DNA from: a bacterium
Lineage (GTDB): Bacteria > JAJVIF01
DNA length: 64,000 bases
Assembly: GCA_022072165.1 (NCBI GenBank)
Contig: JAJVIF010000001.1
Span: forward strand, 399,353-463,352
Direction of reading: 5' to 3'
Part shown: piece after piece, positions 1-64,000 of the stretch
Numbering within the stretch: the first letter of the stretch is position 1
How the letters are laid out: each line of letters opens with the position of its first letter
The notes under the pieces: generated by a model
Databases searched by the model: none
Told to the model about the DNA's origin: nothing
What the model saw: only the letters and a program-made list of their open reading frames with translations
Program-made: the position numbers and the translations under genes

Positions 1-983
1 ATGGACAAATGCAGACTGCGCTGGAACTCGCGAAGCAGCTGGAGGCGGAGGCTGTCAGGCCCGGGCGGCATGTCCGGGGTGCCTACTACGTTCGATATCT
101 CCAGGGGGCTTCCGACCAGGAGTGGAGCACCTTTTTTGATCGGTACGCCCTGACCTACTACGGGCATGTCACGGCGAACAGACTCCAGCGCTCCTATCGC
201 GACTGGGCTCCCAGCGCGGCGGACCTCACGTTCGCCCGTCTTCGGGAGCAGGAAAACTCGGTCCTCGGCGCAACCATGATGGCCGGTCTTTGGGACATCG
301 GCACGGCGGAGTGGGAAGAGATGGCACCCACCACGGGACACATGGAGGCGTGCCGGCTCCTGACCCGCAGTCTGTTGACCGCCACGATCGGTGTCCCCAG
401 GGACACGATCCTGGATACACAGGCGTTTCTCGACCGGGGCGGCCCGTCGGGGGTCGCGCCGGGCTGGACTGCTCTGATGCTGGACGCGACCTACCCGCTC
501 TCCTATCTGGACCAGGTGGAAGTCGAAGCCGAGCGGTACAGCTTCCCGTCGGCCCTGCTCATGGGCATCATTCGACAGGAGAGCTTTTTTGAGCCCAAAG
601 CTAAAAGCACCGCTGGAGCCCGGGGGCTCATGCAGCTTATGCCGGCCACCGGTACCTGGGCCGCGAAACAGGTCGGGATGGGCACGATCCAGCTCACCGC
701 GCTTGAGGATCCGGCGACAAATCTGCGGTTGGCGACCTGGCATCTGGACTTCCTGCGCCGGAACGGGGCGACTTCTTTTGGTCCCCTGCTTGCTGCACAT
801 AATGGGGGACCTGGCAATCTGGCAAAGTGGCGGGAACGCTACGGCGGCCCCGAGGTCCCGGAATGGCTCTTTTTGGAGCTCATTCCCAACCAGGAGAGCC
901 GGGAGTTTGTCAGGCAAGTGTTAGCGAACAGCGCGGTCTACGACTACCTGTTGGCACGTCCTGCCGACCCGGTCGTGTTCTGA
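1..983 (+). CDS. Lytic murein transglycosylase, SLT domain (5' partial)
   Basis: This is the C-terminal part of a soluble lytic transglycosylase that cleaves peptidoglycan between MurNAc and GlcNAc in the envelope. The reading frame is open to the left edge, so the true start lies outside the window; the ATG at 9 is probably internal. The last ~160 residues form the SLT/GEWL fold: RQES holds the predicted catalytic glutamate (residue 191 counted from the ATG at 9), followed by GLMQLMPATG and an AAHNGGPGN segment. The preceding helical residues resemble the superhelical linker of Slt70-like enzymes. glmS follows 40 bases downstream on the same strand, so both neighbouring genes serve cell-wall metabolism. 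Confidence 0.85.
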   Translation, partial: GQMQTALELAKQLEAEAVRPGRHVRGAYYVRYLQGASDQEWSTFFDRYALTYYGHVTANRLQRSYRDWAPSAADLTFARLREQENSVLGATMMAGLWDIGTAEWEEMAPTTGHMEACRLLTRSLLTATIGVPRDTILDTQAFLDRGGPSGVAPGWTALMLDATYPLSYLDQVEVEAERYSFPSALLMGIIRQESFFEPKAKSTAGARGLMQLMPATGTWAAKQVGMGTIQLTALEDPATNLRLATWHLDFLRRNGATSFGPLLAAHNGGPGNLAKWRERYGGPEVPEWLFLELIPNQESREFVRQVLANSAVYDYLLARPADPVVF

Positions 984-1023
984 CGCCAACCGGGTCATTC
1001 TCAGGAGCACCAAGGAGCAGCGA

Positions 1024-2856
1024 ATGTGCGGCATCATCGGTTACGTCGGCAGCGAAGTGGCAGTCCCGATTCTCATCGAAGCGCTCAAATGTATGGAGTA
1101 CCGCGGCTATGACAGCGCCGGTGTCGCGATCATGGAAGATGGCGCGCTCCAGACCATCCGGCACGCTGGACGGGTCCGGGAACTGGAAACCAAGCTCGAT
1201 GGGATGAAATTTGCCGGCGGCATCGGACTGGGGCATACCCGCTGGGCGACTCACGGACGCCCCAGCGAAGTGAATGCCCACCCCCAGCGCTCAGCATCCG
1301 GCGAAATCGTGGTAGTGCACAACGGCATCATCGAAAATTACCTGCCGCTGCGACGTGAACTCGAAGCCCAGGGTGTCGCGTTCTCCAGCCAGACTGACAC
1401 CGAGGTCATCGCCAATCTGATCGCCGCCAACTACAGCGGTGACCTCCTGGCCGCGATTCAGGCCGCCGCGTGCCGCCTCGAAGGCTCCTATGCCATTGGA
1501 GTCATGAGTGAGCGAGAGCCAGATCAGCTTATCGCCGTCCGTAAAGGGAGTCCGCTGGTGATTTCCGGGAACGACCTCGGCGTGTTCCTCGCGTCCGATC
1601 TCACCGCGCTGTTGCCGCACTCCCGAGACATGTTCTTCCTGGATGATGGCGAAATCGCGATTCTCCGACCTGGCGACATCCAGTTTCGCACCCTCTCCGG
1701 GCAGGTCGTCACCAAAGCTCCGCAGCACATCGCCTGGGATGTCATGCAGGCGCAAAAGCTGGGCTACAAGCACTTCATGATCAAAGAGATCAACGAGCAG
1801 CCCATCGCGATTCGCGACACCCTCATGGGACGCCTGGATGACGCCGCTGGTGGCGTCTCCCTCGAGGAACTCGGCACACTCACCGACGACATCCTCCGCG
1901 ACCTGGAGCAGATTGTCATCGTCGCCTGTGGCACCGCCTGGCACGCCGGGCTGGTCGGGAAGTATCTGCTGGAGTCCCTTGCGGGCATCCGGGTTGAGGT
2001 GGACTACGCCTCGGAGTTCCGTTATCGCACCAATCAGCTCACCGACCGGACGCTGGTGCTCGCGGTGAGCCAGTCCGGCGAGACGGCCGATACCCTGGCA
2101 GCCCTGCAGCGAGCGGGTCGCGAAGGGGCCCATACGCTGGCGATCTGTAATGCCGTCGGATCCACGATGACCCGATCGGTGGAAGGGGTGCTCTACACCC
2201 ACGCCGGTCCGGAAATCTCCGTTGCCTCCACCAAGGCGTTCACCACCCAGCTCACAGCGCTGATGCTCCTGGCGCTCAAGCTCGGGCGTCTCCGGGGTGC
2301 CATCACCGAGTCAGATTCCCTGCGGCTCGTCACTGCGCTCCGGGGACTGCCGGAACTCATGACGAAGTCACTGGAGTGCGAAGCCGCCGTACAGGCGCTG
2401 GCAGGCAAATATTGGGGTGTCCAGCATTTCCTGTATCTCGGACGCTCCCTCTGCTATCCCGTCGCCCTCGAAGGAGCGCTGAAGCTGAAGGAGATCAGCT
2501 ACATCCACGCCGAAGGATATCCTGCTGGTGAGATGAAGCACGGCCCGATCGCCCTGATCGATGAGCGGATGCCAGTGGTGGTTCTGGCTCCCCGAAACCA
2601 TGTCATGGACAAGACCCTGTCGAATCTCAACGAGGTCAAAGCCCGGGGGGGCAAGATCATCGTGATCTGCCAGGATGCGTCCGAACTGGATGGCTACGGC
2701 GTGGATGAGATCATCGAGGTGCCGGCATCGGAGCCCGAACTCGCCCCATTGGTCCTCACCATCCCCCTCCAGTTGCTCGCGTATCACATTGCGGTGATCC
2801 TCGGCTGCGATGTCGATCAGCCGCGCAATCTGGCGAAGAGTGTGACGGTCGAGTAG
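1024..2856 (+). CDS. glmS: Glutamine--fructose-6-phosphate aminotransferase (isomerizing)
   Basis: GlmS makes glucosamine-6-phosphate from fructose-6-phosphate and glutamine, the first committed step to UDP-GlcNAc and peptidoglycan. The 610-residue length is normal. It begins MCGIIGYVG, so Cys2 becomes the N-terminal nucleophile of the class II glutaminase domain. Two SIS sugar-isomerase domains follow, with ACGTAWHAG and SQSGETADT in the first and the AEGYPAGEMKHGPIAL segment near the active site. The C-terminus DQPRNLAKSVTVE is the family hallmark. An AAGGAG ribosome site sits at a good distance before the ATG. No glmS ribozyme-like leader fits in the 40 bases before the gene. Confidence 0.97.
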   Translation: MCGIIGYVGSEVAVPILIEALKCMEYRGYDSAGVAIMEDGALQTIRHAGRVRELETKLDGMKFAGGIGLGHTRWATHGRPSEVNAHPQRSASGEIVVVHNGIIENYLPLRRELEAQGVAFSSQTDTEVIANLIAANYSGDLLAAIQAAACRLEGSYAIGVMSEREPDQLIAVRKGSPLVISGNDLGVFLASDLTALLPHSRDMFFLDDGEIAILRPGDIQFRTLSGQVVTKAPQHIAWDVMQAQKLGYKHFMIKEINEQPIAIRDTLMGRLDDAAGGVSLEELGTLTDDILRDLEQIVIVACGTAWHAGLVGKYLLESLAGIRVEVDYASEFRYRTNQLTDRTLVLAVSQSGETADTLAALQRAGREGAHTLAICNAVGSTMTRSVEGVLYTHAGPEISVASTKAFTTQLTALMLLALKLGRLRGAITESDSLRLVTALRGLPELMTKSLECEAAVQALAGKYWGVQHFLYLGRSLCYPVALEGALKLKEISYIHAEGYPAGEMKHGPIALIDERMPVVVLAPRNHVMDKTLSNLNEVKARGGKIIVICQDASELDGYGVDEIIEVPASEPELAPLVLTIPLQLLAYHIAVILGCDVDQPRNLAKSVTVE

Positions 2857-2919
2857 GGGATTCCCCGCATTTCCGCCGGGCTGGACAGGCGTACAATGTC
2901 CACTGAAGGAGCCTCTGGC

Positions 2920-3390
2920 ATGTCCGCCATCCCCGGCACCACCTCCCTGACAACACAGGATGCACCTGTGCATCAGCAGCGTCCCTGGACTCCTGGACAA
3001 CCAACCTGGGAGAACCGGATCGTCCGTCGCATCTCAAGTGCCCATTTTTTGCGCAATTACTACGGGAAGTGCGAAGCGCTCCATGGGCACAACTACCGGA
3101 TCGACATCGTGGTTCGGGGTGGAGTGCTCAACGACACGGAATATCTGGTCGACTTCTCCGCCTTCAAGAAACAGGTCGATGCCTTCCTTGACGGCACCCT
3201 GGATCATGTCCTCCTCAATGACATCGAGTTCTTCCAGGAAGGCCACGCCAACCCATCGAGCGAGAACCTGGCCCGCTACATCGCCCTGAACATCGAGCCC
3301 CTACTGACTGCGACTCCCGCTGGTCTCTACAGCGTGACCGTTTGGGAAACAGAAGTACAGTGTGCGACGTATTACCCCTACGGCCCCTAA
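2920..3390 (+). CDS. queD: 6-carboxytetrahydropterin synthase / 6-pyruvoyl-tetrahydropterin synthase family
   Basis: This 156-residue protein belongs to the PTPS/QueD family, which converts dihydroneopterin triphosphate in queuosine or pterin biosynthesis. The zinc-binding histidines are visible in SSAHFL and LHGHNY, with the candidate catalytic cysteine just before the latter (GKCEALHGH) and the family glutamate in WETEVQC. I chose the ATG at 2920 because GAAGGAG lies 8 bases upstream; an in-frame ATG at 2896 has no ribosome site and sits inside a TACAAT box that may be the -10 promoter element. No other queuosine genes are in the window, so QueD rather than a biopterin enzyme is a family-level guess. 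Confidence 0.85.
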   Translation: MSAIPGTTSLTTQDAPVHQQRPWTPGQPTWENRIVRRISSAHFLRNYYGKCEALHGHNYRIDIVVRGGVLNDTEYLVDFSAFKKQVDAFLDGTLDHVLLNDIEFFQEGHANPSSENLARYIALNIEPLLTATPAGLYSVTVWETEVQCATYYPYGP

Positions 3391-3408
3391 ATCCTGATGT
3401 CGGTTGCC

Positions 3409-3438
3409 TTGACAGCCGGACAGCCGCAAGCTTACAAT
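3409..3438 (+). promoter_or_regulatory. Sigma-70-type promoter P1 for the subtilisin lipoprotein operon
   Basis: TTGACA at 3409-3414 and TACAAT at 3433-3438 are separated by 18 bases. The match to the housekeeping consensus is very good, and the site lies in the intergenic region after the QueD gene, pointing at the subtilase gene. Confidence 0.75.
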
Positions 3439-3473
3439 AACGCACAGAAAGTGACAAAAGGCGACGCTCGCCT

Positions 3474-3502
3474 TTGACTCGCTAGCCGGACACCCCTATA
3501 CT
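3474..3502 (+). promoter_or_regulatory. Sigma-70-type promoter P2 for the subtilisin lipoprotein operon
   Basis: TTGACT at 3474-3479 and TATACT at 3497-3502 are separated by exactly 17 bases. It lies ~80 bases before the subtilase start and is the second of two tandem promoters. Confidence 0.8.
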
Positions 3503-3584
3503 GCCGGTCGTTCCGATCCGGGAGTGGTGGAGCCGCCGGCTTCACGCACCTGTCATTGACCTGCAATCAAGGAGGCACGGGGAC

Positions 3585-5603
3585 TTGCGAACGGCATTGT
3601 TCCTCGGCGTAGCTGGCAGCCTGTTGCTCGCTGGATGCGGGGGCCCCATGGGCAGCCCCGCGCAAACGCCACAGACGCCCCAGCGGGGCGCTCAGCTCAG
3701 TCTGCCTGCAACCCAGCCACGGCCGGTGAGCCGTGAAACGGTCGCCCGCGAGGTGGCACGTCTGGAAGAGGCGGGCGTTGTCGCTCCAGGACGCGTCATC
3801 ATCCGGTTTACGCCTGAGGCGAGCACCACGGACCGCACGGCCCTGCTCGACAAGGTCGGTCTGCGGCTCGATGCTGAGATTCCTCAGCTCGGCTATGGCC
3901 GGTACCTGATGACAGGCGACGGGTCCGTTCGGGCGGCTCTGGAAGTCCTCTGGACTTCCCCCCTGGTGGCCTCCGCCGAACCGGATCTGGTGATTCAGGC
4001 CAATGCCATCAGCATTAGCCCCGGCGACCCCCGATTTGCTGAACAGACCTACCTGAAGCAGATCCGGATGCCGGAAGCCTGGTTCATTCATCCGGGGGAT
4101 CCCCGTGACGCTGTGATCGGCCCCACCATTCCGGCAGTCAGTGATGTCACGATTGCGGTCCTCGACACCGGCTTTGACTTCACGCATGAAGACTTAAACT
4201 TTACGGATACCGGCGATCCCCGCGGCGATAACGTCAAAGTGTATGGCGGCATCGACCTGGTGAACGGCGATTCCGATGCCACCGACGACAACGGGCACGG
4301 AACGCTGATCGCTGGTATCGCCGCTGCCCGAACGCATACCGGTGGCCCGGGTGGGTTCGCTCAGGGCATCGCAGGAGCTTCCTGGAATGCCCGCATCATG
4401 CCCGTCAAGGTGCTGGATGAGAACGGTGTTGGCACCAGCTTCGACTCCGCCCGCGGCATCCTCCACGCGGTGGAAACCTGGTCCGCCGCCCGCGGCAACG
4501 CGCCGGCTCCTCCTTTCGTGACTGGCCAGAACAACTCCATCTTTACCCAGCCCTACTTCGCCCGGCTCGTGATCAACATGAGCTACAGCGTGGAAGTGCC
4601 CAACAGCCTGGGCGCGCCGCAGTTCGAGCGCGATGCGATCAACTTCGCCGTCAACAACGGTGCGGTCCTCGTGGCTGCCGCTGGCGACCAGGGCAAGCCG
4701 GTCGATGACGGTTTCTCCAGCAGCTATCCGGCAGCCCATGCTCCGGTGATCGCGGTAGGTGCCGTCGACGAGATCAATCAGTCGCTGATTACCTCGAACC
4801 GCCCTAAGACTACGGTGCCACTGGCTGGTCAGCGATTCGTCGTTGCGCCGGGTGCCAACATCCTGGGGACCGCTCCGATGAGCATGGGCCGCTACGGTGT
4901 CGGAACCGGGACGTCCGTGGCCGCCGCCCAGGTCTCCGGACTGGTCGCCCTGATGTGGTCGTACTATCCGCTCCTGCTCAACGAGGACGGGCTGATCCCG
5001 ACCCTGCTAGAAACCGCCGACAGCGATGTCGTGGGCGACCCGGGTCCGGATAACGCCACCGGTGCCGGACTGGTCGATGCGCTGGCCGCCCTGGAAGGGG
5101 TCTTCGAGCCGCGCCCGACCAACGATCCGATCATCGTGCGGGCCTTCACGGATCCCATCGCACACAACGTGGTCCACTTCGTGATTCTCTCGAAGTACCG
5201 CCTGATGGATCCGGCTGAGATTCCCTTCTTCATCAACGACGCTGGTGAGGCTGAACTCATCAACGGTGGTGCTGCCTTCAGCTACCGCATCGGCATCGAC
5301 ACCAACAACAATGACACGCTGGAAGATGGTGAGTTGCTCCGACTGGATGGCGCGTTCTTCCCGAACGAGATCATCATCGGGCAGCTCGATGACTCGACCT
5401 ACTCCGGTCGCATCTTCTTCGTGCAGGGGCCGCCTCCTGCCCCAGGCTGTCCGGCCGGGTCGCTGCAGCCTCCGCCGCCTCCCACCGGCAACCTGATCGT
5501 GCAGGTCACAGGCGTACCTGAGGACTTCCTGATCGATGCCACCCTGCCCAAGACCATCAGCGCTTCAACTACACTGGCCATCACCAGTTTTGCCAACTCT
5601 TAA
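3585..5603 (+). CDS. Subtilisin-like serine protease (S8) lipoprotein
   Basis: This is a secreted lipid-anchored subtilase of 672 residues. A lipobox LLLAGC puts the lipidated cysteine at residue 18. An inhibitor-I9-like propeptide region (GRVIIRFTPEAS onwards) precedes the catalytic domain. The triad is visible in order: Asp in VLDTGFDF, His in DNGHGTLIAG, Ser in GTGTSVAAAQ. About 170 further residues form a C-terminal beta-rich region ending in a proline-rich stretch. The start is a TTG, chosen because AAGGAGG sits 9 bases upstream and the lipoprotein signal begins there. It is the first gene of a two-gene unit driven by tandem promoters; the next gene is 22 bases away. Confidence 0.9.
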   Translation: MRTALFLGVAGSLLLAGCGGPMGSPAQTPQTPQRGAQLSLPATQPRPVSRETVAREVARLEEAGVVAPGRVIIRFTPEASTTDRTALLDKVGLRLDAEIPQLGYGRYLMTGDGSVRAALEVLWTSPLVASAEPDLVIQANAISISPGDPRFAEQTYLKQIRMPEAWFIHPGDPRDAVIGPTIPAVSDVTIAVLDTGFDFTHEDLNFTDTGDPRGDNVKVYGGIDLVNGDSDATDDNGHGTLIAGIAAARTHTGGPGGFAQGIAGASWNARIMPVKVLDENGVGTSFDSARGILHAVETWSAARGNAPAPPFVTGQNNSIFTQPYFARLVINMSYSVEVPNSLGAPQFERDAINFAVNNGAVLVAAAGDQGKPVDDGFSSSYPAAHAPVIAVGAVDEINQSLITSNRPKTTVPLAGQRFVVAPGANILGTAPMSMGRYGVGTGTSVAAAQVSGLVALMWSYYPLLLNEDGLIPTLLETADSDVVGDPGPDNATGAGLVDALAALEGVFEPRPTNDPIIVRAFTDPIAHNVVHFVILSKYRLMDPAEIPFFINDAGEAELINGGAAFSYRIGIDTNNNDTLEDGELLRLDGAFFPNEIIIGQLDDSTYSGRIFFVQGPPPAPGCPAGSLQPPPPPTGNLIVQVTGVPEDFLIDATLPKTISASTTLAITSFANS

Positions 5604-5625
5604 GAGAGGAAAGGACGCACCCACA

Positions 5626-6702
5626 ATGCGCAGCTTCTTCGCACACTGGACCGCTACTGCCTGCCTGTTGCCGGTCCTCGCGATCTTCCTGACCTCCTGC
5701 GGAGGAGGCGGCAGCAGCACGCCGAACACCCCCGGACCTGGAGGCGGACAGCAGATCGGCACCGGCGGTACCATCACCGGACGTGTATTTGTTCCCGAAG
5801 GGCAGCCGATTGGCGGACCATTCGTGACGGTCACGGTCAAGGATAGCGCCGGCACGACTCTGAGCCCGACGATCAACCCCAACGGCACAGGTCCCGACGT
5901 GGGACGTTTCACTGTCGCTGGGCTGCCTCTGGGGACGGATATCACGGTCTCCATCGACTATCGGAGCGATGGTCGCGGGGATAACCTCGGAGCGGACAAA
6001 GTGGTCCGGCTCGCTTCCACCGGCGCGCTGGATCTTGGTGTCATCACCCTGAGCAACGAGTACATCGAACTCGGCTGGAATGCCTACCGCGCCAAGAACT
6101 TCAACCTGGCCCTCAGCCGGTTTGATACCGCCCGGACTGCCCGTCGCGTGGCTGCGGAAACAAATAAGAGCTCGAGCTATCTGGTGGGCAAGGGCTGGAC
6201 TCGCGTGAAGCGTGGCCGCGACACCCTGGTGATGTGTTCGTTCTCGAACAACCAGGGCTTCGAGTGGGAGATCGCTCTTAACGACTTCCTCGATGCCGCA
6301 AACACGGACCAGTTTGACGCCGACGCGCGGGTTGGGGCTGCGGCAGCCTATGCTGCCCTCAATTCCAAGTCGAAGCTTCTGGATCCGGTGCAGTTCAACC
6401 TCCAGCAGTTCTTCTATGGCTTCATCAATCCATACCACGATGAGGCTGAGGCGAAGATCAATGAAGCGCTGCTCATCGCGCCAGACTTCAAGTCGGATCA
6501 CGACGAGATCGTTGCGTCGGACCTGGAAGTCGCGCGGTTGTTCCATCGCTTCATGCAGGGCAAGCCTGTCAGCGAGTCTGAACTCGAATCTCTGGCGGAC
6601 CGCACGGACCTGAATCAGGGCTCGATGGAGACTCTCCAGGCGCTGTCGGACCTCGTGCGCTATAAGCTCGCCCCGCAGGGTGGCGGAGGACTGACCAGCT
6701 AG
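5626..6702 (+). CDS. Lipoprotein with carboxypeptidase-regulatory-like domain and TPR-like helices
   Basis: This 358-residue predicted lipoprotein has a lipobox FLTSC (Cys25) followed by a glycine/serine linker. A beta-sandwich of the carboxypeptidase-regulatory type follows (TITGRVFVPEGQPIGG ... FTVAGLPLGTDITVSI). The remaining ~220 residues look helical and TPR-like (YIELGWNAYRAKNFNLALSRF). The start ATG at 5626 is preceded by GAGGAAAGGA. It is co-transcribed with the upstream subtilase and the unit ends at a strong terminator 34 bases downstream. I infer a surface partner or substrate-handling role with the protease; no enzymatic motif is visible. Confidence 0.75.
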   Translation: MRSFFAHWTATACLLPVLAIFLTSCGGGGSSTPNTPGPGGGQQIGTGGTITGRVFVPEGQPIGGPFVTVTVKDSAGTTLSPTINPNGTGPDVGRFTVAGLPLGTDITVSIDYRSDGRGDNLGADKVVRLASTGALDLGVITLSNEYIELGWNAYRAKNFNLALSRFDTARTARRVAAETNKSSSYLVGKGWTRVKRGRDTLVMCSFSNNQGFEWEIALNDFLDAANTDQFDADARVGAAAAYAALNSKSKLLDPVQFNLQQFFYGFINPYHDEAEAKINEALLIAPDFKSDHDEIVASDLEVARLFHRFMQGKPVSESELESLADRTDLNQGSMETLQALSDLVRYKLAPQGGGGLTS

Positions 6703-6735
6703 GTCTGGCTTTCCTGAAACTTGTCGCAAAGCGGG

Positions 6736-6774
6736 ACCGCCCCTCGCATGCCCACGCGAGGGGCGGTTTCTTTT
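6736..6774 (+). terminator. Rho-independent terminator of the subtilisin operon
   Basis: A perfect 12-bp stem (ACCGCCCCTCGC at 6736-6747 with GCGAGGGGCGGT at 6756-6767) closes an 8-base loop and runs into a TTTCTTTT tract. Confidence 0.93.
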
Positions 6775-6913
6775 CCAGCCCCAATGCTGCCGCACGAAAC
6801 TTTTGGCTGCAGTTTGCATCCAACAGTAGGGTCAGTACGGCGCGACCAGGATGCCTTGCATCCTGTTGTGGCCGAACTGCGACCAATCGCGACCCTAGAG
6901 TGGGGAATGGGAC

Positions 6914-6941
6914 TTGAGTGCCGGCGCAGAGCGGGTATACT
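6914..6941 (+). promoter_or_regulatory. Promoter of the SRP RNA gene
   Basis: TTGAGT at 6914-6919 and TATACT at 6936-6941 are spaced by 16 bases. Transcription would begin near 6948, about 28 bases before the first paired base of the SRP RNA. Confidence 0.7.
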
Positions 6942-6975
6942 CAGATGCCCTCCAATGAGAGCGCTGCGGGCGGAT

Positions 6976-7113
6976 ACCGTTTGCGCGGTCTCGTCGGTTC
7001 TGGCTCCAGGCACGTACGACCCCCTAACCCCGTCAGGTCCGGAAGGAAGCAGCGGTGCGGGCGAGCTCTGCGGTGCCCTGGTTCGCTGGAATCGGCGGGA
7101 CCGCGGAAACGGT
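6976..7113 (+). ncRNA. ffs: Bacterial signal recognition particle RNA
   Basis: The signature of the SRP RNA apical domain, GTCAGGTCCGGAAGGAAGCA (7032-7051), is intact; it carries the Ffh-binding internal loops and the GGAA tetraloop. The flanks fold into one long hairpin: 6976-6982 pairs with 7107-7113, then CGCGGTC pairs with GACCGCG, and CCAGGCAC pairs with GTGCCCTGG with one bulge. The paired part is ~138 nt, longer than the ~114-nt E. coli 4.5S RNA. I do not see a convincing Alu domain. The mature ends are approximate and no U-run terminator follows. Together with Ffh this RNA targets membrane proteins co-translationally. Confidence 0.9.
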
Positions 7114-7182
7114 ACCGGATGACCCCGCAACGGCCTGCTGCATCCCGACCCAACCACTCGCACTCTGCAGGAGCTGGCTCAC

Positions 7183-7866
7183 GTGCCCTCTGAAACGTCC
7201 AATCACGCAATGCTTCCGCCGCCGGTCACCCCGGAGCAGATGGCGGAGGGGCTGACCCAGGCGAACCTCGACACCGCAATCACGGTGCGGTCGATGCCCG
7301 AGGAGCGGCGGGTCCTGGATGCCCGCTACCGCTGTCGATGCGGCGAACCCCTCGCTAAAGTTGCCGATCACATGGTGCAGCTTGAAGAGCGTCACCTGCA
7401 TCTCCTCGCGTTCCAGTGTCCCAGTTGTGGTGCTCAGGGGGGCATCATCTTCGACATCACCGCAGCTGTCGCACTGCTTCCATCTGACCAGGAGAGCGAG
7501 AAAGCGACTCCGGAAGAAGAGCGGCGGGCGGCTGAGCTCGCGACCTACTACCTGCTCGATAAAGCGCCTGCGGCCCGTAGTGAAGCCGCCATCAATACCC
7601 TGAGTGCTGGGATCCGGGCGTTAGGTCCAGCCGCGATTGGCGCGCTCCGCTACTCCCTGCGCGACGTAGATCCCCAGGTCGTTGGTATCGCTGCCCGTGC
7701 CCTGGCAGCGATAGGCGATGCCACCGATGTGCGTCGTCTCCGGGCAGCCATGGCGACCAGTCCGAATGCCCCCTACCTGCAGGACTCGCTGGCATCCCTG
7801 GAAGCCCGGGTGCGCCAGTTGGCGCGCGAAGCGGACGAGGTGTGGCGCCCCGCGGCATCGCTGTAG
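7183..7866 (+). CDS. Zinc-ribbon and HEAT-repeat protein, function unknown
   Basis: This 227-residue protein combines a CxC...CxxC zinc ribbon (Cys51, Cys53, Cys79, Cys82) with a C-terminal helical part resembling HEAT repeats (AAINTLSAGIRALGPAAIGAL, then VGIAARALAAIGDATDVRRL). I chose the GTG at 7183 because CAGGAG lies 9 bases upstream. It follows the SRP RNA gene closely and may be read from the same promoter. A protein-protein scaffold role is plausible, but no enzymatic residues are seen. A terminator follows 45 bases after the stop. Confidence 0.7.
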   Translation: MPSETSNHAMLPPPVTPEQMAEGLTQANLDTAITVRSMPEERRVLDARYRCRCGEPLAKVADHMVQLEERHLHLLAFQCPSCGAQGGIIFDITAAVALLPSDQESEKATPEEERRAAELATYYLLDKAPAARSEAAINTLSAGIRALGPAAIGALRYSLRDVDPQVVGIAARALAAIGDATDVRRLRAAMATSPNAPYLQDSLASLEARVRQLAREADEVWRPAASL

Positions 7867-7910
7867 GAACCTCGAGCTGAACGAGGCTGACCTCTCAGTG
7901 ACAACAAATA

Positions 7911-7939
7911 GCCCCCTGGTGAGACACCGGGGGGCGTTT
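7911..7939 (+). terminator. Rho-independent terminator
   Basis: GCCCCCTGGTG (7911-7921) pairs with CACCGGGGGGC (7925-7935) around a 3-base AGA loop, followed by GTTTT. Confidence 0.85.
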
Positions 7940-7967
7940 TCATCAGCGAAGTGAAGTACCCGGGTGG

Positions 7968-8399
7968 CTACGCGTAGCCGCCACCCTCACCAGTAGAAAA
8001 CGGAGTGCCATTGCCCGGCCCCTCGTTCTCTCGCAATGCAGAAGCGACCTTCTGGACCGCTTCGCGGCCAGCTTTGATGGCATCCTGAGCGACTTCAGCA
8101 GCGTGACGCGCCTTGTCCTTCACATCCACAGCCGTATGCGACACACGCTCGGACACATCCGATGCGATGGTCTTGCCCTGCTCCTGCAGGTTGTGAGCGA
8201 GATCCCGGGTCTTGTCCGAGAGGTCGCCCGCGTAACTCTTCAACTGCTCGCGGGTCTCAGCCCCGCTCTTGGGGGCCATCAGCAGGCCGACAATGCCACC
8301 CACCAGCAGGCCGATCCCAAAACCGACCGACACCCACTTGATGGCATCGGTGCCACCCTCGTCGTAGATGTACTCCGCATACTCCGGTACCTGGTTCAT
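7968..8399 (-). CDS. YtxH-like membrane-anchored stress protein
   Basis: This 143-residue protein has one glycine-rich transmembrane helix (residues ~22-42, VSVGFGIGLLVGGIVGLLMAP) followed by KSGAETREQL. That arrangement is typical of YtxH/gas-vesicle-like stress proteins. The rest is a long charged amphipathic helix with repeating apolipoprotein-like spacing. AAAGGAG precedes the ATG. It lies directly downstream of the DUF948-like gene on the same strand; the two families are often neighbours and are thought to act at the envelope under general stress. The biochemical function is unknown. Confidence 0.75.
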   Translation of the reverse strand: MNQVPEYAEYIYDEGGTDAIKWVSVGFGIGLLVGGIVGLLMAPKSGAETREQLKSYAGDLSDKTRDLAHNLQEQGKTIASDVSERVSHTAVDVKDKARHAAEVAQDAIKAGREAVQKVASALRENEGPGNGTPFSTGEGGGYA

Positions 8400-8456
8400 A
8401 TCCGTAGGCTCCTTTCAGGTTCGCCGTCTCCCAACTGCAGGAGCGGCCACGAGTCG

Positions 8457-8972
8457 TCAGCGGCGTTCCGGGGGACGATTGCTCCGGAGCTGCTGAAAGA
8501 TACCAAACCCTTCGCGCAGTGCGCCGGCGACGTTGGTGACTGTCCGCAGTTTCGGCATTACCGTCTGCTGGAAGTCGGCCATGCCGTGCCGGACCTGGAG
8601 GACCAGCTGCTCCGCATCGGAGGCGATCCGCTCGAGTTTGGGAGTTAGGTCCTCGAGAGTGGCATCCGCCCGACGGACCAGCCCGTTCATCTGGCTCATG
8701 CTTTCTCCCGACTGCTCCAACCGCTCCAGCAGTTGCGCCTGCAGGACTTTCCAGTCGGCTTCCATCTGCAGGAGCCGGGGTTCCCAGTCTGACAGGGTCG
8801 CGTCCAGCCGACGGTTCATCTTTTGCAGTGCCTGGGCACTGCTGATGAGCATCGCGAACAGGACCAGGAGCCCAACCCCATTTACCACCAGCAGCCCCAG
8901 CAGATACTGGTTGGCCGTGGCCATGGCTGACAGACTGGTATGGTCGAGCGAGACAGTCATGGCGGGGTCCAT
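8457..8972 (-). CDS. DUF948-like membrane protein with coiled coil
   Basis: This 171-residue protein has one N-terminal transmembrane helix (YLLGLLVVNGVGLLVLFAML) followed by a long coiled coil with regular hydrophobic spacing, as in DUF948/methyl-accepting-like proteins. I chose the ATG at 8972 because GGAGGT lies just upstream; the longer open frame to 9158 has no ribosome site and would run into the dnaX start region. It forms a pair with the downstream YtxH-like gene (57 bases apart) and is divergent from dnaX. A role in envelope stress or cell-shape organisation is inferred only from the family pairing. Confidence 0.65.
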   Translation of the reverse strand: MDPAMTVSLDHTSLSAMATANQYLLGLLVVNGVGLLVLFAMLISSAQALQKMNRRLDATLSDWEPRLLQMEADWKVLQAQLLERLEQSGESMSQMNGLVRRADATLEDLTPKLERIASDAEQLVLQVRHGMADFQQTVMPKLRTVTNVAGALREGFGIFQQLRSNRPPERR

Positions 8973-9121
8973 GCGTACCTCCGGTCTGATAAGTACGACT
9001 CGCGCGGACGGGTGATGGTTGCGCCGACACCCAAATTCGCAAGTGTAACAGTCCCGCCCGGCAGGGGCGTGACGCCTGTGGCACCATAAGCCCCAGATCA
9101 CCGCTGGAGGCTGGCCCGGTC

Positions 9122-10882
9122 GTGGCGTATCTCGCCCTGTATCGTAAATACCGGCCACTGACTTTTGGCGAAGTCATTGGGCAGGAGTTCGTGACCACCG
9201 CACTGCAACACGCAGTAGCCGGTGACCGGCTGGCCCATGCCTACCTCTTTTCTGGTCCGCGAGGGACTGGCAAAACCTCCACCGCCAGGATTTTCGCCCG
9301 GGCGATCAACTGTCTCGCCCCAGCCGCTGGCGAGCCCTGCAATACCTGCGCGAACTGTAAGTCGATTCTGGCAGGTCAGTGGGGACTCATCGAGATTGAT
9401 GGGGCCAGCCATAACCGCGTGGAGGACATGCGGGGGCTTCTCGACTCCGTACTTCATGTTCCGATGTCCGGACGGTACAACGTCTACATCATTGATGAAG
9501 TCCACATGCTCTCCAATGCGGCGTTCAATGCCTTCCTGAAGACCCTGGAAGAGCCCCCCGCCCATGTCAAGTTCATCCTTGCGACCACCGAGCCGTTCAA
9601 AGTCCCCCGCACCATTCACTCCCGGTGCCAGCACTACCTCTTTCAGACCGTCTCCACCGCGGAAGTCGCGAGCCATGTGACCCGGGTCTGTGAGGAAGAA
9701 TCCATCACCATCGATCCGGTCAGTGCCCGGCTTGTAGCTGAAGCGGGAAACGGATCGATTCGCGACGCCCTCTCCGTGCTCGACCGGGTGGTGGCGTACT
9801 GCACCGGCGACATTACTGGCGAGGCCGTCCAGCGTCTGCTCGGCCTGGGCGACATCGATACCGTGCTACGCCTGCTGGAAGCTGCAGCCGGGGAGTCTGA
9901 CAGTCACTTCATGGAGACACTGGAAGCCACGGTCCTCCAGGGGGCCGACCTGGCGGAACTGGTGAAGAGCTTGCTGGAGTACGGCCGGGTGCTCCTTTTC
10001 CTGCTGGCGGGGGTGGTCGATGAGGCCCTGCTGGGAATGCCCATGACCGCCGGACAGAAGGAGGCGTCCATCGCGCTGGCACAGGAGCTCGGACGAGATC
10101 GGCTCTATCTCGTGGTCGAGGTCATCGCATCCCTGCAGCAGCAGCTCCGGTTCGATGTCGATAAGCGACTCGGGTTCGAACTGGGACTGCTCCAGTTGCG
10201 CCATCAGCTCACGACATCGCCGACCGCTCCTGCCACAGCGTCTGCTGCTCCCGTACCTCGACCTGCGGCTGAGCCCTCCCGCCCGATGCCGTCGGGTCCT
10301 CCCACCGACCTGCGACAACCCCAAGCTGCGCCGGCTCCCCCCCCGCGGCGAAAGCCTGAGAAAACATCCGATCTGGAGGTGCAGTCGCTGGAGGAACTGG
10401 CGGCAGCACTGGAGCGACCCTCGCAAAAGGGATCCGCGACTTCCAGGCCCTCAGCTGAAACTCCGGTCGGCAACGTAACACCTGTCACCAGTCGTCAGGT
10501 CACAGTCGCGACGGGACACCCTGCACTCTGGCAGACTTTCCTGCAGGATGTCCGGGCCGAACATCCCGCTTGGGTGGTCCTCTTGCAGGGTCTGGTGTGT
10601 GCCCCGGCACCCGAGCATCAGCTTCTGATCGATAAAACGCTTTCCCATCCGATTGCCGTCGCCTGGCTCCAGGATGCCCAGCAAATCGCGCACCTCAAGG
10701 CGGCGTATCATGCCGCCATCGGACAGCCGCTGCAGATCGGCAGCGCGGATCGCCCCCCACTCCCACCGGCACAGGGCAACCAGGAACTGCTGGCGGGAAT
10801 CGATGCGCCCCCTTCCTGGACCGAGGAAGCGGCCAGTACGCTGAAGTCCTTCTTCCCGGATGCCACCGTTCGTCCGGAATAG
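9122..10882 (+). CDS. dnaX: DNA polymerase III subunit gamma/tau
   Basis: DnaX is the ATPase of the clamp loader. The 586-residue protein has a Walker A (GPRGTGKTS, residues 45-53), a four-cysteine zinc module (Cys64, 73, 76, 79), the Walker B DEVH (125-128) and SRC in IHSRCQHY. A proline-rich linker at ~370-430 separates a C-terminal region of the size expected for the tau polymerase-binding part. The start is a GTG with GGAGG 11 bases upstream. I see no obvious slippery A-run for a gamma frameshift. The dnaX-ybaB-recR order downstream is a classic bacterial operon. Confidence 0.95.
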   Translation: MAYLALYRKYRPLTFGEVIGQEFVTTALQHAVAGDRLAHAYLFSGPRGTGKTSTARIFARAINCLAPAAGEPCNTCANCKSILAGQWGLIEIDGASHNRVEDMRGLLDSVLHVPMSGRYNVYIIDEVHMLSNAAFNAFLKTLEEPPAHVKFILATTEPFKVPRTIHSRCQHYLFQTVSTAEVASHVTRVCEEESITIDPVSARLVAEAGNGSIRDALSVLDRVVAYCTGDITGEAVQRLLGLGDIDTVLRLLEAAAGESDSHFMETLEATVLQGADLAELVKSLLEYGRVLLFLLAGVVDEALLGMPMTAGQKEASIALAQELGRDRLYLVVEVIASLQQQLRFDVDKRLGFELGLLQLRHQLTTSPTAPATASAAPVPRPAAEPSRPMPSGPPTDLRQPQAAPAPPPRRKPEKTSDLEVQSLEELAAALERPSQKGSATSRPSAETPVGNVTPVTSRQVTVATGHPALWQTFLQDVRAEHPAWVVLLQGLVCAPAPEHQLLIDKTLSHPIAVAWLQDAQQIAHLKAAYHAAIGQPLQIGSADRPPLPPAQGNQELLAGIDAPPSWTEEAASTLKSFFPDATVRPE

Positions 10883-10907
10883 CACACGACCCAGGAGGCA
10901 CCAGACC

Positions 10908-11246
10908 ATGCTCCCAGACCTGCAGACACTGATGAAAGAAGCGGAAGCCATGCAGGGACGCATGGAAGCTGCCCGGACCCGTCTGGGAGGCATGATCCTG
11001 CAGGGCTCCGCAGCCGAGGGTGAAATCACGGTCACGATCAACGGCTTGCTAGAAGTACAGAAGGTCAGCATTTCGGTAGCTGCCGCAGACAAGTACAACT
11101 TGAAGGAAATCGAGGACCATCTGCAGGTCGCGATGAACATGGCCCTCCAGATGGCACAAGCACAGGCCAGCAGCGAAATGGAAAAGGCATCCGGTGGGCT
11201 GAATCCCGCGAAACTGCTTAAAAATCTCCAGGGATTCGGGGCATAG
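10908..11246 (+). CDS. ybaB: Nucleoid-associated protein YbaB/EbfC
   Basis: This small dimeric DNA-binding protein (112 residues) matches YbaB/EbfC in length and pattern: MLPDLQTLMKEAEAMQGRM, then a central VTINGLLEVQKVSI strand region and a C-terminal helix. The ATG at 10908 is favoured by AGGAGG 9 bases before it; an upstream in-frame ATG at 10860 lies inside dnaX and lacks a ribosome site. Its position between dnaX and recR is conserved in many bacteria. The C-terminal GLNPAKLLKNLQGF tail is slightly longer than in E. coli. Confidence 0.92.
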   Translation: MLPDLQTLMKEAEAMQGRMEAARTRLGGMILQGSAAEGEITVTINGLLEVQKVSISVAAADKYNLKEIEDHLQVAMNMALQMAQAQASSEMEKASGGLNPAKLLKNLQGFGA

Positions 11247-11258
11247 TCACGCACGCTC

Positions 11259-11867
11259 ATGGTGTATGTCCTCGCGCCCTTTACACGCATTGTGAATGAA
11301 CTGAGCAAGCTGCCGGGGATCGGACCCCGGAGCGCTCAACGGCTGGCGATGTATCTCCTGCGTGCGCCACAGCAACAGAATCACGAGCTGGCGGAAGCCA
11401 TCGCCACTCTGCAACTACGGATCACCCTGTGTCCCCAGTGCTTCAATCTGGCTGAAGGGGGAGCGCTGTGCCAGATCTGCCTCGATGACCGCCGGGAAGC
11501 CGGCGTCCTTTGTGTCGTTGAAGACCCCCTGGATGTCATGGCGATGGAGCGGGCTGGAGAGTACCGGGGGCGGTATCACGTGCTGGGAGGCGTCATCGCG
11601 CCCCTGGAGGGCCGGTACCCGGAGACCCTGAAAATCCCGGAGCTCCTCACCCGTACACAGCGAGAGGGGATCACCGAAGTGATCCTCGCGACGAACACCA
11701 CGCTCGAAGGGGACGCCACGGCCCTCTATGTGGCTGAGCAACTCCGTCCTCTAGGTGTACGGGTGACCCGTATCGCCAAGGGGATGCCGATGGGGGGTGA
11801 CCTCGATTACGCGGATCAGTCCACGCTTATCCAGGCACTCCGGGGCCGTCGGGAACTCAGCAGCTGA
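11259..11867 (+). CDS. recR: Recombination mediator protein RecR
   Basis: RecR works with RecF/RecO to load RecA on gapped DNA. The 202-residue protein starts with the helix-hairpin-helix region (LSKLPGIGPRSAQRLA), then a four-cysteine zinc finger (Cys58, 61, 71, 74), then a Toprim domain (VLCVVEDPLDVMAMERAG ... YHVLGGVIAPLEG), and ends with the Walker-B-like region MPMGGDLDYADQSTLIQAL. It is 12 bases after ybaB in the dnaX operon. The Shine-Dalgarno sequence is weak, consistent with translational coupling. Confidence 0.95.
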   Translation: MVYVLAPFTRIVNELSKLPGIGPRSAQRLAMYLLRAPQQQNHELAEAIATLQLRITLCPQCFNLAEGGALCQICLDDRREAGVLCVVEDPLDVMAMERAGEYRGRYHVLGGVIAPLEGRYPETLKIPELLTRTQREGITEVILATNTTLEGDATALYVAEQLRPLGVRVTRIAKGMPMGGDLDYADQSTLIQALRGRRELSS

Positions 11868-11920
11868 TGCAATCTGCCTGTGCGGTTTTTGCAGACGCCT
11901 GAAAGCACCACTATGGCGAC

Positions 11921-12349
11921 TTAGCGATCTGCCAGCCAGCAGGTAGCGATGCGGGTATGGTCGTGCCAGGTGGTCCACTCACCCCAGGCGCGACGCCCCG
12001 CCGGATGTGATAACCAGTCCTCGACTTCCAGCTCCGGAGGAATCTCGAAGCGCGTCACCAACTCCCAGTAGAACGCATCCTCCGCCGCCGGGTCCGGCTG
12101 CGGATCGGAAATCTCCATCAATACTTCTTGTGGAATCCCAAAGAGGAGTTCCCCAAGGAACGTATCCACCGTAGGATCGGACGCCTGATGCAGATGGGTC
12201 CGCACGACATCTGTGGCATCTACCACTTTGATGTTGTCGAGGCGGCTGTAGTCACCGGGGAAGTGCACCCGGGCTTTTAGCGGCGCAAAATGTGCCTTGA
12301 TCAGGTGCACCAGTTCCAGGAGGCGGAGTTGACGGGAATGCGCTGGCAT
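11921..12349 (-). CDS. Conserved-looking hypothetical protein
   Basis: This 142-residue acidic, tryptophan-rich soluble protein has no signal peptide or membrane segment. I do not recognise a family. The N-terminal half (LRLLELVHLIKAHFAP, then a VVRTHLHQ segment) looks alpha/beta, and the C-terminus is rich in Trp/His (GEWTTWHDHTRIATCW). There is no ribosome site; TATCCT lies 6 bases before the ATG, fitting the leaderless pattern seen elsewhere in the window. It lies downstream of the ABC-2 permease gene on the same strand, 60 bases away, with its own likely promoter. Confidence 0.6.
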   Translation of the reverse strand: MPAHSRQLRLLELVHLIKAHFAPLKARVHFPGDYSRLDNIKVVDATDVVRTHLHQASDPTVDTFLGELLFGIPQEVLMEISDPQPDPAAEDAFYWELVTRFEIPPELEVEDWLSHPAGRRAWGEWTTWHDHTRIATCWLADR

Positions 12350-12355
12350 GGCAGC

Positions 12356-12361
12356 AGGATA
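12356..12361 (-). promoter_or_regulatory. -10-like box, TATCCT, 6 bases before the start codon
   Basis: Reading the minus strand, TATCCT is followed by six bases (GCTGCC) and then the ATG of the hypothetical gene. No ribosome site or good -35 is present, so a leaderless transcript is inferred. Confidence 0.4.
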
Positions 12362-12409
12362 CCCCGTCCCGGGAGCCGCACCAGGTCCGATGAGGACCGC
12401 TGAGGCTAG

Positions 12410-14140
12410 CTAGAGGACACCCCGGACACGGAGTTGAATCCACTCTTCATAGTCGGGCATCAGGCGACTCGCCCATTGCACAAGTCCGTACCAGAGTCCG
12501 CCGACCCACAGCACCCAAACCGGAATCGTGATGGCATAGAGCACCGGCGACTTCCACCAGAACCAGGGCCCGGCCAACAGGAGCAGCGCAGGGATCATGA
12601 GCAGCGCCAGGGCGACCAGGATCGCGGTATCCGCCAGCCCCACCAGCATCGCTCCCTGGAGTGTGATGACTGGGCGATCCAGCGGAGTGAAGTAGGGAAG
12701 CAACACCGAGGAGAGACTCCCCAGTCCCAACAGGAGGAGCGCGATACTGAGGAGCGTTCCCATACTCAGGAGCCAGTGCCCCAGAGTTGGATGCGGCAGG
12801 AGCATCAGACTCAGGGTCGAGATGAAGAGCATGTCTGGCAGCAGAATCGCGATGAAAAAGAGATTCTTCCCCAGGATGATCTGACGTCGGGGCACGGGCG
12901 TGATCAGCAACGCCCCGATCTCATCCCGCTCGAAGCCGAAAAAGTTCGCCACGAACAGATTCGCCTGCGTGACAAAAATGAAGAGGGTCAGGGCGAGATA
13001 GAGCGGAACGAACCAGCCAGTCAGGTCCTCCTTGCCTCCCAGGAGGTCCAGGTTGTACTTCCCCGCCAGCAGAATCGTCGCTGGTGCCAGGATGCCAGGG
13101 AGCGTCTTGTAAAAGAAGAAGTGTCGATTCCGTACCAGATTCGCGACATCTTTCCAGGCCGTGATGATCGCGGGATGCTCCATCCAGAGGGGCCATCCCC
13201 GGGCTGATCGCTGGGACCCCTGCTGCCCCGCCGCGATCCCCAGGCGCTCCAGATTGAGCCAGGCCTCCAGCCCAAAGAATCGTCCGCTCCAGGCAATCCA
13301 GAGGAGCAATGCGTTTGCGCAGGCCAGTCCCAGGACCCAGAGCGCGGCTTGTCCGGTGAAGCGGAGGATGAGAGGGATATTCCCCAGCGCCAGTTCATGT
13401 ATTGCCAGCGCCAGTGGACCGGTGGGGAGCGCGTTGTACTGGTCAATGAAGCGGTCGTCGAAGAGCGTCAGCCCATCGGGATACTCCACCACCCGCAGAT
13501 TCAGGGCGACCACGAATGCGAGAATCCCCGCAAACGTGAGCAACAAAATGCGGGTGAGATCGACCTTCGGCAGGATTGTCTGAAACAGCTGCACCACCAG
13601 CATGCTTCCCTGCAGGATCAACAGCAGAAACAGGGTGAGGATCAGGAGCAGCCACCCGATATCCCCGCTCGTCAGGACCCGCATATGTGTGAGGGGTACG
13701 GCCTCCGCGACAAAGCGCCCAATGCCGACACAGAAGGAAATCGGCAGGATCGTGGAGAGATCACCGCCGAACCCGACCATGGCGGCTCCCAGCAATCCCG
13801 GAAATCTAATGGGTAACAGCTGGAGCCGACGCAGGTCGAGTGCCTCGTTTGTCCGGAAGCCCAGGGCTGGCACCACGCTCCATCCCAGCCAGAGAAAGAG
13901 CAGCGTGACATGCATCAGCATCACGAGGCTGATGCTGAGACTCCGAAAGAAGATGTGTGGGTCCAGGGCGAAGGTCAACAGAAAGTAGAGCCCTTCCTGG
14001 ATCCCATACGCCAGCAACAGCACGGCTGGCAGAAACAGCAGGCTCTCCAGCCGCGCCTGGAATGTCGCGGTGTAGGTCCGCCAGGTGACCCGGAGGCGGA
14101 GCCCCAGGAGCGTCAACCCCTGCGCGAGGAGTCCGCTCAT
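12410..14140 (-). CDS. ABC-2 type transporter permease, large
   Basis: This 576-residue integral membrane protein has about a dozen hydrophobic segments, many with Trp/Leu clusters, and soluble loops carrying residues such as GFERDEIGALLITPVPRRQIILGKN. That loop phrase is typical of ABC-2 exporter permeases of the fused, double-length type. Its start overlaps the stop of the ATPase gene by four bases (ATGA), so both are translationally coupled into one exporter. The substrate cannot be told from sequence. Confidence 0.82.
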   Translation of the reverse strand: MSGLLAQGLTLLGLRLRVTWRTYTATFQARLESLLFLPAVLLLAYGIQEGLYFLLTFALDPHIFFRSLSISLVMLMHVTLLFLWLGWSVVPALGFRTNEALDLRRLQLLPIRFPGLLGAAMVGFGGDLSTILPISFCVGIGRFVAEAVPLTHMRVLTSGDIGWLLLILTLFLLLILQGSMLVVQLFQTILPKVDLTRILLLTFAGILAFVVALNLRVVEYPDGLTLFDDRFIDQYNALPTGPLALAIHELALGNIPLILRFTGQAALWVLGLACANALLLWIAWSGRFFGLEAWLNLERLGIAAGQQGSQRSARGWPLWMEHPAIITAWKDVANLVRNRHFFFYKTLPGILAPATILLAGKYNLDLLGGKEDLTGWFVPLYLALTLFIFVTQANLFVANFFGFERDEIGALLITPVPRRQIILGKNLFFIAILLPDMLFISTLSLMLLPHPTLGHWLLSMGTLLSIALLLLGLGSLSSVLLPYFTPLDRPVITLQGAMLVGLADTAILVALALLMIPALLLLAGPWFWWKSPVLYAITIPVWVLWVGGLWYGLVQWASRLMPDYEEWIQLRVRGVL

Positions 14141-14994
14141 GTGGGTGACTCCCCGATCCAGGAGAGCTGCTTCTCGGGCTCATCCCGACCCAGAAGTGCG
14201 ACAAATGCGTGCTCCAGATCGTCGTAGCCCCGGGCGGCCATGCTGGCACGGAAGCCGGCCATCGTGTCGGACACCAGGATGTGGCCGTGGTTGATGACCG
14301 CCACATGGTCGCAGAGCGCTTCGATCTGCTCCATGACATGGGTGGTCAGGATGATGGTGGTCCCGCGACGGGTCAGAGTTTTGAGAATCGTCTTGATCAG
14401 CCGGGCGGAGACGGCATCGATGCCGTTAAAGGGCTCATCGAGGACCAGGACCGGCGGGTCATGGACGAGAGCCGATGCCAGGGCAACCTTCTTCCGCATC
14501 CCCAGCGACAGGTCGCCTACAAAGCGCGACGGGTCCAGCTCCAGCAAGTCGATCAGTTCATCGGTCCGGCTCCGGACCAGCAGCGGCGCAATGCCGAACA
14601 TCCGACCCGTAAACTCGATCTGCTCCCTGGCGGTCAGTCGGTCATACAGCGCCAGTTCTTCCGGAATGACGCCAAGCGCGGCTTTGCATAGCAGGGGGGC
14701 CTCTTTGAGGCGATGGCCAGCCACGACGATCTCCCCCCGCGTAGGGCGCAGCAGCCCTATGATCATGTTGATGGTGGTCGACTTCCCGGCTCCATTGGGT
14801 CCCAGAAAGCCCAGAAACGCGCCTTTAGGGACAGCCAGATCGATATTGTTCACTGCGACAAACTCGCCAAACTGCCGCCGCAGTTGCGTCAGGATGATCG
14901 GATAAGCCGCCAGATCCTCGGGGGTCGGGGGACTAGCCAGCCGCAGGTTATGCGGCAACTGGCTCAGCGGCGCGGGATCGGGCACAGGAGGCAT
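14137..14994 (-). CDS. ABC transporter ATP-binding protein
   Basis: This is the nucleotide-binding subunit (285 residues) of the exporter whose permease overlaps it downstream. It has Walker A GPNGAGKST (65-73), signature LSLGM (162-166), Walker B VLVLDEP (182-188) and the switch histidine in ILTTHVMEQ. The ABC-2 DrrA/CcmA-like class fits the N-terminal ~40-residue extension before the core. The gene starts 17 bases after the stop of the PASTA-domain gene, so it may belong to the same fmt transcription unit. Confidence 0.92.
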   Translation of the reverse strand: MPPVPDPAPLSQLPHNLRLASPPTPEDLAAYPIILTQLRRQFGEFVAVNNIDLAVPKGAFLGFLGPNGAGKSTTINMIIGLLRPTRGEIVVAGHRLKEAPLLCKAALGVIPEELALYDRLTAREQIEFTGRMFGIAPLLVRSRTDELIDLLELDPSRFVGDLSLGMRKKVALASALVHDPPVLVLDEPFNGIDAVSARLIKTILKTLTRRGTTIILTTHVMEQIEALCDHVAVINHGHILVSDTMAGFRASMAARGYDDLEHAFVALLGRDEPEKQLSWIGESPT

Positions 14995-15011
14995 TACAGC
15001 AGACCCGCCAC

Positions 15012-16970
15012 TCAGTACTGCTCCTCGCGGAGGAGTCGTCCATTGACATAAATCAGTACCCGGGTGGTCTGATAGGCATCCGCCAGCAACTCGACTTTGT
15101 CGCCGCCGGAGTGCTCCTTGCTGTAGACCTGACGCTCCCCCCGTCCATCCCGGATCACGATCCGGACTTGCCGCTGCCCGTCATAGGGCGGGAGGGCGAT
15201 GTTGATCCGCACCTGGAAGTCCCCCAGGGGTTCCTGCCCGCCTGGTGCGGTGACGGTCAGACTCACCGTGTCGCCTTCTTCCAGAATCGCGCCGGGTGTC
15301 GGTGTTTGTAGCGAGACAGTCGTGGTCGTGGCCTCGTAGCTGTACCGACGTACGATTTTTCGTACCTGGAGACCGGCATCCGACAGTTGAGTCAGTGCCG
15401 CGGAGAGCGGGCGATCGGTGACTTTCGGCATCCGGACTTCGCTCTTCAGTGCGCCCCGACTCACTACCAGATGCACGGGTTCCTCCTTGGCCAGGAGCTG
15501 ATTCGCTGGTGGGTCCTGATCGATGACCTGCCCCGCCGGGACCCCCCGGGCGTACTCATAGCTGATTCTCCCCGGCTTGAGCTCCAGCTTGGTCAGGCTC
15601 TCTACTGCAGTTTTCTCCTCGAGGCCAATCAGCGCAGGCAATTTGATCGTCCGGGCACCTCTGGAGAGCGTGACAAAAATCTCCCGGAACTCTTTGACCG
15701 TGGTATTGGGTTCTGGGGACTGCCGCAGGATTTTGTCCCGGGGTACCTCCTGGGAGTACTCTGCGCCGCTTATGGTCAGACTGAAGCCCTGCCGCTCCAC
15801 CGATTTCTTCGCACTGGCCATGGTCATCCCCACGACATCGGGCACCTGACGGGGCTGGACTGTGGGCCGGAAGAGAAAGGCCGCCAGGGCATAAAGGAGT
15901 CCACCGGTAAAGGCAGTCGCGATGAGCAACGCGAAGAACACCGAGCGCACAAAGAACGTGCTCTCCTGGCGTCGCTGATCCCTGGTTTGCGGAACACCGA
16001 CCGGGATCCCGATCCCCACTGCGGGGCTCTCAGACATTGCAGGTGACTCTGGGTCCGGATGCCCTGATCGCAGCAGATTTCCCCCCTGACCAGCGGAGAT
16101 CGCTGCAGCGCTTGCAATAGACCCGGTGATCGGCAGACTCGGTGTGCTGCCAAAGCCGGCCGCAGGTGAAGAGAGAGGGGTCGAGGGAAGGTCAGCGCCG
16201 GTGGGGACCGGTATGTCAGTCCGCCCCTCCAGCACGAGACGGCCAGACTTCATCGGCGACCAGGTTTCAGTGATCGCCGGTCCCCAAAGCTGGATCAACG
16301 CTGCGGGAATCGGAGGTGGCAAATCCCGGGTCCGTCGTTTCAACTCGGTGGTGACACGCAGGGGAATGTCGGCGGTCGTGATGTCGATATCCAGCAGCGT
16401 GTAAGCGATCAGACTGGCGAGCTGATGTCCATCTGCCATGGGTGTCCAGGCTTCCGGCAGCCGGGCATCGACGGGGGCATAGCCATGCTGGCAGCACCAC
16501 TGCAGCCATCCGCAGTCCGCCAGGAGCCAGCCCTGCTTTGAGTCATACACCACATTGGTCGGCAGGAGGCAGTTGTGACTGACACCAGCAGCATGGAGTT
16601 GCTCAAACCGCGCCAGGAGTTCCCGCATCCGCTGCAGCCGACTCTCCGGACTGGCAGTGGGGGCCATCACCTCGTCCCATGACTGCGCGTCCGGAAGCTG
16701 CTCGAATATGTAGAGCTGGTCATCCACCGGATGGATCGACCGGAGTTGCACGACGCCAGGGAGTCGCGCGAGATGGTCGGCGTACCACCGATGTAGCTCG
16801 TGCAAATCCCCCCGGACTCCGCCCGGCGCGAGGCGTATGACTTTCACCGACACCTGATCGTTGTGTCGCATGTCAGTCGCGCGGTACTGCTTGTACCAGG
16901 GAGTGCGTCCGACTGCGGAGTCGAGCTGATAGCGATCGAAGAGCGGCGCAATAGCGCTCGGTTCAGCCAT
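15012..16970 (-). CDS. PASTA-domain protein with degenerate serine/threonine kinase domain
   Basis: The layout (652 residues) is that of a PknB/PrkC receptor kinase: N-terminal kinase-like domain (~11-250), Ser/Pro-rich linker, one transmembrane helix (~340-365), three PASTA domains (~372-437, 441-506, 512-577) and an extra C-terminal beta domain (~580-652). PASTA domains bind peptidoglycan fragments outside the cell. Key kinase residues are missing: the HRDLKPxN loop reads HNCLLPTN (132-139), replacing the catalytic Asp and Lys, and the glycine loop is lost (VGRTPWYKQY). The ATP-lysine in VSVKVI (Lys43) and Asp152 of a DCG remain. The ATG at 16970 has AGGAGG upstream and overlaps the fmt stop by 8 bases. 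Confidence 0.87.
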   Translation of the reverse strand: MAEPSAIAPLFDRYQLDSAVGRTPWYKQYRATDMRHNDQVSVKVIRLAPGGVRGDLHELHRWYADHLARLPGVVQLRSIHPVDDQLYIFEQLPDAQSWDEVMAPTASPESRLQRMRELLARFEQLHAAGVSHNCLLPTNVVYDSKQGWLLADCGWLQWCCQHGYAPVDARLPEAWTPMADGHQLASLIAYTLLDIDITTADIPLRVTTELKRRTRDLPPPIPAALIQLWGPAITETWSPMKSGRLVLEGRTDIPVPTGADLPSTPLSSPAAGFGSTPSLPITGSIASAAAISAGQGGNLLRSGHPDPESPAMSESPAVGIGIPVGVPQTRDQRRQESTFFVRSVFFALLIATAFTGGLLYALAAFLFRPTVQPRQVPDVVGMTMASAKKSVERQGFSLTISGAEYSQEVPRDKILRQSPEPNTTVKEFREIFVTLSRGARTIKLPALIGLEEKTAVESLTKLELKPGRISYEYARGVPAGQVIDQDPPANQLLAKEEPVHLVVSRGALKSEVRMPKVTDRPLSAALTQLSDAGLQVRKIVRRYSYEATTTTVSLQTPTPGAILEEGDTVSLTVTAPGGQEPLGDFQVRINIALPPYDGQRQVRIVIRDGRGERQVYSKEHSGGDKVELLADAYQTTRVLIYVNGRLLREEQY

Positions 16971-17997
16971 GGACTCCTCCTGGCTGGATCGCAGCGAGCA
17001 ATGCCGCATCTGCTATGGGCGCTACCACGGGGCGGGGATCTCCGGCTCTTAGCTCAAAGCTTTCCGGCAGTTCGCCCCGCAGACCATTGAGCCAACTGCT
17101 GACTGGCATCTGGCCGCGTCCCGCTGGCTGGACGACGAGCAACTCCAACGCTCCCTCACCACACTGCACCGCGAGTCGACCTTTGCCAGGAGACCAGGTC
17201 ATCCCGGGTGTGAGGGTCGCGGCTGACCCTGATATCTCGCTTGTCGCCAGGACCCGGAGTGGTTCGCCCTTCCAGTACAGGAGGGCTCCCGGATCAGGCG
17301 CAAGTGCCCGGACGCGGTTTGCCAGTGCAGCAGCAGGCAACCTTAGTGGCAGATCCCGGTCAGCGGCGGTGAGCAGGCGAGTCAGGGTGGCTGCTTTGTG
17401 ATCCTGGGGAATGCCATAAGCCGTACCCGACCGAATCTCTTCAATGACGCGCATCAGGAGTCGGGAGCCGAGTTCCCCGAGGCGTTGACGCAACGACAGG
17501 CCCGTGTCATCTGGCGCAATGGAAGCGGTTTCCACCGCCAGAATGTCCCCGGTGTCGATCCCCTTTTCGGTGTAGTGAATCGCCACACCCGTGACAACAT
17601 CGCCCTGCCAAAGTGCCGCCTGGACCGGCGCCGGGCCACGGTACTGCGGCAGCACTGAGGGATGGATGTTCAGACAGGCCTGTGTGGGGATACTCCGAAC
17701 TGATGCTGGCAAGTAGTGGGCATACGCGGCGATAACGAGGAACTCCGGAGCGAGGGCGAGCAGTGCCTCCCTGCTTTCTGTCGTGGCAATCTTTTCAGGC
17801 GTGAGAACCGGTATCCCCTGGCTCTCGGCCAGAACCCGAATCGGCAGGGGCTCAACCTTCCGGCCGCGTCCACGCGGACGATCCGGCTGAGTAACCAGCG
17901 CTGTAAGCCACCCGGCCTCCGCAAGCGCCAATACCGCCGGCTCCCCGAAGGAGTCGCTGGAGCAGAGGATGACCCGTGGTGCTGATGCGGTCCTCAT
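16963..17997 (-). CDS. fmt: Methionyl-tRNA formyltransferase
   Basis: Fmt formylates the initiator Met-tRNA using 10-formyl-THF. The protein (344 residues) shows the N-terminal Rossmann domain (VILCSSDSFGEPAVLALAEAG), the substrate loop PDRPRGRGRK, and the catalytic segment LNIHPSVLPQYRGPAPVQ followed by GVAIHYTEKGIDTGDIL. The C-terminal tRNA-binding domain has normal length. In Firmicutes fmt is followed by rsmB, a PP2C phosphatase and a PASTA kinase; here the PASTA gene follows directly and overlaps the fmt stop, with rsmB and the phosphatase absent. No strong ribosome site is visible before the ATG. Confidence 0.93.
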   Translation of the reverse strand: MRTASAPRVILCSSDSFGEPAVLALAEAGWLTALVTQPDRPRGRGRKVEPLPIRVLAESQGIPVLTPEKIATTESREALLALAPEFLVIAAYAHYLPASVRSIPTQACLNIHPSVLPQYRGPAPVQAALWQGDVVTGVAIHYTEKGIDTGDILAVETASIAPDDTGLSLRQRLGELGSRLLMRVIEEIRSGTAYGIPQDHKAATLTRLLTAADRDLPLRLPAAALANRVRALAPDPGALLYWKGEPLRVLATSEISGSAATLTPGMTWSPGKGRLAVQCGEGALELLVVQPAGRGQMPVSSWLNGLRGELPESFELRAGDPRPVVAPIADAALLAAIQPGGVHG

Positions 17998-18039
17998 CGG
18001 CAGGTCTCTATTGGCACGACTTTGGCCAAACGCTCCAGA

Positions 18040-19104
18040 TCAGGCAGTCGCGACCGGGCTCGCCAGACTCCCCGCGGTCTCGAACAGAATCTGGAGCGCT
18101 GCCTGAACCGCCGCCTGATCGACATCCTTGTGGGTGCACAGGCGGATGAAGCGGGGCGGAAAGCTGGTCACCAGGAGCCCCCGGTCGTTCAGCAACTGCT
18201 GCACCGCCGATAAATCAGGCAGGTGGGGGGCCAGCTCAGCAATGATGATATTGGTCTGGACCGTCGAGAGATCTACTGGCTTGACCAACCCGGTCTGGTT
18301 CAGTCCCTCTGCCAACAGACGCGCATTGGCATGATCATCCGCCAGTCGATCGACCATCGACCGGAGGCTGACGAGGCCACAAGCAGCGAGGATGCCCGAC
18401 TGTCGGAGCCCGCCACCGAAAGACTTCCGGATGCGACGACAGCCCTCCATCAGGTCAGCTGGGCCTGCCAGCATCGAGCCGACGGGGCTGGCGAGTCCCT
18501 TGGAGAGGCAGGTCATGACCGTGGTCGCGCAGGCAGCATATTCCCTGGCGGGAATCCCGCTGGCAATCGAGGCATTGAAAAGTCTCGCCCCATCGAGATG
18601 CACCGGAATCCCGGCAGATACAGCACCGGCCGCGATTTCCTGCATCGCGGGCAAGGGAAACAGCCGCCCTCCCAGAATGTTGTGTGTGTTTTCGAGGCAA
18701 ATCAGCTGGGTCCCCGGTGAATGGACGGTTTCTGAACGCAGACGTGGAGCCAGGTCCTCCCAGTGCAGATAACCGTCTCGCTCTTCCACCGTGTTTGTCT
18801 GGACCCGGGAATGGAGTCCTACTCCGCCGACTTCGAAATTGAAGATGTGGCTTTTCAGTCCCAGCAAAATCTCTCCGCCATCGGCGGTGAGCGCCCGGAC
18901 CGCTGCCTGATTGGCCATCGTGCCGGAAGGGAAGAACAACGCGGCTTCTTTGCCCAGCAGTTGGGCGGTTTCCTCTTCCAGCTCGAGGACCGTGGGATCA
19001 TGCCCGAGGACGTCATCTCCCAGCGGCGCTTGGCGCAGGGCTTCGTACATCGCCGGAGTCGGCTGGGTCACGGTGTCGGAGCGGAAGTCGAGCAGTGGTG
19101 CCAT
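18040..19104 (-). CDS. Low-specificity threonine aldolase (PLP-dependent)
   Basis: The enzyme cleaves threonine (or allo-threonine) to glycine and acetaldehyde. The N-terminal LDFRSDTVTQPT, the GDDVLGHDPTV segment, ENTHN, HLDGARLFNA and the PLP lysine in CLSKGL are family hallmarks. I prefer the ATG at 19104 (354 residues): it lies directly before LDFRSDTVT, where family members start, and TACAAT ends 6 bases upstream of it. A longer frame from 19137 lacks any ribosome site and would include that promoter box. It is divergent from the nfeD gene. Confidence 0.9.
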   Translation of the reverse strand: MAPLLDFRSDTVTQPTPAMYEALRQAPLGDDVLGHDPTVLELEEETAQLLGKEAALFFPSGTMANQAAVRALTADGGEILLGLKSHIFNFEVGGVGLHSRVQTNTVEERDGYLHWEDLAPRLRSETVHSPGTQLICLENTHNILGGRLFPLPAMQEIAAGAVSAGIPVHLDGARLFNASIASGIPAREYAACATTVMTCLSKGLASPVGSMLAGPADLMEGCRRIRKSFGGGLRQSGILAACGLVSLRSMVDRLADDHANARLLAEGLNQTGLVKPVDLSTVQTNIIIAELAPHLPDLSAVQQLLNDRGLLVTSFPPRFIRLCTHKDVDQAAVQAALQILFETAGSLASPVATA

Positions 19105-19110
19105 AGCAGC

Positions 19111-19116
19111 ATTGTA
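19111..19116 (-). promoter_or_regulatory. -10-like box, TACAAT, 6 bases before the aldolase start
   Basis: On the minus strand TACAAT, then GCTGCT, then the ATG of the threonine aldolase. There is no ribosome site between, implying a leaderless mRNA. Confidence 0.45.
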
Positions 19117-19141
19117 GGCATCCAGGAGGTCGGGCACCGGC

Positions 19142-19147
19142 TAGAAT
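19142..19147 (+). promoter_or_regulatory. -10-like box, TAGAAT, 9 bases before the nfeD start
   Basis: TAGAAT precedes the nfeD ATG (19157) by 9 bases with no Shine-Dalgarno sequence. It is back to back with the aldolase -10 box on the other strand. Confidence 0.45.
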
Positions 19148-19156
19148 CTAACTTAA

Positions 19157-20596
19157 ATGACACCTCGAGGGCAGCATCCGTACTGGGCGAGCCTGCTGGC
19201 GCTGCTGGCGACCGTGCTGCTGCTCCTTTCCGGACGTGCCCTGGCAGCCGACCCACCGCGTCAGGCGACCATCCCCACGATCTTCTGGCTGGAGCTCCGG
19301 GGACCCCTGCTCCCCGTAATGACGAACTACCTCGAGCTTGTGATTAGTGGGGCCGAAAGCCTCAATGCCGATGCCATCGTGATTGTGCTGGATTCACCCG
19401 GGGGGCAGGTCGCGGCGGTCCCCGAGTATCTCAGCCTCCTCTTGGGGGCGAAAGTTCCGGTTGTCCTGCTCCTCCCAGAGAAAGCCCAGGTCGCGACCAG
19501 TGCTCCCTGGCTCCTGACTGCGGCTGATCTCACCCTCGTAGGTCCGGATGCCTGGATTGGCCCCCTGGTGCCGCTGGCTCCCCAATCGACCAACCAGCTG
19601 CCGGGCATCCAGCAGCTGACTGCCCCGGCTGCTCCAGTGGTTTCAACCGGGACAGAGACGCAAATCATGGATGTCATACAGGATCTGCAGCAACTGACCC
19701 CCGGACGCCCGGCCCTCGCGACCTGGCTGAGTGGTGCTGTCGCCGCACCACGACGCGCCTCCGATTTGCCTGCGGAAGCCGGGGCGATCCATCTGGCAGA
19801 GGTTCGGGGCTCGACTGTCCTGGAAGCGTTGCATGGGCAGCTCATCGAAACGCCCGCCCAGCGAGTCCGGCTCAACACCCTGGGAGGTCGCATTGTCTTT
19901 CTGAAACCCTCCTGGTATCTGCAGTTGGCGCAACTACTGGGGGATCCCCTGGCCATCGTGCTGCTGCTGTTGATCGGTATCGTCGGAGTCGCCTCTGAGG
20001 TCCTGCACCCCGGAGGCATCCTGCCAGGTGTGATCGGCGGGATCAGCCTCATAGGAGCAGGGTTCCTCCTGACGCAGATTCCTGTCACGCCTCTGGGCTT
20101 AACCCTCCTGATTCTGGGAGCTCTGCTGATGCTGGGGGAGGCAAAGGTGGCAGGTCCCGGCTTTTTGGGGATACCGGGCGTGCTCTGCTTCGCCTGGGGT
20201 GTCTGGACCCTGGTGCCATCGGAGTACAGCACACTGCAGGTGAACCGGATGGCGATCCTCGGAGCCGGGGGGTTGGTGCTGGCGACTGGCATGGCCGGCA
20301 TCAGTTATCTGCAACGACAACTCCGTTCGAGAGTCACATCAGGAGGGCTCGCCGGGGTCCTGGGGGAAATCGCGGAAGTCCGGGAAGCCGTGGACCCCAA
20401 CGGCATCGTTTTCGTGCGAGGCGAGTACTGGACCGTCCGCGGGCCGGACGATGTCGTCATACCAGTCGGGGACCATGTCCGGATCCTCTCCAAACATGGG
20501 CCAGTGCTTCTGGTCGCGCCGCTTTCGGAGTCGGATTCCCCAGCAGACATACCAGCGGCCGCTACAATGCCCACTGACACCCCGCCCCGGCGGTGA
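19157..20596 (+). CDS. nfeD: Long-form NfeD protein (ClpP/S49-like domain plus membrane and OB domain)
   Basis: The 479-residue protein has a signal helix (~11-30), a ClpP/S49-crotonase-like domain (~40-215; VLDSPGGQVAA, then Ser115 in VATSAPW), four or five transmembrane helices (~258-380) and a C-terminal NfeD OB-fold (GLAGVLGEIAEVREAVDP ... VRGEYWTVRG). Long-form NfeD proteins work with SPFH/stomatin partners in membrane quality control, and such a gene follows 34 bases downstream. In characterised homologues a serine-lysine dyad cleaves the stomatin; here there is no lysine between residues 109 and 250, so the protease domain is probably inactive. Confidence 0.88.
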   Translation: MTPRGQHPYWASLLALLATVLLLLSGRALAADPPRQATIPTIFWLELRGPLLPVMTNYLELVISGAESLNADAIVIVLDSPGGQVAAVPEYLSLLLGAKVPVVLLLPEKAQVATSAPWLLTAADLTLVGPDAWIGPLVPLAPQSTNQLPGIQQLTAPAAPVVSTGTETQIMDVIQDLQQLTPGRPALATWLSGAVAAPRRASDLPAEAGAIHLAEVRGSTVLEALHGQLIETPAQRVRLNTLGGRIVFLKPSWYLQLAQLLGDPLAIVLLLLIGIVGVASEVLHPGGILPGVIGGISLIGAGFLLTQIPVTPLGLTLLILGALLMLGEAKVAGPGFLGIPGVLCFAWGVWTLVPSEYSTLQVNRMAILGAGGLVLATGMAGISYLQRQLRSRVTSGGLAGVLGEIAEVREAVDPNGIVFVRGEYWTVRGPDDVVIPVGDHVRILSKHGPVLLVAPLSESDSPADIPAAATMPTDTPPRR

Positions 20597-20630
20597 CGTC
20601 AGCCTGCTACGAGAAGGAGACCGACCTGCC

Positions 20631-21485
20631 ATGACGGCTATCGTCATTTTGGGCGCGCTGGCGCTGATCTATTTTCTCAGTTGCCTGAAGGTCATTAATC
20701 AGTACGAGCGGGGGGTGGTCTACACCCTGGGTGTGGTCTCGAATACCCCCAGGGAGCCCGGCCTCACCTTCGTCCTGCGGCCGTTCCAGACGATGCGGAT
20801 TGTCGATATCCGTACCATCACGCTGGATGTGCCGGTACAGGAAGTCATTACGCGCGACAACGTGACAGTCCGGGTCAACGCTGTCGCTTACTTCCGGGTG
20901 CTCGATCCGATCCGGGCGATCAATGAGATCGAAAACTTCATCATCGCCACCAGTCAGATTGCCCAGACCACATTGCGGTCGGTGCTGGGGGAGAGTGAGC
21001 TCGACCACCTCCTCTCTGAGCGGGAGCACATTAATCAGAAGCTCCAGGAGATCATCGACAAGCAGACCGACCCCTGGGGCATCAAGGTCAGCATCGTGGA
21101 AGTCAAGGATGTCGAGTTGCCGGAGTCGTTGCGCCGGGCGATGGCCCGTCAGGCGGAAGCGGAACGCGAAAAGCGGGCCAAGATCATTTCTGCCGAGGGC
21201 GAGTACATGGCTTCGGCACGCCTGGGTGAAGCTGCCGATGTCCTGACCAAGAGCCCGATGTCGCTCCAGCTTCGTTTCCTGCAGACCCTGGTCGAAATTT
21301 CGGCTGAAAAGAACAGCACCATCGTGCTGCCGGTACCGATCGATCTCATCACCCCTTTTGTCACGCACTATCTGGCGGGACAGGTGGAGAATGCCCAGGA
21401 GTCTCACAGCCGACCCCTGCCAGGTGCCAGTGAACGACCTGTAGCGCTGCCGGACCCGCCGATGCCGGCGTCCGGGATGGAATAG
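20631..21485 (+). CDS. SPFH/band-7 (stomatin-like) membrane protein
   Basis: This 284-residue protein has an N-terminal membrane helix (IVILGALALIYFLSCL), then the SPFH core (VINQYERGVVYTLGVV, DVPVQEVITRDNVTVRVNAVAYF, AQTTLRSVLGE) and an Ala/Glu-rich helical region (AEAEREKRAKIISAEGE). These are all features of stomatin/slipin. The ATG at 20631 has GAAGGAG upstream. It pairs with the preceding nfeD gene, the usual partnership. The C-terminal ~30 residues are proline-rich. The MurG gene starts 6 bases after its stop. Confidence 0.92.
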   Translation: MTAIVILGALALIYFLSCLKVINQYERGVVYTLGVVSNTPREPGLTFVLRPFQTMRIVDIRTITLDVPVQEVITRDNVTVRVNAVAYFRVLDPIRAINEIENFIIATSQIAQTTLRSVLGESELDHLLSEREHINQKLQEIIDKQTDPWGIKVSIVEVKDVELPESLRRAMARQAEAEREKRAKIISAEGEYMASARLGEAADVLTKSPMSLQLRFLQTLVEISAEKNSTIVLPVPIDLITPFVTHYLAGQVENAQESHSRPLPGASERPVALPDPPMPASGME

Positions 21486-21491
21486 GGGACG

Positions 21492-22769
21492 ATGCCGCAC
21501 GACCATCCCGACCATGGCGGCCTGAGTTGCGCGCATAGCAGCCACTTCACTGCGGATGGGCAGATCCCCATTCCGGTGCCGCCGGCGTTTAACGCCGACC
21601 TCTGGCGTGGGCGCACGATCGTGATGGCGGGCGGCGGCTCGGGTGGCCATATCTTCCCGGGACTTGCCCTGCTGGAACTCTGGCAGGAGGCCCTCGATCC
21701 CCCACCGCAAGTCCACTGGATCGGTTCCCCCCGCCGGATGGAAGCGACACTGATCCCGGAGCGGGGGATTCCCTTTCATCCGCTGGAGATCACCTACTTT
21801 CGCCGGTCGCTGGCACCTGCTGCCTGGAAACAGAATCTGAGTGTGCTGATGCGACTCTCCAGTGGCCGCACCTTTAGGGAGGCGGAAGCCATTCTGAAGC
21901 AGGTCGATGCCGATTTGGTCATCAGTCTCGGGAGCTTCGTCGGCGGACCCGTGGTCATCGCGGCCCACCATGCCGGCATCCCCACGGTCCTCATGGCCAT
22001 GGATACGGTCATCGGACGAGGGCACAAGTGGAGCGCTCCGGTGGCCGATGCGATCTGTGTCAGCACCGAAGAGGGGCAGGAGCAACTCCGACGGTATCGC
22101 GATCGGGTCTTCCTCACCGGGACTCCGGTCCGCCCTTCCGTGTTCCAGGGCGATCCCACCGCTGCGCGGTTCGAGTTTGGCATTAAGAACAATGGCAAGC
22201 GGACACTGCTGGTGTTGGGGGGATCGCAGGGTGCCCGAGCCCTGAATGAACACATTCCAGCCCTCTGGCAGGCCCTGAATGGACCTGCGGGACCAGGGCT
22301 CAACATCCTGCATCAGACAGGAGAGCAAGGAGCGGAAAGTGTTGTGCCGCCCGCTGATTCTGCGGGCTCCTATGTTGCGCGACCATTCATAGGGAACATG
22401 GGGAATGCCTACGCCCTGGCCGATGTCGTCCTCTCCCGGGCTGGGGCCAACACGCTGGCCGAGCAGGCAGCCCTCGGCAAACCTGCGATTTTGGTGCCGT
22501 TCGCAGCTGCGGCAGAGGGACATCAACTGCACAACGCGCAGTCGCTGGCGAAACAGGGACTTGCGATCTGCCTGCCCGAAGATCAGCTGAGTCTTGACTT
22601 GCTGGTCACACAGATCTCCCGACTCATCACCGATGAAAAGCAACTGTCGACCATGAGGATGATCGCGATGGCGGAAGCGAAGCCCCGGGCGGCCGGGGAT
22701 GTCGCGCTGGTTTGTGAAGGAGTTCTGGCGCGGCACGGACGCATCCTGCCGGTCGCGGCCGCCAGCTAG
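21492..22769 (+). CDS. murG: UDP-N-acetylglucosamine--lipid-linked MurNAc-pentapeptide transferase
   Basis: MurG adds GlcNAc to lipid I at the inner face of the membrane to make lipid II. The GT-B signature elements are present: GGGSGGHIFPGLAL near the N-terminus, the GGSQGARALN loop, LSRAGANTLAEQAALGKPAILVPF and EGHQLHNAQSL. At 425 residues it is longer than usual (~360). An N-terminal ~40-residue His-rich extension (MPHDHPDHGG, CAHSSHF) precedes the core, and I see no other Met start nearer the fold. It is not in a division/cell-wall cluster here but follows the SPFH gene by 6 bases. An AGGGG sequence precedes the ATG. Confidence 0.92.
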   Translation: MPHDHPDHGGLSCAHSSHFTADGQIPIPVPPAFNADLWRGRTIVMAGGGSGGHIFPGLALLELWQEALDPPPQVHWIGSPRRMEATLIPERGIPFHPLEITYFRRSLAPAAWKQNLSVLMRLSSGRTFREAEAILKQVDADLVISLGSFVGGPVVIAAHHAGIPTVLMAMDTVIGRGHKWSAPVADAICVSTEEGQEQLRRYRDRVFLTGTPVRPSVFQGDPTAARFEFGIKNNGKRTLLVLGGSQGARALNEHIPALWQALNGPAGPGLNILHQTGEQGAESVVPPADSAGSYVARPFIGNMGNAYALADVVLSRAGANTLAEQAALGKPAILVPFAAAAEGHQLHNAQSLAKQGLAICLPEDQLSLDLLVTQISRLITDEKQLSTMRMIAMAEAKPRAAGDVALVCEGVLARHGRILPVAAAS

Positions 22770-23338
22770 CGGGGGCCGAGGCCGCCTGCGACACCACCTG
22801 TTACCAGTTGCACATAGGTTGCTTTGAGTTGAGTCACCATCTTGGTCAGCTGCGTCTCCACTTCCGGCGATTTGATGTCGCGCCGGACTTCGTTGATGAG
22901 CAGCTCGATGACCTGGATCCCCCGCTGTGCCTCATCCAGCTTTTGCACAGTCAGACCGGTTTGTGGATGCGGGTGCAGTCCCATGAAAATCAGCGTGCGG
23001 GTGAACATCTCTTCGATCATGAAGAGCAGCCCATTGGAAATTGACAATGGGTCCGGATTCAGCCCGCTGGGCATCTCGGTACCGGCCTCATCCTCAGCAG
23101 GCTCCGCGATGGCCTCAGGTTCCGGCATTGCAGGAGCGCCAATGTCCACTTTAATGGTCCGGGCTTCCCGGGGCTCCTCAGCAGGAGCCGGTGTTGCTGC
23201 TACCGGAGGTGGGGGAGCTTCGGGTACGGCCGCGGGCTCCTCGGTTTCCAGGAAGCGTTTGTCGATGACCTGAAACTTCCGCCCTTTCGCTTCTTCTTCC
23301 TCAGGATGTCCGAAGCGATCTTCGCCAATGGTGGCCAC
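22766..23338 (-). CDS. DUF1844 family protein
   Basis: This 190-residue protein has a charged, Pro/Ala-rich N-terminal half (EEPAAVPEAPPPPVAATPAPA) and a C-terminal helical DUF1844 domain (LLFMIEEMFTRTLIFMGLHPHPQTG ... AQRGIQVIELLINEVRRDI). I chose the GTG at 23338 because GAGGAG is 7 bases upstream; an in-frame ATG at 23401 lies upstream of the promoter. It converges with murG (4-base overlap of stops). DUF1844 has no known biochemical function; the family is common in Planctomycetes, Acidobacteria and relatives. It lies downstream of a PilZ and HD-GYP gene pair but has its own promoter. Confidence 0.8.
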   Translation of the reverse strand: MATIGEDRFGHPEEEEAKGRKFQVIDKRFLETEEPAAVPEAPPPPVAATPAPAEEPREARTIKVDIGAPAMPEPEAIAEPAEDEAGTEMPSGLNPDPLSISNGLLFMIEEMFTRTLIFMGLHPHPQTGLTVQKLDEAQRGIQVIELLINEVRRDIKSPEVETQLTKMVTQLKATYVQLVTGGVAGGLGPR

Positions 23339-23373
23339 GGTGGGCTCCTCTCCGTCAGTCTTAGTCCAGCAGC

Positions 23374-23401
23374 ATTGTAGTGAACCAGGGAAGAACGGCA
23401 A
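23374..23401 (-). promoter_or_regulatory. Sigma-70-type promoter for the DUF1844 gene
   Basis: On the minus strand TTGCCG (23401-23396) and TACAAT (23379-23374) are separated by 16 bases, ~36 bases before the GTG start. Confidence 0.65.
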
Positions 23402-23455
23402 CGCCCCCGGCAGCGGGGGTGGCAGATTCCAGCCAATTCTGAGGAAACTGGAGCG

Positions 23456-24097
23456 TCAGGCGACTTCCACGCGGAGGAGGCGGGCCTCGGTGGCCGGACG
23501 CCGTCGCATGGAGAGGAGCGAGGCGATATCCAGCGTCGCCAGCGCATCGACCAGCTCCGGATAGAACTGCTTGCCCCGTTCCCCTTCGATGATTTGGGCG
23601 ATCATCCCGGCCTCGAAGCCGCGTCGATGGGGACGGTCTGACGCCATCCCGACCAGGGAGTCTGCCAGGCAGAGCATATTGGCGAGCCGGGGGACTTCAT
23701 AGCCCCGTAGTCCCCGGGGATACCCGCCGCCGTCATAGCGCTCATGATGCGCGCCGACAATGTCCGCAGTAGGGACCGGGGCGGGGTTGTTCGCGAGCAT
23801 TTGCAGCGACAGATTGACATGGCTCCGGACCTGCTGTTGTTCCTGCGGCGTCAGTTGCTCTGGCTTCCACACTAGGGCATCCGGCAACGCCAGCATCCCC
23901 AGGTCGGCATAAAGACAGGCCCATTGCAGCCGCTCAATCTCGGCTGGCGACTCCTCCAGGGCGGTCGCGATGGCGCTGGCGATGGCGACGACAGCTTTCG
24001 TCCGGCCAGCGGTGTAAGTCGAGCGCTCATCGATCGCGCTGACGATCGCCAGCGCGGCATCGAAAAGGTGGCTGTTTTGCGGTTCCGGGGTCGGCAT
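23456..24097 (-). CDS. Degenerate HD-GYP domain protein
   Basis: HD-GYP proteins are metal-dependent c-di-GMP phosphodiesterases. This 213-residue protein keeps the overall pattern (ALPDALVWKPEQLTPQEQQ, HHERYDGGGYPRGLRGYEVP, MLCLADSLVGM, GKQFYPELVDAL). However, the usual TAGH histidine is Arg32 and the HD motif reads YADLG, with Ala64 in place of His. His93, His117-His118 and the later Asp are kept. Two metal ligands are therefore lost and enzymatic activity is doubtful; it may be a c-di-GMP or protein-binding relic. GAAGGA lies 8 bases before the ATG. A PilZ-type gene is directly upstream on the same strand (43 bases). Confidence 0.82.
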   Translation of the reverse strand: MPTPEPQNSHLFDAALAIVSAIDERSTYTAGRTKAVVAIASAIATALEESPAEIERLQWACLYADLGMLALPDALVWKPEQLTPQEQQQVRSHVNLSLQMLANNPAPVPTADIVGAHHERYDGGGYPRGLRGYEVPRLANMLCLADSLVGMASDRPHRRGFEAGMIAQIIEGERGKQFYPELVDALATLDIASLLSMRRRPATEARLLRVEVA

Positions 24098-24140
24098 CTA
24101 CAGGGTCCTTCACTGACAGGATCGGTGGGGCGTCGATGCA

Positions 24141-24821
24141 CTAGGCGATCAGCGGCAGATGTTGTGGGCGACGCTCAGCAGCGGTGATGAAGCGGGCAAT
24201 CGCCAACTGCGCTTCCCGATCCGGATCGATGAACTGAATCCCCAGACCGTGCAGATCGGGCTGACGGGAGTCGATGCGTACCACTTCGCCCTCCAGTGTC
24301 CAGACATGCCGGGGCGCTAACTGGAGATCAATCTGCACTGGGGTCCCGAGGGGAAGCGGAACTGGGGTCTGAAGGTAACAGCCGGTCGTGGAAAGATTGC
24401 GGGGTTCCCCCTGTGGCAACGGAAGGGTGATCGGGGCTGTTCCCTGAGGCTTCGCTGCGAGAGCCGCCTCGAAGTATCCCCGGAAGCGGTGCGCGCTTCG
24501 GCGCTGGACCCGTTCCAGCGGACGCAGGTCGCCCAGTTTCCACATGGGAGTGGAGCCACTGATCTCCTCAAGGAGGGTGGCGGGAAGCCGATAGAGTGCC
24601 TGCTCAGTGGCGATTTCCAGGGTGATCAGCGCGCCCGGAAAGCGCCGGACCGGCCCCTGGGACGACAGCGGCGCAAAAATGATGACATGCTCTTCATCGT
24701 TGGTGGAGGCAATCCTCGAAGGCCATGCCATGGCATCGACAGGGCAGCAAACGAGCGCTTTACGACCTGCCTCACAAATGGCAGGGAGATGACTGGCCCG
24801 GGGGAGAGGGGCAGGGGACAT
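24141..24821 (-). CDS. PilZ-domain protein with N-terminal flagellar-brake-like region
   Basis: The C-terminal ~110 residues look like a PilZ c-di-GMP receptor: an RxxxR-type segment (VQRRSAHRFRGYF), then PRNLSTTGCYL matching the (D/N)xSxxG motif, then PLPLGTPVQIDLQL and GLGIQFIDPD. The N-terminal ~100 residues form a YcgR-like beta domain. The protein has 226 residues and no membrane segment. It is the first gene of a pair with the HD-GYP-like gene, suggesting c-di-GMP-dependent signalling. The target cannot be told; no flagellar or pilus genes are in the window. Confidence 0.8.
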   Translation of the reverse strand: MSPAPLPRASHLPAICEAGRKALVCCPVDAMAWPSRIASTNDEEHVIIFAPLSSQGPVRRFPGALITLEIATEQALYRLPATLLEEISGSTPMWKLGDLRPLERVQRRSAHRFRGYFEAALAAKPQGTAPITLPLPQGEPRNLSTTGCYLQTPVPLPLGTPVQIDLQLAPRHVWTLEGEVVRIDSRQPDLHGLGIQFIDPDREAQLAIARFITAAERRPQHLPLIA

Positions 24822-24988
24822 GCCGAAGGCCTCGCTGTGTGTCAGTTGTACGCGGAACAGAGGACCGCATCTACATATCGTTCTGAATGACTCTGAAGTG
24901 AACCAGATCAGTCAAAAATCCCTCCGAACTCCCACCTGACAGGTATCATCAAGCCAGCATCGCAGTTTGTTGCCTCGCAGGAGCCCCC

Positions 24989-25999
24989 ATGAGTGACCTC
25001 GCCGCGAAAGTCAGCGACTTCCAGTCCCGTTTTGCCGCCGTCGAACAGGAAATCGCCAAAGTTATCGTCGGGCAGGAGCCGATCATTCACGGGACGCTGG
25101 TCACGATCCTCTGCGGTGGCCATGCGCTGCTGGAAGGGGTCCCGGGGCTGGGGAAGACGCTCCTCATCCGGACCCTCGCCCAGGTCCTGGACCTGGATTT
25201 CAACCGGGTGCAGTTCACCCCGGACCTCATGCCGACCGATATCGTCGGAACCACCGTCCTCATCGAAGGCGCAGCCGGCCGGGAGTTCCGCTTCCAGCAG
25301 GGACCGGTTTTCACGAACATCCTCCTCGCGGACGAGATCAACCGGGCCACCCCGAAAACCCAGTCAGCCCTCCTGGAGGCGATGCAGGAGCATGCGGTGA
25401 CAGTGGCTGGGGAAACCTACCGGCTGAGCGAGCCGTTCTTCTGCCTCGCGACCCAAAACCCCATTGAGCATGAAGGGACCTACCCCCTGCCGGAAGCGCA
25501 GCTGGACCGGTTCCTCTTCAAGCTGTGGGTCCCGTTCCCGGACCGGGCAGAGCTGCATCAGATTCTTGAGCGGACCACCGGCGAAGAGCAAGTCATGCCG
25601 AAGAAGATTATGGGGCGACAGGAGATCGAGTCCATGAAGGCCCTCGCCCGGGAGGTCCCGATCGCGAGCCATGTCCGGGACTATGCGGTCCGGCTGGTGC
25701 TGGCGACTCATCCGGAGTCGGAGTTCTCAACGGCCAAGTCGCGGCAGTTTCTCCGCTTCGGGGCGAGTCCCCGGGGTGCTCAGACGCTGGTGCTCGCCGG
25801 CAAAGTGGAAGCATTGCTGGCGGGACGCACGCATGTGTCGTTCGATGACATCGCGAAACACGCGGTCAATGCGCTGCAGCATCGGGTCATCCTCAATTTT
25901 GAGGGCGAAGCGGAAGGAATTACCGCCGCCGAAGTGATTGGCGACATCCTGGAGCGGACCACCCGGGATGAAAAAGTCGCTGCGTTGCCCCTGCAGTAA
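24989..25999 (+). CDS. MoxR-family AAA+ ATPase
   Basis: This 336-residue ATPase has Walker A (GVPGLGKTLLIRTLA), the MoxR stretch RVQFTPDLMPTDIVGT, Walker B (ILLADEINRA) and PLPEAQLDRFLFKLWVPFPD before the sensor regions. MoxR ATPases act as chaperones for VWA/DUF58 proteins. Here neither partner is adjacent: the upstream gene is divergent and the downstream gene convergent, so it is a solitary MoxR in this window. AGGAG precedes the ATG, and a TATCAT box at 24944 may be the -10. Confidence 0.92.
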   Translation: MSDLAAKVSDFQSRFAAVEQEIAKVIVGQEPIIHGTLVTILCGGHALLEGVPGLGKTLLIRTLAQVLDLDFNRVQFTPDLMPTDIVGTTVLIEGAAGREFRFQQGPVFTNILLADEINRATPKTQSALLEAMQEHAVTVAGETYRLSEPFFCLATQNPIEHEGTYPLPEAQLDRFLFKLWVPFPDRAELHQILERTTGEEQVMPKKIMGRQEIESMKALAREVPIASHVRDYAVRLVLATHPESEFSTAKSRQFLRFGASPRGAQTLVLAGKVEALLAGRTHVSFDDIAKHAVNALQHRVILNFEGEAEGITAAEVIGDILERTTRDEKVAALPLQ

Positions 26000-26023
26000 G
26001 CGCTATCGCCGTTGGGCAGACGG

Positions 26024-26497
26024 CTAGTCGACAGTGGGCTCTGACAGCACTTTGCCCGTTTCAACGTACTGCTTCAGCTGTAGATGGAGGGCGACCCAGC
26101 CCTCAAAATCCTGCACGTATGCCTGGTTCCAGTCCGGCGTGTCGAGGAAGCCGGCGTTCTCAAAGTGCACGATGGTGTACCCCTCTTTGGGCTCAAGCTC
26201 CCAGTGCAGGAGCGTTGGAGCCGGCTCCGAGGAGTACCACCGCCACTTCAGCCGGACCGGTGCTTCCATTTCGAGGATTTCGGCCCCATCTTCATCCTCG
26301 GAATCGTCCGAGATGAAGCCGTAGACCCCCCCCGGCTCGATCCGGTCGACCTCCACCCGGTCGGGATAGCACCAGGTGGCGATCTGGATCGGTGTCACCA
26401 GGGCCTTCCAAATTTTCTCTGGTGAGCCGTCGATGGCCATGCTGAAACGGATGCTCCGTCCGGCAAGGGCAGCTTTATGCGCTTCAAGAGAGGTCAT
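26024..26497 (-). CDS. SRPBCC/AHSA1-type domain protein
   Basis: This 157-residue START/AHSA1-like protein binds hydrophobic ligands or interacts with chaperones in characterised relatives. The typical pattern is visible: SIRFSMAIDGSPEKIWKALVTP, WCYPDRVEVDRIEPGG, RLKWRWYSSEPAPTLLHWEL, GYTIVHFENAGF. The start at 26497 overlaps the stop of the upstream M3 peptidase gene (ATGA), so the two are translationally coupled. Its molecular role with the peptidase is unknown. Confidence 0.83.
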   Translation of the reverse strand: MTSLEAHKAALAGRSIRFSMAIDGSPEKIWKALVTPIQIATWCYPDRVEVDRIEPGGVYGFISDDSEDEDGAEILEMEAPVRLKWRWYSSEPAPTLLHWELEPKEGYTIVHFENAGFLDTPDWNQAYVQDFEGWVALHLQLKQYVETGKVLSEPTVD

Positions 26498-28377
26498 ACC
26501 GCCACCGAAGCCTGCGCTTCGATCCAGCCGGCGAATTTCGTGGCCGCTTCCTCGAAGGGCATCGCATCGGTCGACGCGATGGTCTCGTTCCCGTGCCGGA
26601 CCGTGATGCTCCCTCCCAGATCGATGGTGCCCTGATATGGAGGAATCGATTCGAGCCGTGCGATGCGCGCCCGGGCTTCGGCCAGGCATTCATCGACCGT
26701 GGCATTGGCTTTCGCCGCCAGATACTGGGCGGTCAGTGGCTCGCCGGTCAGACTGGCCACAAATTCGCCGAACGTCCGGCTGTTGCCAGCCTGCCAGTAG
26801 TGGCGTTGCAGGTCCGGGCCGATTTTCGGGTTATCCGTCAGATGGCCATCCCGCTTGAGGAAAAAGTGCCGGGTCTGCTGCACTGCCATCTCCGCGAGGA
26901 CATAGCCGTGGTAGTACGCCGATGACTCACCAGCCAGGAGATGGGGGACTGCGAGGATCGGGCGGGGGCTGGCATCGATAAAGAGCAATCGCTGCTCAAC
27001 CTCCCGCAGCGTTTGCATGATGAGCTCTGGGGTCAGCTGATCTTCAGGCAGCTCATACAGCGCTTTCTCGCCATAGCAGACCGCGAGCATCGCCCGGATG
27101 CCCCAGGCGGCGTACGGCTGGGTGTCCTGGATTGTTCGCTCCAGGAGTTCGAACGGCATCGGATCACCCTGCGCAGTCCGGGCGTAGCGGGTCCGCCAGT
27201 CAGCATCTCCCAGTAGGCTGTCGAGGAACATGCTCTGGGTTTCGGCCATGGCCACGGAGGTCGGCGCAAACTCCTGCGCAAAGCACGGAGAGGGCATATC
27301 GATGTTGGCGAAGTGCGCGGCGTGCCCCCCTTCATGGAACAGGGTCTCCGTTGCGCGGAGTCCAACCCCCACCATGCCGGGGATCGCATTCGCCGTGAAC
27401 TGGATGCGAGCCGGACGCCAGTTGCCGCTTTCCCGCCAGGCCGGGACCGGCCCGTGCATGAAGCCGTTTTCGTACTTCCCCTTCCGGTTAACCAGATCCA
27501 GCACGAGGGTCGCATTCCGGTACTGGATCCCCATTGCGGCAAAGCTGCGACCCCAGCGCTCCAAGGACTGTGCGAAGGGGAAGTAGGGGTCCAACTCCCG
27601 GTTGAGGTCGCCGGACATCAGATAGCGGATGTTCCAGCCGGTGACCTGATTGGCACCATGTGTCGCGACCAGACCCTCCACCGCTGACTGAGCAGCGTCT
27701 CGGGTTTTTGCTTCCAGCTCATCCAGCCAGGTGAAGATCTCAGCTTTCGAAAGGCCTTCGGTCCGACGTACTTTCCAATCGTAGTAGTCTTCCCCGCCGA
27801 GCATCCGGCCCAGGCGGTTCCGCATCTTCAGGACCTCTATGAACCCATTGTCCAGGACATGGGGTTCGATACTGGCCAGCCCTTCCCATGCCGCTTTGCG
27901 CACGACCGGGTCAGGATCCGTCGATGCCAGTGCTGCGAGCTTCACGGAACTGGCCGGGATGAACGTGCCATGGAGGGTGTATCCCAGGGACATACTGCCC
28001 CGGGCATTCGCGAGGCGCCCTTCGGCTTCGGTGATCTCGGCAGCCAGTTGACGGGCTGCAGGATCACCGATGGCATGCGCCTGAAAGGTCCGGACCCAGC
28101 CTTCCAGCACCAGTCGATCATCAGGTGCGATGGCCGTCGAGGAGGCATGCACTGCGCTGAGCCAGCGTTCCGCTTCCTGCAGCTGCTCCGGATCCTGGAG
28201 CCACTCATTGAGCACGATCTCTTTGGCTGACAAGTCAGCCCGGGCCGCTTCGGCATCTTCCTGCAGGCCCATATAGGCCGTCCAGAAGGCATCTTCCTTG
28301 GCGGTGTGGAGACTTTCGAAGGTGCGGTTCAGGTCCGCGAGATAGGCGGAGAGGCCTGTCAGGTCAGGAGTGGTCAT
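26494..28377 (-). CDS. M3 family (oligoendopeptidase-like) zinc metallopeptidase
   Basis: This cytoplasmic oligopeptidase of 627 residues has the zinc motif HEGGH (HExxH, encoded near 27320-27335) in the context TLFHEGGHAAHFANID, followed by ALPTS-like and FLDSLLGD segments; the helical N-terminal half is typical of M3. I chose the ATG at 28377 because TATCCT ends 7 bases upstream and no ribosome site exists for the alternative upstream start at 28395. The gene overlaps the SRPBCC gene by four bases. Short peptide substrates are expected from the family. Confidence 0.88.
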   Translation of the reverse strand: MTTPDLTGLSAYLADLNRTFESLHTAKEDAFWTAYMGLQEDAEAARADLSAKEIVLNEWLQDPEQLQEAERWLSAVHASSTAIAPDDRLVLEGWVRTFQAHAIGDPAARQLAAEITEAEGRLANARGSMSLGYTLHGTFIPASSVKLAALASTDPDPVVRKAAWEGLASIEPHVLDNGFIEVLKMRNRLGRMLGGEDYYDWKVRRTEGLSKAEIFTWLDELEAKTRDAAQSAVEGLVATHGANQVTGWNIRYLMSGDLNRELDPYFPFAQSLERWGRSFAAMGIQYRNATLVLDLVNRKGKYENGFMHGPVPAWRESGNWRPARIQFTANAIPGMVGVGLRATETLFHEGGHAAHFANIDMPSPCFAQEFAPTSVAMAETQSMFLDSLLGDADWRTRYARTAQGDPMPFELLERTIQDTQPYAAWGIRAMLAVCYGEKALYELPEDQLTPELIMQTLREVEQRLLFIDASPRPILAVPHLLAGESSAYYHGYVLAEMAVQQTRHFFLKRDGHLTDNPKIGPDLQRHYWQAGNSRTFGEFVASLTGEPLTAQYLAAKANATVDECLAEARARIARLESIPPYQGTIDLGGSITVRHGNETIASTDAMPFEEAATKFAGWIEAQASVAV

Positions 28378-28384
28378 AGCTGCA

Positions 28385-28390
28385 AGGATA
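28385..28390 (-). promoter_or_regulatory. -10-like box, TATCCT, 7 bases before the M3 peptidase start
   Basis: On the minus strand TATCCT, TGCAGCT, ATG. TTGCAG lies 19 bases further upstream as a weak -35. A leaderless start is inferred. Confidence 0.45.
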
Positions 28391-28600
28391 CTCAAAAGCT
28401 TCGGAATCGCTGCAAATCAGGCGTCAATGGTTTCTCCAGAGCCAGCTAGCTTGTCTGCCAGATTGATGCCCAGGCTCGCCAGCTGATCCTACCCATAGGC
28501 CAAATCCCGTCCCACTGAAGGACGTGCGAAAAGGCTTACTTGTGCTCAAGGACCAGGATCGCCAGCGCGTACTGCCTTCGGCGGAGCGTCGACATCGTGG

Positions 28601-29521
28601 CTACCCCTGCAGTACTGGCTCACTCAGGCGTGACTCGAAAGCTCCGCAGACGATGGTGTCATCGGCGATGGGCACCGCCTCGTACTTTTCCTCGCCTAGC
28701 TTTCGCATACGGGCCCAGGGGAAGTCCGTCTCATGCTCGAAAAAGAGGAGATACCCCTCGTCGTACCACCGCTTGAGATGCTCCCGCTTCACTTCCAGCG
28801 TCTCGACGGGATACAGGTCGTACGCCATGATCCAGGGGAGTCCCATATGGGCAGCCGTGGGAATGATGTCGCCCAGGTAGACGATCGGAGTGCCCAGAAA
28901 ATTCGCCTCGACAATCATGTGTCCACGGGCGTGACCACCTGTGTCGAAGCCCCGGATCTGAGGGATGTCCGGAATGATCTGTCCATCTTCCACTATGCTC
29001 AGCCGTCCCCGCTCCTCGACAGGGACCCAGTTCCAGCCGAGGTAGCTGGCCTTGTTTCGTTCATGGGCATTGCGGGCTTCCTCGTAGTTAATGCGGTGGA
29101 CGTAGTACTGGGCATTGGGAAAGGTCGGGACTGGCTCACCAGCGTTGTTGAGGACTGTGCTTCCCCCGGCATGGTCGAAGTGGAGATGCGTGAGGATGAC
29201 ATCGGTGATGTCATCGACGGTGAGGCCGTACCGCCCAAGGTCGGCAGGCAGGGTTGGCGGCTGCATCACTTTGTAAATGGTCCGGAACTTTTCCGAATCC
29301 TTGGTCCCGATGCCGTCATCTACCAGGATGTTGCGATCCGCAGTTCGGATCAGCAGGCAGTTCAGCCCGAGATGGATCCGGTTCTGGTCATCTGGCGGTT
29401 TGCGCTGCGACCAGAGATTGCGTGGCACGACGCCGAACATCGCTCCCCCATCCAGGGCGTACTCGCCATCACTGACATGCTGGTACCAGACGGCTCCTGG
29501 AGCCGGGCGTGTGGTGGTCAT
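28601..29521 (-). CDS. Metallo-beta-lactamase fold hydrolase
   Basis: This 306-residue enzyme resembles the quorum-quenching lactonase/MBL-fold class. The zinc motif HLHFDHAGG is intact, and the later metal residues are consistent with GGHARGHMIVE and YLGDIIP. It has no signal peptide. The ATG at 29521 has a perfect TATAAT box 7 bases upstream and no Shine-Dalgarno sequence. It is divergent from the DUF2867 gene. The substrate is unknown; neither a glyoxalase nor an N-acyl homoserine lactone role can be assigned. Confidence 0.9.
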   Translation of the reverse strand: MTTTRPAPGAVWYQHVSDGEYALDGGAMFGVVPRNLWSQRKPPDDQNRIHLGLNCLLIRTADRNILVDDGIGTKDSEKFRTIYKVMQPPTLPADLGRYGLTVDDITDVILTHLHFDHAGGSTVLNNAGEPVPTFPNAQYYVHRINYEEARNAHERNKASYLGWNWVPVEERGRLSIVEDGQIIPDIPQIRGFDTGGHARGHMIVEANFLGTPIVYLGDIIPTAAHMGLPWIMAYDLYPVETLEVKREHLKRWYDEGYLLFFEHETDFPWARMRKLGEEKYEAVPIADDTIVCGAFESRLSEPVLQG

Positions 29522-29528
29522 GTGGTTG

Positions 29529-29534
29529 ATTATA
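29529..29534 (-). promoter_or_regulatory. -10 box, TATAAT, 7 bases before the MBL-fold start
   Basis: On the minus strand a consensus TATAAT is followed by CAACCAC and the ATG. No -35 match is seen at 16-18 bases. This is the clearest example of the leaderless layout in the window. Confidence 0.6.
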
Positions 29535-29587
29535 AAAGTGCCAGTGACCCATGGGGTGAGGAGTCTCGGCTATCCTTGCGCCTGACT

Positions 29588-30337
29588 ATGGCACCGAAGA
29601 CGCCCCTTCAACATCAGATCAACCAGCGCCTACAGGCCGTCCAGAGCGCGGCGCAGCCATCCCTGCCATCGCGGGCACCAAATCCTGATAAATGGGACCT
29701 CTCCCTTTTTGATGACCAGTCTTTCACCGTGCAAGGCGCGCTGGATGCCCGGGAAGCCCTGCGCCGGTTACTGGCCAACGCGCCGAACTGGGTGCGGGTC
29801 GCAGTGGCGATGCGACTCCTGGTCACGACCTGGCTCCGCTGGCATCCCAAAATCCCCAAGGAGGCCTTCGGGCAGTTTGAACTTCGCCCGGGTGGGCGCA
29901 TCCAGGATTTTGAGATTTCGACCGTCTGTGGGCCGACCCGGGTTGTGGCGTTCGTACAGGATCGCCACATCTACGTCCAGTTCGAACTCACCGCACGCTA
30001 CATCGGTGAGCAGACGCAGGTACGGCTGGAAACGCATACGGCGTCCAAGACCCGAACGGGCGCGACCCATCTCAACCTGGTGAAGGGGCTTCATCAGCGA
30101 GTGGTTAAAGCGCTCCTGCCGGGATTGAGTATCGTGGATAAGAACTTCCCCGCGACGCTCCCGGACTATCAACGCCCCGGATTCCGCCAGAAAAGCCGCA
30201 AGAAGCTCAAAGCACAGGGACTGCTGCCTGAGCAGATCATGGAGAAGGTAGAAGAACTGAAGAAGGAGTCGGCTGTTCCGCTGGTGGAAATTCCCAAGAA
30301 GCCTGGCCCCCTGAGCAAGCTCTTCGGCAAGCGCTGA
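29588..30337 (+). CDS. DUF2867-like protein
   Basis: This 249-residue soluble protein starts at MAPKTPLQHQINQ. The middle (APNWVRVAVAMRLLVTTWL, GGRIQDFEISTVCGPTRVVAFVQDRHI, TRTGATHLNLVKGLHQRVVKALLP) has the spacing of the DUF2867/SRPBCC-like family. The C-terminal ~60 residues are Lys/Pro-rich and may be disordered or bind nucleic acid. The same frame stays open far upstream (to ~28733), but that part is antisense to the MBL gene, so I use the ATG at 29588. No ribosome site is seen; TATCCT lies 11 bases upstream. Confidence 0.6.
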   Translation: MAPKTPLQHQINQRLQAVQSAAQPSLPSRAPNPDKWDLSLFDDQSFTVQGALDAREALRRLLANAPNWVRVAVAMRLLVTTWLRWHPKIPKEAFGQFELRPGGRIQDFEISTVCGPTRVVAFVQDRHIYVQFELTARYIGEQTQVRLETHTASKTRTGATHLNLVKGLHQRVVKALLPGLSIVDKNFPATLPDYQRPGFRQKSRKKLKAQGLLPEQIMEKVEELKKESAVPLVEIPKKPGPLSKLFGKR

Positions 30338-30358
30338 TAACGACCTGCCCGTATAAAG

Positions 30359-30391
30359 CAAAAAGGGGCGACGTCTTGATGGACGTCGCCC
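30359..30391 (-). terminator. Rho-independent terminator of the first giant lipoprotein gene
   Basis: A perfect 10-bp stem (GGGCGACGTC 30366-30375 with GACGTCGCCC 30382-30391) is followed on the minus strand by a run of five T. It lies 25 bases after the stop at 30416 and also separates it from the convergent DUF2867 gene. Confidence 0.85.
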
Positions 30392-30415
30392 TCCTGTTCT
30401 GGGTACAGCCAGCCC

Positions 30416-33400
30416 TTAGGGGCAGCCGCTGATCCGAACGTTGTCAAAGCTCCAGCCGGTGTACGGCTCAGCCCCGAACGTCTGTGTCGAAGTGTCGACC
30501 ATCTGGAAGCGGAGCCGGACATTGGGCTGCCCAACGTAGGCATTGAGGCTCACCGCGACGTTCGACTCGTTCAGCGTGCCTGAGGTGGCACCAGTGCGTA
30601 CGGTGTCGTAGATCTGGGTCCAGGAAGAGCCCCCGTTGGTAGAGACGTGAATCCGGTAGCGGCAGGTCACCAGCCGCCCGGTCTTCGAGGAGTTGAAGAC
30701 TACGTTCGCCCGGGAGAGTCCAACCAGCGAGAAGCTGGGACTGACCACGTTGTTGTCGAGGTTCGGGCCATAGTCGTTCCTGCGGAAGTCACAGGCTTCA
30801 CCTGCGTCGGGACCCGTGGTCCACATGTTGCCCGACATCCCGTTGCCCATACCGACACACCACTGGAAGGCTGACCAGCCCAGGCCATCGTTGTTCGGGA
30901 GTGCCGGGGCGAACAGCTGACCAGGAGTCCAGCCGTCACCTGACCCGTCAAAGGTGTACTGCACGACCTGGTCAGGGCAGATGACACCCACGAGGGGACC
31001 TGGGAAGGCGGTGCCGTTGGTGGTGGCATGGAGTGAGTCGTTGGCGTAGACCGTGATATTCACGCTGCTGACGGGAGTGTTGGTGTACGCGGGCGTACGC
31101 ATATTGGTGAAGTTGGAGTAGGTCAGGTTGGAGGCTGCTCCGGAACTGGGAACTGATCGCACGGTGAAGGAAATGGCGTTCCCCTCGGGGTCAGAGACCG
31201 TCGCCCCGTTCTGCAGCACCCGGAAGCTGGATCCGGAGGCGATAGGGGTGAGTTCGAGTGCAGGAGCACCGATCACCACGGGCGGGCGATTGCCACCCAG
31301 GGTGTACTGGCCAGGGGAGGTGTAAATCGGGACATGTGGAGAGATGTTGTCGGTGTACTCCACATAGACCGATCGGGGTGCCAGGGGGCTCGCGCTCGTG
31401 TTGTTGATCAGCACGGGCGAGGTGTACACCTGTCCGGCGGCAGTCACCGGGACCAGCCCGCTTTCACCAGGATCATTGAAGTCCAGGTCGCCGTTCCAGT
31501 CGATCTTGATCTGGACGGGGTCACCATCCGGGTCATCGTAGGTCGCGACCGTCAGGCTCAGCGTCTCCGCTGACTGGACCGTAGAAGGCATAGAGAAAGT
31601 GAGGGTCGCCTGCTGATTGGTCGGAACGATCTGGTAGGGAACACTGACCAGGACACCCTGTGGGTGAAGAGCATCCTTCACGCGGACACCGGCGGTGTAG
31701 GAGCCGATGACGTCCGGCGCTGAGTTCGGCAGCGTGGCCAGCCCTCGGGTCAGTTCAATCCAGGGGAAGTCCGGCAGGAAGTTCTGCGGATCGCCATCCC
31801 AGTCCCAATCGATGTCGTAGCGGACGGCGTCATTTTCCACATCCGACTCATTGGTGATGTTGAGGCGAATGATGGTGCTCACGACTGCGGTGGGGGAGAC
31901 GAACTCGACATCAGCGGTCGGGTTGCTGTTCCCGCCGATTTCCACTGGCAGATCAATGATCTGATCTGGATGGAAGCCGTCCGTAAACCACACCTGAACA
32001 GTCGCCATGATCGGGTCAGCGCTGATCCTGTTGTACAGACGGGGGCTCTCTCCAAGCGGGATGGGCAGGGGATCGCCAGGGGACACCACGACAGGTGTGA
32101 CATCTGTGAAGAACGTTCCGTCGAAGTCGTAGTCCACCTGGAAGGTCGAAGGATCGTTTTCGCCATCCGAGTAGGTATTGACCTGGACTTCCGTTGTGCC
32201 ACCAGAGGCGACCTGGTTGCTGCCACCGACAAACGAGACCGTCGTCTGTGGGGTGGCATTAGGCGTAGTGACCAGCACACGGAAGGACTGATAGGTGACG
32301 GGGGCAGGAATCAGACCAGAAGCCAACGGCTGCAGGGCATCATCCACCGCGAAGTAATAGCTGGAGCGCTCCGGGTCGCTGGCGGAGACATCCTCCACCC
32401 GGACCATGCCGGTGTAGAACCCGTTGGCGAGGCTGGTGCCGCCGGGCTTCGTGATGGTCTTCGAAAAGAAGAGCTCATCGCCGGCCATCCCGGAATCCGG
32501 AGCAGCGTCGCCACCGAAAGCAGAGTCATCGTCCACCAGGTCAGCGCCGTCAAAGGCCACCGGCGCGGGAATGACGCTGGGGATATCGACCGTCAGGCTC
32601 GGTGCGCCTGAGCCATTCTGCTGGACGAAGTTGACGTTCGGGTCGATCGCAAGATCGGCAACGGTCGTCTCGATGGCCCGGGCATCGAAGTCCCGTACAT
32701 GGAAGTTCAGCACCGAGAACGAGAGGTTCTCCGGGTCAAAACCGCCCGACTCACCAGCAAATCGGACCAGCTCGCAGTCCAGCGCGCCATAGGGCATCCG
32801 GTACGCGAAACGGGTCTGATCGCCATCAGCAGCAGGGAGGCGATTCGACCGTCGCACGACGCCAGTCGTGCCACCGCGGGGGTCGATGTAGTTCGCTGTC
32901 AGCGCAGCGTCGAAGGAGAAGGAGCCGGCGGTCTGCAGGTTCGCCAGGTTGATGCGGACCGTTGAGGTTGCTGACTGGCCCTGATGCAGCATGCCAAAGC
33001 CGGTCCAGCCAGTGCGATCGGCTCCCATGTTGCTCCGCTGCCAGCCCCCTTCGGTGGGGGCATAGTTGCCCTGGCCGAACGTGCCAGCGACACCGGGGAT
33101 GCCGTCACGATTGCCCAGTCCGGAATTGGCAGCTTCATCAACCACCAGCCGGTAGGGAAACGTGTTCGCGATGGCAGAGGAGCCGAGCTTAAGGAGCCCT
33201 TTCGGCGTGAAGTACCCGTGTGGATTGGCTACCAGGGTCGTTTCCGCAATCACAGATTCGGAGCCCGCAAAGAAGGTGTTTCCGGTTGCAGTCGTGACAT
33301 CACCGAGGAACAGGACCCGCATGATCGCGCCGAGGTCCGCGCGGTTGGCGGCGGTTGGGGGGGCATCAAGATTGGTCGGGGCTGGAATGGGGTGAGTGAC

Positions 33401-33757
33401 GCGGTACGTCAGGTCGAGGGTCGTAGGCGTCCGGTTGACTGAGACCACCTCGAAGTGCTGCGGCTTCATGAAACTCGCCAGCGGCAATTCGTAGGTGTTG
33501 TCAGAGGCTGCACCCGACCGTGCGAGACTGCTGGTGGCGGTCAGCGACCCGAGGTCCACATTGACCGAGTAGATCGCCAGAGCGCTCTGAGCTTCATCGC
33601 CCTGGATGATCACTGGTCCCGGGACAGCTCCGGAAACGGACTGACCCAGACCGGAACCCCCTGAAAGTGTGGGACTCAAAAGCTGGGTCCCCTGTCCATT
33701 ACACCCTACCAGGGCCATAGCAAGAGCCCACAGGGCGCCGCGATAGGCGGTGCGCAT
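30416..33757 (-). CDS. Giant secreted lipoprotein A with PKD/Ig-like repeats
   Basis: This 1,113-residue predicted lipoprotein has a lipobox LVGC (Cys19). After a low-complexity linker comes a ~400-residue N-terminal region shared with the neighbouring gene (THPIPAPTNLD, NTFPYRLVVDEAAN, FGQGNYAP, GWTGFGMLHQGQ). Several Ig/PKD-like repeats follow with Asp-rich, calcium-type loops (DYDFDGTF, DIDWDWDGDP, DPDGDP, IDWNGDLDFND). The C-terminus is a jelly-roll-like module (YTGWSFDNVRISGCP). The ATG at 33757 has GGAGGA upstream. No enzymatic motif is visible; an adhesin or structural surface role is inferred. The next gene upstream on the strand is its paralogue. Confidence 0.8.
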   Translation of the reverse strand: MRTAYRGALWALAMALVGCNGQGTQLLSPTLSGGSGLGQSVSGAVPGPVIIQGDEAQSALAIYSVNVDLGSLTATSSLARSGAASDNTYELPLASFMKPQHFEVVSVNRTPTTLDLTYRVTHPIPAPTNLDAPPTAANRADLGAIMRVLFLGDVTTATGNTFFAGSESVIAETTLVANPHGYFTPKGLLKLGSSAIANTFPYRLVVDEAANSGLGNRDGIPGVAGTFGQGNYAPTEGGWQRSNMGADRTGWTGFGMLHQGQSATSTVRINLANLQTAGSFSFDAALTANYIDPRGGTTGVVRRSNRLPAADGDQTRFAYRMPYGALDCELVRFAGESGGFDPENLSFSVLNFHVRDFDARAIETTVADLAIDPNVNFVQQNGSGAPSLTVDIPSVIPAPVAFDGADLVDDDSAFGGDAAPDSGMAGDELFFSKTITKPGGTSLANGFYTGMVRVEDVSASDPERSSYYFAVDDALQPLASGLIPAPVTYQSFRVLVTTPNATPQTTVSFVGGSNQVASGGTTEVQVNTYSDGENDPSTFQVDYDFDGTFFTDVTPVVVSPGDPLPIPLGESPRLYNRISADPIMATVQVWFTDGFHPDQIIDLPVEIGGNSNPTADVEFVSPTAVVSTIIRLNITNESDVENDAVRYDIDWDWDGDPQNFLPDFPWIELTRGLATLPNSAPDVIGSYTAGVRVKDALHPQGVLVSVPYQIVPTNQQATLTFSMPSTVQSAETLSLTVATYDDPDGDPVQIKIDWNGDLDFNDPGESGLVPVTAAGQVYTSPVLINNTSASPLAPRSVYVEYTDNISPHVPIYTSPGQYTLGGNRPPVVIGAPALELTPIASGSSFRVLQNGATVSDPEGNAISFTVRSVPSSGAASNLTYSNFTNMRTPAYTNTPVSSVNITVYANDSLHATTNGTAFPGPLVGVICPDQVVQYTFDGSGDGWTPGQLFAPALPNNDGLGWSAFQWCVGMGNGMSGNMWTTGPDAGEACDFRRNDYGPNLDNNVVSPSFSLVGLSRANVVFNSSKTGRLVTCRYRIHVSTNGGSSWTQIYDTVRTGATSGTLNESNVAVSLNAYVGQPNVRLRFQMVDTSTQTFGAEPYTGWSFDNVRISGCP

Positions 33758-34105
33758 GCGTCGATTCCTCCGTCGTCGTGCGAACGAGTCAGTCCGGACA
33801 GTGCCGGCAAAGCGGACCCCCAGGCCCCGGATCGCGGTCGCCTGGTGTTGAGCGGTTGGGAACGGCAGGCGCAACAATCCACATCGTCCCTGGGTTTAGG
33901 CAGTCCAGGGGTGGACGAGGGCAAGCCGCCTGAGAGTTTGGAGACGCTCCAAGCAGCTTTGCATAGCAGTCGACAGTGGTTTTACCCCGTTCGCGGGGTT
34001 ACTGCTACGGGTCTGGACCCAATGGATATCTGCCAGAGGCTACATAACACGCAAACGGGAGCCCTGATGGGCTCCCGTGAGTAGCTGAGTTGGGATTGCG
34101 AGGTG
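33758..34105. other. Intergenic region between the giant lipoprotein genes with structured leader
   Basis: There is no gene in this 348-bp stretch. It holds the terminator of lipoprotein B (34055-34078) and several possible stem-loops in the leader of lipoprotein A on the minus strand: a nested hairpin with a 6-bp CCCCG-type core (33984-33999) inside an AGCAGT/ACTGCT pair (33966-34006), TTGGA/TCCAA (33938-33952), and CCCTGG/CCAGGG (33889-33911). I see no convincing -10/-35 pair, so the promoter of lipoprotein A is not located. Confidence 0.5.
34055..34078 (-). terminator. Hairpin terminator of giant lipoprotein B
   Basis: A perfect 10-bp stem (ACGGGAGCCC 34055-34064, GGGCTCCCGT 34069-34078) with a 4-base loop lies 28 bases after the stop at 34106. 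On the minus strand it is followed by TTGCGTGTT, which is only moderately T-rich. Confidence 0.7.
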
Positions 34106-37100
34106 CTAAGGGCAGGCGGTGATCCGCACCGTGTCGATGCTCCAGCCAGCATAGGGACTCATGCCCCAGGTATCGGCGCTGGTGTCCTGTAACTGGAAGC
34201 GGACTCGGACATTGGCAGCGCCGGTGAAATTGTTCAGCGACACCACCATGTTGGAGTTGTTCTGTTTCGAGGAACTGCTTTTGGTGTAGTCGTACACCTG
34301 ATGCCAGTTGGTGCCGTTGTCAGTGCTGACGTAGATCCGGTAGTGGCAGGTCGTTCCCCCCCGTCCGGACATCGACGAGTTGAAGACCAGGTTGGCCTTC
34401 GAAGCCGCCGCCAGACTGAAGCTGGGAGAGACCAGATTGTTGTTGACGTTTCCGCCGTAGTCATCGGGATGGTTGTTGCAGGGACCTGCCGAATCCGGGC
34501 CGGTCGTCCAGATGTTGCCGCTCAGGCCCTGCCCACTGGCAGGACACCAGGTCCAGGCCGACCAGTTCGTATTGTCGGTGTTTGGCAGGCCGCCAAACCC
34601 CGGCAGCCATCCCTGATTGGAGGCGTCGAAGTTCCAAGTCTCCACATAGACGCCACAGAGCTGCGCGGAGAGTGCTGGCCAGGCCGTACCACTCGTGCTG
34701 CCATGCAACGGGTCGTTGGCGTAGACCGTAAAGGTGATCGTAGACACGCTGGGATTCGTGTAGACACTGCTGGTCCGGGGAAAAGCCGTGAACGAGGTGT
34801 TCGACGCCGAGCCGGAGTTCGGCACTGCCCGCAGGGTAAACGTGATGGGGTCGCCTTCCGGATCAGTGACCGTCCCGGTGTTCTGGAGCACCTTGAAGGC
34901 TGCCGGAGTCGCCAGTGGGCTTTCTTCCAGTGACAGGGCTCCGGAAACGATCGGCTTGCGATTACCACCAAGGATGTACTCGCCCGCCTCGGCGTACTGC
35001 CAGGGGTGCGGGGCGACATTGTCGGTGTACCGCACGGTGATCATACGGGGCGCCAGCGGTGAAGCGCTGGTAGTGTTCTTCAGGACCGGGGAGGTGTAAA
35101 TGGTCCCGGCACTGTCCATCGTTGGGAGGCCGGACTCCCCCTCGTCATCAAAGTCGCCATCGCCGTTCCAGTCGATCTCCACGGTGATGGGATCGCCATC
35201 GGGATCCTGCAGCGACAGGCACGTGACAGTCGTCGTGGTCGCGGACTCGACCGTACCCGGGGTACTGAAGGTCGCCACCGGCAACGTGTTCGGCGGCACC
35301 GAGCGGTACGGGATGGCAATGATGACGCCGTTCGGATGCAGCGGATCGATGATCCGGACCCCCACGAGCCAGTTGCCGGGGGTGCCGATAGCCGGACGTC
35401 CCTGCATCGCCTGGTTCATAGTTACCCGGTCGTATCCTGGATCGGGCTGGAAGCCCCCTTCGGTCCCATCCCACTCCCAGTCGATTGAGATCAGGATCGG
35501 GTTGTTCTCAGGGTCAGACACGTTGGACAGAATCAGCTCCATGAGCGACCCAACTTCGTACTCCTGGTACGGGAGCATCGCATCACCGGTGGGAGGCTGA
35601 TTACCGCTGATGACATACGGCAGGTAAATCGTGCGAGGAGCGCTGTTGTTGTCGGTGTAGCGGATCTGCGCAACACGGTTCACGCTGGTGACAGAAGCAT
35701 TGTTCGCCAGCATCCCAGAACTCTGGAGGGCGACAGGGAATGATGAACCGCCGGTAATAGTTTGCGGAGCGAACTCCGGGAAGAAGCCGTCTGTGACGTC
35801 ATAGTCGATGGTGAAAGACCCCGGCTCGGTCTCCGGATCGTTGTACGACAGGACCTGCGCCTGGAGAGAACCACCGGAAATGACGTTGGTTACGCCACCC
35901 GCAAACATCGCGGTCGCGGTCGGTGCGCCGTTGGGATTGGCGACCAGGAAGGAGATTTTTTGGTAGGTGCGGACACGGGGGCGAACTGCTTCCGCCAGCG
36001 GCACCAGATTCTTGTCAACGGGAGTGGTGTAAGAGCTGCGATTGCTGTCGAAGTCTTCAGGATCGACCAGTCGCAACATGCCCCAGTAGGTCCCCGGGAC
36101 CTGGCCGGACCCCGCGGGCTTGGTCAGCGTCTTCTGAAAAAAGAGGGCATCCCCAGGCATGCCGGTATCGATCGTGGGATCGCCGCCGAACGCCGTGTCG
36201 TCGGCCTTCATATCAGCGCTGTCGAACGCGACCGGCTCGCTGAGGATCTCCGGGACATCAATCCAGATGGCCGGGAAGCCGCTGCCCCCGATCTGGTTCA
36301 TAGCGAGGTTCGGCTCGTTCATCAGTTCGCTCAGAGTCGTTTCACCGGCAAAGGCGTCCCAGTCGCGGACATGGAACTGCATGGTGGTGGAGGTCGCCAG
36401 ATCCGGACGCCAGCCGCCACTCTCGCCATGGACCATCACCGCTTCCAGGTCCAGGGCGCCGTAGGGCATCCGGTACGCGAAAGCGACCGGATCACCATCT
36501 GCTTTTGGCAGCCGGTTACCACGGCGCTGGCTCCCCGTGTTGCCGCCGCGCGGGTCGAGATACTTTGCCAGCAAGACGGCATCGAAAGTGAACTGCTCAC
36601 CTGCGGCGAGATCCGTGCGATGGAGACGCAGATTCAGCAGCGCCGCCTGTCCCTGATGCAGGAGACCGTAGCCCGTCCAGCCGTTGTTTGCCGGCCCGAT
36701 GTTGTGTCGCTGCCAGCCCCCCAGTGCGGGGTCATAGTTGCCCTGGCCAAACGCACCAGCGATGCCGGCAACGCCATCACGATTCCCGGTGCCATCGTTG
36801 GCCGCTTCATCCACCACCAACAGGTAGGGGAAGGTGTTCGCCTTGAAGCTCGGCGGGAGCTGGACCAGGCCCGCAGGCTTGAAGAACCCGTGCGCATTGG
36901 CAATAACCGCCGTATTCGCGATCACCGGGTCGTCGTTGGCAAAAAATGTATTGCCGTCGGTCGCCTGGACATCGTGGAGTAGTAGGAGTCGGAGGGCTGC
37001 TCCCAGGTCCGCCCGGTTCCGGGAACTGGTCGGTCCATCCAGGTTGGTGGGCGCTGGAATCGGGTGGGTAACCCGAATCTTCAGATCGACCGTCGTGGGG

Positions 37101-37417
37101 GTGACATCGACTGATTCCACTTTGATGGTGTCACTGGTCGTGAAGTCTTCAATGGAGAGCTCATACAGATTGTCCGAAGCCTCCCCCTGGCGCGAGAGGG
37201 TCACTTCAGCTGTCCCCTGCGCCGCATCGACAGCAAAAGTGAAGAGCCCCAGCGGTGAAGTGGTGCTGGCACCAGTAATCACCCGAGTCCCGATCGTTCC
37301 TCCTGTCGGCAGGGGGGCGGATGCCGGACCACCAGGGGTGAGGGGTCCTGACCCCCGGGAGCATCCGTAAATCGACAGGACGATGAGCCCGATTCCGGCC
37401 CAGGTGACCTTGCGCAT
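34106..37417 (-). CDS. Giant secreted lipoprotein B with PKD/Ig-like repeats
   Basis: This is a 1,103-residue paralogue of lipoprotein A. It has a lipobox SIYGC (Cys19), then a glycine/proline linker. The ~400-residue N-terminal region is closely similar to A (THPIPAPTNLDGP, NTFPYLLVVDEAANDGTG, FGQGNYDP, GWTGYGLLHQGQ). The repeats carry Asp loops (SIDWEWDGTEGG, DPDGDPITVEIDWNGDGDFDD), and it ends with the same C-terminal module (YAGWSIDTVRITACP). The ATG at 37417 has GGAGGA upstream. It is transcribed ahead of A but has its own terminator, so the two seem to be separate units. Function unknown; a duplicated surface protein is inferred. Confidence 0.8.
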   Translation of the reverse strand: MRKVTWAGIGLIVLSIYGCSRGSGPLTPGGPASAPLPTGGTIGTRVITGASTTSPLGLFTFAVDAAQGTAEVTLSRQGEASDNLYELSIEDFTTSDTIKVESVDVTPTTVDLKIRVTHPIPAPTNLDGPTSSRNRADLGAALRLLLLHDVQATDGNTFFANDDPVIANTAVIANAHGFFKPAGLVQLPPSFKANTFPYLLVVDEAANDGTGNRDGVAGIAGAFGQGNYDPALGGWQRHNIGPANNGWTGYGLLHQGQAALLNLRLHRTDLAAGEQFTFDAVLLAKYLDPRGGNTGSQRRGNRLPKADGDPVAFAYRMPYGALDLEAVMVHGESGGWRPDLATSTTMQFHVRDWDAFAGETTLSELMNEPNLAMNQIGGSGFPAIWIDVPEILSEPVAFDSADMKADDTAFGGDPTIDTGMPGDALFFQKTLTKPAGSGQVPGTYWGMLRLVDPEDFDSNRSSYTTPVDKNLVPLAEAVRPRVRTYQKISFLVANPNGAPTATAMFAGGVTNVISGGSLQAQVLSYNDPETEPGSFTIDYDVTDGFFPEFAPQTITGGSSFPVALQSSGMLANNASVTSVNRVAQIRYTDNNSAPRTIYLPYVISGNQPPTGDAMLPYQEYEVGSLMELILSNVSDPENNPILISIDWEWDGTEGGFQPDPGYDRVTMNQAMQGRPAIGTPGNWLVGVRIIDPLHPNGVIIAIPYRSVPPNTLPVATFSTPGTVESATTTTVTCLSLQDPDGDPITVEIDWNGDGDFDDEGESGLPTMDSAGTIYTSPVLKNTTSASPLAPRMITVRYTDNVAPHPWQYAEAGEYILGGNRKPIVSGALSLEESPLATPAAFKVLQNTGTVTDPEGDPITFTLRAVPNSGSASNTSFTAFPRTSSVYTNPSVSTITFTVYANDPLHGSTSGTAWPALSAQLCGVYVETWNFDASNQGWLPGFGGLPNTDNTNWSAWTWCPASGQGLSGNIWTTGPDSAGPCNNHPDDYGGNVNNNLVSPSFSLAAASKANLVFNSSMSGRGGTTCHYRIYVSTDNGTNWHQVYDYTKSSSSKQNNSNMVVSLNNFTGAANVRVRFQLQDTSADTWGMSPYAGWSIDTVRITACP

Positions 37418-37611
37418 GAGAGTCCGTTCCTCCCGCTGAAGCAGGCTGTCCATGAGGGGACAGTCCGAGGTCCCACACGGAGTGTGGTATCAGCGTTAAG
37501 GTCCGTTGCATGTCGCTAAACATGACCAGACCTGATGCGCTCCCGCTAACAGGCCTTTCAGGAACTGGCCGGTATAATCCTTATGTAATCCGCCCAAAGG
37601 AGTCCCGCCAG

Positions 37612-39009
37612 ATGGAACTGCGCGAGCCATACGAGTCGCTCATCGTCCCGCCCAGCCGGTTTGTGCAGGATTTGCACTTCCCGACTCCGGAGAAAATCCG
37701 CATCTACGACACCACGCTCCGTGACGGGGAACAGACCCCCGGCGTGGCGTTTACCCCGGAGCAAAAGTACGAACTGGCGGTCGCACTCTCTGATGTCGGG
37801 GTCCACATGATTGACCTCGGCTTTCCCGCAGTCTCCCGGGAAGAGCAGGAGGGGCTCAAGCGGCTCCTCGCGGGCAAGCGGGCGGGCGAGTTGCGCTCAG
37901 ACTTCGAACTGATCGTAATGTGCCGCTCCAATCAGGGGGACATTGACAAGACCCTGGAAGCCATCGCCGAAGCGGGGGGCTCGCCGAAAGACGTCACCTT
38001 CTTCATCTTCACTGCAGGATCGGACCTGCACGTGAAGTACAAGCTCGGCAAGACACTCCTCCGTCGCGAAGGACGCGACGAGTCGGAATGGCTCGATCTC
38101 CCGGTACAGTGGTACCGCGATGCGAACAAGAAGATGTTCGTCGAACTGATCCGATACGCCAAATCGAAGGGTGTTGAGACCATCGAAGTCGGGAACGCCG
38201 AGGATGGCTCCCGGGCGGACCTGGACTACATCATCGAGATGGGGCACGAGACCCTCGCCGCTGGCGGGACCCGCCTCTCGTTCCCGGATACCGTGGGAAC
38301 GTTCACGCCACAGGCGGCGTCCTGGTACTTCTCCCGCCTAGTGGCCGCTTTCCCGGGTATCGACCAGGTGATCCACTTCCACAACGATTTTGATCTCGGC
38401 ACGATCAATACGATCACCGCCATGAGTGTCGGGGCCAACATCCCGACCGTCACCGTGAACGGCATCGGTGAGCGGGCGGGCAATGCCCCCATGCACAGCG
38501 TGTTGGGCGCGCTTTATTACCTCTATGGCATCGAGATTCCCAACTTCCGTTATGACAAGCTGCTGAGCCTCTCCCGGCTGGTGCAGGACCTCAGCGGCCT
38601 GCCGATTCAGCCTCACGAGCCAATTGTCGGCGGCAATGTCTACGCCCATGAAAGCGGCATCCATACAGCCGGTCTGGCTATCGACCGACGGATGTACCAG
38701 GTGATCGATCCCACTTTTTTTGGCGGGGAGATGACCTTTGTCTATGGTAAGCACACCGGGACGGCGGCTGTGGAGTACGCCTTCCGCAAGTACGCTACGG
38801 AACTGGCAGCCGCTGGCATCACACCCGATACCGCACTCATTCAGCAGGTGACCAGCGAGGTCAAGCGGCTCCGGGAAGAACGGCAAGCCAAGGACAGTAC
38901 CCGGGAGATCATCGAGCGGTACTACGCGGATCAGGCACGGGTCGGAATCAGCGAGCGGGAAGTCATCGAACTGACAAAAGCGCTCGCAGCGCTGCCAGTC
39001 GCCGAGTAA
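37612..39009 (+). CDS. 2-isopropylmalate / homocitrate synthase family enzyme
   Basis: This HMGL-like acyltransferase condenses acetyl-CoA with a 2-oxo acid. The 465-residue protein has the catalytic DTTLRDGEQTPGV segment, the metal-binding IHFHNDFDLGT, the family GIGERAGNAPMHSVL and ESGIHTAG. There is no C-terminal LeuA regulatory (leucine-binding) domain: the ~90 residues after the barrel are a short helical extension. 2-Isopropylmalate, homocitrate or citramalate synthase activity cannot be separated by eye, and no other leucine or lysine genes are nearby. I chose the ATG at 37612 for its AAAGGAG at 9 bases. TATAAT at 37573-37578 is a likely -10 element. Confidence 0.87.
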   Translation: MELREPYESLIVPPSRFVQDLHFPTPEKIRIYDTTLRDGEQTPGVAFTPEQKYELAVALSDVGVHMIDLGFPAVSREEQEGLKRLLAGKRAGELRSDFELIVMCRSNQGDIDKTLEAIAEAGGSPKDVTFFIFTAGSDLHVKYKLGKTLLRREGRDESEWLDLPVQWYRDANKKMFVELIRYAKSKGVETIEVGNAEDGSRADLDYIIEMGHETLAAGGTRLSFPDTVGTFTPQAASWYFSRLVAAFPGIDQVIHFHNDFDLGTINTITAMSVGANIPTVTVNGIGERAGNAPMHSVLGALYYLYGIEIPNFRYDKLLSLSRLVQDLSGLPIQPHEPIVGGNVYAHESGIHTAGLAIDRRMYQVIDPTFFGGEMTFVYGKHTGTAAVEYAFRKYATELAAAGITPDTALIQQVTSEVKRLREERQAKDSTREIIERYYADQARVGISEREVIELTKALAALPVAE

Positions 39010-39059
39010 GCCGGGACCGGTGGTACACTACCGGTCACAACTTCATCTGGTGCGAGTGG

Positions 39060-39097
39060 CAGCCGGTCCTTCGGGGCCGGCTGTAGCTCATTTTTTT
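39060..39097 (+). terminator. Terminator of the acyltransferase gene
   Basis: A 10-bp stem (CAGCCGGTCC/GGGCCGGCTG with one G-T pair) is capped by a TTCG tetraloop. A run of seven T follows after seven bases (TAGCTCA). Confidence 0.7.
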
Positions 39098-39121
39098 GAT
39101 GCCTGCACTGGAGCAAACAAA

Positions 39122-39143
39122 TGGGCACCCGTTGGGGTGCCCA
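39122..39143 (-). terminator. Terminator of the UspA gene
   Basis: A perfect 9-bp stem (TGGGCACCC 39122-39130 with GGGTGCCCA 39135-39143). On the minus strand it is followed by the T-rich TTTGTTTGC. It lies 30 bases after the UspA stop at 39173. Confidence 0.75.
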
Positions 39144-39172
39144 AAGTAGTGATGACCGACTCGAAGTACGTT

Positions 39173-40012
39173 CTAATGCGCGACCAGTACGGCGGTGCCA
39201 GCCTGCGCCAGAATCTTGTTGGTTGTAGAGCCCCAGAAGAATTCCCGCAGACCCCGGTTGCCGAAGGCTCCCATCGCGAGGATGTCAGACTCGGTCGACT
39301 CGATGGCTTCCATGATCGCCTTCGCCGGATCCCCAGACTTAATCAGCACATCGACCTCGATATCGTGCGCCTGCAGGTAGTCCTCGGCTTCCCGGGCGAC
39401 CCCCTCGCTGGTGCGGCGTGCTTCCTGGACTGTCAGGATCGTGACCGGCCATTTGGTCCCTTCGATGAGCTGCCGAAGTGATCGCATGGCCCGCACCGAC
39501 TGCTGGGAACCGTCGTACGCCAGGAGGCAATGATCGATGGGGCGATGCTCCCGGGGGGCCAGCATGATAGGAACCGCTGAGGTACTGGCCAGCATTTCGC
39601 CGGTGTAGCCCAGGGTTTCTTCTTTGATGTCAGAGTTCCCCTTGCGGCCGACCAGTACGAGGTCATGGCTGCGGGCTTCTTTCAGCAGGACCTGATCCGG
39701 AAATCCGATGCGGAGCAGGGGATCGAATCCGACACCGGCCGCTTCCGCGACCGCACCTGCCTCGTCAAGGAGGATCTTGCCCTTTGAACGCAATTCTTCC
39801 TGCGCGGCGGAGTAGTCCTCGTAGGACACCACCTCCATGGGGATGAAGGTCGGGCCGGGCATCGCCACGCGCGGTCCGGAGAGGATGCCCTGATCGATGA
39901 CATAGAGCCCCGAAATCCGGGCCTGATGGGCCTGAGCAATCTCGATGGCGTACTGACGAGCCGAAAGGCTGTACGACGACCCATCAATGCCCAGCAGAAT
40001 GCGACGCAGCAT
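39173..40012 (-). CDS. Universal stress protein with two Usp domains
   Basis: This 279-residue protein has two UspA folds in tandem: RRILLGIDGSSYSLSARQYA at the start and HCLLAYDGSQQSVRAMRSL in the second half. The second domain ends with the ATP-binding pattern GAFGNRGLREFFWGST (G-2x-G-9x-G-S). I use the ATG at 40012, with GGAGGT immediately upstream; an in-frame GTG at 40018 overlaps that ribosome site. The alpha/beta hydrolase gene is upstream on the same strand, 104 bases away. A general stress or ATP-sensing role is expected. Confidence 0.9.
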   Translation of the reverse strand: MLRRILLGIDGSSYSLSARQYAIEIAQAHQARISGLYVIDQGILSGPRVAMPGPTFIPMEVVSYEDYSAAQEELRSKGKILLDEAGAVAEAAGVGFDPLLRIGFPDQVLLKEARSHDLVLVGRKGNSDIKEETLGYTGEMLASTSAVPIMLAPREHRPIDHCLLAYDGSQQSVRAMRSLRQLIEGTKWPVTILTVQEARRTSEGVAREAEDYLQAHDIEVDVLIKSGDPAKAIMEAIESTESDILAMGAFGNRGLREFFWGSTTNKILAQAGTAVLVAH

Positions 40013-40116
40013 GCGCACCTCCGTTGTGTCCGCGTGGTACCAGACTCATGGTAGCAGAGCCCCGACCAGGGCATGTGAGGAACCACACAATGGAATCCCG
40101 GGAGCCACCTCGCGTG

Positions 40117-40980
40117 TCAGGGGACCAGACGGTCCAGAAACGTGTTGGTCATCTGGTCGTTATGGCTGATCCAGACATTGTGATTGCCCCCCTCAATGGT
40201 GGTCGTCGGGACCTCCGGGTGTGCCTCCCATAACTGCGTGACATACCGGTACGGGGCGGACTGATCCCGGGTGCCATGCCACCACTCCAGCTCGGCAGTC
40301 CCCGCACTCGCCAGCAAATCCCGGACATCCACCCCCAGGATCAGATTGTGCAGCGACCGCGACAGCGATTCCCAGGTGACCGCAAAGCCATCTTCCCAGC
40401 AGTCCCGGGGTAAGCCGTAGTTCTTATGGAACCAGCTGTACCCCAGCTTCCCCCGACTGATGCGGGCCGTGTTGAGCAGCGGACCGGCCCACCACGGACG
40501 GCGCACCGGCAATGCCGCGAATGGGTTCATCTGCAGGAAGGACGCATAGGCTTCTTCCTTGCTGGGGAAGTAGGGCAAGCCCATCCCCAGAATCTTGCTG
40601 ACCAGTTCTGGATGACGACGTCGTAATTCCAGCGCCACAAAGTTCCCCATGGAATGCGCGACGATCGGGACCGGCCCGCCCTGTTCCCGGGCAAGGTGCA
40701 TCAGTACGGGCGCGACCGCATCCGCCTGCTCTTCCAGGGAGTAGCTGCCAGTGACAGGTTTGGGGGAGCGTCCATGTCCAAGGAGGTCCAGCGTGACGCA
40801 CTGAAGGTGGTCCTGGAGCGCTCCGAGACGGCAGGTCCAGTAGCTGGTGGACGCGCAGATTCCATGAACGAACAGCACGGAGGGAGCCTGGATCGGCCCC
40901 CGGACTTCCACATACAGCGGGGAGTCGATGAGAGTTGGCTGCGCCTGGCGAATGGAATAGGGTGCGGAGCCCACGGACAT
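40117..40980 (-). CDS. Alpha/beta hydrolase
   Basis: This 287-residue alpha/beta hydrolase starts with a strand and oxyanion segment (SVLFVHGICASTSYW). The nucleophile elbow is AHSMGNF (Ser in G-x-S-x-G-like spacing), and a C-terminal ELEWWHGTRDQSAP strand holds the likely acid, with the histidine in IEGGNHNVW. It has no signal peptide. Lipase, haloalkane dehalogenase or esterase activity cannot be told. It is divergent from hisS with only 53 bases between starts. Confidence 0.87.
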   Translation of the reverse strand: MSVGSAPYSIRQAQPTLIDSPLYVEVRGPIQAPSVLFVHGICASTSYWTCRLGALQDHLQCVTLDLLGHGRSPKPVTGSYSLEEQADAVAPVLMHLAREQGGPVPIVAHSMGNFVALELRRRHPELVSKILGMGLPYFPSKEEAYASFLQMNPFAALPVRRPWWAGPLLNTARISRGKLGYSWFHKNYGLPRDCWEDGFAVTWESLSRSLHNLILGVDVRDLLASAGTAELEWWHGTRDQSAPYRYVTQLWEAHPEVPTTTIEGGNHNVWISHNDQMTNTFLDRLVP

Positions 40981-41020
40981 GCAATGTACCTGATTCCCCC
41001 CGTGACCGTAGTCCTGCTGC

Positions 41021-41026
41021 TAGACT
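41021..41026 (+). promoter_or_regulatory. -10-like box, TAGACT, 7 bases before the hisS start
   Basis: TAGACT, CGCCGCC, then the ATG at 41034. No Shine-Dalgarno sequence is present and no T-box or attenuator fits in the 53-base divergent gap, so a leaderless mRNA is inferred. Confidence 0.45.
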
Positions 41027-41033
41027 CGCCGCC

Positions 41034-42464
41034 ATGAGCGTGACGCCGCAACCGCCGAAGGGCACCCGTGATCTCCTCGCCCGGGAGGTCCGCAAACGCT
41101 ACTGGGTCTTCGATGTCATTCAGGACCTTTTCGAGGCGTATGGCTTCGAGCCGCTGGAGACCCCAGCCTTCGAAAACATCGAAACGCTGCTGGCCAAGGG
41201 GGGCGGCGAAAACGAAAAGCTAATGTTCAAGATCCTCAAGCGGGGCGAGGGCGAAAAGAGCGGGGAAGCCGATCTGGCACTCCGTTTCGATCATACGGTC
41301 CCCCTGGCCCGGGTCGTCGCCTCGCATTTCAACGAGATCGCGTTCCCGTACAAGGTCTATCAGTTGGGGCCAGTCTGGCGTGCGGAGCGTCCGCAAAAGG
41401 GACGCTTTCGCGAATTCACCCAGTGCGACATCGACATCATCGGGGCCGAAGCCCCCTACGCGGAGTCAGAAGTCCTGGCGGTCTTTCACGACATCCTGCG
41501 GGATCTGCAACTCGCCGATGCTCGGATTGTCGTGAATCACCGGGGCCTCCTCAATGGGCTCCTGCTGGAAGCCGGGGTGCCGCGAGATGCCTGGACCGGT
41601 GCCATCATTGCTCTCGACAAGTGGGACAAGATCGGCGAGGCGGCGGTACGGGAGCAGTACCACCTGCAGGGCATTCCGGCGGAAGCGACCAGTCGTCTGT
41701 TCGAGCTTATTGAGGCATTTAACACTGCCTTTGCCGCCGCTGTGGCACAGGAAGAAGAGTTTCAGTTGAACTTCCAGCTCTCCTCAGCCGAGGGGCAGGC
41801 TGCGCTCGAAGAACTGGGACTCCTCTGGCATCTGCTGGCGGCTCAGCGACTGGAACTCGACATCTTCATCGCCGATGCGCGACTCGCTCGGGGACTTGAT
41901 TACTACACCGGACCAGTCTTTGAGATACAGCTGATGGGTCCGGAGAAGTTGGGGAGCCTGGGTGGAGGCGGGCGCTATGACGGGCTCGTCGGGACCTTCA
42001 TGAAGCAGGACCTCCCTGCTGTCGGGTTCAGCATCGGCTTCGACCGGCTGGTGGATGTCCTGGAGCAGCTGGACCTCTACCCGGAGAATGTCACCTGGGG
42101 TACCGAGGTCATGGTGACCACGTTCTCAGAAGAAACCGTGATGGACAACCTGAGCCTGGCGCAGGAGATACGGGACTCCGGGGCCTTGGTGGAAACCTAT
42201 CCGAATCCCGGCAATCTGGGGCGTCAATTCAAGTACGCCGACAAGAAGGGGATCCGCTTCGTCATCGTGCAGGGTCCCGACGAGATTGCCGGCGACAGCG
42301 TGAAAGTAAAGGACCTGAACGAAGGCCAGGAAGCCTCCATCAAGTACGATGAACTCCTCGACTGGATAGCAGACAAGCTCAACCCGCCACCGCCCCAAAA
42401 CGGGGGACGGATTCGTCGGCGCAAACCGGGACCCAATTCCCGGGGTTCCCGCATGGAAGAGTAG
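41034..42464 (+). CDS. hisS: Histidine--tRNA ligase
   Basis: HisRS of 476 residues, class II. It shows PPKGTRDLL at the N-terminus, LALRFDHTVPLARVVA, QLGPVWRAERPQKGRFREFTQCDID (motif 2) and the histidine-A motif LARGLDYYTGPVFE. The anticodon-binding domain starts near VTWGTEVMVTT. A basic, proline-rich tail (~25 residues) extends the C-terminus. The ATG at 41034 is the only one consistent with the N-terminal alignment; the frame is open further upstream but overlaps the divergent gene. It converges with the enoyl-CoA hydratase gene 7 bases later. Confidence 0.95.
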   Translation: MSVTPQPPKGTRDLLAREVRKRYWVFDVIQDLFEAYGFEPLETPAFENIETLLAKGGGENEKLMFKILKRGEGEKSGEADLALRFDHTVPLARVVASHFNEIAFPYKVYQLGPVWRAERPQKGRFREFTQCDIDIIGAEAPYAESEVLAVFHDILRDLQLADARIVVNHRGLLNGLLLEAGVPRDAWTGAIIALDKWDKIGEAAVREQYHLQGIPAEATSRLFELIEAFNTAFAAAVAQEEEFQLNFQLSSAEGQAALEELGLLWHLLAAQRLELDIFIADARLARGLDYYTGPVFEIQLMGPEKLGSLGGGGRYDGLVGTFMKQDLPAVGFSIGFDRLVDVLEQLDLYPENVTWGTEVMVTTFSEETVMDNLSLAQEIRDSGALVETYPNPGNLGRQFKYADKKGIRFVIVQGPDEIAGDSVKVKDLNEGQEASIKYDELLDWIADKLNPPPPQNGGRIRRRKPGPNSRGSRMEE

Positions 42465-42470
42465 GGGAGG

Positions 42471-43271
42471 CTATTGCCCCCGGAACGAAGGAGTCTCTTT
42501 CGCCAGGAACGCATTGACACCCGCCTGGAAGTCCATGGTGCCTCCCATGCGGATTTGAGCGGCGAGTTCAGCATCGAGCGCGCTCGCGAAGTCGAGACTG
42601 CCGTGGTTGGCGACCAGCCGTCGAATCTCCGCATACGCTTTGGTCGGACCGTCGGCCAGCTGCTGCGCGAGTTTCCGGGCCTCTGCCTGGAGATTCTCCT
42701 GGGGCACCACTTTGCTGATGAGCCCCATGCCACAGGCATCGCCCGCTGAGAGCTTTGCTCCGGTCAGCAGGTAATACAGGGCGCGCTTGTCGCCAATGGC
42801 GCGTGGTAACAGCCAGGTGCCGCCCGAATCAATGGAGACTCCGACCTGCGTAAAGGCCTGATAGAAAGTGGCGTTGTCCGCGGCAAGGATGATGTCGGCC
42901 ACCAGAGCGAAGTTGGCCCCTGCGCCGGCGGCATAGCCCTGAACAGCACAGACCACCGGGATCGGCAGGTCCCAGAGCGTTTTGATCGCCGTGTGGATGT
43001 CCCGTAAAGCCACTTCAAAGAACGCCTGTGGGTCGTTGTCGAATCCTGCCTGCATGGCCTTGAGGTCGCCGCCCCCGCAGAAGTGGTTCCCTGCAGCACA
43101 GATCAACAACGCTCGTGCTTCGGTCGACGCTGCCACACTGGAGATCGCGACTTTCAGATCGGCCCCCATCTGGTAGCCCATGACATTCATGCTGGCAGAG
43201 TCGTTGAGGGTCAGGGTCGCGAGCCTGTCGGTGATGTCGAGCTGCACAGTGGCAAGGGTGAGCGTAGTCAT
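42471..43271 (-). CDS. Enoyl-CoA hydratase/isomerase (PaaG-like)
   Basis: This 266-residue crotonase-fold protein has the oxyanion segment NHFCGGGDLKAMQ and GYAAGAGANFALVADIILAADNATF. The stretch AFTQVGVSIDSGGTWLLPRAIG follows the PaaG ring-1,2-epoxyphenylacetyl-CoA isomerase pattern, with Asp in place of the hydratase glutamate, so isomerase rather than hydratase chemistry is likely. I chose the ATG at 43271, with AGAGGA 6 bases upstream. The gene follows an HNH nuclease gene on the same strand; the two are not obviously related in function. Confidence 0.87.
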   Translation of the reverse strand: MTTLTLATVQLDITDRLATLTLNDSASMNVMGYQMGADLKVAISSVAASTEARALLICAAGNHFCGGGDLKAMQAGFDNDPQAFFEVALRDIHTAIKTLWDLPIPVVCAVQGYAAGAGANFALVADIILAADNATFYQAFTQVGVSIDSGGTWLLPRAIGDKRALYYLLTGAKLSAGDACGMGLISKVVPQENLQAEARKLAQQLADGPTKAYAEIRRLVANHGSLDFASALDAELAAQIRMGGTMDFQAGVNAFLAKETPSFRGQ

Positions 43272-43333
43272 GGCGTCCTCTGAGAGCGTGCGAGAGTAGT
43301 CACGAACGGGATAGAGTAGCAGGGTGGCCGGGA

Positions 43334-44278
43334 TCAAGGCCGGAAAACCACGTCATGGTGCCACTCAAGTGCTTCCCGGCTCGGGTAGTGGGAAGCCTGA
43401 TCAGGCAGAAGGATTTGACGATCCGCCAGTCCGTAATAGGTCTTGCCATTCTGAAACTCGTCCTTTAGCCGTTCACTGACTACGAATCGATAGTCCGGAG
43501 TCACAGAAACATAGCCATCATCGAACAGTCTGTGGATGTCAGCTCGCAGTACCAACCCGTTTTGCGGGTGATTTGATGCAGGTCCGAGATAGGGCGTGAT
43601 GTGAGCAGCATCCAGCACCGGAAGTGAATGCTCACCGGTTATCGCGCAGCGCCTATAGTGCTGAAGGAGTCTGGCGCGAAACACTCCCTGACCCTCGCGG
43701 ACGATGCTGGCTGCTGTGGCAACCACACGATCATCCAGAGCGGGGATCACGAATTCATGACTCAAGTCGGGTGGCTTAACAGCTTGGATGAGTGCCATAA
43801 AGTCGAGAAGCTGTGCTCCGGGAGGCTCAGTGAGTGGATATCCTTTGTAGGCAACGATGTTGCGCTGCCATTGCTCGGCTTGATTCCAGCTCTTCCAGAG
43901 TTGTGGAGGTAGGAAAATGGCGTCACGAAGGAGAACAGAAACCACTGGCTTCCCAACATCCATGGAATTGCCGTTCTTGACCCGGTACCGGTGCAGGCGA
44001 TCCCGAAAACTTTCGTAGGTAGCTGCTCCATTGCGAGTTGTAAAGAGGTCCCAGGTCAACTTCAGCGGCAAATGCACGGTCTCCGAGTAAAAGCCAAACC
44101 CTCCAATAGCGTGGTGTGGGCTCTTGAGCCGAAAGAAAAAGGGCTCGCCAACCTTTAGCGCCCTGAAACTCTCCTGACCAGGACGCCAGAAATTGACTTC
44201 TGGTACCAAGACAGGCTGATTACCTGAGGCAAAGGAAGAGAACCACTCGAAGTCAGTTTGAGCTACGACTCCTAACAC
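43334..44278 (-). CDS. HNH endonuclease with N-terminal PUA/EVE-like domain
   Basis: This 314-residue protein has two parts. The first ~150 residues (NFWRPGQESFRALKVGEPFFFRLK, then IGGFGFYSE) resemble the modified-base-reading EVE/PUA-like domains of predicted restriction endonucleases (COG3440-like). The C-terminus is an HNH nuclease: RRCAITGEHSLPVLDAAHITPY, then HPQNGLVLRADIHRLFDDGYVSV. It is likely a stand-alone modification-dependent restriction or defence nuclease. The GTG at 44278 has AGGAG 10 bases upstream. The gene appears AT-richer than its neighbours and lies at the 3' end of tRNA-Ser, hinting at transfer. Confidence 0.83.
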   Translation of the reverse strand: MLGVVAQTDFEWFSSFASGNQPVLVPEVNFWRPGQESFRALKVGEPFFFRLKSPHHAIGGFGFYSETVHLPLKLTWDLFTTRNGAATYESFRDRLHRYRVKNGNSMDVGKPVVSVLLRDAIFLPPQLWKSWNQAEQWQRNIVAYKGYPLTEPPGAQLLDFMALIQAVKPPDLSHEFVIPALDDRVVATAASIVREGQGVFRARLLQHYRRCAITGEHSLPVLDAAHITPYLGPASNHPQNGLVLRADIHRLFDDGYVSVTPDYRFVVSERLKDEFQNGKTYYGLADRQILLPDQASHYPSREALEWHHDVVFRP

Positions 44279-44353
44279 AGTGGTGATGCTCCTGGGGCGG
44301 ACGATGAATCAGACTGCTCGCAAGCCAGTCACAGTTGTCGGACAGGGGCTCAC

Positions 44354-44441
44354 TGGCGGAGGTGGAGGGATTCGAACCCCCGGACCATTGCTGGTCAGCG
44401 GTTTTCAAGACCGCCGCTTTCAACCACTCAGCCACACCTCC
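44354..44441 (-). tRNA. tRNA-Ser (anticodon TGA)
   Basis: On the minus strand the acceptor stem GGAGGTG pairs with CACCTCC, followed by G and an encoded CCA. The anticodon stem GCGGT/ACCGC holds the loop CTTGAAA, giving anticodon TGA (reads UCA). A long variable arm (GACCAGCAATGGTC) and the GGTTCGAATCC T-loop confirm a class II serine tRNA of 88 nt. Confidence 0.95.
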
Positions 44442-44499
44442 GCGACTTGCTGGTCGGCCGGAGGAAGCAGTATACGGCCCACACCCGGACCCTCAACAC

Positions 44500-46596
44500 C
44501 TATGCTGGCTGGGGTTCCTGCAGCTGACGAAACAACGCTTCCGCCGACGTCACCGGGGCCTGACACGCCTGCTCCCGGCAGACATGCGCTGTCGGCTTTC
44601 CCCCGACTGCCGGGCGCGCAACTACGAGCGGGAAGTGAGCCGCTAACTCGGGGGCTGCGTGGAGCAGCACCCGGTGCGGTAAGTAAAACGAGCGGGCAGT
44701 CATCAGCAATTCCTGCGTAGCAGGGTCATCCAGGGGACCACTCACCACAATCTCGACCGGCGATGCCTGCACAAACTGCCACGCCTGAAGCAGCCAGCCG
44801 AAAGCGCTGGGAGCCCGCAGGACATACTCCCCAGCGGCGTTAATCGCTCCCAGGGCCATAGCGCGCCATGCGGCTTCGCCGGTCATGGCCCAGAGTCGCG
44901 CACAGACATAGGCCGCGACCGAGTTCCCGCCAGGCGTGGCGTTGTCGAAAAGCTCTTTGGGACGTACCAGCAGGTCCGCAGCCCCCTCTTCCGTGAGGAA
45001 GAAACCGCCTGCGGGATCGGCGAAGTGGGTCGCCATGTATTGGGCCAGCGCAAACGCCTCGTTCAGGTATGACGGTGTGAGTGTCGCTTCGTAAAGCTCC
45101 ATGAGGCCATACGCCAGCCAGGCATAGTCCTCCAGCGTCCCCGCCAGTCGACCATCTCCAGCCCGCCATCGACGCAACAATCGGCCATCCGGCTGACGCA
45201 GATGAATCAGCACGAATGCAGCGGCTCGTTCCGCTGCTGTGACATAGTGCGATTCCCCGAAAGCAATTCCCGCGCTGGCCAGACTGCCGATCATCAGGCC
45301 GTTCCAGGAGGTGAGGACCTTGTCGTCCAGATGCGGACGTTCCCGCTGCTCCCGGAACGCCCGTAAGCGTTCCTTCGCGCTTTTCACCGTCTTCAGCCAG
45401 CCAGCAGCATCCAGCTGGTGACCCGTGATGAACTTCTCCTGGAAGACGGGGGTATGCAGGATGTTCTTCCCCTCGAAGTTCCCCCGTTCTGAGACATCCC
45501 AATACTCCCGGAGCAACTCTGTGGGTAACTCTGTCCCAAGCGCTTCAGAGAACTCCGCGAGACTGAAGGTGTAGAACGCCCCCTCTTCTTTGTGGCCGCC
45601 CCCGGTGATGCCCGGTGGCAGGCTGTCGGCATCCTCCGCTGAGTAAAACGGACCTTCGGGATGCGTCATGTCCCGCAGCACATAGTCCAGGGTCTCGCAG
45701 GCTATCTGCCGGTAGAACGGTCTGTTGGTAAGCTGCCAGGCTTCTGTATACGCCCGCGCGAGGAGAGCGTTGTCATAGAGCATTTTTTCAAAATGTGGGA
45801 CCAGCCACTGGGCATCGGTGGAGTAGCGGTGGAAGCCCCCCCCCACCTGATCGTAGATGCCCCCTTGCGCCATCGCCCGGAGCGTGTGCTCCACCATCTC
45901 CATAGCGACGGTTGAGTCTGTCAGACGCGCATCCCGTAGCAGTAACGTCAGCAGCATCGCCGGAGGAAACTTTGGCGGACGTCCGAAGCCTCCCAACATC
46001 CGGTCGTAGGTCGCCTGACAGTAGTTGTGGACCTGCGACATCACGGAAGCCGGCAATCCACCTGTGAGCTGATCCGGTCGATGGGTCAGGGCCTCCGTGA
46101 TGCGGGCACCGATCTCGTCCACCCGCTCACGCTGCTGCGTGAACTGCATGTGCAGGATCTGGCAAAGCTGGATAAAACCAGGATGGCTCCCCTGGGCATA
46201 GGGCGGCATGTAACCGCCGGAATAGAAGGGGACCAGATCCGGGGTCAGCCAGACATTCAGCGGCCAGCCCCCATAGCCCGTGAGCGCCTGGGATGCCTGC
46301 ATGTAGATGCCATCGAGGTCCGGATGCTCCTCGCGGTCGACCTTGATGTTCACAAACAGCTCGTTCATCACCCTGGCGGCATCGGGATTTTCGAACGTGT
46401 CATGCTCCATGACATGGCACCAGTGACAGGTGCTGTAGCCGATGGAAAGCAGAATCGGCTTGTTCTCCACACGCGACCTTTCCAGCGCTTCTGTGCCCCA
46501 CGGGTACCAGTCCACGGGATTCTGGGCATGTTGCTGGAGATATGGAGACTGCTCAAACTGCAGGCGATTGCCGGTGCCAGTGTGGGGAGTGCTCAT
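44500..46596 (-). CDS. DUF255 thioredoxin-domain protein (YyaL/SPATA20 family)
   Basis: This ~698-residue protein joins an N-terminal thioredoxin-like domain with the CHWC motif ([16 protein letters not shown]) to an alpha/alpha-barrel glycosidase-like domain ([26 protein letters not shown]). The family is conserved but its reaction is unknown; a thiol-disulphide role is often suggested. A GTG at 46614 would add six residues; I prefer the ATG at 46596 because TAGACT ends 8 bases upstream and there is no ribosome site. A downstream C-terminal alpha/beta segment ([22 protein letters not shown]) carries two more cysteines. Confidence 0.9.
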
Positions 46597-46604
46597 GTGA
46601 AACG

Positions 46605-46610
46605 AGTCTA
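46605..46610 (-). promoter_or_regulatory. -10-like box, TAGACT, 8 bases before the DUF255 start
   Basis: On the minus strand TAGACT, CGTTTCAC, ATG. It supports the ATG at 46596 over the upstream GTG and fits the leaderless pattern. Confidence 0.4.
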
Positions 46611-46626
46611 TCACCCGGGATGCGGA

Positions 46627-48066
46627 TCAGCGGCAGTAGGCGGTATCGGCGCGTAGTTGTCGAATGGCTGACGTCGTAATCGACGCCTCAAAACTCCGCT
46701 GCCAGGGGAGCGCCAGTGACCAGCCCGAAGGTGAGGGAATCCAGCCCTGGTTGTATGCTTCCGCGCAAAGTCCCTTGGTTAGTTCATTTTCGTACTTGAC
46801 AGTCTGCAGGGGCGTCAGCGCCCAGGGGTCCCCCTTGGCGGACCGGAGTCGCTGTTCCATCTCCTGCCGGATCCGGGACTGATAGAGCACGTCATCCAGG
46901 AAACGGGCGGTCAGGAACTCCTCCCGCCACTTGAGCTTCGAAGCCGAATTGGGCACCGCCTGATCAATGGCCAGCACTGCCAGGACCGTCCCCAGCGAGT
47001 TGGCAGCCGTGTTCCAGCCCGCATAAGCCCGCAGGTCACTCTCGCCGGACTTCCAGCGCTCATGCAGCGCCTGCGCGAACGCTGGGTCCCCGCCGTTAGC
47101 GTGGGAGATATCGGCTACATAAAGCGGGTGTTGTTCGTATCCAGCCAGCTTTTCGGACAGGGGGAATGGGAACGGATTCGCCTGCGGCGAGCCTTGGCGA
47201 TGGCTGTCCCCTTGCTTGATGTTCCAGTTGTGGATCAGCAGGAGGGGATCGCCCGGCCGCAAGTCCTTTAGCGGGACTACCGTCACCCCAAGCCAGCGCA
47301 TCTGACGGGCGATGAGTTCTTCCGTAGCGAGACTCTCATATCGCCCAGGCGTGTTTGCGTTGCCAGGATAGGCATAGATCAGCCCTACTCGGATCGCAGC
47401 CCCTCTCGATTCCCGGATGCTGCGAGCCGCCAGCAGCATCCCCCCCTCATCGGCCCCGTCCATCACATGATCCGACAGCCAGCTGTAGCGCTCCCGAAGC
47501 CAGCTGGCCAGTTGCCCATGACGGTTGTCGTCCATGGTGACCAGCAGCCGGTCTTTGGGGAGCTGCAGCCTTTCGATCCAGCGAATCCAGCCTTCGGTCC
47601 GGTCCTCCCAGGCTTGTATAGGACCGGCGGGCAAACTCTCGCGGGATGCTTTCCCCTGGAGCACATGAATCACTCGCTGCTGGCCTCCATCGGTGGACAG
47701 AAACCGGCGCACCTCTTCATACGCCTCCTTCGAAGCCTGGTCGGTGTTGGTCGGTTCCAGTCTCGGAACGACAAAGTGATAGAGGCCTCCGGGAGGCAGC
47801 GGGGGGACCGGGAGGCGTGCCGGATCAATCTGACGGCTGCCGACGAGTCCGCCGGCAGCGAGGGCGTTCAGATTGATGAGGGGAGTGCCGGGACGCGGCG
47901 GAGGCGACATATCGGCCAATGATCGGGGCACTGGGGGAGCAGCCCGGAGGTCATTTCCCGGTGAATATCGCTCCCACAGGCAGGGTTGAGACCCCGCCAT
48001 CGCCAGCAACATGACGACGAAGAGGAGATTGCAGGGGCGATCATCAAGAGGGAGAAAGAGGAACAT
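46627..48066 (-). CDS. DUF4127 family protein
   Basis: This 479-residue protein opens with the family hallmark PLDDRPCNLLF and later shows LLVTMDDNRHG, a VYAYPGNAN-like YAYPG segment, ADISHANGGD and AYAGWNTAANSLGTVLA. These phrases are characteristic of DUF4127. The N-terminus could be a signal-like hydrophobic stretch (LLFVVMLLAMAG), but the family motif begins at residue 6, which argues against cleavage. An AGGAAA precedes the ATG. Function is unknown; in some genomes the family lies near sugar-transport genes. It starts 12 bases from the next minus-strand gene. Confidence 0.82.
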   Translation of the reverse strand: MFLFLPLDDRPCNLLFVVMLLAMAGSQPCLWERYSPGNDLRAAPPVPRSLADMSPPPRPGTPLINLNALAAGGLVGSRQIDPARLPVPPLPPGGLYHFVVPRLEPTNTDQASKEAYEEVRRFLSTDGGQQRVIHVLQGKASRESLPAGPIQAWEDRTEGWIRWIERLQLPKDRLLVTMDDNRHGQLASWLRERYSWLSDHVMDGADEGGMLLAARSIRESRGAAIRVGLIYAYPGNANTPGRYESLATEELIARQMRWLGVTVVPLKDLRPGDPLLLIHNWNIKQGDSHRQGSPQANPFPFPLSEKLAGYEQHPLYVADISHANGGDPAFAQALHERWKSGESDLRAYAGWNTAANSLGTVLAVLAIDQAVPNSASKLKWREEFLTARFLDDVLYQSRIRQEMEQRLRSAKGDPWALTPLQTVKYENELTKGLCAEAYNQGWIPSPSGWSLALPWQRSFEASITTSAIRQLRADTAYCR

Positions 48067-48098
48067 GGCCGACTTTCCTGAGAATCTGCCAGAGCCGA

Positions 48099-48127
48099 TT
48101 GCCCCGGTGCACCGTCTTTTTTACACT
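48099..48127 (+). promoter_or_regulatory. Sigma-70-type promoter of secG
   Basis: TTGCCC (48099-48104) and TACACT (48122-48127) are spaced by exactly 17 bases, ~69 bases before the secG start. Confidence 0.7.
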
Positions 48128-48195
48128 GTAGGGACTCCGGCGTGGGCAACCACGCCGATATGCGCGTGGGCCGTGGGGCCCGGGAGGCTGCCGCT

Positions 48196-48453
48196 GTGCA
48201 GATCGTTTACACCATCGTCCTCCTGGTGAACATCGTACTCGCCCTGCTCCTGATCGTGGGCGTGATGTTCATGCAGTCGAAGAGTGAAGGTATGGGGGGC
48301 ATCCTGGGTGGCACCTCCAACATTTCGTCCCGCGGTATCAAAGGGATCGATGAGCAGTACCGGGGATACATCCGACGGATCGCGTTCGCGTGGCTGATCA
48401 CGGTCGGCATCGCGGCGTTCCTCTCAGGGTATGTGGCCACCGGAGGCTACTAA
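48196..48453 (+). CDS. secG: Preprotein translocase subunit SecG
   Basis: SecG is the small non-essential subunit of the SecYEG channel. The 85-residue protein has two transmembrane helices (VYTIVLLVNIVLALLLIVGVMFM and FAWLITVGIAAFLSGY) joined by the SEGMGGILGGTSN glycine-rich loop typical of SecG. I chose the GTG at 48196, with GGGAGG 8 bases upstream; an in-frame ATG at 48142 would add 18 charged residues before the first helix, unlike the family. It is transcribed toward the oppDF-type ATPase genes 66 bases on. Confidence 0.88.
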   Translation: MQIVYTIVLLVNIVLALLLIVGVMFMQSKSEGMGGILGGTSNISSRGIKGIDEQYRGYIRRIAFAWLITVGIAAFLSGYVATGGY

Positions 48454-48519
48454 GCCCTCGCCCCACTGCCTGGTCTCGCTATCGTCCGACCTTCTTACCG
48501 TCTGGAGCGACTCCCACCT

Positions 48520-49623
48520 GTGACCTCAGCTGCTCCCTCTGCCGCGCCGGGTGCCGCCACCGCGACCTCGTCGGCTGCCAGTAGCCGGACTCCTTTGCTG
48601 GAAGTCCGGAATCTCAAGGTGTACTTCCCTATTGATGAAGGAGTCGTGAAGGCCGTCGATGACGTCTCCTTCACGATCCATGAAGGGGAAACCCTGGGGA
48701 TCGTGGGAGAATCAGGGTCGGGGAAGTCGGTGACCGCCCTGACGGTCATGCGGATTCTGGCCAGCAACGGCCGGATCATGGGAGGACAGATTCTCTTTCG
48801 GGGTCGCGACCTCCTGACCCTGCCCGAAAAGGAAATGCAGCGCATTCGGGGTAATGAGATCGCGATGATCTTCCAGGACCCCATGACCTGCCTCAACCCT
48901 GTCCTGAGTGTCGGGGATCAACTCTCTGAAGCCATCATCCTCCATCAGAAAGTCAAGAAGAAGGAAGCCTGGGAGCGGGCGACCGAGATGCTCCGGCGGG
49001 TCCGGATTCCCCTGCCCGAAGAGCGGATGAAGCAGTTTCCCTTCGAACTCTCCGGTGGGATGCGACAGCGGGTCATGATCGCGATGGCCCTCTCCTGTAA
49101 TCCTTCGCTCCTGATCGCCGATGAGCCCACCACAGCGCTGGATGTCACTATTCAGGCGCAGATTCTGGAACTCATCGCTGAACTGCAGCAGGAGTTCAAC
49201 ATGGCGGTCCAGATGATCACTCACGACCTCGGGGTCGTGGCGGAAATCTGCGACCGGGTCGTGGTGATGTACGCCGGACGGGTCGCAGAAACCGGCATGA
49301 CACAGGAAATCTTCCGTCAGCCGAAGCATCCCTATACCGAAGGTCTTCTGGCCTGTCTCCCACGGCTCGATGAAAAGCGGAGTCGGCTCCACCCCATTGA
49401 GGGCCAGCCTCCGAATCTGGCGAAGCTCCCGCCCGGATGTCCCTTCGTGCTCCGCTGCCCGAAGCGCTTCCCGGAGTGCATCGATGTCAAGCCGCCCCTG
49501 TATCAGGTCAGCGAAAGTCAGGCCTCGGCCTGTTTGCTGCTCGACGAGGAGTACCGTCTGAAGGCCCTGCGGTGGTACGACCAGCAGGGGCAACAGACCG
49601 TCGGATCGGAGGCGCAGGCATGA
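48520..49623 (+). CDS. Oligopeptide/dipeptide ABC transporter ATPase (OppD/DppD type)
   Basis: This ATP-binding subunit of a peptide importer has 367 residues. Walker A GESGSGKS, signature LSGGMRQR, Walker [13 protein letters not shown] and the switch His in MITHDLG are complete. The C-terminal oligo-HPY region has the [18 protein letters not shown] stretch and a cysteine cluster ([14 protein letters not shown]) that in homologues binds an iron-sulphur cluster or metal. The GTG start and short Ala/Ser-rich N-terminus are the best fit to a weak TGGAG site. Its stop overlaps the next gene's start (ATGA). No permease or binding-protein genes are in the window. Confidence 0.9.
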
Positions 49624-50732
49624 GCACCCTTGTAACGAATCCCGAAGCGGTCAATGTCCCCCAGGAAGTGCAGGATGGTGCGGAGCCCCTTCTGATTGTC
49701 CGGGACCTGAAGAAGCACTTCCCGATCAAACGGGGCTTCATATTTTCGAAGGAAGTCGGTGCAGTCCGGGCGGTGGATGGTGTGTCCTTCCAGGTGGCCC
49801 GGGGCACGACCATGGGGCTGGTCGGGGAGTCGGGGTGCGGGAAGTCGACCCTGGGTCGCTGCATCCTCCGGCTCATCGAACCTACGGCCGGTGAAGTCAT
49901 TTTCGAGGGACAGAATCTGGTAGACCTCAACCCACGCGAGATGCGGGAGCGTCGGCGGGACCTGCAGATCGTCTTCCAGGACCCCCAGGCGTCACTGAAT
50001 CCCCGTATGCCCGTGGGCGAGATCATCGCGGAGCCGCTGACGATCTTCAACGAGGGGACTCCAACCACCCGTCGGGCGAAGGTCAAAGACCTGATGGAGC
50101 GCGTGGGGCTGAACCCGGACTCCTCGAACCGGTACCCGCACGAATTCTCCGGGGGACAGAAGCAGCGCGTCGGTGTGGCCCGGGCGCTGGCCCTGAATCC
50201 CAAGCTCATCATCTGCGATGAGCCGGTGTCTGCCCTCGATGTCTCGATTCAGGCGCAGATCGTCAACCTCCTGCAGGACCTGCAGAAGGAAATGGACCTC
50301 ACCTATGTCTTCATTGCCCACGACCTCGCGGTGGTGCGCCACATCTCCGATTACATCGCAGTGATGTATCTGGGCAAGATCGTGGAGTACGGACGGGGCG
50401 AGGAAATCTACGAGGACCCCCGGCACCCGTACACGCAGGCACTCCTCTCGGCGATTCCGGAGCCGGAAGTCGAGATTCAGAAAACACGCATCCTGCTGGA
50501 AGGGGATGTGCCATCGCCGGCCAATCCGCCATCAGGATGCCGATTCCACACCCGGTGTTGGGAGCGGTTCGAGCAGAGTGGTGACCGCCTGGAGCCCTGT
50601 GGCTCCGAGCTTCCTGATGCACGGCGTCTGTCCGGCACACACTTCGCCGCCTGTCATTTGTACAAAGATGGCGGGGAACTGGTACGGGAGCCGAAGCGTC
50701 CGGAACTGATCCCGCATCTGCGGGACAAATGA
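49620..50732 (+). CDS. Oligopeptide/dipeptide ABC transporter ATPase (OppF/DppF type)
   Basis: This is the second ATPase of the importer (370 residues), overlapping the first by four bases. It has Walker [10 protein letters not shown], the family [17 protein letters not shown], signature FSGGQKQR, Walker [13 protein letters not shown] and HDLAVVRHI. The oligo-HPY C-terminus ([30 protein letters not shown]) has Cys residues as in OppD. The ATG at 49620 is coupled to the OppD stop. A tRNA-Leu gene with its own promoter follows, so the operon probably ends here. Confidence 0.92.
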
Positions 50733-50750
50733 GCCACACCAGGATGCTGG

Positions 50751-50779
50751 TTGGAGGCCCGCAGGAGTTGTGATACATT
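50751..50779 (+). promoter_or_regulatory. Promoter of tRNA-Leu
   Basis: TTGGAG (50751-50756) and TACATT (50774-50779) are spaced by 17 bases; transcription would start ~38 bases before the mature tRNA. Confidence 0.65.
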
Positions 50780-50823
50780 CCTGAGCCCGGCCAGGATGCC
50801 GAGTGCATCCATGCCGGTAACGT

Positions 50824-50910
50824 GCGCAGGTGGTGGAACTGGTAGACACGCTAGGTTGAGGGCCTAGTCCCCGCAAGGGGGTGGGGGTTCAAATCCCCCC
50901 CCGCGCACCA
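50824..50910 (+). tRNA. tRNA-Leu (anticodon GAG)
   Basis: Class II tRNA of 87 nt with an encoded CCA. The acceptor GCGCAGG pairs with CCCGCGC with one A-C mismatch. The anticodon stem CTAGG/CCTAG holds the loop TTGAGGG, giving anticodon GAG (reads CUC/CUU). A long variable arm (CCCCGCAAGGGG), the D-arm TGGTGGAACTGGTAGACAC and the GGTTCAAATCC T-loop fit leucine. Confidence 0.93.
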
Positions 50911-50922
50911 CAGATCGAGTCC

Positions 50923-50944
50923 ACGCCCCGGTCCGCCGGGGCGT
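50923..50944 (+). terminator. Hairpin after tRNA-Leu, possible terminator
   Basis: ACGCCCCGG (50923-50931) pairs perfectly with CCGGGGCGT (50936-50944) across a TCCG loop; there is no U-run, so termination is uncertain. It lies between the tRNA and the convergent mrdA gene and could serve both strands. Confidence 0.45.
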
Positions 50945-50970
50945 GCCCTATATAGGGGGAATGCACGACT

Positions 50971-52851
50971 TCAGCGCGATCGGCCAGTGCTGGGGGTGCT
51001 GCTGGCGAGCCGGGTCGCATCCTCAGGGGTCGCGGGAGGCTGCAGCCCGAGGTAGGGCCGCATTTGAGGGAGCTGGTAAATCTGACGAGTGAAAGCCCAG
51101 GCGGCTTCCCCCCCCTTGCCACCGACGCTCTCCAGCATCACCACCACTACCACTTGCGGCTTCTCATACGGAGCGTAGGAGGCGAACCAGGTGTGCGGCC
51201 GCTTGCCAACCACATGGTCCGCTGTCCCGGTTTTCCCCGCGATCTGAAAGTCGCTAAAGTTCACTCCGCGGGCGGTGCCACCCCGGACCACCATCCGCAG
51301 GCTCCGGCGGATGATCTCGAGATTCTCCGGTTTCGGGGTCGGCTGCGGCTCGATCGGGGCCGGACGAGAATCAGCGTTCAGATGAGGCGTCACCAGATAT
51401 CCGCCATTGGCAAGTAAGGCATAGGCCCGCGCCATCTGCAGCGGCGTGGTCAGGACATAACCCTGGCCGATGGCGTAGGGGATGGTGTCGCCAACAAACC
51501 ACTTTTCGCCGCGTCGTTCGCGCTTCCATTCACTGGTGGGGACGAGTCCTGCGGATTCCGTTGGGAGATCAATGCCGGTTGGATCGCCGAAGCCGAACGT
51601 CTTCGCCCACTTGGAGATGCGGTCGACTCCCAGGCCGACGCCAAGCTGATAAAAGTAGTCGTCACACGAGTCCGCCATCGCTCCCAGCAAACTGCGGGAC
51701 CCGTGCCCTGTCAGTTTGTGGCACTTGAAGTCTTTCGTCTGCGTGTGATAGACCCCATCGCAGTAGTAGCTGGTGTGCTCCGTGATGATCTGTTCTTCAA
51801 GCCCGGCGAGGGCGGTCACAATTTTCCAGGTCGATCCGGGAACGAAGTACGCCCCGGAGAAGCGGTTCAGCATCGGCTTCTTTGGATCCTCAAAAAGCGC
51901 CGACACCTCTGATGCCGGAGCACCCCCTCCAAAGAGATTTGGGTCATAACTGGGAAGTGATACTGCGGCATAGATCTCACCGATGTAGGGGTCCATCACG
52001 ATGGCTGTACCACCGTACCCCTGAAGCAGACGTGCGATGCTCTCCTGCAGGGCGGCATCGATGGTTGTCCGTAAGGCTGGACCCTGCTGGGGCGGTGCTT
52101 CCGCCGGACGAGTCTCGCCGGTCTGCGGATCCAGCAGTATCGGTTTGGTCATCCGTGCCTGCACTACCCCCCGATGGTCAATCTGAAGAGTCTGGTAGCC
52201 CGGATTGCCCCGCAGTGAAGCGTCGTACTGTGCCTCCAGGCCACCCTTGCCGATCATGTCGTCGCGACGGTAGCCCATCGGACCCAGGCGCTCGAACTCC
52301 GCCGGCGATATGGCTCCCACATAGCCCAGCAGCTGGGCGGTGGCCTGCGCCAGTGGATAACTCCGCTTGATGCCAGTTGCAATGCGGATGCCCGGAAACT
52401 CCGGACCTCGCTCTGCAAGTTCCATGAGTCGGGACAAGGGGATGTCACGCACCAGCGTGACACGGGTATAGGGCTTCGCGCTGGTGATCTCTTCCTGCCA
52501 CGAAGCAGTCGCCTCGTCCGAAAGACTCAGCAGCTGCTGCAATTTGGGAATCCAGGACCAGTCCGTCAGCGGGAACTCCGGGACATAAAAGGTGACGTCA
52601 TACTGCGGCACGCTGTCCGCTAGCGGCACCCCGTTACGGTCCAGGATTTCACCGCGTGGCGCGGGCTGCTTTACTTCCTCGATCTGCTGGCGCTGGGCCG
52701 ACAGGAGATAGCCCTGCTGGTCCAGGACCTGCATTTCAAACAGCCGCCAGCCCAACGCTGACAACAAGAGCAGCAACAGCGCTCCGATTAGCAGTTGTTT
52801 GTAGACCATGCCCGCAAACACGGCATGTGACTCATTGTTGGAGTAAGTCAT
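50971..52851 (-). CDS. mrdA: Penicillin-binding protein 2 (elongation transpeptidase)
   Basis: MrdA/PBP2 cross-links peptidoglycan for rod-shaped growth with RodA and MreBCD. The 626-residue protein has one N-terminal membrane helix, the pedestal region (QPAPRGEILDRNGVPLADS) and all transpeptidase motifs: SxxK in PGSTWKIVTA, SxN-like SCD in MADSCDDYFY, and KTG in AGKTGTADH. The start at 52851 (MTYSNNES) overlaps the mreD stop by four bases; a longer upstream frame is antisense-like and unsupported. It is the last gene of the mreBCD-mrdA unit. The C-terminal ~35 residues are extra and Thr/Ser-rich. Confidence 0.95.
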   Translation of the reverse strand: MTYSNNESHAVFAGMVYKQLLIGALLLLLLSALGWRLFEMQVLDQQGYLLSAQRQQIEEVKQPAPRGEILDRNGVPLADSVPQYDVTFYVPEFPLTDWSWIPKLQQLLSLSDEATASWQEEITSAKPYTRVTLVRDIPLSRLMELAERGPEFPGIRIATGIKRSYPLAQATAQLLGYVGAISPAEFERLGPMGYRRDDMIGKGGLEAQYDASLRGNPGYQTLQIDHRGVVQARMTKPILLDPQTGETRPAEAPPQQGPALRTTIDAALQESIARLLQGYGGTAIVMDPYIGEIYAAVSLPSYDPNLFGGGAPASEVSALFEDPKKPMLNRFSGAYFVPGSTWKIVTALAGLEEQIITEHTSYYCDGVYHTQTKDFKCHKLTGHGSRSLLGAMADSCDDYFYQLGVGLGVDRISKWAKTFGFGDPTGIDLPTESAGLVPTSEWKRERRGEKWFVGDTIPYAIGQGYVLTTPLQMARAYALLANGGYLVTPHLNADSRPAPIEPQPTPKPENLEIIRRSLRMVVRGGTARGVNFSDFQIAGKTGTADHVVGKRPHTWFASYAPYEKPQVVVVVMLESVGGKGGEAAWAFTRQIYQLPQMRPYLGLQPPATPEDATRLASSTPSTGRSR

Positions 52852-53357
52852 CCGTCGGACCGCCAGAGCAGAGGTGCATCTGACAGACGGTAGCTTCGTC
52901 GTCGGGGCTGATACTCCCGGACAAATAACATGGCACCCCAGAGGACGACCATGCTTAGGATCCCCAGAGGCCACCAGGGGAGGTGCCGGCTGCTGGTGTC
53001 GCTGTACGTCAGCAGTAGTCGCCAGAGATACCAGGGACCGCAACAAAAAAGCGGCAACAGGAAGAGTCCTCTGGCAGGTCCCCGGCCCTCTCGCATCCAG
53101 TGTCCAAGTGGTATCGCGGCAAGCGCACAAATCCCAATCGCCCCTATCAGGGGAGCCGCTGCCTCGCCGAAGGTGTCAAACAGAAGTAAGCCCCCAATGG
53201 CGGTCGTTGGGATCAGCGCCCACCAGGGGGCGAATCCCCACACCAGCAGGAGCAAGGCTTGCCCCGGCGAGAAGGCGAAGAGGGGCGAGAGCCACCCGAG
53301 CCCCCAGAGCAGGATGGTCAGCGCCCCGATCATGCCGATCTGCGAAGGAAGTGTCAT
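52848..53357 (-). CDS. mreD: Rod shape-determining membrane protein MreD
   Basis: This is a 169-residue multi-pass membrane protein with about six hydrophobic segments (e.g. GALTILLWGLGWLSPLFAF, ALLLLVWGFAPWWALIPTT). MreD sequences are weakly conserved, so identification rests on size, topology and its place between mreC (2 bases upstream) and mrdA (4-base overlap). The C-terminal ~20 residues are basic (YQPRRRSYRLSD). It is needed to hold the MreC-PBP2 elongation complex in the membrane. Confidence 0.85.
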   Translation of the reverse strand: MTLPSQIGMIGALTILLWGLGWLSPLFAFSPGQALLLLVWGFAPWWALIPTTAIGGLLLFDTFGEAAAPLIGAIGICALAAIPLGHWMREGRGPARGLFLLPLFCCGPWYLWRLLLTYSDTSSRHLPWWPLGILSMVVLWGAMLFVREYQPRRRSYRLSDAPLLWRSDG

Positions 53358-53359
53358 CG

Positions 53360-54208
53360 CTATTGGCGATCCCTCCCGCCTGACAGCTCTTCACTGAGGG
53401 TCCCGCCATCGCCATCGACAGGTGGCATCAGCACAACCTGGACTGCAGAAAGAGTCCAGGGATTCTCCAGTGGCATGAGTGTGACCTGAAGCGTAAGAGA
53501 TTCTCCGGAGTCGCTGACTGTCTCCACGATCCCCAGGGGGAGCCCTGCTGGCGTGTACCCGGGGACACCACTGGTGACAATGGCATCACCGCTGTTCACC
53601 GAGGTCCCCTTGGCGAGAAAGGAAAGTTCGAGTTGGCCGGCATTGGACTCCACGATCCCCAATGCCCGGGAGTTCTGCACGAGAGCGCCGAAGGCGACCC
53701 CGGGCTTTGACAGCAAATCGACTCGGGCACGACCGGGCCATACCGCACTGACTCGACCGATCACACTGACCTGTCCGAGTACGGGTTGTCCGACCCGGAC
53801 TCCCTGCTGGCTCCCTAAATGGATGATGAACGAGGGGATCACGCGGGTCGGATCACGGTACAGCACCGGTGCTGACGCCAGTTGATAGTCCTGCGACAAC
53901 TGTGCAAAGTGGTTCTGTCCGGACAAACTCTGCTGCAGCAGGAGTAATTCTTCTTTGAGCTGACTGATTTCCAGCTGGAGTTGCGCCCGCTCCGTTTCCA
54001 GCGAGAGGGATTCAGGGATTGGCGCTGTCGCGACCTGCGGGGTTGGAATGGTGCGTCCGGGCGCGGCGAGGAACAGACCTGCGAGGGCAGTACCCCATCC
54101 GAGGACATGCCCGAATCCGAGAAGGGCGACTGTGAGGAGTACCACGATGATCGGCGCCACATAGGGCGCCCACCAGGGAGCCCGACTAGCGGTTGACCAC
54201 CTCAGCAA
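53360..54208 (-). CDS. mreC: Rod shape-determining protein MreC
   Basis: This 282-residue periplasmic protein is anchored by one N-terminal helix ([22 protein letters not shown]). A coiled coil follows ([23 protein letters not shown]), and then the MreC beta-barrel region ([75 protein letters not shown]). It activates PBP2. The start overlaps the mreB stop by 23 bases and mreD begins 2 bases after its stop, so translation is coupled. Confidence 0.92.
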
Positions 54209-55226
54209 TCAGCACCCCCTTCAGTGACCCGATGTTCTCCAGGACCTTCTGGGTCCCCTTCACCACGCAGGAGAGCGGATCCGGCGCGACAAAGGTCGCG
54301 ATCTGCGTGGCCTGGGAGATCCGCTTGTCCAGATTCATCAGCAGTGCACCACCGCCCGCCAGCACGATCCCCCGGTCGTAGATATCCGCCGAGAGTTCCG
54401 GCGAAGTGCTCTCCAGGGTGTCCTTGACAGCTTTGACCAGCGCATCGATGCTGTCTTCCAGGGCTTCCCGGACTTCTACACTGGTGACGCGGATCGTCTT
54501 TGGCAGCCCGCTGATGAGATCCCGCCCCCGCATGAGGGTCGATTTCTCTTCCTTCATCGGGAAGGCTGAGCCGATCTCAATCTTGACCTTTTCTGCCATC
54601 CGCTCCCCGATAAGGAGATTGAACTGCTGCTTGGCAAAGTTCACGATCGCTTCGTCGAATTCGTCGCCAGCGATCTTGATGCTCATCGAGGAGACAATGC
54701 CCCCCAGCGAAATCACCGCGACTTCTGTGGTGCCGCCGCCGATATCCACAATGATGCTGCCATGAGGTTCCTGCACCTGGAGATTTGCGCCAATCGCTGC
54801 GGCCATGGGCTCCTCAATCAGGAACACCTGACGGGCACCGGCGCGACTGGCGGAATCGATGACTGCCCGCTTCTCGACTTCCGTAATCCCGGACGGAATG
54901 CCGACAATCACCCGGGGGGGGATGAAGCGCCCCCGCTGAGACTTCGCGGCTTTTTTAATGAAGAAGCGGAGCATCTTCTCAGTGATGTCGAAATCGGCAA
55001 TGACCCCATCGCGGAGCGGACGAATCGCTTTGATGGAAGAGGGAGTCCGGCCAATCATGTTCTTGGCTTCGTCCCCGACCGCCAGTACCTGCCCGGTCTG
55101 GGAGTTTACGGCGACAACCGAGGGCTCGCGGATGACAATTCCCACCCCGCGTACATGGACGAGGGTGTTGGCGGTCCCAAGGTCGATCCCCAGGTCATAA
55201 CTGAACCGGTCGTAGAACCACTCCAT
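54186..55226 (-). CDS. mreB: Rod shape-determining protein MreB
   Basis: MreB is the actin-like ATPase that directs peptidoglycan insertion in rods. At 346 residues it has [17 protein letters not shown] (phosphate 1), [15 protein letters not shown] (phosphate 2), [13 protein letters not shown] near the adenosine site and the [22 protein letters not shown] segment. It is the first gene of the mreB-mreC-mreD-mrdA unit on the minus strand. No good ribosome site is visible before the ATG. The 279 bases upstream to the divergent lipoprotein gene contain no obvious -10/-35 pair that I trust. Confidence 0.97.
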
Positions 55227-55505
55227 GCGTGTGCGGCGCTACGCGATGGAGCCCCGGTGCTCCTGGCGAGCGCGATCCCCTGGCGTCGATGCGGTTGGTG
55301 ACTATCCCCCCTTGGCGGCGGGGCAAGCATTTCATGCTAGCACAGCAGACGCCAGATCATGGTTGTCACAAGAGTTGTGGAGAAGCGGGGGAGAAAATGG
55401 AGCATCTTCACCCCAGGCCACAAAAACGGGTGGGATCCCTCCAAACTGCACAACTCTGGGGTAGACTCCCCGGCTGGTACGACGACTTCGCTTCAGGAGA
55501 GCCCG

Positions 55506-55934
55506 ATGCTCCGACTACTCTGTCTCTGTTGTGCCCTGCTGCTGGCCACCCTGAGCGTGACGGCCTGCGCCAAGTCCGGGACGACCCGGGAGGAAAAGGA
55601 AGCCGCGCTGGCGGTTGCCGAAGAAGTCGCCCGCAACTTCCCCGGCGTGGGGGACCAGATCATCGATTTGTCTGTCTCCCACGGGAAGATGGAGATCATC
55701 ATCAAAGAGGGCGTGCATCCCGCCAAACAGGCAGAGTTCCTACAGAAGATCGCCATGGACTGGTATGGGGCTTATCCGGAAGGGAAAAAGCCGACCGTTA
55801 ACGACATGGTCCAGGTCTGGCTCTACGTCAACGACAAGAATCTCGATGAGGTCGGCTTCATGAAGTGCTACGCCGACCAGTACGGCAACCTGAAACCCGA
55901 CTTCCACCACTACAAAACACAGCAAGCGATGTAG
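55506..55934 (+). CDS. Small lipoprotein, paralogue of the next gene
   Basis: This 142-residue predicted lipoprotein has the lipobox SVTAC (Cys21). The mature part is charged, alpha/beta, with a HGKMEIIIKEG strand and QVWLYVNDKNLDE; no family is recognised. I chose the ATG at 55506, with CAGGAG just upstream; a longer frame back to 55359 would bury the signal peptide. A TAGACT box at 55462-55467 may be the -10. The next gene (52 bases on) encodes a similar lipoprotein. Confidence 0.7.
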   Translation: MLRLLCLCCALLLATLSVTACAKSGTTREEKEAALAVAEEVARNFPGVGDQIIDLSVSHGKMEIIIKEGVHPAKQAEFLQKIAMDWYGAYPEGKKPTVNDMVQVWLYVNDKNLDEVGFMKCYADQYGNLKPDFHHYKTQQAM

Positions 55935-55986
55935 CCCTGATCGCTGTCTGTCTCCGACTCGTCTGACTCCCTGGAGGAACCGTCCG

Positions 55987-56424
55987 ATGTCCCGCAACGC
56001 CACCACCTTCGCGCTCCCCATGCCTCTGTGGCAGCTTGTCTGTGCATTCATCATGGTGGTCCTGGCCTCCGGGCTCATGGGCTGCGAGGGGCAGCAGAAT
56101 GCCAACAAGGCAGCCTTCGCTGCAGCGGAAGCAGCGGTCAAAGCCCACGAGAAGCACGGGGCCATCTTCGACCACATGGACTACAAGCGGGAAGAAATCC
56201 ATGTGTTCGTCAAGGAGGGAAGTACTCTCCCGGAAGACAAAGGTGCTGTGGTGCAGTTTGTCGCCCAAACCATGGGCGATGCCCTGAAAGCGGACCCAAC
56301 CAATAAGCTGAAGGAGCTGCATGTGAAGGGGTTTATTGGCGATGAGGAACTCTGGGTCTTCCGCTATGACATGAAGGATGGCCAGGTCCATCTCGAAAAG
56401 AGCAGGCTGGTCACCACCATCTAG
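55987..56424 (+). CDS. Small lipoprotein, paralogue of the previous gene
   Basis: This 145-residue predicted lipoprotein has the lipobox GLMGC (Cys33) after an unusually long signal. The pattern IFDHMDYKREEIHVFVKEG, then FVAQTMGDALKAD and ELWVFRYDMKDGQV parallels the preceding gene, so the pair arose by duplication. GGAGGA lies upstream of the ATG. Function is unknown. An inverted-repeat unit follows 13 bases after the stop. Confidence 0.7.
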   Translation: MSRNATTFALPMPLWQLVCAFIMVVLASGLMGCEGQQNANKAAFAAAEAAVKAHEKHGAIFDHMDYKREEIHVFVKEGSTLPEDKGAVVQFVAQTMGDALKADPTNKLKELHVKGFIGDEELWVFRYDMKDGQVHLEKSRLVTTI

Positions 56425-56436
56425 CCTGCTGCGTCT

Positions 56437-56513
56437 CCGGAATTCGGTCTGCTCTGAGGCCCACTGCTCGCTGTTTTATCAGGCGGACGGCTCCTAGTTT
56501 GACCGAATTTCGG
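56437..56513. repeat. 77-bp unit bounded by 13-bp inverted repeats
   Basis: CCGGAATTCGGTC (56437-56449) and GACCGAATTTCGG (56501-56513) are inverted copies with one difference (a G-T pair as RNA), separated by 51 bases. It could be an operator for the downstream XRE regulator, a long hairpin in the lipoprotein 3' UTR, or a very small MITE-like element. No target-site duplication is evident. Confidence 0.6.
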
Positions 56514-56536
56514 ACAAATCAGGCCCGTTCTAGCAG

Positions 56537-56563
56537 TTGATATGGCCTTAACCTCGGTATACT
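56537..56563 (+). promoter_or_regulatory. Promoter of the XRE regulator gene
   Basis: TTGATA (56537-56542) and TATACT (56558-56563) are spaced by 15 bases, ~36 bases before the GTG start. The spacing is short, as often seen in regulated promoters. Confidence 0.5.
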
Positions 56564-56598
56564 CCTGCTGTGTCAGAGGATGCTGTCCGGCGTGACTG

Positions 56599-57180
56599 GT
56601 GGGCAGCCTGACGGTTCGACAGACTATAGAAAGGCAGGACCCGGCTATCAATCGCCTCCGAGAATTCCGCGTCAAAGCGGATAAATCACAGATCGAGCTT
56701 TCCCGGGAAACTGGGGTCGCTCAGGCCACCATCTCCAACATCGAGTCGGGCAACCGAACTCCGTCCTATCTCACCCGTCAGCGTCTGGCCAAGGCCCTGG
56801 ATGTCGCGGTCGAGGAGATCTTCCCCAACGACGGCAACCTGGCGAAGCGGACTCGTCGCACTGTGGAGGGGCGTATCTTCACGAATCTGGCGGACATCCT
56901 GATCGTCAATGCCGAAGAGTCGCTCTCGACCGAGCTTCACACCAAGAAGACCCCGGAAGTCACAACGCACACGATCAAAGGTGACAACAAGGTCATCGGG
57001 TACCTCATCGGTAACAACGGTCAGCGACTCAAGATCTTCCCCATCCGGCTCTTCCTGGGGACGGACTATCTGATGGTCCAGTGCAGTGACAACACCGGGA
57101 AGTTTGTCTTCGAAGGGCTGAAGAAGGGGGAGTACTCCCTCTCCGCCGAAGGCAAGACGCTGACCTTCAAGATCAGCTAA
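56599..57180 (+). CDS. XRE-family regulator with C-terminal beta domain
   Basis: The N-terminal ~65 residues form an XRE helix-turn-helix (LREFRVKADKSQIELSRETGVAQATISNIESG, RQRLAKALDVAVEEIFP). The rest (~110 residues) is a beta-rich domain not usual for XRE repressors. Its last ~30 residues (GKFVFEGLKKGEYSLSAEGKTL) read like a carboxypeptidase-regulatory or Cna-B-like fold. The start is uncertain: the in-frame GTG at 56599 lacks a good ribosome site and no better Met/Val/Leu start precedes the HTH. A 77-bp inverted-repeat unit lies upstream and a strong terminator downstream, so the gene is monocistronic. Ligand unknown. Confidence 0.78.
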   Translation: MGSLTVRQTIERQDPAINRLREFRVKADKSQIELSRETGVAQATISNIESGNRTPSYLTRQRLAKALDVAVEEIFPNDGNLAKRTRRTVEGRIFTNLADILIVNAEESLSTELHTKKTPEVTTHTIKGDNKVIGYLIGNNGQRLKIFPIRLFLGTDYLMVQCSDNTGKFVFEGLKKGEYSLSAEGKTLTFKIS

Positions 57181-57253
57181 CAGACTCGCCAGTACAACGT
57201 GAGGGGGACGCGCTGCGGGTGGGCAGCGCGCCACTTAGAGCACTTCAGGTGCT

Positions 57254-57283
57254 GGGTTCCGTCAGCGGAGCCCATTTTTTTTT
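57254..57283 (+). terminator. Rho-independent terminator of the XRE regulator gene
   Basis: GGGTTCC (57254-57260) pairs with GGAGCCC (57267-57273) with one G-T pair, then A and nine T. A second hairpin (GCGCTGC/GCAGCGC, 57210-57229) lies just before it. Confidence 0.9.
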
Positions 57284-57335
57284 GCCCCGTGTACACCAGC
57301 CAACCCGGACACCGCCCGCCGTGGCCGTTTCTCGC

Positions 57336-57341
57336 TACTAT
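57336..57341 (+). promoter_or_regulatory. -10-like box, TACTAT, 6 bases before the DUF92 start
   Basis: TACTAT, TGACGC, then ATG at 57348, with no Shine-Dalgarno sequence; it directly follows a terminator, so the gene must have its own promoter. Confidence 0.5.
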
Positions 57342-57347
57342 TGACGC

Positions 57348-58091
57348 ATGGTGCCGACCCTCATCCCTGGACTGCCCCTCTGGCTGGAGAGTTTGGTGAT
57401 CCCGGGCCTCCTGGCAGGGACCGCGTTTGGCCTGCATCGAGTCTCGCGCAGTGGAGCGCTCGGTGGCTGGGTCATGGCGAGCCTGATCTACTTCTCTCTT
57501 GGCTGGGCTGGGCTGGTCCCGCCGCTGACGTTTTTCGTGCTGGCGAATCTGGCAACCGCTTTTGGTTACGAGAAAAAAGCGGCCTGGGGGATCGCCCAGG
57601 AAGATGGCGGCAAGCGGGGTGCGAAACACGCCCTGGCCAACGTGTCAGCCGGGACCCTCATCGCCCTGTGGGCCTGGCAGGCAGGTCCGGATGCGGAGGC
57701 GTTGCGCTGGGCCTTTCTAGGGGCTTTCGCGACCGCCTGCGCTGATACGGTCTCCAGCGAAATCGGCCAGGTGCTGGGCCGTACGCCGATTCACCCACTG
57801 ACATTCCGACGCCTGGAGCCCGGAGCGGAAGGTGCGGTTTCGATGGAAGGGACACTGGCGGGGATCTTGGGAGGGCTGGCGGTCGCTCTGGCGGGACTCC
57901 CCGGCGGACTCCTGGGGATGTCCCTGCTCCCAGGGTTAGCTGGAGTCACGATCGCGGCAGCGGCGGCGAACTGGCTGGAGAGTGCACTGGGGAGCACCCT
58001 CGGCGCCCGGTTGTCGAATGAAGGGATGAACTTCTTCAACACCATCGCAGGCGGCGTGATCGCCGGCCTTCTCGCCCTGTGGTGGATCTGA
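57348..58091 (+). CDS. DUF92 family integral membrane protein
   Basis: This 247-residue multi-pass membrane protein fits the DUF92/TIGR00297 family: TAFGLHRVSRSGALGGWVMASLIYFSLGW at the N-terminus, ACADTVSSEIGQVLG, GAEGAVSMEGTLAGILGG and WLESALGS near the C-terminus. Relatives include a plant phytyl-phosphate kinase, VTE6, so a CTP-dependent prenyl-phosphate kinase-like activity is possible but not shown. The stop overlaps the next start by one base (TGATG), so the two membrane proteins are coupled. Confidence 0.82.
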   Translation: MVPTLIPGLPLWLESLVIPGLLAGTAFGLHRVSRSGALGGWVMASLIYFSLGWAGLVPPLTFFVLANLATAFGYEKKAAWGIAQEDGGKRGAKHALANVSAGTLIALWAWQAGPDAEALRWAFLGAFATACADTVSSEIGQVLGRTPIHPLTFRRLEPGAEGAVSMEGTLAGILGGLAVALAGLPGGLLGMSLLPGLAGVTIAAAAANWLESALGSTLGARLSNEGMNFFNTIAGGVIAGLLALWWI

Positions 58092-58900
58092 TGAGCACCA
58101 ACGCTGAAAGCAGGGACTGGCAGACATTTTCCGATGTCCGGTTTGTGCTGGCGTATCTGCTCGTGCTCTTCATCGGGACTGCACTGACACAGGCACCAGT
58201 TCCAGTCGTGAGTCGGTGGGGTCTCCCTCTCTGCGCCACTCTTCCGGCATTACTGGTGCTCTATCGTCGCTATGCCGCCATCGACCTGCCGGGTGCCCTG
58301 CGCGAGATGCTCCTCGCAGCCCTCTGGATGAGCGCCGGGATGATCAGTAGCTTTGGCTGGCTCTCGCCCACCGGCTATGCGTCCGATGGCACTCTGACCG
58401 GGCTGGTCCCGGTCATCCAGGGGGAGGCCTATGTGGCCGAAATGCACCACTGGATCGCGACGGGGGAAGGACCGGAGGGGGACCCGGCCCGCTTCATTCC
58501 AATTCATCTAGAGCACATGTTGCTCGTGATGGGAGCCAGTCTCTGCTCTGCCGGCAGTGTCGGATTCCTCTTCGGGGCCGTGCAGATGGGATACATGAAC
58601 GCCTATGTCTATGCCACTGCTGCCCTCGTTGATTCCACGGGGGTCGCCCTCTTCCTGTTGCTGCTGACCTGGCATACCTGGAGCGTGGTCCGCGTGGTCA
58701 GCTTCATCACCCTTGCGACCGCTCTCGGATTCCCCTTGTATGCCCGAGTAACCTTGCCTGGAACAGCCGTTCCCTGGCCGACTATTTCGCGGTTCGTGGC
58801 AGCCGGACTGCTCCTGGAAGCCCTGGACATTGCGCTGAAGACCGCACTGGCCGAGCCAACCCGCCTCTGGATACAGCGGCTCACGGGCCTCGGTCTCTAG
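58091..58900 (+). CDS. Multi-pass membrane protein, function unknown
   Basis: This 269-residue hydrophobic protein has about seven putative transmembrane segments (e.g. FVLAYLLVLFIGTALTQAPV, MLLVMGASLCSAGSVGFLFG, VALFLLLLTWHTW). A polar periplasmic loop near residues 100-145 holds two His (MHHW). I use the ATG at 58091, one base into the DUF92 stop; a GTG at 58079 would add four residues. No family is recognised. Coupling to DUF92 suggests a joint membrane role. Confidence 0.65.
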   Translation: MSTNAESRDWQTFSDVRFVLAYLLVLFIGTALTQAPVPVVSRWGLPLCATLPALLVLYRRYAAIDLPGALREMLLAALWMSAGMISSFGWLSPTGYASDGTLTGLVPVIQGEAYVAEMHHWIATGEGPEGDPARFIPIHLEHMLLVMGASLCSAGSVGFLFGAVQMGYMNAYVYATAALVDSTGVALFLLLLTWHTWSVVRVVSFITLATALGFPLYARVTLPGTAVPWPTISRFVAAGLLLEALDIALKTALAEPTRLWIQRLTGLGL

Positions 58901-58993
58901 CCCCATTCAGGGGTACCGCTCCTGCCGGAATTCCCGTACAGTACTGCCGCAGGCGGCCAAGAAATTTCGCAGCTGGCCTGAAGGAGACGAACC

Positions 58994-59956
58994 ATGACCA
59001 CGCGACATCTGGCGATGGGCGACGAATCCGGGACCAACGGAGTGCATCACCAGCCGGACCCCGACGGCGTGCAGCCGACGACCGGGAGCTGGTCAGCCAA
59101 GGTCGCATTGGCCGAGATGCTCAAGGGCGGCGTCATCATGGATGTCGTCACTGCCGAGCAGGCCACGATCGCTGAGGAAGCCGGCGCGGTCGCCGTGATG
59201 GCGCTCGAGCGGGTCCCTTCGGACATACGTCGCGAGGGGGGGGTCTCCCGCATGACTGACCCCGCCCTCATTGAAGCAATTCAGGCGGCGGTGACGATCC
59301 CGGTCATGGCCAAAGCCCGGATTGGGCATTTTGTGGAGGCACAGATTCTCCAGGCCCTCCAGGTCGATTTCATCGATGAATCTGAAGTCCTTACGCCTGC
59401 CGACGAAACCAATCACATCTGGAAGCACGACTTTGTCGTCCCCTTTGTCTGCGGCGCGACCAATCTGCCGGAAGCCCTCCGTCGGATCGGCGAAGGGGCT
59501 GCGATGATCCGGACCAAGGGCGAAGCCGGGACCGGCAATGTGGTCGAGGCCGTTCGCCACATGCGGACCATGAATGCCCAGTTGCGTCAGGTGCTCGCGG
59601 CAGATGACGCCGAGCTGATGCGCCTCGCCCGGGACTGGGGTGCGCCGGTCCACCTGATGCAGGAGGTTCGCAAACTGGGGCGGCTCCCAGTGCCGAATTT
59701 TTCCGCGGGTGGTATCGCGACTCCCGCAGATGCCGCATTGATGCGTCAACTGGGTGCTGAGACGGTCTTTGTTGGGAGTGGCATCTTCAAGTCTGAGGAT
59801 CCGGCAGTCCGGGCAAAGGCGATTGTGGAAGCAGCGACGTTCTTTGATCAGCCTGACGTCCTGGTACGGGTGTCTCGCGGACTGGGCAAGGCGATGGAGT
59901 CACTGGATGTCCGGAAGCTGGAAGCGTCCGAACTCATGGCCGGACGGGGCTGGTGA
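58994..59956 (+). CDS. pdxS: Pyridoxal 5'-phosphate synthase subunit PdxS
   Basis: PdxS makes PLP from ribose 5-phosphate, glyceraldehyde 3-phosphate and ammonia supplied by PdxT. The 320-residue protein has a ~35-residue unconserved N-terminus, then the core: [85 protein letters not shown] and [19 protein letters not shown]-like sequence. The lysines needed for the imines sit in KGGV-type segments. GAAGGAG precedes the ATG. pdxT is absent from the window; the next gene is convergent with no gap. Confidence 0.95.
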
Positions 59957-62455
59957 TCAGTCCTCGGCTGCAGGTTCCGGCATCTGAAAGCGCTCCCGGA
60001 GCCATGCTCCCGCCGGTCCATACCAGAGGAATCCTGCGATCAGCGCTGCCAGCGTGACCAGCGATATTTGAAGGCCGGGAAGAAAGCCAGGGGTCAGATA
60101 GTTCAGCTCTATGCGTTGCGGTCCGGCATCCAGGGGAATTGCAAGAAAGGTTCCCCAGGCCCGATGCAGGGGCACCTGTCGCTGGTTGACCCGGGCGGTC
60201 CAGCCATCCTGAGATTGCAGGCTGACAATGAGCCAGCATTTGGAGAGGGTTTCGACTTCCAGTCGCAGGGTGTTGCTGTTGCTCCAGTGCCAGCTCACCA
60301 CAGGCAGGACCGCATCTTTGCGCATTGCAGGACGCGGTTCCCGTAAGGAGTCGAGCACCAGGACCTTCCCGGGATCGAGCCGGAGCCTGACTAACGACTC
60401 AAGGGTCTCGGTACTTTCCGGCAGAAAGCCATCGGGCTGCATCAGCCAGGCCAGCGGACGCGCCTTCGTATTGATGCCGACCACCTGATCGCCGACGATG
60501 ACTGTCGGCATGAGGGTGCGCGGGACCCCTTCTGAGAGCAGCAGGTATCGGCCTCCCGCGAGGTCCAGGAGTGTCGTGCCCTGAGGGCGGGTCCCCATCC
60601 TGAGCATCAACTGGAGTTGTGTGGAGTCCATAAAATCCAGGTACTGATCCATTCGGGCTGTATAGAGGCTGGCGATGCCGCCCACATACGACATCCCCCA
60701 GAGGGTGCCGCTATTCGGATGCAGCTGATGGAGTCGGGCGAGTTGGGCGTCTTTGTCACCCGCCCCGTGATGCCACGACAGGTAGTCGGTCATCAGCTGC
60801 TTGCTCTCCGGGTCCAACGCTTCCATCCCACCGAAGAGACGCGCTGCCTGCGAGAAGGGCTGCACCTGCACGAGTCGGCCCCAGGCGACCGAGGGCTGTT
60901 CTGTCAGTTGTTCCTGGATCTGTTGCGCGACGGTAGGCGTCTCCAGCACCTGCGACCGCGGCAGGGTACGGAGTGGGGGAATGCGGTCCTTCACCAGCCC
61001 CCACTGAATCAGCGTGAAGAGACCGCAAACACAGATGACAGTAAGACCTGAGAGTCGGCCCTGCTGCTGTGCCCAGAGGAGTCCGCCAAGCAGCACCAGC
61101 CCGACGAGCTGCAGAGCAGTATCGGGACCCATGGCGCGCAGCATCTGCCAGGCTCCCTCTGCCATGCTGGTACTGCTGTCCAGACGCAGTCCCCATGACG
61201 CCAAGCTGACGGCAACTCCCAGTCCCAAAAGTCCGGCAATCGCGGAAGGTGTCCAGGATGGAAAAGTGGAGGGCACACCCTCTTCCTGCTCCGCAAGAAA
61301 ATGTTCGAGGCCCCAGGCTGCCAGGAGGCAGAGGGGGACAATCGCGATTGCCAGATAGCGGTCAGGGGCTCTGAATGCTCCCAGCGGTGGGAACATCGCG
61401 ATCACCAGAGGATAGACCGGGGTCAGAGCGCCCAATGCGAAAAGCAGGATGACGCTGAGCCAGATTTTGAGTCGCCAGGGTGCCCGGGTGCTCACCAGCC
61501 CGGCGAGGCTCAAGGCTGCGCCGATGGTTCCGATCCAGAGGGCCGGTGGCGAATACGAGGGGAGCGGGTGTCCCGGGGGCAAGCCTCCCAGCCATGACGG
61601 GGGGATGAGCCAGCTCGCCAGCTGCAACCAGGTGGCGGAGTACTGCAACGCTTCTGCTCCGGCAAAGCGCTGAATCGCTGATTGCTGATAGAGAAAGTAG
61701 GTAGGCAGCAGTTGGACCGCCGCAAGCAGCGCTCCTACGACAGGCGCGGCCAGCGCTCCCAGTAGTGCGACCAGCGGATGTGGGGCATCCTTGATATCGA
61801 TAAGACTCGCGAGGGCGTAGATGGCGCAACCGACAATCAGTAGGGCTGTCATTTGTGGCCCCCCCGCCAGGAAGCAGAGGCCCCAGAAGAAGGTCATCGC
61901 CAGCCACGCAGTCGCCTGATTGCTCCGGAGAAAGAGAGTCAGACTGCCAATCAGCCAGCCAGTCCAGACTGCCACCCGGAGAATCGGTACATTGACCGGC
62001 AGGACGAGGAAGAGTCCCGCGCAGCACCCCAGCAGACCCGCCAGCGCTGCAGTACGCCAGGGGAGCCCCATGATCGTGGCGGCGTACCAGATACCTAACC
62101 CTGCAATCACCCAATGCAGCAGCAGGTCGAGGTGGAAGGCCTGGACATTGCGAGCGAGCGATCCATCGCTGCTGAGCGCGTAGACCAGACGGGTCGGCGG
62201 ATACAGGAGTGCTGCCTGCCCCTCAGCGAGGAGCGGGTGTCCGCAGTACATCCCTGGATGCAGGTGCGGCAAAGTCCCCTGTCGCAGTTCCTGCTGCGCG
62301 AAATGCTCCCAGGGAAGATAGTGCTGCACGATGTCCCCGGCGAAGAACATGTCCCGGCCTGACATCACCGGCCAGAAGAGACTCACCAGCACCAGCGTAT
62401 AGAGCACCCCCGTCAGGAGGCCCTGTCCCCAAATCCGGGCGGCGAAGGGTGGCAC
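59957..62455 (-). CDS. YfhO-like bacterial membrane protein (GT-C type)
   Basis: This 832-residue protein has about 12 transmembrane helices and long extracytoplasmic parts, in the YfhO/GT-C glycosyltransferase-like family. The first loop has DIVQHYLPWEHFAQQELRQG and HLHPGMYCGHPL, matching the acidic/His lumenal loop of GT-C enzymes. The C-terminal ~330 residues are a soluble domain ending in a final membrane helix. The start is a GTG at 62455 with TAGCAT 6 bases upstream and no ribosome site. A role in glycosylating teichoic/lipid or surface polymers is possible; its donor and acceptor are unknown. Confidence 0.8.
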   Translation of the reverse strand: MPPFAARIWGQGLLTGVLYTLVLVSLFWPVMSGRDMFFAGDIVQHYLPWEHFAQQELRQGTLPHLHPGMYCGHPLLAEGQAALLYPPTRLVYALSSDGSLARNVQAFHLDLLLHWVIAGLGIWYAATIMGLPWRTAALAGLLGCCAGLFLVLPVNVPILRVAVWTGWLIGSLTLFLRSNQATAWLAMTFFWGLCFLAGGPQMTALLIVGCAIYALASLIDIKDAPHPLVALLGALAAPVVGALLAAVQLLPTYFLYQQSAIQRFAGAEALQYSATWLQLASWLIPPSWLGGLPPGHPLPSYSPPALWIGTIGAALSLAGLVSTRAPWRLKIWLSVILLFALGALTPVYPLVIAMFPPLGAFRAPDRYLAIAIVPLCLLAAWGLEHFLAEQEEGVPSTFPSWTPSAIAGLLGLGVAVSLASWGLRLDSSTSMAEGAWQMLRAMGPDTALQLVGLVLLGGLLWAQQQGRLSGLTVICVCGLFTLIQWGLVKDRIPPLRTLPRSQVLETPTVAQQIQEQLTEQPSVAWGRLVQVQPFSQAARLFGGMEALDPESKQLMTDYLSWHHGAGDKDAQLARLHQLHPNSGTLWGMSYVGGIASLYTARMDQYLDFMDSTQLQLMLRMGTRPQGTTLLDLAGGRYLLLSEGVPRTLMPTVIVGDQVVGINTKARPLAWLMQPDGFLPESTETLESLVRLRLDPGKVLVLDSLREPRPAMRKDAVLPVVSWHWSNSNTLRLEVETLSKCWLIVSLQSQDGWTARVNQRQVPLHRAWGTFLAIPLDAGPQRIELNYLTPGFLPGLQISLVTLAALIAGFLWYGPAGAWLRERFQMPEPAAED

Positions 62456-62461
62456 AGGAAG

Positions 62462-62467
62462 ATGCTA
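62462..62467 (-). promoter_or_regulatory. -10-like box, TAGCAT, 6 bases before the YfhO-like start
   Basis: On the minus strand TAGCAT, CTTCCT, then the GTG start; no Shine-Dalgarno sequence. It is weaker than the others because the start is GTG. Confidence 0.35.
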
Positions 62468-62553
62468 GCAGTCCCCCGGCCAAACCCTCTTTCCCTGCAT
62501 CGGACTTCTATAATCATCACAGCACGCTCTGTCCGCTCCGGAGGCTCTCCCAT

Positions 62554-63444
62554 ATGCACCGACTGATCCCTCTGTCAGGCCGCTTCCTGTGTCTGCTCGG
62601 AGTTTGTTTGCTCTTCTCCGGAGCTGAAGCAAAAGCAGGAGAGGCGGAAAGCAGCGCGACCCTCCCACCCACCCCGACGCAGGTCGCCACCACCCTGCCG
62701 GAGGCCATCGACCTGCTCCAGGCGGCGGACCGTCTCTTCACGGACCAAAAAATCGGACGTCTCTCCGCGCGCGTGACTGTCTTCCGGGACCCCGCGAATC
62801 TGATCTCGATCAAGGCACTCCGGGAGGATCGGGTAAATGCGCCCGGATTGATCCCGCTCCAGGGGCGCTATGAGTACTGGTCACCAAATCGCTTCAACTT
62901 CTATCTCTTAGGGCTGCTGCTTGCGAGCAGCGAGGCGGAGCGCGGGGCGGTTCAGGGACTTACCAGTCCGCTGCTGCCCCTACCCGGAGGCGCACTCTCA
63001 TCAGACTTCGTTCACGAGCGGTTCCGGCTCCGGGTGAGCGGGACAGAGGAGTATGACCTCGGCAACAAGGAGAGCGTCGAGTGCTACGTCCTGCGGCTCA
63101 ATCCTGTGTCTTACGACCAGGAGTTCTTCAAGTCGCTGACGTACTACATCTCAGTGGAGCAGCCACACATCATCCGTGGGGTCCGGGCCAATTTTTCGGA
63201 TGGGGGCGGCTGGACCGGGACCGGCTGGGGGACCTTTCACTACCTGAAAGACCGCAGGGGGCGGCTGTTGCCGTTCATTGGCGAGGGGCAGATCAATTTC
63301 CAGAATCCCCAGCGCAAAGTGGTCCTCAAGGGGAAGTGGAGTGACTTCAAGACCAACGAGGAAGCGGCGGTCAATCCGGATGCCATTCTCAAGGATGCTC
63401 CTGTCGCACCCCTCGATCGCGAGTCGACTGTCCAGAAGCTCTAG
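62554..63444 (+). CDS. DUF1571-like secreted protein
   Basis: This 296-residue exported protein has a signal peptide (FLCLLGVCLLFSGAEAKAGE, probable SPI cleavage after AKA). The mature part is beta-rich with DRLFTDQKIGRLSARVTVFRDP, RLRVSGTEEYDL and WTGTGWGTFHYL. That matches the LolA/DUF1571 type of outer-membrane lipid-handling folds. I chose the ATG at 62554 because CCGGAGG is upstream; TATAAT at 62509-62514 is a likely -10. Its stop shares the CTAG palindrome with the convergent rpoN stop. Function unknown. Confidence 0.72.
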   Translation: MHRLIPLSGRFLCLLGVCLLFSGAEAKAGEAESSATLPPTPTQVATTLPEAIDLLQAADRLFTDQKIGRLSARVTVFRDPANLISIKALREDRVNAPGLIPLQGRYEYWSPNRFNFYLLGLLLASSEAERGAVQGLTSPLLPLPGGALSSDFVHERFRLRVSGTEEYDLGNKESVECYVLRLNPVSYDQEFFKSLTYYISVEQPHIIRGVRANFSDGGGWTGTGWGTFHYLKDRRGRLLPFIGEGQINFQNPQRKVVLKGKWSDFKTNEEAAVNPDAILKDAPVAPLDRESTVQKL

Positions 63445-64000
63445 TCTGTGGTGAGCGGCCGGGACTGGTCCCCTGAGCTACCCGGCGAAAGCGGTGGGGC
63501 GACGGGATTGAACTCCTGCTCCTCATCCACATCCAGGAACCGGTCCCGCGCTTGTCGCGCCACGCTTTCTGTGACTGGGGCTGGCGATCCATTGGTCTTT
63601 TGACTCCGTTTGGCCGGACCAGCGCCGCTGTTCTGCTCAGTCCGCTCCTCCCGCATGAGGGATCGCTTCCGTTGCCCCTTTGGAGGAATGCTGCCGATGT
63701 CGCGATACTTCGCCACGGTCCGCCGCGCTACTTCATATCCCCGACGGGTCAGTTCTGCTGAGATAGCCTGGTCGGAAAACATCTTCTCAGGTGTTTCATC
63801 CGCCAGGATCTGTCGAATCACTTCGATGACCACCTGCTGATAGTCGAAGAAGACCGTGAACGGCACCAGGCGGGCGTCGGGGAGTTGCACGAACTTGCCG
63901 TTCAGTGCGCGACTGATGGTGGAGGGATGGACTCCGACCACTTTCGCGAGATCTTCCTGCGTGAGCGGCTGAAGCCCCAGGACGCCCTGTGTCAGATAGG
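63441..64000 (-). CDS. rpoN: RNA polymerase sigma-54 factor, C-terminal part (5' end outside window)
   Basis: The gene enters from the right edge; its start is outside. The visible ~185 residues include the HTH core DNA-binding region (LAKVVGVHPSTISRALNGKFVQ) and the RpoN box ARRTVAKYR (63702-63728), which binds the -24 promoter element. An unusual ~85-residue Ser/Pro/charged tail follows the box, whereas most RpoN proteins end soon after it. Sigma-54 needs activator ATPases; none is in the window. The stop overlaps the convergent DUF1571 stop. Confidence 0.93.
   Translation of the reverse strand, partial: YLTQGVLGLQPLTQEDLAKVVGVHPSTISRALNGKFVQLPDARLVPFTVFFDYQQVVIEVIRQILADETPEKMFSDQAISAELTRRGYEVARRTVAKYRDIGSIPPKGQRKRSLMREERTEQNSGAGPAKRSQKTNGSPAPVTESVARQARDRFLDVDEEQEFNPVAPPLSPGSSGDQSRPLTTD

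Follow-up and report, generated by a model that had tools for sequence, protein, structure and literature searches.

PASTA kinases, such as S. aureus Stk1/PknB and M. tuberculosis PknB, have to our knowledge been investigated almost exclusively as enzymes. Our literature search returned no described family of PASTA pseudokinases and nothing direct on PASTA proteins without a kinase, and in a 2025 review of bacterial pseudokinases PASTA appears only within one reference title (PMC12599244). The gene described here lies in a stretch of DNA of 64,000 nucleotides (the window) from a bacterium whose phylum has seldom been sampled, and encodes the sole PASTA protein of its genome (estimated completeness 99.1%). 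The protein has the kinase, membrane helix and PASTA layout of PrkC, PknB and Stk1 (Table 1), and its residues and predicted fold suggest that it is, with somewhat better than even probability, a conserved pseudokinase receptor of that type, signalling by binding and not by catalysis.

The open frame on the minus strand extends from 17009 to 15012 (665 codons), and residue numbers follow its translation, P0001, which begins at 17009. Within this frame ATG 16970 is, from the sequence, the likely start codon. As it is preceded by an AGGAGG motif and the gene start overlaps the end of fmt, whose stop is at 16963, the coordinates 15012-16970 proposed in an earlier sequence-only reading, which left the strand unstated, are right. 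The AGGAGG itself lies within the end of fmt, making coupled translation likely. With fmt as its neighbour, the protein belongs to the PASTA proteins of the fmt-rsmB-rpe locus, i.e. those encoded beside fmt, rsmB or rpe. Elsewhere in the window, a 576-aa membrane protein that matches no Pfam family at E 0.1 is encoded (12410-14140, minus strand) beside an ABC ATPase (14137-14994), and a small bacterial SRP RNA (RF00169; 6997-7095, plus strand) is found upstream of dnaX, a ybaB-like gene and recR, which is the usual arrangement.

Table 1. Features of the PASTA gene and its surroundings (positions in the window; residues in P0001 numbering)
Feature	Position	Strand	Residues	Remarks and evidence
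Putative PASTA pseudokinase receptor, CDS	15012..16970	-	14-665	652 aa; ATG 16970, stop at 15012
AGGAGG ribosome-binding site	16976..16981	-		5' of ATG 16970, within fmt end; sequence
fmt, methionyl-tRNA formyltransferase	16963..17997	-		Directly upstream of PASTA gene; PF00551 and PF02911
Predicted pseudokinase domain	16224..16940	-	about 24-262	hhalign against intact kinases, AlphaFold2, Foldseek
Lys56, beta3 ATP-anchoring lysine	16842..16844	-	56	Retained
Glu103, gatekeeper position	16701..16703	-	103	Met in aligned intact PASTA kinases
HNCLLPTN for HRDxKPxN	16554..16577	-	145-152	No catalytic Asp or Lys; His and metal-binding Asn retained
DCG for DFG	16509..16517	-	165-167	Metal-binding Asp kept
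Membrane helix	15876..15950	-	about 354-378	Hydropathy maximum 2.09 over 19 residues; single strongly hydrophobic segment
PASTA domain 1	15663..15848	-		PF03793, 61.6 bits
PASTA domain 2	15459..15644	-		PF03793, 46.8 bits
PASTA domain 3	15252..15437	-		PF03793, 41.4 bits
C-terminal Ig-like domain	15015..15221	-		Common to canonical and kinase-less PASTA proteins; 24/72 aligned residues identical to the G079 intact PASTA kinase

The three PASTA domains were recognized jointly at E 2.2e-39. The domain behind them aligned over its full length both with intact PASTA kinases and with kinase-less PASTA proteins, and the phmmer match of the window protein to S. aureus Stk1 (3py9) extended to residue 662. 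Constructs of B. subtilis PrkC with an Ig-like C-terminal domain have also been reported (PMC5786024). The C-terminal beta domain, previously taken to be an extra, is real but standard for PASTA proteins of the PrkC/Stk1 type. Judging from the family, the three PASTA domains and the Ig-like domain would bind peptidoglycan, its precursors or its fragments outside the cell.

The Pfam Pkinase model matched the N-terminal domain only at E 0.0058, under its curated cut-off. An hhalign comparison with a profile built from 20 kinases with intact catalytic residues, and from no pseudokinase, gave E 1.4e-9 (probability 96%) for the window domain and E 1.3e-7 for an orthologue from a second genome of the phylum (G001). 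As controls, two other, unrelated proteins of the window were compared with a related, larger profile of 28 rows (A4) and scored E 0.31 and 0.14. AlphaFold2 modelled the kinase domain alone, from 28 rows, with a pLDDT of 78.8, a pTM of 0.77 and strands and helices in the expected order; the full protein, modelled from two rows, reached a pLDDT of 38. S. aureus Stk1 was the best PDB match of the predicted domain in Foldseek, with M. tuberculosis PknB and PknA in the top five. Since the alignment supplied to AlphaFold2 held intact kinases, the independent hhalign result weighs more for family membership. Profile and model both point to a kinase fold, in keeping with the PknB/PrkC-like layout proposed earlier (kinase fold, one helix, three PASTA domains), and with this predicted cytoplasmic domain the window protein would not be a kinase-less PASTA protein.

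The degraded motifs noticed in the sequence-only reading were confirmed, as hhalign with intact kinases only placed HNCLLPTN on HRDIKPQN and DCG on DFG, and glycines 2 and 3 of the Gly-loop are lost. Gone as well are the Arg and Asp of HRD (HNC), the catalytic-loop Lys (replaced by Leu), the Phe of DFG (Cys), the GT/S of the P+1 region and the alphaC Glu (Tyr), the last having escaped that reading. The segment from DFG to APE comprises 22 residues, compared with 25-35 in intact kinases, and the domain keeps Lys56, His145, Asn152, Asp165, the Pro and Glu of APE and the alphaF Asp193. The earlier statement that the catalytic Asp and Lys are gone thus holds for the Asp and the catalytic-loop Lys but not for the beta3 (VAIK) Lys56, and the independent hhalign found no alignment with intact catalytic residues elsewhere in the domain. 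By its residues, the protein lacks the intact HRD Asp, catalytic-loop Lys, alphaC Glu and Gly-loop expected of a PASTA Ser/Thr kinase, and because these and the P+1 region are missing, the domain would be incapable of phosphate transfer. If a bacterial pseudokinase is a kinase fold that has lost at least one of the VAIK Lys, the HRD Asp and the DFG Asp, the window protein, with its predicted fold and lost HRD Asp, would be one.

The retained Lys56, Asn152 and Asp165 may permit nucleotide or metal binding, and the gatekeeper Glu103 perhaps replaces the lost alphaC Glu as the partner of Lys56. The same three residues could also serve an active, unorthodox kinase or another nucleotide transferase, as in SelO or SidJ. 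In favour of this, the proteins of the window and of G001 still have the ATP-anchoring Lys and the two metal ligands, and other activities have been described for the kinase fold (PMC12599244). Some kinases without conserved motifs are active, YegI being an example cited in PMC9674922, which counts against the pseudokinase reading. We nevertheless consider such an enzyme improbable, since the catalytic Asp, the Lys two residues on, the alphaC Glu, the Gly-loop and the P+1 loop have all been lost, and in pseudokinases of a second phylum the metal-binding Asn is replaced by Ser as well.

Four genomes of the window's phylum were examined (G000, that of the window, and G001 to G003). G001, from another family of the same class (JAGGVT010000207.1, MAG AUK107), encodes an orthologue of 663 aa whose gene overlaps the fmt end. 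Its motifs read HGFLNFRN and DYP, the same class of lesion, and Lys, His, Asn and Asp are again present. In G002 (JAPKYR010000083.1, Lac Pavin sediment) fmt is followed by a PASTA and C-terminal coding stretch (L016:7600-8520, minus strand) and then by rpe; the PASTA gene is hence adjacent to fmt in three genomes and to rpe in G002. In the G002 stretch the frame is disrupted within PASTA domain 1 and the space is too short for a membrane or kinase part, which may reflect decay or an assembly fault. No PASTA protein of this kind was found in G003 (82% complete), and a search for related loci with the window protein alone as query gave no matches. All four genomes also encode a protein of ~1180-1370 aa with three tandem kinase domains (G000:C2:665515-667920, comprising L008-L010; G001:C133; G002:C295; G003:C361). 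In the G000 protein, the first domain has the catalytic-loop motif HLDLKPNN and the other domains miss the strict pattern.

Full-length PASTA pseudokinases were also encountered in a second phylum, in four of the seven genomes examined (G259, G122, G389 and G385), with rpe behind the gene where read (G259, G122). Their alignment with the two proteins from the window and G001 has E 1.1e-10, and the G001 orthologue and these four proteins, with their common lesions and novelties, are new here. A gatekeeper Glu is present in 6/6 pseudokinases of both phyla and in 0/22 other alignment rows, and the third Gly of the Gly-loop is Tyr in all six but in none of the 21 other rows covering the position. 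The alphaC Glu, present in 21/21 intact kinases, is absent from all six, and their HRD motif reads H, then N or G, then a residue other than Asp. These residues suggest one origin for the pseudokinases of the two phyla, or strong parallel pressure; being shared and derived, they favour the single origin, which the trees leave unproved. The kinase-domain tree has long branches (window 3.5 and G001 4.6 changes per column), and a clade of pseudokinases and PASTA kinases could be neither established nor dismissed (p-AU 0.286). In the PASTA tree G000, G001 and G002 form a group (98/86), with little resolution between phyla. G259 encodes a further kinase-like membrane protein (L108:1453-3369, plus strand) with HGAVVPRK for HRDxKPxN.

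Selection could be measured in the second phylum, the window gene having no relative close enough for dN/dS. Between the sister species G122 and G389 the ratio was 0.065 for the pseudokinase domain (8.5 nonsynonymous vs 34.5 synonymous differences), 0.016 for the PASTA part and 0.25 for the linker, so that in this phylum purifying selection maintains the dead domain.

A survey of 385 genomes across bacteria with the PASTA and C-terminal part of the window protein placed these pseudokinases in a wider series. Most matching proteins come from frames of about 230-440 codons in which only about 35-85 residues precede the first PASTA domain, and are hence kinase-less. Judged by motifs, an rpe gene follows in at least 15 of the 20 loci read, and rsmB or fmt precedes in several. 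Intact PASTA kinases occupy the matching locus in G198 and G079, in G198 with a PP2C-motif gene upstream and rpe two genes downstream. Another type of PASTA pseudokinase, with a clear kinase fold (E 1.2e-40), precedes an rpe-motif gene in G007 (L142:3587-5443, plus strand); it has HGDVGPHN, keeping the HRD Asp, an Arg at beta3 and LAG for DFG. The simplest reading of this unrooted comparison is that the change ran from kinase to pseudokinase to none.

Other N-terminal domains occur among the PASTA proteins. In the G049 genus (L099, L111, L112) a conserved domain of about 220 aa, unlike a recognisable kinase, is under purifying selection (dN/dS 0.09-0.12), and a protein of about 458 aa in G169 (L145:3824-5248, minus strand) has a domain of about 150 aa that resembles a kinase N-lobe by eye, unsupported by hhalign. 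A proposal that these N-termini are kinase remnants was withdrawn at hhalign E values of 0.02 to 0.2, like those of the controls; G049 is itself a row of alignment A3, and its matches to A3 are therefore not independent.

As the kinase domain is missing from most matching proteins, phosphorylation would be dispensable for the role of the outer part. This distribution could also mean that function resides in the outer PASTA part, the cytoplasmic pseudokinase being a passive, drifting remnant heading for loss. The very long branches of the kinase-domain tree would fit, as would the gene at the same place in G002, apparently without kinase and membrane parts and with its frame disrupted, which we count against a conserved pseudokinase receptor. 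A mere remnant seems unlikely to us: selection in the second phylum is strongly purifying, both phyla have derived residues in common, and the fold skeleton (Lys56, His145, Asn152, Asp165, the APE Glu and alphaF Asp193) has survived to a divergence at which G000 and G001 are about 21% identical. With the kinase part absent in places at the locus, the constant function is that of the outer part, to which the pseudokinase probably adds partner binding. A bolder proposal, tentative but possible, is that of a separate PASTA pseudokinase family in at least two phyla, in which the gatekeeper Glu and the Tyr of the Gly-loop remodel the pocket for the nucleotide about the retained beta3 Lys, and ligand binding by the external PASTA part is linked to an allosteric response in the cytoplasm, driven by a nucleotide or a partner; such a family would be a preserved intermediate between active PASTA kinases and kinase-less PASTA proteins.

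The absence of a PP2C phosphatase from the operon, pointed out in the sequence-only reading, extends to the 99.1% complete genome as searched with PF13672 and PF00481 (SpoIIE-type PF07228 was outside the search). A general loss of phospho-signalling, which that reading had connected with it, does not follow. Eight to nine further Pkinase matches were obtained in the genome, and in at least four of them (L004, L005, L006, L007) the Lys, Glu, HxD and DFG are all intact. The organism thus probably still carries out Ser/Thr phosphorylation, and only the PP2C partner is missing. These intact kinases, together with the Ser/Thr/Pro-rich linker (residues 263-345) and the precedent of mycobacterial MviN (PMC12599244), leave some room for a phosphorylated scaffold, in which another kinase modifies the cytoplasmic part or the linker and phosphopeptide-binding proteins dock there; in a genome without PP2C by the two models above, we find this rather unlikely. 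For the favoured pseudokinase receptor, the domain would instead act as a docking or allosteric module that relays the status of the wall to cytoplasmic partners by binding, with the machinery of wall synthesis or another cellular kinase as candidates. Sequence, predicted fold, purifying selection and the recurrence in two phyla support a sensor or scaffold without kinase activity, as first suggested from the letters.

These observations suggest that the wall-binding part can work without phosphorylation. If true, a conserved, catalytically dead receptor and its many kinase-less counterparts separate wall sensing from phosphorylation in a testable manner, and raise the questions of what the PASTA and Ig-like part does by itself and what a dead kinase domain contributes. 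For specialists, the single gene would be of less interest than the recurrence and the graded series seen at a single locus.

Among described systems, mycobacterial MviN/MurJ (ActPs3) is likewise a bacterial pseudokinase anchored in the membrane and connected with the cell wall, and its activation loop is deleted (PMC12599244). However, its pseudokinase follows a MurJ transporter, is not part of a PASTA receptor, and has VALT for VAIK and no ATP binding; VAIK and DFG are both degraded in the ActPs3 family, whereas the window protein keeps Lys56 and Asp165. The DYD pseudokinases are also membrane-associated and have lost the alphaC Glu, for which a substitute salt bridge has been proposed (PMC12599244), but they carry a beta3 Arg and the DYD motif where the window protein has Lys56, DCG and an acidic gatekeeper residue, which places it outside that group. 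The kinase-less PASTA proteins of the rsmB-rpe locus share the membrane helix, the three PASTA domains, the C-terminal domain and the locus, and differ in having no cytoplasmic kinase-fold domain, with mostly about 35-85 residues before the first PASTA. From PrkC/PknB/Stk1 (NCBIfam NF033483) the window protein is set apart by the loss of the catalytic residues, alphaC Glu and Gly-loop, a lost or shortened activation loop and the missing PP2C partner, and by a score of 147.8 bits, entirely from the membrane and PASTA part, against a curated cut-off of 450. With the same family it nevertheless shares the predicted kinase fold, the membrane helix, the PASTA domains, the Ig-like C-terminus, the place behind fmt and the closest fold in the PDB.
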